Shown piece by piece: positions 1 to 28,701 of a stretch of 28,701 nucleotides of DNA. This DNA comes from a bacterium (GTDB taxonomy: Bacteria; UBP6; JAFGXH01). The translations under genes and the position numbers were made by a program. The notes under the pieces are model-generated. The model did not search any database. It was not told the origin of the DNA and was given only the letters and a program-made list of their open reading frames with translations. Within the stretch, counting starts at the first letter, position 1. Each line of letters opens with the position of its first letter. The stretch covers positions 1 to 28,701 of the forward strand of contig JAMOQH010000170.1 in NCBI GenBank assembly GCA_027064085.1. The letters are read 5' to 3'.

Positions 1-579
1 AAGTGGAATTTTGAATTTGATTTAAGTAAGTTAATAGAACAACCATTTGATAATGCAATAAATTATATAGCTAAATTTGATATTTATAAAATAATGTTAA
101 ATGAAAAGAGTTTAAAAGACTTAAAAACGATAGATAATTTATTGAGTAATATTTTAGCAACAGATAATAAAGAAATTAATCAAGAAAATTTGGATAAAAT
201 AATATTAAAAATAAAGCAGATATTATCAGGTTATGACAAAGAAAAAGAATTAATAATGCTTGATAAAATCAATAAATTCATCAAATTAATATCAAGTGAT
301 AAAATAAATGTTAAAGATGCATTACAAACATTAAATAAGGAGGATAAAATGGGTGGAATGATGAGATTACTTAACGAAATTGAAGAAAGAGGAGAGAAAA
401 AAGGTATAGAAAAGGGTATAGAAAAGGGTATAGAAAAAGGTATAGAAAAGAAAGCAATAGAAACAGCAATTGAAATGTTAAAAGATGGTGCTGAAATTGC
501 GTTTGTGCAAAAATATACCAAATTATCCATAGAAAAAATCAAAGAATTACAAAAAGAGTTAAATATAGAAAACAATTAA
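1..579 (+). CDS. Rpn/PD-(D/E)XK nuclease family transposase-like protein, 3' part only
   Basis: The reading frame is open from base 1, so the gene starts outside the window; the ATG at 94 is internal. What remains is the helical C-terminal half of the Rpn family (recombination-promoting nuclease, often annotated as PD-(D/E)XK family transposase). The family signature is an EERGEKKG stretch, then a charged repeat (KGIE four times) and a short tail in which a poly-charged helix leads into a helix-turn-helix-like segment (KLSIEKIKELQKEL). The nuclease core with its catalytic residues would be upstream and cannot be checked, so activity is unknown. Known members promote RecA-independent recombination and are often multicopy and variable between strains. 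No terminal repeats are visible at this end. Confidence 0.75.
   Translation, partial: KWNFEFDLSKLIEQPFDNAINYIAKFDIYKIMLNEKSLKDLKTIDNLLSNILATDNKEINQENLDKIILKIKQILSGYDKEKELIMLDKINKFIKLISSDKINVKDALQTLNKEDKMGGMMRLLNEIEERGEKKGIEKGIEKGIEKGIEKKAIETAIEMLKDGAEIAFVQKYTKLSIEKIKELQKELNIENN
400..447 (+). repeat. 12-bp in-frame tandem repeat, 4 copies, inside the Rpn-like gene
   Basis: Four near-identical 12-base units (AARGGTATAGAA) encode KGIE four times. The unit is a multiple of three, so changes in copy number would lengthen or shorten the charged helix without breaking the frame. Confidence 0.9.
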
Positions 580-640
580 TATTATATCTTAAACCTTACC
601 TTGTTTTAAATTACGAATTGCGAATACACAAACAGCCCAC

Positions 641-668
641 TTGTAATAATAGAAAAATATTGTATAAT
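641..668 (+). promoter_or_regulatory. Putative sigma-70 promoter for the DNA ligase gene
   Basis: A -35-like TTGTAA (641-646) and a perfect -10 TATAAT (663-668) are separated by 16 bases. They lie 27 bases before the ligase ATG, which has a GGAG ribosome binding site at 687-690. Confidence 0.5.
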
Positions 669-695
669 ATAATTACTATATATTATGGAGCCTGA

Positions 696-2594
696 ATGAA
701 AAAATTATTTAATGAAGAAACAGAAAAAAAAGATGAATTTCAAGCTATGATAGATTTATATCTTAAAGCAAAATCAGCATATTATGAGGGTAAAGACATA
801 ATGACAGATGCTGAATTTGATGAATTAGAAAATAAAATAAAAGAAGTTGACCCAAATAATAAAGTCCTTTCAATTGTAGGATATTCCACCAAAAGATTTG
901 AATACAGTCATATTACCCCAATGTTGTCTTTGGAAAAGATACAGGTAAATGATGAACTAAATTCTGAATTTGAGGAAATAATCAAATGGTGTTCTAAAAC
1001 CTTAACTAAAGAACCATTTATAATACAACCTAAATACGATGGCAATTCTCTTTCTGCTCAATATAAAGATGGCAAACTCATTAGAGTTTTAACAAGAGGA
1101 GATGGTAAGAAAGGTTTTGAAGTAACTGATAAAATATCAAAAATAATTCCAAATAAAGTTAAATTTAAGGGGAGTTTTGAAATCCGTGGGGAATGTTTAA
1201 TAAATGTTAACGACTTTGAAATAATAAATAAAAACAATAAATTTAAAAATGAAAGAAACTTTGTTGCGGGTGTATTAAGCGATACAAAAAACAATAAGAA
1301 TAGTGATAAATTAAAATTTGTAACATTTAGCATTACTAATCAATATGCTGAAAACTATAGTGATTTATTAAAAGAGCTAGAAAGTAAAGGATTTGAAATT
1401 TCTGATTATTGGTTTAGTGATTTTAAAACTATAGAAGATATTAAAAAATTTTATCATAAAATGAGCGAATACAGAAAAACCTCAAAATATAGACTCGATG
1501 GTTTTGTTATTAAAGTTAATGATTATTCAACAAGAGAAAAGTTAGGTTTTAATAAACATCATCCTCTTTCTGAAATCGCTATTAAATTTCCTGCCCAAAA
1601 AGGAATTACTCAAATACTAGATATAGAATGGACTATGTCTTCACAAGGAGAATTAGTTCCTACTGCAATTTTGGAGCCAGTTTATCTAGATGGTTCTACT
1701 GTTTCGAGAGCATATTTAGCAAACTTAAAAAATGCTTATAATAATGATTATTTACCCTCTGCAACTATTCAAGTAGAAAAAAAGGGAGATATTATCCCTC
1801 AAATTACTAAATTAATAAAACATTCCACTACAAGTAATAAAGAAAGCTTAAAACCAACAGAATGTCCTTTTTGTAAAAGTGAATTAGAATATACAGAAGA
1901 TTTAACACATATTTACTGCTCCAATAAAAAATGCCCCGAAATGATGATAAAAAAATTCTACAAAGGAATACAAATATTAAAACTTAGAAATATAGGCCCT
2001 TCAATGGTTAGAAAACTCTATGAAGCAGGAGTTGAAAATGTACTAGAATTATTTAATAAAAATTTAACTCCACAAAAATTAATAGAAAATGGAGATTTTA
2101 AAGAAGGAAGAGCCTTAGAAAGAGTTTTTGAATCTATTAATTCTATTAAAAGCATAGAATACAGTGATTTATTAAGAATAGAACAAATTGATGGAATTGG
2201 CTCAACTATTTCAAAAATGATAACTAAGTATTATTTAGGTGCACAATACAGCTTTTCTGGATTTGATAAAAGCATTATTAAAGAATTAACAACAAATAAA
2301 GATAAGTATTTTATTGCTCTCCCTAAAAAATGGACAGATACAACAAATATAGAAATTACATATCCAAATTATGAAAATGAAGAAGAAAAAACCAAAGTAA
2401 TATTAACAGGAAGCCCTAAAGAAGCAGGCTATCCAACTAAAAAGTACTTTCTAGATAGATTTACTCATTTAGAAGAAACAAAATCTTTTAAAGATGCAAA
2501 AATACTTATCACTGGAGATAAAAACTCAACAAGTTCTAAAATGAAAAAAGCTATAAAAAATGGATTGGAAATTAAAACTTATGATGAATTTTAG
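696..2594 (+). CDS. ligA: NAD-dependent DNA ligase (LigA-like, divergent)
   Basis: Seals nicks in duplex DNA using NAD+ as the adenylate donor. The 632 residues carry the LigA domain order. An N-terminal NMN-binding domain has the MTDAEFDEL motif. The adenylation domain has the KYDG motif, with the nucleophile lysine at K113, followed by TRGDG, EIRGE, DGFVIKV and AIKFPA. The OB fold contains EPVYLDGSTVSRA. A Cys4 zinc finger (CPFC...CSNKKC) is followed by helix-hairpin-helix motifs (IGPSMVRKL, IDGIGSTISKM) and a C-terminal BRCT domain starting near ILTGSPKEAGY. Length is close to the usual 660-680. Several core positions differ from housekeeping LigA (KYDGNS where many have KxDGLA), so it may be an accessory or phage-type copy. 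A lipoprotein gene begins 13 bases downstream and may be co-transcribed. Confidence 0.92.
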   Translation: MKKLFNEETEKKDEFQAMIDLYLKAKSAYYEGKDIMTDAEFDELENKIKEVDPNNKVLSIVGYSTKRFEYSHITPMLSLEKIQVNDELNSEFEEIIKWCSKTLTKEPFIIQPKYDGNSLSAQYKDGKLIRVLTRGDGKKGFEVTDKISKIIPNKVKFKGSFEIRGECLINVNDFEIINKNNKFKNERNFVAGVLSDTKNNKNSDKLKFVTFSITNQYAENYSDLLKELESKGFEISDYWFSDFKTIEDIKKFYHKMSEYRKTSKYRLDGFVIKVNDYSTREKLGFNKHHPLSEIAIKFPAQKGITQILDIEWTMSSQGELVPTAILEPVYLDGSTVSRAYLANLKNAYNNDYLPSATIQVEKKGDIIPQITKLIKHSTTSNKESLKPTECPFCKSELEYTEDLTHIYCSNKKCPEMMIKKFYKGIQILKLRNIGPSMVRKLYEAGVENVLELFNKNLTPQKLIENGDFKEGRALERVFESINSIKSIEYSDLLRIEQIDGIGSTISKMITKYYLGAQYSFSGFDKSIIKELTTNKDKYFIALPKKWTDTTNIEITYPNYENEEEKTKVILTGSPKEAGYPTKKYFLDRFTHLEETKSFKDAKILITGDKNSTSSKMKKAIKNGLEIKTYDEF

Positions 2595-2607
2595 ATTTTG
2601 GAGTAAA

Positions 2608-4623
2608 ATGAAGATATTTTTATTTATTTTAATTATTATAGTTTCAAATTTTGCAATTTCTTGTGGCGATGTAGAAACTACAACCGAAAATATAGATAAA
2701 TGCGAAAACTTCAATTGTTATAATAATTCTAGTTGTAAAGTTATAGATGATAATGCAACTTGTATATGTAATAATGGATATGAATTTTCTCCCTCTCAAC
2801 ACTCTTGTGTAAAAAAGGAAATTTCTTTATGTGATATTAACCCATGTACAGAAGAACACAAAACAATATGCTCTATAGTTGAAACAGGTGAAACAGCTCA
2901 TGCTGAATGTAGTTGTGATGCTGATTTTATATTAAATGAAGAAGATAAATGTGTTTGTAAAACGGGCTATATCTTGGAGAATAACAGCTGTAAAAAAATA
3001 CCAGAAAATAAGCCCATAAAAATAAGATTTACCTCTGCAAATTTAACTAGTGGTAATAATCAAGCTTATGAAGAAGAAGGAATAAGAATACTTAAAGCAC
3101 TTAAATCAGATATAATAATGATTCAAGAATTTAACTTTGGAAGTAACACAAAAAATGATATAAAAAACTTTGTAAAAAATACTTTTGGCACAGAATACCA
3201 GTATTTTAGAGGAACCCCAACAGGAAACGGAGATATACCAAACGGAATAATCAGCAAATATCCGATTATAAAAACCGGTGAAATTACAGACCCAAGAGTT
3301 ACAGACAGAAAAATAGATTATGTGGAAATAAAAGTTAATGATAAAATTAACCTAATGGTATTTTCAGTCCACCTAAAAGGTCAAGAAGATGATTCTCAAA
3401 TTACAGCAGCACAATTAATAACACAAAAAATATCAGAACATAAAAAAACACACACAGGTTATTACTATATTGTAGGTGGAGATTTTAATGGTGAAGCTAG
3501 TGTAGGCAATGAAGGTTTTGGCAAATTTAACAATAAGGAAATAATGCAAATAAATTTCCCCTACCCTAAATCCGAATACGGAAATGATGGGAATACCAAC
3601 AGAACAAGAACTGCAAAACTTGATTTTATTTTAGCTGATACCAACTTGTATCAATATCAAATATCAACAGATTACTGTATATCTAACTTAAATTGTAAAA
3701 AATATGAAAATGGTTTGGTTTTTGATTCCAGAAACTACAGCAGAAATGACCTTGATACATATTTTACAGAAGTTCAACCAAATGATTGTGATGCCAAAAA
3801 TATGCAACATTTGGCTGTTGTAAAGGATTTCCTTATTACCAAAGAACAAGAAGTAAAAAAAGCAGTATTAACAGAAGAAGAATTCAATTCAATATTTAAA
3901 AACCCTATTGCAACTAATAAATCAACAGCCTGTCCCGGCTATAATTTTTATAATTATACAGATTTTATAAATGCCACAAAAGAATACCCTCTGTTTGGCA
4001 ATGAAGGTACAGAAGAAATCAAAAAAAGGGAAATAGCTGCATTTTTAGCAAACATTTCACATGAAACAACAGGTGGTTGGAGTGGTGCTCCTGGAGGTGA
4101 AAACGGCAGATATTTATGGGGTCTTTGCTGGATAGATGAAATAGGCTGTGAAGATGGTAGTTGCACTCAATATTGTCAGGAAAACAATGAAACATATCCA
4201 TGTGCAAATGGTAAAACATATCACGGAAGGGGACCTATTCAATTAACTTGGAACTATAACTATGGAGCCATGGGTGAGCATATAGGAGTTGATTTATTAA
4301 ATCATCCTGAAATAGTTTCCACTAATGCTACAATATCATTTAAAACGGCATTGTGGTTCTGGATGACTCCCCAAAGCCCTAAACCATCAGCTCATGATGT
4401 TATGATTGGTCATTGGACTCCAAACAGTGATGATTTAGATAAAAATAGACTATCAGGTTTTGGAATGACTGTTAATATTATTAATGGTGGAGCAGAGTGT
4501 GGAAAAATAAATGATTCAAGGGTAAATGATAGAGTTAATCACTTTAAATACTTTTGCGAACTCCTTAATACAACAACTGAAGATAATTTATACTGTGATC
4601 AAATGCAACACTATAAAAAATAA
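2608..4623 (+). CDS. Lipoprotein: EGF-like modules + EEP nuclease-like domain + GH19 chitinase
   Basis: A 671-residue secreted, lipid-anchored protein of three fused parts. The start is the ATG at 2608, 5 bases after TTGGAG; an upstream in-frame ATG overlapping the ligase gene would spoil the signal peptide. Residues 1-19 form a signal peptide ending in a lipobox (FAISC, Cys19). Residues about 28-130 are Cys-rich EGF-like modules. Residues about 135-410 resemble the endonuclease/exonuclease/phosphatase fold (MIQEF with E174, SVHLKG with H255, GGDFNG with D292/N294, KLDFI with D339, QHLAV with H401). Residues about 425-671 are a glycoside hydrolase family 19 chitinase: SHETTGGW gives general acid E486 and WIDE gives E511, followed by YHGRGPIQLTWNYNYG, NHPEIV, FKTALWFWMT and NIINGGAECG. 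The chitinase part follows plant class I/II enzymes closely. It should cleave chitin-like GlcNAc polymers outside the cell. Activity of the nuclease part is less certain. Confidence 0.9.
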   Translation: MKIFLFILIIIVSNFAISCGDVETTTENIDKCENFNCYNNSSCKVIDDNATCICNNGYEFSPSQHSCVKKEISLCDINPCTEEHKTICSIVETGETAHAECSCDADFILNEEDKCVCKTGYILENNSCKKIPENKPIKIRFTSANLTSGNNQAYEEEGIRILKALKSDIIMIQEFNFGSNTKNDIKNFVKNTFGTEYQYFRGTPTGNGDIPNGIISKYPIIKTGEITDPRVTDRKIDYVEIKVNDKINLMVFSVHLKGQEDDSQITAAQLITQKISEHKKTHTGYYYIVGGDFNGEASVGNEGFGKFNNKEIMQINFPYPKSEYGNDGNTNRTRTAKLDFILADTNLYQYQISTDYCISNLNCKKYENGLVFDSRNYSRNDLDTYFTEVQPNDCDAKNMQHLAVVKDFLITKEQEVKKAVLTEEEFNSIFKNPIATNKSTACPGYNFYNYTDFINATKEYPLFGNEGTEEIKKREIAAFLANISHETTGGWSGAPGGENGRYLWGLCWIDEIGCEDGSCTQYCQENNETYPCANGKTYHGRGPIQLTWNYNYGAMGEHIGVDLLNHPEIVSTNATISFKTALWFWMTPQSPKPSAHDVMIGHWTPNSDDLDKNRLSGFGMTVNIINGGAECGKINDSRVNDRVNHFKYFCELLNTTTEDNLYCDQMQHYKK

Positions 4624-4625
4624 CT

Positions 4626-4654
4626 AAATTTAAACTTAATTTAAGGTTAAATTT
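4626..4654. repeat. AT-rich inverted repeat after the chitinase gene
   Basis: AAATTTAA...TTAAATTT arms with an inner CTTAA/TTAAG pairing make an almost perfect stem with one mismatch. It begins 2 bases after the stop codon. With no T-run after it, it may stabilise the mRNA 3' end rather than act as a classical terminator. Confidence 0.5.
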
Positions 4655-4685
4655 CAAAAAATTAGACATTAGGCTAAATTTTCTA

Positions 4686-4713
4686 TTGAAAATACGCAAC
4701 TAATACATATAAT
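4686..4713 (+). promoter_or_regulatory. Putative sigma-70 promoter for the double-DsbA lipoprotein
   Basis: TTGAAA (4686-4691) and TATAAT (4708-4713) are 16 bases apart. They are followed by an AGGAGA ribosome binding site (4735-4740) in front of the ATG at 4745. Confidence 0.6.
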
Positions 4714-4744
4714 ATGAAGTCTTTTAATTTTTATAGGAGAAATA

Positions 4745-6820
4745 ATGAGATACTTATTACTAATGATTTTAACCATATTTTTGGTAACATCATGTCAACC
4801 ACAAAGCAACAATACCAACAGTGAAACAAAAAAAGTAGAAAAGAAAACCGAAAAAAAAGTAGAAAAGAAAACCGAAACACCTAAGAAAGAAGTTTATAAG
4901 GCTAAGCCAGGTATCATTACAGATGAAACAATTATGGCCGAATTTAATGGCAAAAAAATCTTGTTTAAAGAAATTAAAAAGAACTATTCTAAAGAATTAA
5001 AAGAAGCAAAAAATAAAGCTCTTAAAGAAGATTATGATAAAACTAGTTTAAAGGTTAATAAATTTGCAATTGAAAAATTATTAACAGAAGAAGCTAAAAA
5101 ACAGGGCTTAAGAAATCACAAAGAACTTCTTGACAAAATTACTTCAAATATTCCCAAACCATCTAAAAAAGAAATAGATGACATGAAAACAAAGTATGCA
5201 AAACAATTTGCAGCCAAAAAAATGAAACCGGAAGAAATAACCAAACTGGTTACTGATTACATCATGAATCAAAAGAAAAGTGATGCAGCTTATAAATATT
5301 TAGAAAAAATTAAAAAAGAAAAAGGATTTAAAATTTCCCTTCCTCATCCTAATATCCCTACTTTAAATATAGCAATAACAGATAATGATCCTTTTGAAGG
5401 CCCAAAAGATTCAAAATATGTAATTGTTGAATTTTCAGACTTTCAATGTCCTTACTGCTCTAGAATTGCTCCCATTATCTCAGGAATAAAGAAAACACAT
5501 AAAGATGTAAAAGTTGTATTTAAAAACTTTCCTCTATCTTTTCATAAAATGGCTAAAAAAGCAGCTTATGCAACATACTGTGCAAATGCTCAAGGTAAAT
5601 TTTGGAAATTACATGACAAAATCTTTGCAAATCAAAAAGATTTAAATGATATCAATCTTGAAAAATGGGTGGCGGAACTTAAAATTGATATGAATAAATA
5701 TAAGGCATGTGTAAATTCCCAAGAAACTAAAAAAGCTGTTGAAAATAGTATAAAAGAAGGAATTAAGCTTGGAGTAAAAGGAACTCCTTCTATATTTTTA
5801 AATGGCACACAAATAAATGTAACAACCCCAGATTTAATGAATGAAGCAATTCAAACAGAAAAAGATAAAGTTGTTGGAAAATTAACAAATGATACCGTTA
5901 TTGCAATAATAGGTGGTAAACAACTAAAATGGAGTGATTTTTTAGCAGAGAATAGAAATTTTGACACCTTAAATAAATCAAATAACATGAAAAGAAATTA
6001 TGAATTATATGCAAAACTCTTATCAAAAGAATTATCAAAACAAATTCTTGAATTAGCCTCAAAAGAAACCGGTTTAAAATCAATAGATGAATATATTAAA
6101 AAAATTATTGATAAAATTAAAGACCCCGAAGAAAAAGAATTGAAAGCTTTATACGAAAAATTAAAACCAAGACTTCAAGGTAAAAAATATGATGAAATTA
6201 AAGCTCAGTTAATTAAATACAGTAAACAAATAAAAGGCCAACAAGCTGTTCAAGAAAAAATGAAAGAATTATCAGATAAATACAAAGTAAAGGTAACTAT
6301 GCCTTTACCTGTACTACCAAAATTTAATATAAACATAAAAGAAGCAGCAATTATGGGTAAAAAAGATGCCAAATATACTCTTGTTGAATTTTCTGATTTC
6401 CAATGTCCTTATTGTGCAAAAGCAGCAAAATTCACAGAAGAAATATTAAAAAAATATCCAAGCAAAGTTAAAGTTGTATTTAAGCATTTTCCTCTTCCTT
6501 TTCATAAAAATGCTAAACAAGCATCAATTGCAGGAGAATGTAGCCGTATTCAAGGAAAATTTAGAGAATTTTATAATAAAGCATTTGAAAATCAAGATAA
6601 ACTTACAGAAGAAAATTTTATCAAATGGGCAAAAGAACTTAAATTAGATACTGAAAAATTTAAGAAATGCTTAAAAGACCCTGCAACAGCAAATAAAATT
6701 GACAAAGACTTAGAAGAGGGTCAGGAATTAGGAATTCAGGGAACTCCAACTCTATTTTTAGATGGAACAGCTTATAATTCCGGTCATGATATTAAAAGCT
6801 TTTCTAAATTTATAAAATAA
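4745..6820 (+). CDS. Lipoprotein with two tandem SurA-N-like + DsbA/thioredoxin-like units
   Basis: A 691-residue lipoprotein (LVTSC lipobox, Cys17) followed by a Lys/Glu/Thr-rich linker. Two units of the same design follow. Each has a helical domain resembling SurA/parvulin N-terminal chaperone domains (about residues 58-200 and 380-520), then a DsbA/DsbG-type thioredoxin domain (about 205-370 and 525-691). Each thioredoxin domain has VEFSDFQCPYC (C235/C238 and C554/C557), an FPL.FHK segment and a cis-proline loop (KGTPSIF, QGTPTLF). Such proteins make or rearrange disulfides in exported proteins at the membrane. Two intact CXXC sites suggest both units are active, or an electron relay. The substrate set could include the Cys-rich lipoprotein encoded just upstream (inference). 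Single-unit versions are common; the tandem copy looks like an internal duplication. Confidence 0.88.
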   Translation: MRYLLLMILTIFLVTSCQPQSNNTNSETKKVEKKTEKKVEKKTETPKKEVYKAKPGIITDETIMAEFNGKKILFKEIKKNYSKELKEAKNKALKEDYDKTSLKVNKFAIEKLLTEEAKKQGLRNHKELLDKITSNIPKPSKKEIDDMKTKYAKQFAAKKMKPEEITKLVTDYIMNQKKSDAAYKYLEKIKKEKGFKISLPHPNIPTLNIAITDNDPFEGPKDSKYVIVEFSDFQCPYCSRIAPIISGIKKTHKDVKVVFKNFPLSFHKMAKKAAYATYCANAQGKFWKLHDKIFANQKDLNDINLEKWVAELKIDMNKYKACVNSQETKKAVENSIKEGIKLGVKGTPSIFLNGTQINVTTPDLMNEAIQTEKDKVVGKLTNDTVIAIIGGKQLKWSDFLAENRNFDTLNKSNNMKRNYELYAKLLSKELSKQILELASKETGLKSIDEYIKKIIDKIKDPEEKELKALYEKLKPRLQGKKYDEIKAQLIKYSKQIKGQQAVQEKMKELSDKYKVKVTMPLPVLPKFNINIKEAAIMGKKDAKYTLVEFSDFQCPYCAKAAKFTEEILKKYPSKVKVVFKHFPLPFHKNAKQASIAGECSRIQGKFREFYNKAFENQDKLTEENFIKWAKELKLDTEKFKKCLKDPATANKIDKDLEEGQELGIQGTPTLFLDGTAYNSGHDIKSFSKFIK
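4829..4876 (+). repeat. Perfect 24-bp tandem duplication in the linker of the DsbA lipoprotein
   Basis: Two identical 24-base units encode KKVEKKTE twice, directly after the lipidated N-terminus. The unit is in frame, so copy-number change would alter the distance between the membrane anchor and the folded domains. Confidence 0.9.
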
Positions 6821-6987
6821 TTTTCAATTTCTTGCATAAAATCAGACTTTTCTTTTCCTAAGTTCCTTTTAATTCTCTCTAAATCATCAATTGACAAATC
6901 TTTTTGTATTGGATGCCAAGAGAATTTTTTGTATTCATCATATAAATGAGGATTACTGTCAATAAGTAAATAAATTTGACATTTTTT
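6784..6987 (-). pseudogene. 3' fragment of an unidentified gene
   Basis: On the minus strand a 67-codon open stretch ends with TGA at 6784-6786, overlapping the 3' end of the DsbA lipoprotein gene. It reads like real protein (LLIDSNPHLYDEYKKF, WHPIQKDLSIDDLERI) but has no usable start, and an in-frame TAA lies just upstream at 6988-6990 next to an A/T run. I do not recognise the family. It looks like the tail of a convergent gene whose front has been lost. Confidence 0.45.
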
Positions 6988-7215
6988 TTATTTAAGGTAA
7001 TATGTAGTCTTACTGACTATAAAATAGATAATTACTACAGAACGGCCTTAGGTATAGGAATAAATGAAATTTTCTTTAATACTCTAGCTTTTACTTTAGA
7101 GATTTATCAAGTACTTCACTTTAATAATAATACCAGCCATGTTGATTCAGTACGAATAAACAAAAATATATATACTTATCCGGGAATCAGCCTATATTTA
7201 GGTATTGTATTTTAG
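6976..7215 (+). pseudogene. 3' fragment of an outer-membrane beta-barrel protein gene
   Basis: A plus-strand open stretch beginning only at a weak TTG (6976), with no ribosome binding site and no signal peptide. From about residue 12 it alternates polar and hydrophobic residues like beta-barrel strands, and it ends in a strand with a terminal Phe (GISLYLGIVF), the usual BAM recognition end of outer-membrane proteins. It is therefore most likely the last 60-70 residues of a barrel protein whose 5' part is missing. The stop lies 7 bases before the next gene, which begins like a barrel protein too. Confidence 0.5.
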
Positions 7216-7222
7216 AGGAAAT

Positions 7223-7663
7223 ATGAAAAAATTAATTTTAATTATTTATGTACTGTTGTCTTTAAGTTTACTCTCAAATGATAATAAAAACGATTTTGAA
7301 ATAGGTGTAACTTTTGGAGTCTTTACATCTAGTGGTTTTTTACTTAAATATAATTTAAGTGATGATATTTCAACTAAAGTATCAGGTTTTTTAATTACGA
7401 CTGGTGAAAATTATATTTGCTATACTCAGTTTATAAAAACAATAGAAGGAATTAGAAAATATGAACCAAAAGAATATAATGGAGATGGTTGTGCAACTCA
7501 ATATAATTACTGTGTTGAAGATAAATGTAGTAAATATGATTGTGGAAACTTAAAATGTATTGCAATTGAATCTAATTTTCATGGAGTAAGAGTTAAGCTT
7601 ACTTGTGACTGTGGTAAAGATAAGTATTATAACCCATTTCATATTTTTAAAAATAAAACCTAG
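7223..7663 (+). CDS. Small exported Cys-rich protein, barrel-like N-terminus
   Basis: 146 residues; function not recognised. The start at 7223 is chosen because AGAGGA lies 4 bases upstream and the protein then begins with a signal peptide (MKKLILIIYVLLSLSLLS). Residues about 20-60 (FEIGVTFGVF, KYNLSDDISTKVSGFLI) look like the first strands of an outer-membrane barrel. From about residue 85 the protein becomes Cys-rich, with an EGF-like pattern (CSKYDCGNLKC, LTCDCGKD). That mixture is odd for such a short protein. It may be a chimera of a truncated barrel gene and an EGF-type segment, or a genuine small surface protein. Confidence 0.55.
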   Translation: MKKLILIIYVLLSLSLLSNDNKNDFEIGVTFGVFTSSGFLLKYNLSDDISTKVSGFLITTGENYICYTQFIKTIEGIRKYEPKEYNGDGCATQYNYCVEDKCSKYDCGNLKCIAIESNFHGVRVKLTCDCGKDKYYNPFHIFKNKT

Positions 7664-7690
7664 GGTTTATTTTTCCGTGTAAAACCAACT

Positions 7691-7713
7691 TGTAGGGGCG
7701 AGTCTGTTCGCCC
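7691..7713. terminator. TGTAGGGGCG hairpin between convergent genes
   Basis: GGGCGA (7696-7701), a 6-base loop and TCGCCC (7708-7713) form a GC-rich stem in a very AT-rich background, between the plus-strand Cys-rich gene and pnp on the minus strand. It could terminate both. The leading TTGTAGGGGCG recurs at 10107-10117 on the other strand, so it also looks like a dispersed REP-type hairpin. Confidence 0.5.
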
Positions 7714-7735
7714 TAAAGGTGGGTTGAAACGGCCC

Positions 7736-9916
7736 TTAGTCTCTTTTTTTCCATTCTTTTTTCTTATAAGGTTTTTTATCATAAGTTTTTTTCTTTTCTT
7801 CATGTTCATGGTCAAAAGTACCATCTTCTCTTGGAATAAGTGCTTTCATAGATAATGAAATCTTGCCACCACGCTCATCAACTCTTTTTACTTTAACTTT
7901 AACGATATCACCAACTTTCATAAATTCACTAATATCTTTTACATGCTTATGAGCAACTTCTGAAATATGAAGTAAACCAATTTTCTTAGGTAACACCTCT
8001 ACTAAAGCACCAAAATCTTTTAATTCGGTAACTTTACCATCATAAACGACTCCAACTTCAACATCAATAATTGACATTTCAATTAAGTACTTTGCTCTAT
8101 CCATTGCTTTTTGATCTGAAGTATAAACTGTTACAAATCCAGCTTCATCATCAATATTAACCTCAACACCTGTTTCATCGGTAATTGCTCTAATATTTTT
8201 TCCACCAGGCCCTATTAATACACCAACTTTTTTAGAAGGAATAGGGATTTGAAGAGTTTTAGGAGCATACTTAGACATTTCATCACTTACTGTAGTAATT
8301 TCTTTAGCCATTTCACCTAAAATATGTAATCTACCCACTTTAGCTTGGTCTAATGCTTTAGACATAACTTCTTCTGGTAAACCTTCTATTTTAATATCCA
8401 TTTGAAGTGCAGTAATACCATCTGCTGTACCAACAACTTTAAAGTCCATATCACCTAAATGATCTTCATCACCTAATATATCAGTTAAAATATGATAACC
8501 CTCACCTTCTTTAATAAGCCCCATTGCAATACCAGCAACTGGCTTTTTAATAGGAACTCCAGCATTCATAAGAGCCATAGAAGAGCCACAAACTGTTGCC
8601 ATAGATGAAGAACCATTTGATTCTAAAATTTCAGAAACAATTCTTATTGTATAAGGAAAATCTTCTTCAGATGGTAAAACATGCTTAACTCCTCTAAGTG
8701 CTAGATTACCATGTCCAATTTCCCTACGGCCAGGGCCTCTAAGAAATCTTGCTTCGCCAACTGAAAATGGAGGAAAGTTATAATGTAACATAAATTTATG
8801 ATAGATTTCCCCATCTATAGTTTCATCACGCTTAGCATCTCTAATAGAACCTAAAGTAACAGATACTAATGCCTGAGTTTCACCACGAGTAAATAATGAT
8901 GTACCATGAACTCTTGGTAATAAACCGGTTTCACAAGTAATAGGTCTTACTGTTAATAAATCTCTTCCATCGATTCTAAGACCATCATTAGCAATTCTAC
9001 CTCTTATTAAATCTCTTTTAACATTACTAACACCAATACTAACTTCATCAGAAAAGTTATCTTCAGGATATTTTTCTGCAAAATAAGTTTTTGCATCTTT
9101 TTTGATAACATCATAAGTATCGTATCTTTCCATTTTATCTTTTATTAAAGTTGCAGAAATTAAAACCTCTTTAACATGAGCTTCTACTTCTTTAATTACT
9201 TCTTCGTTGTATTCAGGAACAATAAATTCCTCCATTTTTTCAACTTTAAGTTCTTCCATCATATCTAATTGAAGTTGACACGCAGGCTTTAATGCTTCTT
9301 GAGCAAATCTTAAAGCACCAACAATAATTTCTTCACTTACTTCCTTTGCTTCACCTTCAACCATAACTATAGCGTCCATAGATGCAGCAACAGAAATATC
9401 TATTTCTGACTCTTCAAATTCTGCTAAAGTTGGGTTAAGAAGATATTCGCCATTAATATAACCAATTTTAGCACCAGCAATAGGCCCTAAAAAAGGTATT
9501 TTAGAAACACTAAGAGCTGCTGATGCCCCTATCATTGCTAAAGACTCATAAATATTTTCTTCTCCAACAGATAATATAGTGATGATAACATGAGTATCAT
9601 AAGTATATCCTTCTGGAAACAAAGGCCTTAAAGGTCTATCTGTTAATCTTGCTATTAAAAGATCACTCTCTGGTGGTCTAGATTCTCTTTTTAAATATCC
9701 TCCTGGTATTTTACCAACAGCATACATTTTTGATTGAACATCCACTGTTAATGGCATAAAATCACCAAGTTTTGGTTCTTTTCCTGTTGCAACTGTTACT
9801 AATAAAACGGTATCACCTTGACTAATAACAACTGAACCAGCTGCTTGCTTTGCAAGCTTTCCTGTTTCAATGGATAGTTTTCCTTTTCCAAACTCCATTT
9901 CTTTTTTTAAATACAT
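7736..9916 (-). CDS. pnp: Polyribonucleotide nucleotidyltransferase (PNPase)
   Basis: Phosphorolytic 3'-5' exoribonuclease of RNA turnover, acting in the cytoplasm as a trimer. At 726 residues it is the usual length and complete. Two RNase PH-like domains are visible: the first (about 10-140) has GDTVLLVTV and GGYLKRESRPPESDLLIAR; the second (about 315-545) has TRGETQALVSVTLG, FSVGEARFLRGPGRREIGHG and ILGDEDHLGDMDFKV. They are separated by the helical linker. A KH domain (about 555-615, VGVLIGPGGKNIRAI) and an S1 domain (about 625-695, KDFGALVEVLPKKIGLLHIS) follow, then a Lys-rich tail. The start is preceded by AGAGGA and a strong promoter. rpsO, its frequent partner, is not adjacent. Confidence 0.98.
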   Translation of the reverse strand: MYLKKEMEFGKGKLSIETGKLAKQAAGSVVISQGDTVLLVTVATGKEPKLGDFMPLTVDVQSKMYAVGKIPGGYLKRESRPPESDLLIARLTDRPLRPLFPEGYTYDTHVIITILSVGEENIYESLAMIGASAALSVSKIPFLGPIAGAKIGYINGEYLLNPTLAEFEESEIDISVAASMDAIVMVEGEAKEVSEEIIVGALRFAQEALKPACQLQLDMMEELKVEKMEEFIVPEYNEEVIKEVEAHVKEVLISATLIKDKMERYDTYDVIKKDAKTYFAEKYPEDNFSDEVSIGVSNVKRDLIRGRIANDGLRIDGRDLLTVRPITCETGLLPRVHGTSLFTRGETQALVSVTLGSIRDAKRDETIDGEIYHKFMLHYNFPPFSVGEARFLRGPGRREIGHGNLALRGVKHVLPSEEDFPYTIRIVSEILESNGSSSMATVCGSSMALMNAGVPIKKPVAGIAMGLIKEGEGYHILTDILGDEDHLGDMDFKVVGTADGITALQMDIKIEGLPEEVMSKALDQAKVGRLHILGEMAKEITTVSDEMSKYAPKTLQIPIPSKKVGVLIGPGGKNIRAITDETGVEVNIDDEAGFVTVYTSDQKAMDRAKYLIEMSIIDVEVGVVYDGKVTELKDFGALVEVLPKKIGLLHISEVAHKHVKDISEFMKVGDIVKVKVKRVDERGGKISLSMKALIPREDGTFDHEHEEKKKTYDKKPYKKKEWKKRD

Positions 9917-9941
9917 ATCTTTCCTCTAAAAACGATGATGC

Positions 9942-9971
9942 ATTATACTATATAATGATATTACAAGTCAA
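9942..9971 (-). promoter_or_regulatory. Strong sigma-70 promoter of pnp
   Basis: On the minus strand TTGACT (9971-9966) and TATAAT (9947-9942) are 18 bases apart, with AGAGGA ahead of the pnp ATG at 9916. The leader is short, about 20 bases. Confidence 0.7.
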
Positions 9972-10010
9972 ACGATAGCACTAGTTTTATTTGATTTTAT
10001 TTATTTTTTC

Positions 10011-10118
10011 CTTTTCATACCCAGCCTTAAAGGCTGTTTATTACAAGGAAAATTTAGTCTAATCGTCTAAATTTTGGCGTTCAGCCATTGAAGCACTGCA
10101 ATGCAGCGCCCCTACAAT
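10011..10118 (-). repeat. Block of consecutive hairpins between the OmpA-type gene and pnp
   Basis: Three inverted repeats lie back to back: GCACTGCA/TGCAGCGC (10093-10109, next to the TGTAGGGGCG motif), AAATTTAG/CTAAATTT (about 10050-10073) and the perfect CAGCCTT-A-AAGGCTG (10022-10036). The block lies downstream of the OmpA-type gene and upstream of the pnp promoter. It may end the upstream transcript, but no long T-run follows. The minus-strand end (10047-10011) resembles a second site at 19320-19350. Confidence 0.6.
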
Positions 10119-10122
10119 GTCT

Positions 10123-11370
10123 TTACTTTTTTCTGTATCCAGTATAGCCTTTTCTATTTGGTTCGTCATCACAATATCCCCATGTTCCAGTAATCTGTGA
10201 AAAGTCTTTATTAAAATTTATTCTAAATTTACCAATATAGTTTCTTCCATATAAATCTTTTTTACATTTTCTTTTAGATGAATTTTCAGCCCATACTCCT
10301 TCTATAGTATGGTCATCAATGAGCTTTCCTCTAATTTCTCCACCATACTTACTATACCAGCCTGCAATAATATCTCCATATCTATAAATATGTAACTCTC
10401 CAAGACTTTTACTTTTCCAAACACCTGTAACATCTTTTGTATTATTGTTTTGAGGGAAAATTATAACTTCAACTCTTCTGTTTTTTTGTCTTCCCTCTTT
10501 TGTAGCATTTGTTGACACCGGGTTTGACTCTCCATAAGCTTCTATTTTGATTTTTTCAATATCAATTTTATTTTCAATAAAAAATCTCTTTACAGATTCG
10601 GCTCTTCTTTTTGAAAGTAGCATATTTCTTTTATAGCTTCCAATATTATCAGTATGTCCTTCAATAACTATATTTCCATTTGTTTCAAGTATTTTTTTTG
10701 CAACTTTTAATAAATCGGTTTTATCTTTATTTAATTTTGCTTCACCTGTCTCAAACAAAACGGAGCCTTTTAATTGAAAATTTATAGTTGAGCCTATTGC
10801 ACCAATAGCATCAATATCTGCACCTGGCCACTTCCCGGAAGGCTCACTATTTAAGTCTACAAGCTTTACATATCTAAATACATCAGTCTTTTTTACAAAT
10901 TTAGATATATCTATTTGGGTAATTCCACCACCAAATTTACCAACACTAATCCATTTCTTTCCATTTTTAGATATAAATATATCCATAGATTCATGAGTTC
11001 CAACTTCAAATATAAATAAGTCATATCCATAGATATCATATAAAACATTATCTGTAAATTTTACAATTAACTCTCCACCATTACCCAGTGTTGCAAAATT
11101 ACTATCTTTATCTTTATTATAATCAGGTATTCCCAAAGTTTCTTCAGGATTGCTATCTTTTGGATTCGAAGCAGGACTTCCTTTTCTAAAATCAATTACT
11201 TTATCAGCAAATGAAATATCTCCAAATGGAAAAAATATTCTTTTCCCATGTCCATCAGGATAAGTTCTTCCAATATTAGAGTTTTTAATATTTTTGGCAA
11301 AAATAGATATAGATACAAATAAACATAGAAACAACAAATAACTTAAGCTTATTCTAAACTTCATTTTCAT
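10123..11370 (-). CDS. OmpA-domain envelope protein with an N-terminal beta-sandwich-like domain
   Basis: 415 residues with a signal peptide (to about residue 25). Residues about 40-195 form a domain with YDLFIFEVG, ISKNGKKWISVGKFGGGITQIDISKF and WPGADIDAIGAIGS. It resembles the surface-protein domain often found in front of OmpA domains in Bacteroidota and deltaproteobacteria-like bacteria; its ligand is unknown. Residues about 200-305 are an OmpA C-terminal peptidoglycan-binding domain (VLFETGEAKL, IEGHTDNIG, LLSKRRAESVKRFF, RRVEVIIF), with the Asp and Arg that bind diaminopimelate. Residues about 312-415 form a small Trp/Gly-rich domain (TGVWKS, IIAGWYSKYGG, IEGVWAEN, ITGTWGYC) like those in secreted proteins of these bacteria. 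It probably sits in the periplasm or outer membrane, tied to the wall. The first ATG follows AAGGA by 8 bases. Confidence 0.85.
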   Translation of the reverse strand: MKMKFRISLSYLLFLCLFVSISIFAKNIKNSNIGRTYPDGHGKRIFFPFGDISFADKVIDFRKGSPASNPKDSNPEETLGIPDYNKDKDSNFATLGNGGELIVKFTDNVLYDIYGYDLFIFEVGTHESMDIFISKNGKKWISVGKFGGGITQIDISKFVKKTDVFRYVKLVDLNSEPSGKWPGADIDAIGAIGSTINFQLKGSVLFETGEAKLNKDKTDLLKVAKKILETNGNIVIEGHTDNIGSYKRNMLLSKRRAESVKRFFIENKIDIEKIKIEAYGESNPVSTNATKEGRQKNRRVEVIIFPQNNNTKDVTGVWKSKSLGELHIYRYGDIIAGWYSKYGGEIRGKLIDDHTIEGVWAENSSKRKCKKDLYGRNYIGKFRINFNKDFSQITGTWGYCDDEPNRKGYTGYRKK

Positions 11371-11469
11371 AAAAAAATCCTTATAATCAATTAATTAAGC
11401 TACGACGGTAACATAAATAAAGGAAGTTTTCAAATATATTGTGAAACATGTAGAAATTTTTATATATTA

Positions 11470-11514
11470 TTTACACTTTAAATATTTACTATATTCTGCT
11501 ATAGTCTTAAGACT
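11470..11514 (+). promoter_or_regulatory. Putative promoter plus 12-bp palindrome upstream of the YwqK-type gene
   Basis: TTTACA (11470-11475) and TATTCT (11492-11497) are 16 bases apart. AGTCTTAAGACT, a perfect 12-base palindrome at 11503-11514, sits where transcription would begin and could be an operator. The GAGGGA ribosome binding site follows, before the ATG at 11533. Confidence 0.4.
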
Positions 11515-11532
11515 TAAGTTTAAGAGGGAAAT

Positions 11533-12210
11533 ATGAAAAAAAAAATTTTATTATCAATTACACTAATAACACTGACTACATTAATTATAGCTACCTATAA
11601 ATCATATAAGTATTTTATAGGAGAAACAATATATTCTTATTATGAAAATGGTAAAATATATTCTGAATCAAATTATAAACATGAAGCACTAAACGGTACT
11701 CAAAAACAATATTTTAAGAATGGAAAACTTCAAATCTTAAGGATATATAAAAATGATAAAAAAAATGGAATAGAAAAGTTCTTTTATGAAAATGGAAAAC
11801 TTATGATGGAAACTCCATATAATAATGATAAAAAAGAAGGAGTACAAAAAAATTATTATGAAAATGGTAAAAAAGAATTAGAAAATCCATATAAAAATGA
11901 TAAATTAGAAGGAATAGTAAAATACTACTATAAAAATGGTAAAATTGCTTTAAAAATCCCATATAAAAATGGTAAAAAGAATGGTATTGAAATTTCTTAC
12001 TCAGACAAGAAAGAAGGAAGTCCTAGGCTTGAAACTCCATATAAAGACAACAAAAGAGAGGGAATACAGAAATATTATATAAATAATCATGTTTATAAAG
12101 AAGTTCCATATAAAGATGGTAAAAAAAATGGTATTGAAAAAAATTATGATAAAAATGGTAAAATAATAATGGAAATCAAATATAAAAATGGTAAAGTACT
12201 AAATGAATAA
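11533..12210 (+). CDS. YwqK-family MORN-variant repeat protein
   Basis: 225 residues. One N-terminal hydrophobic segment (about residues 4-22) acts as a signal anchor. About seven degenerate units of 22-24 residues follow, with the pattern YYENGK-hydrophobic-PYKNDKK-G, the MORN-variant repeat (PF07661) of proteins often named 'toxin-antitoxin system YwqK family antitoxin'. That name is not supported here, as no toxin gene is adjacent. The repeats form a beta-hairpin ladder, and related proteins are surface-exposed or periplasmic. It is monocistronic and convergent with hydF, 32 bases apart. The exact role is unknown. Confidence 0.75.
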   Translation: MKKKILLSITLITLTTLIIATYKSYKYFIGETIYSYYENGKIYSESNYKHEALNGTQKQYFKNGKLQILRIYKNDKKNGIEKFFYENGKLMMETPYNNDKKEGVQKNYYENGKKELENPYKNDKLEGIVKYYYKNGKIALKIPYKNGKKNGIEISYSDKKEGSPRLETPYKDNKREGIQKYYINNHVYKEVPYKDGKKNGIEKNYDKNGKIIMEIKYKNGKVLNE

Positions 12211-12242
12211 ATTGCACGAAATAGTTATATTTTTAGTATCTC

Positions 12243-13529
12243 TCAACAAATTTTCAGTCCATAAGGCTTTATAACTCTATTTAGCTCCTTTTTTCCCTGA
12301 AAGTATGATAAAAGTACTCCAAAATTTGTAAAACTTACTCTTGAATCAACTAAGTCTTCAATTCTTGATTTAATAACTTGGTTATCAAGCATACAACCAC
12401 CACAATGAATTATTAATTTGTATTCTTTAAGTTTTTCATAATCTGCAAAAACTCTTCCAAAGTAATGGTCTATTTCTATACTACCATTTCCAAAAATTTC
12501 ATTTATTTTATTTGGAATTTGAATAGTTCCAATATCTTCGGCTTTTCTGTCATGATTACAACCTTCCGCAATCATAATTTTATCACCTCTTTTAAGGTTT
12601 TCAAATGCTTTTATCCCATCAACAAATAATTTCAACTCTCCATTACTTAAAAAATTAATCATTACTATAGAAAATGTGGTTATTTCTATATCAAGATATT
12701 TTGTCCATTTAGCAATAACATCCATTGCCTGGCTATCAGTAATGAGAAGTTGTAATTTGTTATCCCTTTTTAAATATTTAATAAAATTCATAAACCTTAA
12801 CCTTTCAGCTTCTTGAATTTCAATAACTTGAGACCTTGCTTTAATTAAATCCATTCTATAGGCAAAAGTTGGAATATATTTTCTTACTAAATATTCTTCA
12901 ATCATCATTTGAGGCCTTAAAAACCTACCGTTAGGAGTTTCTTCATCCATAGGAATATTTAAAAAAACAACTCTGTCTTTTTCTAGTGGAGGCAACAACT
13001 CTGTATCTTTAAATTTAACTTTTGAATTTTTTATTAAAAACTCAACTAGAACCATATAATTTTCCTTTTTTGAGAGATTTATATCTATCTTTTTACATTT
13101 GTATTCTGATAAAACCTCAAAATTAAATAGTTTTTTATTTCTTGTATTTTCAAATTTATTTACAACTATAAAAAGTTCTTTTTTTCTTTTTTGAGCTAGT
13201 TCTATTATTTCTTTTTCTGAATTATAATCTCCAAAATTATAGGCGTTGTTACTTTCATTAATAACTAGTAATACGATATCAGACCTTTTTAATGTATCAA
13301 AAGCCTTTTTCTTTTTTTTAAGGCCAAGTTTTCCATTTTCATCAATACCTGCAGTATCAAATAATTTTATAGGACCAAAATCATGTATCTCCATTACTGT
13401 TGTTTTAACATCTGTAGTTGTTCCAGGAGTAGAATCTACAATTGAAAGATATTGTTGTGTAATTAAATTCATTAATGTTGACTTTCCTGAATTTACTCTG
13501 CCAAATATTCCAATATTCATTCTTTTCAT
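12243..13529 (-). CDS. hydF: [FeFe]-hydrogenase maturation GTPase HydF
   Basis: Scaffold and carrier that receives the 2Fe subcluster built by HydG and HydE and delivers it to apo-hydrogenase. 428 residues. The N-terminal GTPase has G1 GRVNSGKS (10-17), the TPGTT switch, DTAG and NKFE, followed by a dimerisation region. The C-terminal cluster domain has C324-N-H326 and H375-C376-G-G-C379, matching the family pattern CxH-(about 46-53)-HCxxC that ligates the 4Fe-4S cluster. It is the last gene of the hyd operon, starting 2 bases after the hydE stop, with GAGAG overlapping that junction as its ribosome binding site. Confidence 0.97.
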   Translation of the reverse strand: MKRMNIGIFGRVNSGKSTLMNLITQQYLSIVDSTPGTTTDVKTTVMEIHDFGPIKLFDTAGIDENGKLGLKKKKKAFDTLKRSDIVLLVINESNNAYNFGDYNSEKEIIELAQKRKKELFIVVNKFENTRNKKLFNFEVLSEYKCKKIDINLSKKENYMVLVEFLIKNSKVKFKDTELLPPLEKDRVVFLNIPMDEETPNGRFLRPQMMIEEYLVRKYIPTFAYRMDLIKARSQVIEIQEAERLRFMNFIKYLKRDNKLQLLITDSQAMDVIAKWTKYLDIEITTFSIVMINFLSNGELKLFVDGIKAFENLKRGDKIMIAEGCNHDRKAEDIGTIQIPNKINEIFGNGSIEIDHYFGRVFADYEKLKEYKLIIHCGGCMLDNQVIKSRIEDLVDSRVSFTNFGVLLSYFQGKKELNRVIKPYGLKIC

Positions 13530-13531
13530 TG

Positions 13532-14566
13532 TTATCTCTCTTTATTTCTAAAACCATAATTAGTTGAAACACATCTTCCAATAGACTTAATTCTTGCTTC
13601 TAAACACCCCTTGCACTGAAAGGCTACTTCTGTTAAACATGCTTTATCAGGATATAATTCATACTTCATTTTATATTTAACAGGAGTAATATTAGGCATT
13701 ATAACATTTGCTCCTACTTGCAACATCTCTTCCCTTCCTCTTGCATTATTTAATGTTGAAAAAGCCGTCGTAACAGGCAAATTTGTATCTTTTGTAACAA
13801 TTCTTGTTATTGCTACAACCTTTTTTATCAATTCCAAAGCAGGAATATCACTTTCTCCTAAAATAGTATCGGGATGAGGTATAAAAGGGCTAATTCCTAT
13901 CATATCATAATCCATTTTCTTAAAAAAAATAATATCATTTGCAATAGATTCAATAGTTTGAGTAGGAAGCCCAATCATTATACCCGAACCAACTTCATAC
14001 CCAAGCTTTTTTAAATTTTTCTGGCACTCAATCCTTTTTTGAAATGACATATTAGGGTTTAGTGTGTTATATAACTGAGTATCCGATGTTTCATGTTTTA
14101 ATAAATATCGTTCTGCTCCTGCATTTTTATATCTTTCATATTGCTCATAAGTTTTTTCACCTATAGATAAGGTAATTACAAAGCCCATTTTTTTTATTTC
14201 TCTAACTATTTCACAAATCATATCATCAGTATAGTAGTTATCTTCTCCTGACTGCAAAACAACTGTTTTATAATTAAATGGTAAAGAGGTCTTAGCAGTT
14301 TCAATGATTTCATTAACACTCATACGGTATCTTTTAATTTTGGAGTTTTGACCCTGAATACCACAATATAAACATTGCCTTTTACAGTAATTTGAAAACT
14401 CTATTATACCCCGTAAATGAACTTCCTCTCCTAGATATTTTTTTCGTATTTCATCTGCTCTTTTAAATATTATATCACTATTTTTACTTTTTAATAAAAA
14501 GGCTATTTCATCTTTATTTAAGATATTATTTTCGAGATTGTTAAGTATTTCTAAGTCGTTATACAT
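13532..14566 (-). CDS. hydE: [FeFe]-hydrogenase maturase HydE (radical SAM)
   Basis: Radical SAM enzyme acting with HydG and HydF in assembly of the H-cluster. The SAM-binding motif is C61-KRQ-C65-LY-C68, preceded by the HydE-typical EVHLRGIIEFSNY. The SIGE, KHETSD and GLPTQT segments and the NITPVKYKMKYELYP region match HydE rather than BioB. I chose the ATG at 14566 because AGAG lies 6 bases before it and it overlaps the hydG stop by 8 bases; in-frame ATGs at 14572 and 14584 are alternatives and would add 2 or 6 residues. 344 residues, normal length. Confidence 0.95.
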   Translation of the reverse strand: MYNDLEILNNLENNILNKDEIAFLLKSKNSDIIFKRADEIRKKYLGEEVHLRGIIEFSNYCKRQCLYCGIQGQNSKIKRYRMSVNEIIETAKTSLPFNYKTVVLQSGEDNYYTDDMICEIVREIKKMGFVITLSIGEKTYEQYERYKNAGAERYLLKHETSDTQLYNTLNPNMSFQKRIECQKNLKKLGYEVGSGIMIGLPTQTIESIANDIIFFKKMDYDMIGISPFIPHPDTILGESDIPALELIKKVVAITRIVTKDTNLPVTTAFSTLNNARGREEMLQVGANVIMPNITPVKYKMKYELYPDKACLTEVAFQCKGCLEARIKSIGRCVSTNYGFRNKER

Positions 14567-15941
14567 AAACATCTCTTTTACCATTTTCTATATCTTTTAA
14601 AGCTATTTTAATGTTCTCCTTAATCCTTTCTTTATGAATTTCTGTTTTCATCATATCTTTTATTAAAGAATATCCTTTTTCTTTTAGATTAGCACTAGCA
14701 AAATCTTCTAAATATTCAGAAAATGAAAATATAGCATTAGGATAACAATGTGATTTTATTGCACCAGGCTTTGCTAAATCCATAAAATCAGCTCCTACCC
14801 TACCCAACCTATAACATCCAGTACAAAAACTAGGAATAAAACCGAAATCTACTATATCTTCAATAACTTCATGCAAACTTCTATGGTCTCCTAAAGAGAA
14901 TTGCTCATTTGATTGCTCTTTACTGCTATAACCACCAGGATTAGACTTAGATCCTGCAGAAATTTGAGAAATTCCTAAATCTAATGCTTCTCTTCTTGTT
15001 TCTGCCGTTTCTCTTGTGGATAAAATAATACCAGTATAAGGAATAGTTACTCTTAATATAGCAATAATTTTCTTAAAATCTGTATCCGATAATGGATAAG
15101 GTGGATTTGAGGCAATATCAGAACCAGTTGCAGGCTCTAATCTAGGAACAGAAACAGTGTGAGGACCAAAGCCAAATCTTTCTTCTAAATGTCTTATGTG
15201 TTGAAATAAAGCCAACATTTCGTATTTATAATCATATAATCCAAACAATACTCCAATTCCTATATCATCAATACCAGCTTCCATTGCTCTATCCATTGCT
15301 CCCAAATGATAATCGTAATCAGATTTAGAACCAGATTTATGCATAAATTTATAAGTTTCTCTATGATATGTTTCTTGAAACAACTGATAAGTACCTATAT
15401 TGGCTTTTTTTAGTTTTTTATAGTCTTCAACTTCAAGTGCAGCAATATTTACATTTATCCTTCTAATATTACCATTTGCATTTTTTACAGAGTATATAGC
15501 TTCTAAAGCATCAAGAGTATAAGGTAAGGCTTTTTTAGCTAGGCCTTCTCCAGAAACTAATAAAACTCTTTTGTGTCCTTGATTAATTAAGGCTTCTGCT
15601 TCCTTTTTAATTTCTTCCATTTTTAAAGTATTTCTTTTTATTGTTTTATTACTTTTTCTAAATGCACAATACAAACATTCATTATTACAAACATTAGAAA
15701 CATATAGTGGAGCAAATAAAACCAATCTCTTACCATAAATTTCATCTTTTACAAATTTAGCTGTTTCAAATATTTTATTTATTTGAGCCTCATTTTCAAC
15801 TTTTAATAAGGTAATTGCATCATCATAATCAAGTCCTTTTAGTTTTTTCGCTTTATTCAAAATATAATTAATGTTATCATTAGATAAATCAACTTTTTTA
15901 TTTAATTCTTCGATAATTTCATCATGGTTTATAATTTGCAT
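14559..15941 (-). CDS. hydG: [FeFe]-hydrogenase maturase HydG (tyrosine lyase, radical SAM)
   Basis: Cleaves tyrosine to p-cresol and dehydroglycine and makes the CO and CN- ligands of the H-cluster. 460 residues. The radical SAM motif is C85-NNE-C89-LY-C92. The C-terminal motif C373-TG-C376-(22 residues)-C399 binds the second iron-sulfur cluster, and separates HydG from the thiamine enzyme ThiH. It is the first gene of the hydG-hydE-hydF operon, with AGGGAG 5 bases before the ATG. The hydrogenase structural gene is not in this window. Confidence 0.97.
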   Translation of the reverse strand: MQIINHDEIIEELNKKVDLSNDNINYILNKAKKLKGLDYDDAITLLKVENEAQINKIFETAKFVKDEIYGKRLVLFAPLYVSNVCNNECLYCAFRKSNKTIKRNTLKMEEIKKEAEALINQGHKRVLLVSGEGLAKKALPYTLDALEAIYSVKNANGNIRRINVNIAALEVEDYKKLKKANIGTYQLFQETYHRETYKFMHKSGSKSDYDYHLGAMDRAMEAGIDDIGIGVLFGLYDYKYEMLALFQHIRHLEERFGFGPHTVSVPRLEPATGSDIASNPPYPLSDTDFKKIIAILRVTIPYTGIILSTRETAETRREALDLGISQISAGSKSNPGGYSSKEQSNEQFSLGDHRSLHEVIEDIVDFGFIPSFCTGCYRLGRVGADFMDLAKPGAIKSHCYPNAIFSFSEYLEDFASANLKEKGYSLIKDMMKTEIHKERIKENIKIALKDIENGKRDVYV

Positions 15942-16089
15942 AACAACTCCCTTAACAGTTATTATAACTTATAATATGATTTAAAAGTTTATGGATATAT
16001 TTAATGATTTTTATGTGAATTTTTTTTTAAGAATTATGTATTGTCTTATTTTTGTTATTTAGAGAATTTCTGCTCCATTTTCAGGCTAA

Positions 16090-16118
16090 TTGAATAAAAA
16101 TAAGAAATATGATATAAA
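16090..16118 (+). promoter_or_regulatory. Putative sigma-70 promoter for the TolC-family gene
   Basis: TTGAAT (16090-16095) and TATAAA (16113-16118) are 17 bases apart. Nothing else was found in the roughly 200-base divergent spacer with hydG apart from short A/T runs. Confidence 0.55.
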
Positions 16119-16140
16119 AGAATAGTTGTATGAGGTTTTT

Positions 16141-17424
16141 ATGAAGATTACTCTATTCTTTACTTTATTATTAATATTTTCTATAAATATGAGTGCCAAA
16201 GACTACTCTTTTGATGATTTATATAAAATAGCTATAAAAAAAGACCCAAGATTATCAGACTTTCAATACTCGTATAGAGTTTTAAAAGCTCAATTATCAA
16301 AAGTTGAAGCAGCTTTTTATCCTAAATTATCATATACTTTAGGTATTGTACCTATGGGTAGAGTTGATACAGATACTCCTAGTGGTTCTATGGATGATAT
16401 GGATTTTAGCGAATGGGGTCTTGGCTTAGATAGCAAAGTTAGTTTTGTTCAACCAATTTACACATTTGGGAAATGGTCAACTGGAATGAAAATGGCGAAA
16501 AAAAGAACGGAACTTGAAATAAAAAAAATTAAAAAACTAAAACAAAAAATCAAATTTGACCTAATTAAGGCATATCAGGCTCTAATAATGATACATGAAC
16601 TTGAAAAAATTACTAAATATGGCAAAAAACAATTGAATAAGGCAATAAAGCGATTAAAAAAACTAGATGAGGAAGATAGTGATGATTATAATGAAAATGA
16701 TTATTTCAAACTAAAAATTTATGAACAAAAGCTAATCGATGGTGAAAATGAATTAAAGGCCTTAAAAGAACAAGTTAGATTTGCTTTAATTAATATGCTT
16801 GGGATAGATAAAAACTTTACAATCAAAGATAAAAAATTAAAAGTAAATTCTTTTAATGAAAACTGGGATTTTAAAACAATGTTTGAATACAAAATGCTTA
16901 TGAGTATTATAGAATTATCTAAATTAAATTTAGATTTACAGACCAACTATTTTGCACCAGATCTATTCTTTTGGGCTTCTTGGAGTATCAAAACATCTAC
17001 AGTTGCAGATGAACACTCTGGTTATGACCCATATCATTCAAATGTTCCTGCAGCAGGTCTAGGCTTAAGATGGAATTTAGATTTTATGGTATTAAAAGCA
17101 AATTATAAAATAGCTAAAATACAATTATTACAAAATCAAAATAGAATTGATATTTTAAAAAAATTATCTCAAGTAAAAGATTTCAAAATAAGCTCAGAAG
17201 CGAAATTACTTCAAAAAAGAATAACTGTAAAAAGAAAAATATCTAAAAGTAGCAAACAGTGGTTTACGGGCAATGCAATGGATTATTATGCAGGAATTGG
17301 AAGCAGTAAAACATTACTTGAATCATTAGCAGCATATCAAAAATCTAAAGTTGATTTAATTAGAGCGATTTATAATTATAATATAAAATTATCCAGTTTG
17401 AAATTATTTAGAGGAGAAAATTAA
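16141..17424 (+). CDS. TolC-family outer-membrane efflux channel protein
   Basis: 427 residues starting at the ATG at 16141, with TGAGG 5 bases before it; the upstream in-frame TTG adds only five residues that spoil the signal peptide. A signal peptide (to about residue 20) is followed by two long helical segments typical of outer-membrane efflux proteins (about 55-215 and 240-425). Visible landmarks are AFYPKLSYTLGIVPMG near the N-terminus, VSFVQPIYTFGKW, the AAGLGLRWNLDFMVLKANYKIAK segment at the start of the second half, and a C-terminal helix with AIYNYNIKLSSL. It would form a trimeric channel with an inner-membrane pump, but no adaptor or pump gene is adjacent. It is coupled to trmB, whose ATG overlaps its TAA. 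Confidence 0.82.
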   Translation: MKITLFFTLLLIFSINMSAKDYSFDDLYKIAIKKDPRLSDFQYSYRVLKAQLSKVEAAFYPKLSYTLGIVPMGRVDTDTPSGSMDDMDFSEWGLGLDSKVSFVQPIYTFGKWSTGMKMAKKRTELEIKKIKKLKQKIKFDLIKAYQALIMIHELEKITKYGKKQLNKAIKRLKKLDEEDSDDYNENDYFKLKIYEQKLIDGENELKALKEQVRFALINMLGIDKNFTIKDKKLKVNSFNENWDFKTMFEYKMLMSIIELSKLNLDLQTNYFAPDLFFWASWSIKTSTVADEHSGYDPYHSNVPAAGLGLRWNLDFMVLKANYKIAKIQLLQNQNRIDILKKLSQVKDFKISSEAKLLQKRITVKRKISKSSKQWFTGNAMDYYAGIGSSKTLLESLAAYQKSKVDLIRAIYNYNIKLSSLKLFRGEN

Positions 17425-18011
17425 TGGATTTACATTTTAGAGATGTATCTAATTACAATGATTTAAAAGAATATATTAATAATGCAAAGAATAATAATAA
17501 AAAACTATACTTAGAAATAGGTTTTGGAAGTGGAATTGTTTTAAAGAAAAGAGTTTTAAAAGAAGATACCGTAGAGCATATTGGTTTTGAAATAAAAGGA
17601 AAGTTTGTTAATAGATTAGAAAAGTTTAAAAAGAAATGGCTAGTTAAAAATTTAATGGTTAAAACGGTAGATGCAAAATATGTGATTCCAAGATTTATAG
17701 AAGAAAACACATTTGATAAAATATTTATTTATTATCCTGATCCTTGGTGGAAGAAAAAACATAAAAAATATATATTATTTGATTACTACTTTATGGCTGA
17801 TTTATATAGAGCTTTAAAACCAAATGGCGTTTTAAATATAAAAACTGATGTAGAAGAATATTATGAACTAATCAAAGAAAAATTTGCTAATTTTAAACAT
17901 TTTAAAGAATGTGAGTTTAATGATTTTGCAGCAGAAGAGCATAAAAGCAGTTTTGAAATTAAAGCAATAGAACAAGGTAGGTCTTTACATAAATTAGCTC
18001 TCACTAAATAA
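17424..18011 (+). CDS. trmB: tRNA (guanine-N7-)-methyltransferase TrmB
   Basis: Transfers a methyl group from SAM to N7 of guanine 46 in the tRNA variable loop. 195 residues. LEIGFGSG is the SAM-binding loop, GFEIK the acidic loop end, VDAKYV follows, and YYPDPWWKKKHKK is the family signature with the catalytic Asp. A C-terminal TDVEEYYE and TSFE-like (SSFEIKAIEQGRS) segment complete the fold. The N-terminus is slightly short compared with E. coli TrmB. The start overlaps the previous stop (TAATG), so it is translationally coupled to the TolC-family gene. Confidence 0.95.
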   Translation: MDLHFRDVSNYNDLKEYINNAKNNNKKLYLEIGFGSGIVLKKRVLKEDTVEHIGFEIKGKFVNRLEKFKKKWLVKNLMVKTVDAKYVIPRFIEENTFDKIFIYYPDPWWKKKHKKYILFDYYFMADLYRALKPNGVLNIKTDVEEYYELIKEKFANFKHFKECEFNDFAAEEHKSSFEIKAIEQGRSLHKLALTK

Positions 18012-18035
18012 ATATTAATAAAAAATATTCTAAAT

Positions 18036-18064
18036 TTGACTTTATTTCATTTATGATTTATAAA
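18036..18064 (+). promoter_or_regulatory. Sigma-70 promoter of the cysteine synthase gene
   Basis: TTGACT (18036-18041) and TATAAA (18059-18064) are exactly 17 bases apart. AAGGAA precedes the ATG at 18091. Confidence 0.7.
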
Positions 18065-18090
18065 AAGATTTAGTTTTGTTAAGGAAGAAT

Positions 18091-18984
18091 ATGAGATACG
18101 AAAATATTTTACAAGCAATAGGAGATACCCCACTTGTAAGAATCAACCACTTAAACCCTAATCCTAATGTTTCTATTTATGCAAAATTTGAAGGAGCTAA
18201 TCCTACTGGAAGTATTAAAGATAGAATTGCCCTAAAAATGATAGAACAAGCAGAAGCAACAAAAGAATTAGTAAAAGGTAAAACAATAATAGAAGCTACT
18301 TCTGGTAATACAGGTATAGGCTTGGCTATGATTGCTACAGTAAAAGGCTATGATTTAGAAATAGTAATGACAGATAAAGTTAGTATAGAAAGAAGAAAAA
18401 TGATTAAAGCTTTTGGAGCAAAAGTAACTCTTGTAGATGGAGAAAAAGGAACAGATGGAGCGATTTTAAAAGTTAAAGAATTAGTAAAAGAATTTCCAGA
18501 TAAATACTTTAATCCAGACCAATTTTCTAATAAATATAATAAAATAACACATTATAAAACTACTGCAGAGGAAATTTGGAAACAAATGAATGGGAGAATA
18601 GACTATTTTGTTTCATCTTTAGGTACTTCAGGTACTTTAATGGGCATAAGTAAAGGCTTAAAAGAAAACAATCCTAATATAAAAACAGTAGAAGCTCACC
18701 CAGTAAAAGGTCATTATATTCAAGGTTTAAAAAACTTAGAAGAAGCCCTCGTTCCATCTATTTACGATGAAACTATGATAGATGAAAGAGTTATGGTTGA
18801 ATCAGAAGTAGCATTAGAAACAGCTAGACAAATTGCTAGACAAGAAGGAATGTTTGTTGGTATGAGTAGTGGTGCAGCCTTATATGCAGCTATTGAAATT
18901 GCTAAAAAAATAGATAAGGGTAGAATTGTAGTTATTTTCCCAGATAGAGGTGAAAAATATCTTTCAACAAAACTTTTCGATTAA
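18091..18984 (+). CDS. Cysteine synthase (PLP-dependent, CysK/CysM family)
   Basis: Makes cysteine from O-acetylserine (or an activated serine) and sulfide or thiosulfate. 297 residues. The PLP lysine is K43 in TGSIKDR. The substrate-binding SGNTG loop, the GTSGTLMG phosphate-binding loop and SSGAA near the C-terminus are all present. DAV-type CBS regulatory domains are absent. The start with AAGGAA is preferred over an in-frame TTG 15 bases upstream. Length and the EGANPTGSIKDRIA context lie between CysK and CysM, so I give no symbol. No serine acetyltransferase gene is adjacent, and it has its own promoter. Confidence 0.9.
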   Translation: MRYENILQAIGDTPLVRINHLNPNPNVSIYAKFEGANPTGSIKDRIALKMIEQAEATKELVKGKTIIEATSGNTGIGLAMIATVKGYDLEIVMTDKVSIERRKMIKAFGAKVTLVDGEKGTDGAILKVKELVKEFPDKYFNPDQFSNKYNKITHYKTTAEEIWKQMNGRIDYFVSSLGTSGTLMGISKGLKENNPNIKTVEAHPVKGHYIQGLKNLEEALVPSIYDETMIDERVMVESEVALETARQIARQEGMFVGMSSGAALYAAIEIAKKIDKGRIVVIFPDRGEKYLSTKLFD

Positions 18985-19037
18985 TACACCTCCATATACT
19001 TTATCTTTTTATTAAAAATGGAGCTTAGTTATTTAAT

Positions 19038-19253
19038 ATGAACCTAGAAATGAATACAACACAGTTATTATTATCTCTTTTATTTAGTTCAATTGGAATC
19101 GGTTATTTTATTTATGGAAGAAAGCAAAAAAAAGGAGTTCCATTTGCTGTAGGAATAGCATTATCTGTTTATACTTTTGCAATAACTAATACTATTGCGA
19201 TTATAGTTATTGGTATAATTTTAATGCTTATTCCTAAATTTATTAAAGATTAA
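19038..19253 (+). CDS. Small two-helix membrane protein
   Basis: 71 residues with two transmembrane segments (about 8-26 and 45-66) joined by a short basic loop (YGRKQKKG) containing the turn after GIGYFIYG. It resembles a small conserved family often labelled 'amino acid transport protein' without experimental support. A second in-frame ATG at 19050 is possible. GGAG at 19020-19023 is rather far from the first ATG, and could pair with CTCCAT at 18990-18995. Confidence 0.6.
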   Translation: MNLEMNTTQLLLSLLFSSIGIGYFIYGRKQKKGVPFAVGIALSVYTFAITNTIAIIVIGIILMLIPKFIKD

Positions 19254-19274
19254 TTAAATTTTCTTGAGTGAAAA

Positions 19275-19308
19275 CTGCTTGTACTAAACAAAGTTTAAGT
19301 GCTAGCAG
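19275..19308. terminator. Imperfect hairpin between convergent genes
   Basis: CTGCTTGTACTAAAC and GTTTAAGTGCTAGCAG pair with one bulge and few mismatches, between the plus-strand small membrane gene and the minus-strand transglycosylase gene. There is no clear T-run, so a terminator role is only likely from position. Confidence 0.4.
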
Positions 19309-19319
19309 GTTGAGCGGTG

Positions 19320-19350
19320 CTTGTAATAAACACATAGTGGTTATGAAAAG
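19320..19350 (+). repeat. Dispersed short repeat, copy 2
   Basis: CTTGTAATAAACA, a 9-base spacer and TATGAAAAG. The same two words occur in the same order and orientation on the minus strand at 10047-10011, with a 15-base spacer that forms a hairpin. Confidence 0.5.
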
Positions 19351-19356
19351 CCAAAA

Positions 19357-21600
19357 TTACTTAAAAACCTCTTTGAATATATCTATTTTACCTATTTTGA
19401 AATAATTTCTTTCATATAATAATCTATATGTATGATAAGAAGATAAAACTTTATAAATGTATCTATTTGTTTCTTCAAAAGGGATTTCTTCACTCCAATC
19501 ATAAATATCTTCATGATAATTATAAGCTTTAATCCACTTTTTTACATTTGTTGCTCCACCATTATAAGATGCAGCAGCATAAAACTTATTTCGTTTAAAC
19601 ATTACTAGCAAAACAGACAAATATTTAACACCTAGTGGAATATTATTTTTAGGCTCAAATAATAACTCTGGATTTACCAAAGTTACCCCTATTCTATTTG
19701 CTGTTTCTACAGCTGTTGGATACAATAACTGCATTAAGCCATAAGCATTAGATGAAGATAAAGCTCTTGGATTATACGCAGATTCTTCTCTTATTATAGC
19801 CCATGAAAATGCAGGTTCAACATTAAACTTTTTAGAGTATTTCTCAACATATTTTCTAAATTTTTTAGGATAAAAGCCCTTCCAAAAAGAAAGAAAGCTT
19901 TTTTTGCTAGGAAAAAAAGGCATCATTCTAAGATTTCTAAATTTTACATACCTAGAAGACTTATAAAATGTCAGATTTTCTAAAAATAATGCTATAGAAA
20001 AATATTCTGTTTCATTTTTTGCAATTTTTCTAAAATTTAATATTTCTGTTTTAGCTAATTTATCTAGTCCTAATGTCAATAATTCAAAGATTCTTATTAT
20101 TTTCGTACTATTATAAAAATAATCTAAATCTATTTTTACCGCTGATTTTTTAACTGAAGAAATCGCCGATAAAATAACCTCTTGAGAAAGTTTTTTATTA
20201 TCTTTTTTTAAATGATTTAATGCAGCATAAGAATAATAACTAAAAGGGTCTTCTATTATCATTTTAATAAAATAATAAGTAGACTTTTTTAAATCTTTTA
20301 GCTTTAAGTACGACTTAGCTCTATAATATTTTGCTCTTGCCTCATACCTCAAGTCATTATTTTTTAATTTTAAATATATCTCTAAATATTTTATTACTTT
20401 TTTATAGTCTTTTTTTTCAAAATAAAAATATCTCCATAGTTCATTTAAATACTTAACTCTATATTTCATATAATCAGAATTTTCTAAATATAAATCAATT
20501 TGCCTATAATAATTAAAATTATCTTTTAATTCTCCATAAGAAGCAATTAATATTCTAAAAACTTCTTCATTGTTTGGATATTTGTGATAGTTTTTAAATA
20601 TAAATCTAGCCTTGGTGTTAGCACTTATAAAATCTTTTTTTACATATAATAAATTAAGTTTTAGAAATTCAACATTATACTTAAATAACTTATCTCTTTT
20701 AATTTTTAGTTTATTTATCCGTGCTAAATAAACTTCTAAATTTGATTTAATATCAGAAGTAAACAAATAAGCCTTCATTAGACAAATATCAGTATTTATT
20801 TTTAATTTATTTTTTAAAGTATAAGAAAACTTAAAGCTCCTTTTTATCTCAGAATATTTATTCTTCTGTAATAAATATTCACATCTATTATAGTACTCTA
20901 AACTTGAAATTCTAGCAATTTTATATTTTTTAACATAAGTTTTCAAAATACTTTCAATAGTTTTAAGTTTTTTACCCGATGAACGAAACCACATCTTTTT
21001 TAATTGCAAAATTGCATTTTTATATTCTTTTAATTTAATTAAAGTATTTACATAAATCATATTTAATTTATTATTATCTAATAATTCTCTGTTGTTATTA
21101 AATAACACTTTAATGTTACTAAATCTTTTTAAATCAAATAAAATGTTTAATTTTCTTATTAATGCTCTATTATAAAATAAAGAATTTGAGTCTATTAAGG
21201 AGTAAGCCTGATATGCTCTTTCATTTTTTTTTAAAACTTGATATGAATCACCTAAATAAAATAATATATAATCATTTAATTCAGAATAAACACCTAAGAT
21301 ATCTTCAAAATAATAAATCGATTTCTTGTAGTTTTTATCATTATAATAGTAATATCCAAGTAAGAATTTTATTCTATAATTTGTTGGATTTTGTAAATAA
21401 TCTTTTAAAAATTTTTCTAAAATATCCTTATATAATAATATATCCTTTTTATGAACAGATTCAAGATTTTGAGGCAACATTAAATTATTGTAGTAGGGCT
21501 TAATGTCTTTTAGAATAGATTTAACTTTATCAATTGACGAATCTTCTACAGCTAACAATACATTTGAAAATATCAATAAAGTTATAAAAATATATTTCAC
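19357..21600 (-). CDS. Soluble-type lytic transglycosylase (Slt70-like) with helical superhelix
   Basis: Cleaves the glycan strands of peptidoglycan with formation of 1,6-anhydro muropeptides, in the periplasm. 747 residues. It starts at GTG (21600), overlapping the upstream TGA by 3 bases. A signal peptide (about 1-17) is followed by a long TPR-like helical region (about 25-570). The SLT domain is at about 585-725: AIIREESAYNPRALSSSNAYGLMQL contains the catalytic Glu (E606), with GVKYLSVLL, AAASYNGGATNVKKW and FEETNRYIYKVL downstream, all canonical. Third gene of an operon with a DUF4124 protein and a TPR protein. Length and layout match Slt70. Confidence 0.93.
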   Translation of the reverse strand: MKYIFITLLIFSNVLLAVEDSSIDKVKSILKDIKPYYNNLMLPQNLESVHKKDILLYKDILEKFLKDYLQNPTNYRIKFLLGYYYYNDKNYKKSIYYFEDILGVYSELNDYILFYLGDSYQVLKKNERAYQAYSLIDSNSLFYNRALIRKLNILFDLKRFSNIKVLFNNNRELLDNNKLNMIYVNTLIKLKEYKNAILQLKKMWFRSSGKKLKTIESILKTYVKKYKIARISSLEYYNRCEYLLQKNKYSEIKRSFKFSYTLKNKLKINTDICLMKAYLFTSDIKSNLEVYLARINKLKIKRDKLFKYNVEFLKLNLLYVKKDFISANTKARFIFKNYHKYPNNEEVFRILIASYGELKDNFNYYRQIDLYLENSDYMKYRVKYLNELWRYFYFEKKDYKKVIKYLEIYLKLKNNDLRYEARAKYYRAKSYLKLKDLKKSTYYFIKMIIEDPFSYYSYAALNHLKKDNKKLSQEVILSAISSVKKSAVKIDLDYFYNSTKIIRIFELLTLGLDKLAKTEILNFRKIAKNETEYFSIALFLENLTFYKSSRYVKFRNLRMMPFFPSKKSFLSFWKGFYPKKFRKYVEKYSKKFNVEPAFSWAIIREESAYNPRALSSSNAYGLMQLLYPTAVETANRIGVTLVNPELLFEPKNNIPLGVKYLSVLLVMFKRNKFYAAASYNGGATNVKKWIKAYNYHEDIYDWSEEIPFEETNRYIYKVLSSYHTYRLLYERNYFKIGKIDIFKEVFK

Positions 21601-22505
21601 AAACTATCTCTTAATAATTCTTCCAAATTTTCAATATCCTTAAATTCTTCAATTTCAATTAACTTATCTACAGATAGGCCTAATTTTACAACTTTTTTTA
21701 AAGCAATAATAATATTGTTTAAATCTCCAAGATATGAATATAATTTAGCTAAATTTATTAAAATTATTGAATGATTAGGATTAATTTTTAATGCTCTATT
21801 GTATAAATCTAAAGCAGAATTATATTTTTTATCTATAACTAAAATAGAGGCATAGTTATTATAAGCATCAACTAAAGAGCTATCATATTTAATAGCATTA
21901 TCAAATAGCTTACTTGCTTCATCATATTTTTTTTCATTTATATATAAAACACCTAAATTATTATATGCTAAAGCATATTTATCATCTATTAAAATCGACT
22001 TTTCATAAGATTTTATTGCTTTTTTGAAATCACCTAATTCTTCGTAAATTATTCCTATGTTATTGTACACTTCAGCTTCTTCACCAAATGAATTATACTT
22101 TTCAAACATATTTAATGAATCTTTATATTTTTTATTTTGAAATAACAAATAAGCATAATTTTTATAAGTAAATTTATAATCTTTATTTAAATTCATAGAC
22201 ATTTTATAGTATTTTTCTGCTTTTTCTAAATCTTGTTTAGATTGATATGTAAAAGCAAGATTATAATAAACTTCATATTGTGATTCAAAATCATCATTAA
22301 ACTTTTCAACTGAAAGTTTAAAATATTTTTCAGCACTATTATAATCTGTTAATTCAAAATAACATAAACCTATATAATTATAAACAGCTGGTAAATCAGG
22401 ATTAAGTTTCAATACCTTGTTATATGTCATTATTGCAGAGTTAAGACCTTGTTTGGAAGCTTTTTTTAAAAGTTTAGCTATCTTTTTTTTTTCAAAATAT
22501 TTCAT
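21597..22505 (-). CDS. TPR-repeat protein
   Basis: 302 residues made of about seven tetratricopeptide repeats (for example YNYIGLCYFELTDYNSAEKY, YNNIGIIYEELGDFKKAIK, YNNLGVLYINEKKYDEASKL). No signal peptide or membrane segment is evident, so it is probably cytoplasmic. The start is 2 bases after the DUF4124 gene stop, and the end overlaps the start of the transglycosylase gene (GTGA), so the three are tightly coupled. It probably scaffolds protein contacts in the same envelope process; its partner is unknown. Confidence 0.85.
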   Translation of the reverse strand: MKYFEKKKIAKLLKKASKQGLNSAIMTYNKVLKLNPDLPAVYNYIGLCYFELTDYNSAEKYFKLSVEKFNDDFESQYEVYYNLAFTYQSKQDLEKAEKYYKMSMNLNKDYKFTYKNYAYLLFQNKKYKDSLNMFEKYNSFGEEAEVYNNIGIIYEELGDFKKAIKSYEKSILIDDKYALAYNNLGVLYINEKKYDEASKLFDNAIKYDSSLVDAYNNYASILVIDKKYNSALDLYNRALKINPNHSIILINLAKLYSYLGDLNNIIIALKKVVKLGLSVDKLIEIEEFKDIENLEELLRDSL

Positions 22506-22507
22506 TA

Positions 22508-23230
22508 CTATTTTCTAAACTCCTTTTCAAATATTCTGATAGTTTCATCAATATATTTTGATAATGAAGGAATATTTGGCTTAGGAACATCATACATTGC
22601 TGAAATATTAGTAATTCTTTCTTCAATAAGTTTAGAATCTGCATTTTTATTATTTTTTATTATTGAAGCCCATTCTTCAATAAGTTTCACTCTCATTGAA
22701 AGGTTATCAGCATTTGTTTTGACTGATTTTCTGTGCTTCCTCATAATATCAATAGATTTATTATCAGTTCTTTTAAAATTTATTTCTTCATATACTCTTG
22801 GCCATGAGTTTTCAAAAGATTTAAAAAAATTAGCCAATAGAATAGCCTTTTTCCTTCTTTGTCTTCTATTAAACTTTTTTCCATTCTTTTTTATAAGCCT
22901 AATTGCTTTAATCCTTGATAAATCAATTTTAAATTCATCAAAACCTGCATTCACCATAAGACTTCCCCAATATAATAGAGCATCTCTTTGAGCTTTTAAT
23001 TGTTTATAGAAAACTCCTTTTTTTAAAATAATTCTTCTATATTTATCAATAACTTTATAATCTGTTTTTAAAAACTTAGAATTTAAAGTTTTTACTGAAT
23101 TTACTTTACTATTAGGAACTTTACTTATATCATCAACATAATGAATACGACCATAACGATCTTTATATTTGTAAACTTTTGCAAAAAGAGTAGACGATAA
23201 TAACAAAGACAAGATAAGAATAATTTTCAT
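22508..23230 (-). CDS. Exported DUF4124-domain protein
   Basis: 240 residues with a signal peptide (MKIILILSLLLSSTLFA), then a DUF4124 domain with the recognisable KVYKYKDRYGRIHYVDD motif, followed by a basic helical region without known domains. The ATG at 23230 follows GGAGG by 6 bases; an upstream in-frame TTG would overlap that site and is rejected. First gene of the operon with the TPR protein and lytic transglycosylase. DUF4124 proteins are common in Gram-negative envelopes, but their role is unknown. Confidence 0.8.
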   Translation of the reverse strand: MKIILILSLLLSSTLFAKVYKYKDRYGRIHYVDDISKVPNSKVNSVKTLNSKFLKTDYKVIDKYRRIILKKGVFYKQLKAQRDALLYWGSLMVNAGFDEFKIDLSRIKAIRLIKKNGKKFNRRQRRKKAILLANFFKSFENSWPRVYEEINFKRTDNKSIDIMRKHRKSVKTNADNLSMRVKLIEEWASIIKNNKNADSKLIEERITNISAMYDVPKPNIPSLSKYIDETIRIFEKEFRK

Positions 23231-23252
23231 TTTAACCTCCAAGAACAGAATA

Positions 23253-23282
23253 AGTATAACAAATAGATAGCATTTAAATCAA
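23253..23282 (-). promoter_or_regulatory. Putative promoter of the DUF4124-TPR-transglycosylase operon
   Basis: TTGATT (23282-23277) and TATACT (23258-23253) on the minus strand are 18 bases apart, just upstream of the GGAGG site. Confidence 0.5.
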
Positions 23283-23295
23283 ATTTATTCAAAAA

Positions 23296-23415
23296 TTATC
23301 CACTTAGAGAGCTATTTATTTTAAAAGCAATATAAAAAATCAATATTATAAATGTAATTACAACAAACAAAGGAAGGATTAACGCTTTTATTTTTTTTTT
23401 ATTTTTTAACACCAT
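23296..23415 (-). CDS. Possible 39-residue single-pass membrane peptide
   Basis: Begins 10 bases after the stop of the Hsp70-like gene, with a Lys-rich N-terminus (MVLKNKKKIKAL), then one hydrophobic segment of about 20 residues (LILPLFVVITFIILIFYIAF) and a short Ser-rich tail. The positive-inside pattern and operon position support a real gene, but the ribosome binding site is weak (AGG about 9 bases before the ATG) and no homolog is recognised. Chance A/T-rich coding is the alternative. Confidence 0.4.
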   Translation of the reverse strand: MVLKNKKKIKALILPLFVVITFIILIFYIAFKINSSLSG

Positions 23416-23425
23416 CAATAAAGAC

Positions 23426-25081
23426 CTAACTTACAACTAACCCTTTACTCTTCTCTTTAGCTTCAACAACTTGCTCTTCAGTCATAATAGAACTAGTTTC
23501 AATTGTTACAACAATTTTTCTATTATCTGTTACTTCAAGAGCTTCGATTGTTAATCGGCCTTCTTCATTTAAACTAAAGCTAACTTCAATAGGTGAATCA
23601 TAAGGTAAATTTGCAGGTAATTTTAATTCGGCTACACCAATCTCTGCACATAATGAAATATCTTCAACCAATTGGTCAGTTAATTCATTTTCCATAATTT
23701 TAACTTCAACACTCTCCTGATTTGCTTCTTTTGTTCCAAATCTTTGTTTGATTTCCTTTGGAACTTCATCATTTTTTAAAATAATATTATATAATACCTC
23801 AACATCATTTTTATAAGCAACAATACCAAAACTTTTAGAAGTAACATTTTTAATTTTAACACTAGCTTTTTTAACAGCTCCAAGAGTTAATCCAAGAGTA
23901 TCAGCAAGTGATTGACTTGCTTCTTCAATTACCGCTTCATCAACTTGCTCAACATCAATATCTTCAGCTTTTTGCCCTGTTTGTTCTGCAACTTTTTCAA
24001 CCAATTCTTCACCAATTGATAGTTTCCAACCAAATAATGCCGCCCCTTTTGCAACAGCTTCATCTGGGTCAAAAAGCTTAGGTTCAACATTTGTAAAGTC
24101 AGCACTAATTCTTTTTATTACTTGTGGCATTCTGCTTGATCCACCAACTAATAAAAATTCATCAAATTTTTCATAGCCCTTTTTCTTTGCTTCATTAAGC
24201 ATATCATAAGTTAAAGTAACCGTTCTTTCAAGTAAATCATTAGTAATTTGTTCAAATTCGTCTCTAGTAAGAATAACTTTTACTCTATGTCCCCCATAAG
24301 AAACAACAATAGGAGACTTTTCTCTTGTTGAAAGAATTTGCTTTGCTTTTTCAGCTTGAAGAGCTAAATCTTGAGCAACATCGGGATCTTCTAAAATATC
24401 TTCTTCAACACCTGTTTCTTCTGCAAATTTAGTAACTAAATATCTAATAATAGCATCATCCCAATCTTTTCCACCTAAATTATGGTCTCCACCAGTACCA
24501 ATAACTTTTATCTCAGAGTTAGAAACATCTATCATAGTAATATCAAAAGTTCCACCACCTAAATCATATACTAAAACAACTTTATCTTCACCTTTCTCCA
24601 TTCCGTAATCAATTGCAGCGGCCGTAGGCTCATTTATAATTTGTTTAACATTTAACCCTGCAATAATTCCCGCATTACGGGTAGCTTCTCTTTCGTTTAT
24701 ACCAAAATAGGCAGGACATGTAATAACAACATCTTTTATCTCTTCTCCTAAATAATCAGAAGCATCCTTTACTAGTTTTCTTAATATTAAAGAAGAGATT
24801 TCTTCAGGTTTATATTCCTTTTCTCTGTGTGTAAAAAGATAATATTCATCTCCCATAGCACGCTTTACAAAACTAACAACATCATCAGGATATATCTTAG
24901 AATTTTCCTTCGCTACTTCACCAACAATAATTTCATCTCCATCAAAAAATACAACCGAAGGTGTTACTCTGTCGTTTTCGCTGTTTGGTAAAACAACAGG
25001 TTTTCCAAATTCATCAACATATGAAATACATGAATATGTTGTTCCTAAATCAATTCCAAAAACTTTCTTTAAATCACTCAT
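23426..25081 (-). CDS. Hsp70 (DnaK-like) chaperone lacking the lid domain
   Basis: 551 residues; housekeeping DnaK has about 610-640. The ATPase domain (1-355) is intact: GIDLGTTYSCISY, NEPTAAAIDYG, YDLGGGTFDIT and LVGGSSRMP. In place of the short linker with the hydrophobic DVxPLSLGI allosteric motif there is an acidic insert of about 45 residues (EKVAEQTGQKAEDIDVEQVD). A beta-sandwich substrate domain follows (about 400-525; QRFGTKEANQESVEVKIMEN, ELKLPANLPY). The protein then ends, so the alpha-helical lid is missing. Its ATG overlaps the stop of the GrpE-like gene by 4 bases (ATGA), so the two are a dedicated pair. No DnaJ gene is nearby. Confidence 0.93.
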   Translation of the reverse strand: MSDLKKVFGIDLGTTYSCISYVDEFGKPVVLPNSENDRVTPSVVFFDGDEIIVGEVAKENSKIYPDDVVSFVKRAMGDEYYLFTHREKEYKPEEISSLILRKLVKDASDYLGEEIKDVVITCPAYFGINEREATRNAGIIAGLNVKQIINEPTAAAIDYGMEKGEDKVVLVYDLGGGTFDITMIDVSNSEIKVIGTGGDHNLGGKDWDDAIIRYLVTKFAEETGVEEDILEDPDVAQDLALQAEKAKQILSTREKSPIVVSYGGHRVKVILTRDEFEQITNDLLERTVTLTYDMLNEAKKKGYEKFDEFLLVGGSSRMPQVIKRISADFTNVEPKLFDPDEAVAKGAALFGWKLSIGEELVEKVAEQTGQKAEDIDVEQVDEAVIEEASQSLADTLGLTLGAVKKASVKIKNVTSKSFGIVAYKNDVEVLYNIILKNDEVPKEIKQRFGTKEANQESVEVKIMENELTDQLVEDISLCAEIGVAELKLPANLPYDSPIEVSFSLNEEGRLTIEALEVTDNRKIVVTIETSSIMTEEQVVEAKEKSKGLVVS

Positions 25082-25701
25082 TTTATCTCCTCTTCAATAC
25101 GGACAAGCTCCTTCTGCCCTTGGTCTTCTTCGGTATGGACATGATTTTCTAGCCCTTGTCCAGCTTCCTTTATTTCAGGAGAGATATCTACATTCATTTC
25201 CTTATAAACATAAATATCAATTCCCTCAGGTTTAATAATCTTTCCTTCCCATTCATAGCCATAGGTTTTATGCTTTGCCACTTTTTTATCTAAATCATTT
25301 TTACTTGTTTCAATTGTTTTGAGTATTTTTTGCTTTTTAGGGTCAAAATCATCTCCCTCAAGTTTATATGCCTCAACTCCCTGTCTATATAAAACATCTC
25401 TCAAATCATCTAAAAAATCATACATTCTTTCAAACAATTTTTCTGCAGGAGCATCATTTAAAAATTCGAAATCCTTTTCAGCCCTATTTGTAAATTGAAT
25501 TATATCATTAATCATAGGAAGAAGAAGTTTTTTGTATAAATCTCTTTTATAAAGCTGTAATTCATCATGTAATTTTGTGATAGTTTTTTCTTTTTGCTCA
25601 TCATATTTGATTTTTGATTGAAACTCTTTTTTCAGAAAATTAATTTCTTCAAGTATTTTAGATTGAGTATCTAGAGTTTCCACATTCTTTTGTTCTGTCA
25701 T
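25078..25701 (-). CDS. GrpE-like nucleotide exchange factor paired with the Hsp70
   Basis: 207 residues. A long N-terminal coiled-coil (about 15-75; KEFQSKIKYDEQKEKTITK) and helix are followed by the GrpE beta-head (about 115-175), with the FDPKKQKILKT and VYKEMNVDI-like segments matching family positions. An acidic Glu/Gln-rich C-terminal tail is added. GrpE opens the Hsp70 ATPase domain to release ADP. The ATG at 25701 follows AGGAG by 5 bases. The match to GrpE is distant but the operon with an Hsp70 makes it convincing. The gene overlaps the Hsp70 start. Confidence 0.8.
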   Translation of the reverse strand: MTEQKNVETLDTQSKILEEINFLKKEFQSKIKYDEQKEKTITKLHDELQLYKRDLYKKLLLPMINDIIQFTNRAEKDFEFLNDAPAEKLFERMYDFLDDLRDVLYRQGVEAYKLEGDDFDPKKQKILKTIETSKNDLDKKVAKHKTYGYEWEGKIIKPEGIDIYVYKEMNVDISPEIKEAGQGLENHVHTEEDQGQKELVRIEEEIK

Positions 25702-25728
25702 ACACACTCCTATATCGCTTTATGAATA

Positions 25729-25757
25729 AAGATAGAGTAAATATTTTATAATGTCAA
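25729..25757 (-). promoter_or_regulatory. Promoter of the GrpE-Hsp70 operon
   Basis: On the minus strand a consensus -35 TTGACA (25757-25752) and TATCTT (25734-25729) are exactly 17 bases apart. No CIRCE inverted repeat or heat-shock sigma site was seen, so housekeeping rather than heat-shock control is likely. Confidence 0.65.
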
Positions 25758-25816
25758 TTTTTTAGAATAAAATTGTTTTATTTTAATATTTTTTAAAGAG
25801 TATGAAAATAAAACAC

Positions 25817-25844
25817 TTGAATTTTATTAAAAAATGACTATCTT
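25817..25844 (+). promoter_or_regulatory. Putative promoter of the TraB-family gene
   Basis: TTGAAT (25817-25822) and TATCTT (25839-25844) are 16 bases apart; the -10 is the same as in the divergent GrpE-Hsp70 promoter. AAAGGAAAA precedes the ATG at 25877. Confidence 0.4.
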
Positions 25845-25876
25845 TATTAGAGATTTGAGAGGATTAAAGGAAAACT

Positions 25877-27076
25877 ATGTACAATAAACCTAAAATTGAA
25901 GAGATTGAGCAAAATTTACATTTAATTGAATACGAAGAAGAAAATAAAAAAATCTATTTAGTTGGAACGGCTCATGTATCACCAGAATCAGTTAAACAAG
26001 TTAAAGAAACTATTTTAAAGTACAAACCAGATACCGTTGCTATTGAATTAGATGAAAAAAGATATGAAGCAATGATGAAAAAAGATAAATTTGAAGACAT
26101 AGATATTATTCAGATAATAAAAGAAAAGCAAATTTTCTTTTTTATTGGAAAATTTATAATGTCTTTATTTCAAAAAAAGATTGCTGATAAAACAAAGTCT
26201 GCTCCAGGACTAGAATTTAAAACAGCCGTTGAAGTAGCTGATGAAATTAATGCAAAATTAGCTCTTGTTGATAGAGACATAGGAATCACCCTAAAAAGAG
26301 CATGGAGATTAACTAAATTTTGGGGTAAAATGAAATTAATGGCGTCCTTACTATTTAGCTCTTCTTCAGGAGATGATGTTTCTATTGAAGACATAGAGAA
26401 ACTTAAAGGTGAAGATGCCTTAACAAAAATGATTAGTGAAATGGGCAATGAAATGCCTATGGCTAAAAAAGCTATTATTGATGAAAGAGATATGTTTTTA
26501 GCTGGTAGTATTCAAGAAAAAATGGGTAATATCACTGTTGCAACAGTAGGAGCAGGGCATGTTCCAGGTATGTTAAAATATTTTTCAGAAAGAAAAATAG
26601 AACAATCAGAACTAGATGAAATAAATTTTGTTCCCAAACCATCTTTGGTCTCCAAATCTATTCCATGGATAATTCCAATAGTAGTAATAGCAATGTTTAT
26701 TTATGGCTTTACAAGAGGTAATGGTATCCCAACTCACGCAATATTATTTTGGATACTTGCAAATGGTATTTTATCTGCATTAGGGGCATTAATTGCACTG
26801 GGACATCCTTTAACAATATTAGCTTCTTTTATTGCAGCTCCTATTACTAGTCTTAATCCTACAATTGGGGCAGGAATGGTAAGTGGATTCGTTCAAGCAG
26901 TAGTTGTTCCTCCTAAAGTAAAGGATTTTCAAACTGTTCAAGATGACGCAATGAAAGTAAAAGGTTGGTGGAAAAACCGTTTAACAAGGTTGTTATTAGT
27001 TGTATTATTATCTTCTCTAGGTTCAGCAATAGGAACTTTTATTGCGCTTCCTGCATTAATTGCAATGTTTTCATAA
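25877..27076 (+). CDS. TraB/PrgY-family membrane protein
   Basis: 399 residues. The N-terminal TraB domain (about 15-240) has the metal-site motif GTAHVS (H33), AIELDEKRYEAM, the DERDMFLAGSI segment and TVGAGHVPGM, as in PrgY/TraB and eukaryotic Tiki-type proteases. A C-terminal membrane domain (about 250-399) has four or five helices with SIPWIIPIVVIAMF, AAPITSLNPTIGAGM and LLLVVLLSSLGSAIG. PrgY limits pheromone activity in Enterococcus, but in bacteria like this the substrate is unknown. It lies divergent from the GrpE-Hsp70 operon and stands alone. Confidence 0.92.
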   Translation: MYNKPKIEEIEQNLHLIEYEEENKKIYLVGTAHVSPESVKQVKETILKYKPDTVAIELDEKRYEAMMKKDKFEDIDIIQIIKEKQIFFFIGKFIMSLFQKKIADKTKSAPGLEFKTAVEVADEINAKLALVDRDIGITLKRAWRLTKFWGKMKLMASLLFSSSSGDDVSIEDIEKLKGEDALTKMISEMGNEMPMAKKAIIDERDMFLAGSIQEKMGNITVATVGAGHVPGMLKYFSERKIEQSELDEINFVPKPSLVSKSIPWIIPIVVIAMFIYGFTRGNGIPTHAILFWILANGILSALGALIALGHPLTILASFIAAPITSLNPTIGAGMVSGFVQAVVVPPKVKDFQTVQDDAMKVKGWWKNRLTRLLLVVLLSSLGSAIGTFIALPALIAMFS

Positions 27077-27124
27077 TTTAATTTTTTTGCCGTTTCAAAG
27101 CCTTAGATTAAGTCTTTTACACGA

Positions 27125-27149
27125 ATTTTACAGCTAAAATCTGTAAAAT
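27125..27149. terminator. Perfect 9-bp hairpin between convergent genes
   Basis: ATTTTACAG, a 7-base loop and CTGTAAAAT form a perfect stem between the TraB-family gene and the DUF1554 gene, about 50 bases past the TraB stop. It probably ends transcription from both sides, though the T-runs are weak. Confidence 0.5.
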
Positions 27150-27150
27150 A

Positions 27151-27282
27151 TTATTGACATAAACCATCTTCAAAACTAAATGAACTACCTTTAAGACAAA
27201 TTTGTTCCACACAATAAAGTTGATTAGGATCAATTCATTACAACACAAGCCCTATTTTCATCATAGGTATTAAATAAAAATA
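27151..27282 (-). pseudogene. Out-of-frame Cys-rich 3' remnant after the DUF1554 gene
   Basis: Just beyond the stop of the surface protein, two open pieces read as protein in different frames: NTYDENRACVVMN and then PNQLYCVEQICLKGSSF...GLCQ. The second repeats the NLYCVEQVC motif of the intact tail of that protein. Adding or removing one base near 27231 joins them into one Cys-rich stretch, so this is either a decayed extension of the gene or a decayed tail from a paralog. Confidence 0.5.
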
Positions 27283-28701
27283 TCATTCAGAAACGCACTC
27301 ACCATGATATTCATCAGAAGCATTATCAATATTATAAACCTCTCCTTCAGGGCACACTTGTTCTACGCAGTAAAGGTTACGAAACTCATCACATCTTTTA
27401 TCTTCCTTTTGTATAGAATTACTATTTCTATCATTAGTTTTACCTACTTTTCCCTTAGAATCATGATCGGAACTATTCCACTTATCACAGGTTTTTGTAG
27501 AAACATAATTATTAAACCCCTCATCTAACCCCGTCCAAGCTCTCTTGTCAGCAATAATAATACTATTATCAAAATCAAAATCAAAAGCCTTGTTAGAATC
27601 GGTTGTATTAATAAACTTATAAGTATTATTAGGCCCTTCAGATATAGCTCTATAATAATTCATATTCTTTTCTAAAACCCAATCCTCATCTAAGCCTCTA
27701 ATAGTAACAGTACCTGAACCTATTACAAATTTATCAGCCCCTAGTAATGCTTTATAGTAATGCCCATCACTAGGTTTATTTGCATCATTATTACATTTAT
27801 TATCAGCTCCACTTACTCCACCTAAGTTTCCTTGATAGATATTATTAGTAACATAAATTTTTAATTTCCTTACCGTACTACAAGTAGTTCCTTCATACAT
27901 AGGTAAACAATCACACTGTCCTGTTTCATCTTCACAACTATTAGAATGCTCTACAGTATTATTTACTTCACATCCACAAGCAGTACAATCATAACTACCT
28001 TCCCTATTTATGCAATATTGTGTAGAATTACAATTATCCAAACCCTCGGCACATTCATCTATATCCTCACAAACAGTAGGAGAAGATTCATCACAGTTCC
28101 ACCCTGTCTCAACATTACAGGTGGCATTACAACCATCTCCCCAAGAAGTATTTCCATCATCACATACCTCATCGGCAGATTTGTTTAAAATACCGTCTCC
28201 ACATATTGAAATGCTACAATTTACATTACAATTTGCAGTTTCCCCTCCATCATCACATTCTTCACCTGCAGAAGTATTAATTTTATTATCTCCGCAAACA
28301 GCAGGAGTACAATCATCATTGCAGTTAGCTGATTCATCACCGTCATCACATTGTTCACCATTATTATTTACAATTCCATCACCGCAGTATTCAACAATAC
28401 AGGTATCACTACAACCATCTCCAGAATCATTATTACCATCATCACATTCTTCAGATTCAGTATTAATACCATCACCACATACTTCCAAGCATTCAATACC
28501 ATCATCAGCTCCTCCATGATAACCATCATTACAAGCACAAGTAAAACTACCAGGAGTATTATAACAAGTAGCATTAGCATTACAATTATTATCATCATTA
28601 TTTGTACATTCATCTATATCTAGACATGAGGTTATACCATTTCCTTCATATCCATCTTTACAAGTACAATTAAAACTACCAGGGGTATTAGTACAATAAG
28701 C
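27283..28701 (-). CDS. EGF/DUF4215/DUF1554 surface protein, 5' end outside the window
   Basis: The frame is open to the right edge, so the N-terminus and its export signal are missing; the TTG at 28488 is internal. In order from the edge: two calcium-binding EGF-like modules (NTPGSFNCTCKDGYEGNG, DIDEC, NTPGSFTCACNDGY), about four DUF4215 Cys-rich repeats (VCGDGI-ECDDGN-GDGC-C), another EGF (DIDECAEGLDNC), a laminin-type EGF (CDCLPMYEGTTC), and a DUF1554 domain (KIYVTNNIYQGNLGG, KALLGAD, CDKWNSSDHDSKGKVG, NLYCVEQ). It ends shortly after a C-rich tail (CPEGEVYN...GECVSE). Such architectures are found in outer-membrane or secreted proteins of Myxococcota and Leptospira. The substrate or partner is unknown; disulfides make the DsbA-type lipoprotein a plausible helper. 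Confidence 0.85.
   Translation of the reverse strand, partial: AYCTNTPGSFNCTCKDGYEGNGITSCLDIDECTNNDDNNCNANATCYNTPGSFTCACNDGYHGGADDGIECLEVCGDGINTESEECDDGNNDSGDGCSDTCIVEYCGDGIVNNNGEQCDDGDESANCNDDCTPAVCGDNKINTSAGEECDDGGETANCNVNCSISICGDGILNKSADEVCDDGNTSWGDGCNATCNVETGWNCDESSPTVCEDIDECAEGLDNCNSTQYCINREGSYDCTACGCEVNNTVEHSNSCEDETGQCDCLPMYEGTTCSTVRKLKIYVTNNIYQGNLGGVSGADNKCNNDANKPSDGHYYKALLGADKFVIGSGTVTIRGLDEDWVLEKNMNYYRAISEGPNNTYKFINTTDSNKAFDFDFDNSIIIADKRAWTGLDEGFNNYVSTKTCDKWNSSDHDSKGKVGKTNDRNSNSIQKEDKRCDEFRNLYCVEQVCPEGEVYNIDNASDEYHGECVSE

Follow-up and report, generated by a model that had tools for sequence, protein, structure and literature searches.

A bacterial lipoprotein predicted to join EGF-like modules, an EEP domain and a plant-like loopful GH19 chitinase domain in a single reading frame

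The locus described here raises the question of whether one gene of an uncultured bacterium encodes an envelope lipoprotein with two catalytic domains of different kinds, and how such a protein would have come about. It resides in a window of 28,701 nucleotides, which constitutes the whole stretch of DNA that was analysed, and a sequence-only reading had placed a lipobox, EGF-like modules, an EEP domain and a GH19 chitinase domain in one 671-residue frame. We find each of these parts at the residues listed below, in a frame on the plus strand that reads from 2608 to 4623 with no internal stop. Our main reading, to which we assign a probability of about 0.65, is that the gene encodes a lipoprotein which is anchored in the envelope, probably exposed at the surface and equipped with two catalytic domains, and which would have originated when an EGF-EEP lipoprotein acquired a GH19 domain of the loopful type. 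Its architecture, the conservation of its active-site residues and its distribution are established from the sequence. The gene contains the following features:

2600..2603, plus strand: GGAG ribosome-binding site for the ATG at 2608 (sequence read)
2608..4623, plus strand: whole gene, EGF-EEP-GH19 lipoprotein (frame and translation)
2608..2664, plus strand: signal peptide with lipobox FAIS-C and predicted lipidated Cys19 (sequence; N-termini of the same kind in relatives)
2701..2808, plus strand: EGF-like module 1, C32-C67 (cysteine pattern; weak Pfam cEGF match)
2830..2952, plus strand: EGF-like module 2, C75-C115 (cysteine pattern; weak Plasmod_Pvs28 match)
to about 2991, plus strand: C117/C128 pair after module 2, a half module (cysteine pattern)
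3013..3846, plus strand: EEP domain, residues about 136-413 (Pfam PF03372, family alignment, residue check, low-confidence fold match to TDP2 and ExoIII-type nucleases)
3847..3888, plus strand: short linker, residues 414-427 (relatives from the phylum end about here)
3889..4602, plus strand: GH19 chitinase domain of the loopful type, residues 428-665 (Pfam, class I/II chitinases in the PDB, alignment)

Besides the ATG at 2608, a second in-frame ATG is located at 2560. We regard the former as the better start, because it is preceded by the GGAG at 2600-2603 and begins 13 bases past the stop codon of an upstream gene resembling NAD-dependent ligases. The encoded N-terminus combines a signal peptide, a lipobox and a cysteine near residue 20 (FAIS-C19), as is characteristic of bacterial lipoproteins with predicted lipidation, and the missing Asp at position +2 is the one feature that would suggest sorting to the outer membrane. 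The following region contains two full six-cysteine modules with the spacing C-x4-C-x5-C-x8-C-x-C-x12-C in the first and C-x4-C-x7-C-x12-C-x-C-x11-C in the second. The corresponding Pfam EGF matches are weak and fall below Pfam's own cut-offs; when residues 20-130 were shuffled 2000 times, two EGF patterns arose once. The same genome encodes at least nine further lipoproteins with cysteine-rich N-termini of the EGF type in front of differing C-terminal parts, including an amidohydrolase, Lcl_C plus rhodanese, an LNS2/HAD phosphatase, DUF285 and beta-propeller repeats, so that the EGF part is a stalk typical of the lineage and not peculiar to this enzyme. These proteins include:

L061-L069: further EGF-type lipoproteins of the window genome (G000)
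L066:1449-3041, minus strand: EGF-type lipoprotein with an LNS2/PITM-type HAD phosphatase
L064:957-2993, minus strand: EGF-type lipoprotein with DUF285

The EEP (endonuclease/exonuclease/phosphatase) domain of the window protein is recognized by Pfam PF03372 with an E-value of 2.2e-05 and 24.8 bits, just above the curated cut-off of 24.5, while scores of up to 44.6 bits are found in its relatives. In an alignment with 23 of these relatives, which are 36-45% identical to the window copy, 34 columns are invariant, and the residues constituting the active site (N145, E174, H255, D292, N294, D339 and H401) are conserved in all 24 sequences. Most EEP enzymes have an Asp-His pair as terminal element of this site. 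The equivalent position is occupied by Gln400-His401 within an MQH motif, which is shared by the 24 aligned proteins and eight more from a second phylum. The usual catalytic set (N, E, H, D-x-N, D and terminal D-H) is in this way complete except for its last Asp, a Gln (Gln400) throughout the family. Members with the MQH motif comprise window positions 3013-3846 and the loci L003-L016, L060, L061, L072-L078 and L081-L088.

This family of lipoproteins is found in 20 of the 28 genomes of the phylum, the window's own counted, and relatives occur, often in several copies, in 96 of 193 genomes of the second phylum (that of genome G055), which is probably Myxococcota. The relatives have lipobox N-termini followed by a variable spacer, consisting of EGF modules in the window's family and of Asp-rich or collagen-like sequences elsewhere. 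The window genome holds three EEP loci, the window gene, one on contig C98 that is cut by the contig end and one on contig C172. In the EEP tree, the latter two are placed apart from the window copy, C98 near sequences of the second phylum, but all three form long branches. No NCBIfam model names the family members tested, and the analysis brings to notice a widespread, apparently untested family of EEP lipoproteins with a changed active-site motif.

Since the family carries Gln-His in place of Asp-His, DNA cleavage is something that we infer, and other activities have to be weighed. It is unlikely that the EEP half is instead a lipid or sugar-phosphate phosphodiesterase which, next to a GH19 half acting on chitin, would target the membranes and chitin of eukaryotic material. 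Such a role is suggested by the best match of the EEP profile to a solved structure, the sphingomyelinase of Bacillus cereus (E 4.6e-06), and by a weak match of one relative to the sphingomyelin phosphodiesterase model of NCBIfam, a collection in which the window protein matches no model, this one included. However, the structural match is limited to profile positions 82-193, the conserved middle part that is shared by EEP folds, and the lamin-tail domain in the relative L073 recalls ExeM-type nucleases (PMC6085458). A model of the EEP domain predicted from a single sequence also finds DNA-repair EEP nucleases first. This model is poor (pLDDT 42 alone, with EEP blocks of 30-75 within the full-length model) and too weak for detail, and its top matches, the EEP-fold proteins TDP2, the ExoIII-type Mth0212 and Crc, reach an E-value of 0.003 at best and are thus of supporting value only. 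We consider it distinctly unlikely that GH19 is the sole enzyme, with an EEP half of weak or lost catalytic activity serving as a scaffold to bind a polymer such as DNA. The Gln-His pair in all inspected family members and the long branch and odd composition of the window copy would fit this explanation, but throughout the family no variation occurs at the remaining metal- and phosphate-binding positions, which argues against a dead domain.

The assignment of the C-terminal part is manifested in a match to Pfam PF00182 over the full domain (E 1.3e-85, residues 428-663, profile positions 5-232 of 232). Both catalytic glutamates recognized in the sequence-only reading, E486 and E511, are present and invariant in 33 aligned GH19 sequences, and the position holding the catalytic water, which is either Ser or Thr in the family (PMC8547705), is occupied by T547, with Ser being commoner. 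Among solved structures, ancestral reconstructions and chitinases of plant class I/II come nearest, with E-values down to 2e-83. Compared to the class I chitinase from papaya (3cql), the domain shows no deletion and three short insertions and is therefore of the loopful type. In a tree of 36 GH19 sequences, it appears as a long branch, with no sister resolved, in a clade (94/81) that also contains cyanobacterial, myxococcal, Tengunoibacter (Ktedonobacteria), Francisellaceae and plant-type enzymes. Sequence comparison supports its classification as a plant-like loopful GH19 domain. The earlier description of GH19 as best known from plants and actinobacteria needs to be widened, since the loopful enzymes with which this domain groups are cyanobacterial, myxococcal and ktedonobacterial as well as plant ones. 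The tree does not support a direct plant origin, as the plant-type sequences form a clade of their own in which the window sequence is not nested. The domain has also kept an N-terminal cysteine segment (ACPG) resembling loop 1, which is likewise found in plant and some myxococcal sequences.

GH19 is present in 1 of the 28 genomes of the phylum, the window's own, and a Pfam search of the window protein detected no chitin-binding module. Neither GH18 nor GH20 was found in the window genome or in two genomes of the same family. Any use of chitin would thus proceed without the usual chitobiose-cutting partner, which argues against chitin as food and against a dedicated chitin-feeding pathway. As a separate observation, a Bacteroidales frame of 4111 residues that is open at the contig end (L051:373-12705) contains three GH19-like stretches in one protein.

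The sequence-only reading had described EEP nucleases as usually separate and had named a hidden stop or frameshift between the domains on resequencing, or the existence of many proteins with the same three-part architecture, as grounds for abandoning its interpretation. The assembled frame contains no internal stop, and no such proteins were encountered in the genomes and sequences searched. In the inspected relatives from the phylum, the EEP domain is C-terminal and followed by a stop within a few residues, whereas in the window protein the frame remains open across the joint and the last EEP strand MQHLAVVKDFLI leads via the short linker into GH19. The values of GC3 are similar along the gene (0.15 in the EGF, 0.20 in the EEP and 0.21 in the GH19 part) and in its neighbours (0.13-0.20), and the codon usage of the GH19 part correlates with that of neighbouring genes with a coefficient of 0.90, whereas two myxococcal GH19 genes give about -0.4 and two cyanobacterial ones 0.3-0.5. 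This native codon usage makes a chimera with a foreign contig unlikely, and together with GC3 it leads us to reject a chimeric contig with GC-rich myxococcal sequence. It is highly improbable that two neighbouring genes were joined by an artefact of assembly or by a frameshift error, since, although the genome is a draft of 195 contigs and the fusion is unique among the 28 genomes of the phylum, the frame is open and the codon usage native on both sides of the joint, the genome is 94.7% complete with 0.6% contamination, and no second start or signal peptide precedes GH19.

No second instance of the architecture was detected in the 28 genomes of the phylum outside the window, among 43 GH19 loci from a seeded search of 84,980 species genomes, none of which has the family's EEP domain in the same frame, or in 193 genomes of the second phylum, where none of the EEP and GH19 matches listed joins the two domains. 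For these listed matches, the evidence that the second phylum lacks the join is strong though not absolute. In this phylum, 34 of the 193 genomes contain strong GH19 matches, which are shorter than the window's and located apart from the EEP matches listed. All 34 also hold EEP genes, but come from one family, so that this co-occurrence is confounded by kinship. Plasmids and phages contain the GH19 half only, with an identity not exceeding about 36% in matches that span most of the domain, and viral contigs yielded one marginal GH19 stretch and nothing related to the EEP domain. A literature search for GH19 together with EEP returned no paper. Each module is thus known, but the order EGF-EEP-GH19 was found nowhere else in the genomes and sequences searched. 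The view of an unusual fusion stands in this respect, but the EEP half belongs to a common family of secreted lipoproteins of the phylum with EGF, Asp-rich or collagen-like linkers, and the novelty resides in the added GH19. As GH19 proteins of more than 620 residues are highly modular and contain uncharacterised domains according to the GH19 database paper, rare similar fusions may exist in UniProt.

The upstream gene (window 696-2594) encodes a 632-residue protein resembling NAD-dependent ligases, with a copy of 57% identity in both other genomes of the family and matches of only about 30% in other members of the phylum. No EEP gene follows its orthologue in either of the two genomes, and the neighbours therefore provide no functional clue. 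The fusion gene either arrived at this site after the genera split or was lost from it in the others. Other genes in the surroundings were recorded in their own right. A lipoprotein at window 4745-6820 contains two tandem DsbA-like thioredoxin domains with a SurA-N-like stretch before the first, and a 953-residue frame on contig C40 of the same genome contains four such thioredoxin domains. On the minus strand, a protein encoded at 27283-28488 combines cysteine-rich DUF4215 repeats with DUF1554; a 169-residue frame at 28010-28519 on the opposite strand is probably its mere shadow. At 12243-15941, also on the minus strand, HydF (Pfam) adjoins a radical SAM protein and a gene resembling HydG by eye, and since HydF and HydG-like proteins would take part in [FeFe]-hydrogenase maturation, the host is probably an anaerobe.

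Returning to a lipoprotein with two catalytic domains as our main reading, the protein would be lipidated at Cys19 and the EGF modules would keep the enzyme at a distance from the membrane. The EEP domain would cut phosphodiester bonds, most likely in extracellular DNA or RNA, and GH19 would cleave the beta-1,4-GlcNAc chains of chitin by an inverting mechanism, with E486 as acid, E511 as base and T547 holding the water. Most likely, the lipoprotein would act at the surface as an endochitinase and a phosphodiesterase, the latter probably a nuclease. The distribution suggests that a lineage-typical EGF-EEP lipoprotein gained its loopful GH19 directly behind the last EEP strand, presumably long enough ago for the codons to have become native. 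Given the missing GH18 and GH20, the protein would more plausibly attack or remodel material that contains chitin than serve for feeding on it. More doubtful is the further proposal of a single-chain surface enzyme for mixed DNA-chitin material such as fungal or arthropod debris, biofilm matrix or prey envelopes, in which tethering would couple the two cuts of a plant-type chitinase grafted onto a lineage-typical surface nuclease. The fusion would clearly exemplify domain grafting, with a modular EGF lipoprotein as the scaffold, and it makes the protein a ready-made candidate for a bifunctional enzyme.

In known bacterial enzymes, the partners of GH19 are modules that bind chitin or peptidoglycan, or uncharacterised domains (PMC8547705), whereas the papers and genomes searched yielded no GH19 combined with a second catalytic domain of the EEP type. 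Among the systems for comparison, sphingomyelinase C is matched over profile positions 82-193 rather than the whole domain, and the window protein has no NCBIfam match. The extracellular nucleases of the ExeM/Xds type (PMC6085458) similarly export an EEP domain, and their lamin-tail domain is possibly present in one relative. However, ExeM requires an OB-like YhcR/YcgR region, is anchored to the membrane at its C-terminus and carries the Asp-His pair D822-H823 (PMC6085458), and from this architecture of lamin-tail, OB-like region, EEP and C-terminal anchor the window protein has the EEP domain only, with no OB-like region detected by Pfam. The secreted EEP lipoproteins of the own and the second phylum share its lipobox, spacer and EEP domain with the MQH motif at 36-45% identity, but the ones inspected end after EEP or carry a lamin-tail domain (L073), and none contains GH19. 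With loopful GH19 enzymes (plant class I/II and the bacterial group CHIT 11-I; PMC8547705), the protein shares the full domain, both glutamates and the loop lengths of plant class I, and it differs in its location behind EEP in a lipoprotein without CBM18, CBM5/12 or LysM and in its Thr at position 547 instead of the commoner Ser. CHIT 11-I, which encompasses cyanobacteria, Myxococcales and Ktedonobacterales, a taxon set similar to that of the window's clade, mostly has loops 2-5 and has usually lost loop 1 (PMC8547705), in contrast to the ACPG segment described here. Finally, the lipoprotein-like single-domain GH19 proteins of Myxococcota (e.g. L029, L031 and L034) share a lipobox-like N-terminus and the same type of GH19 domain, but contain a low-complexity spacer where the window protein has its EGF and EEP parts.
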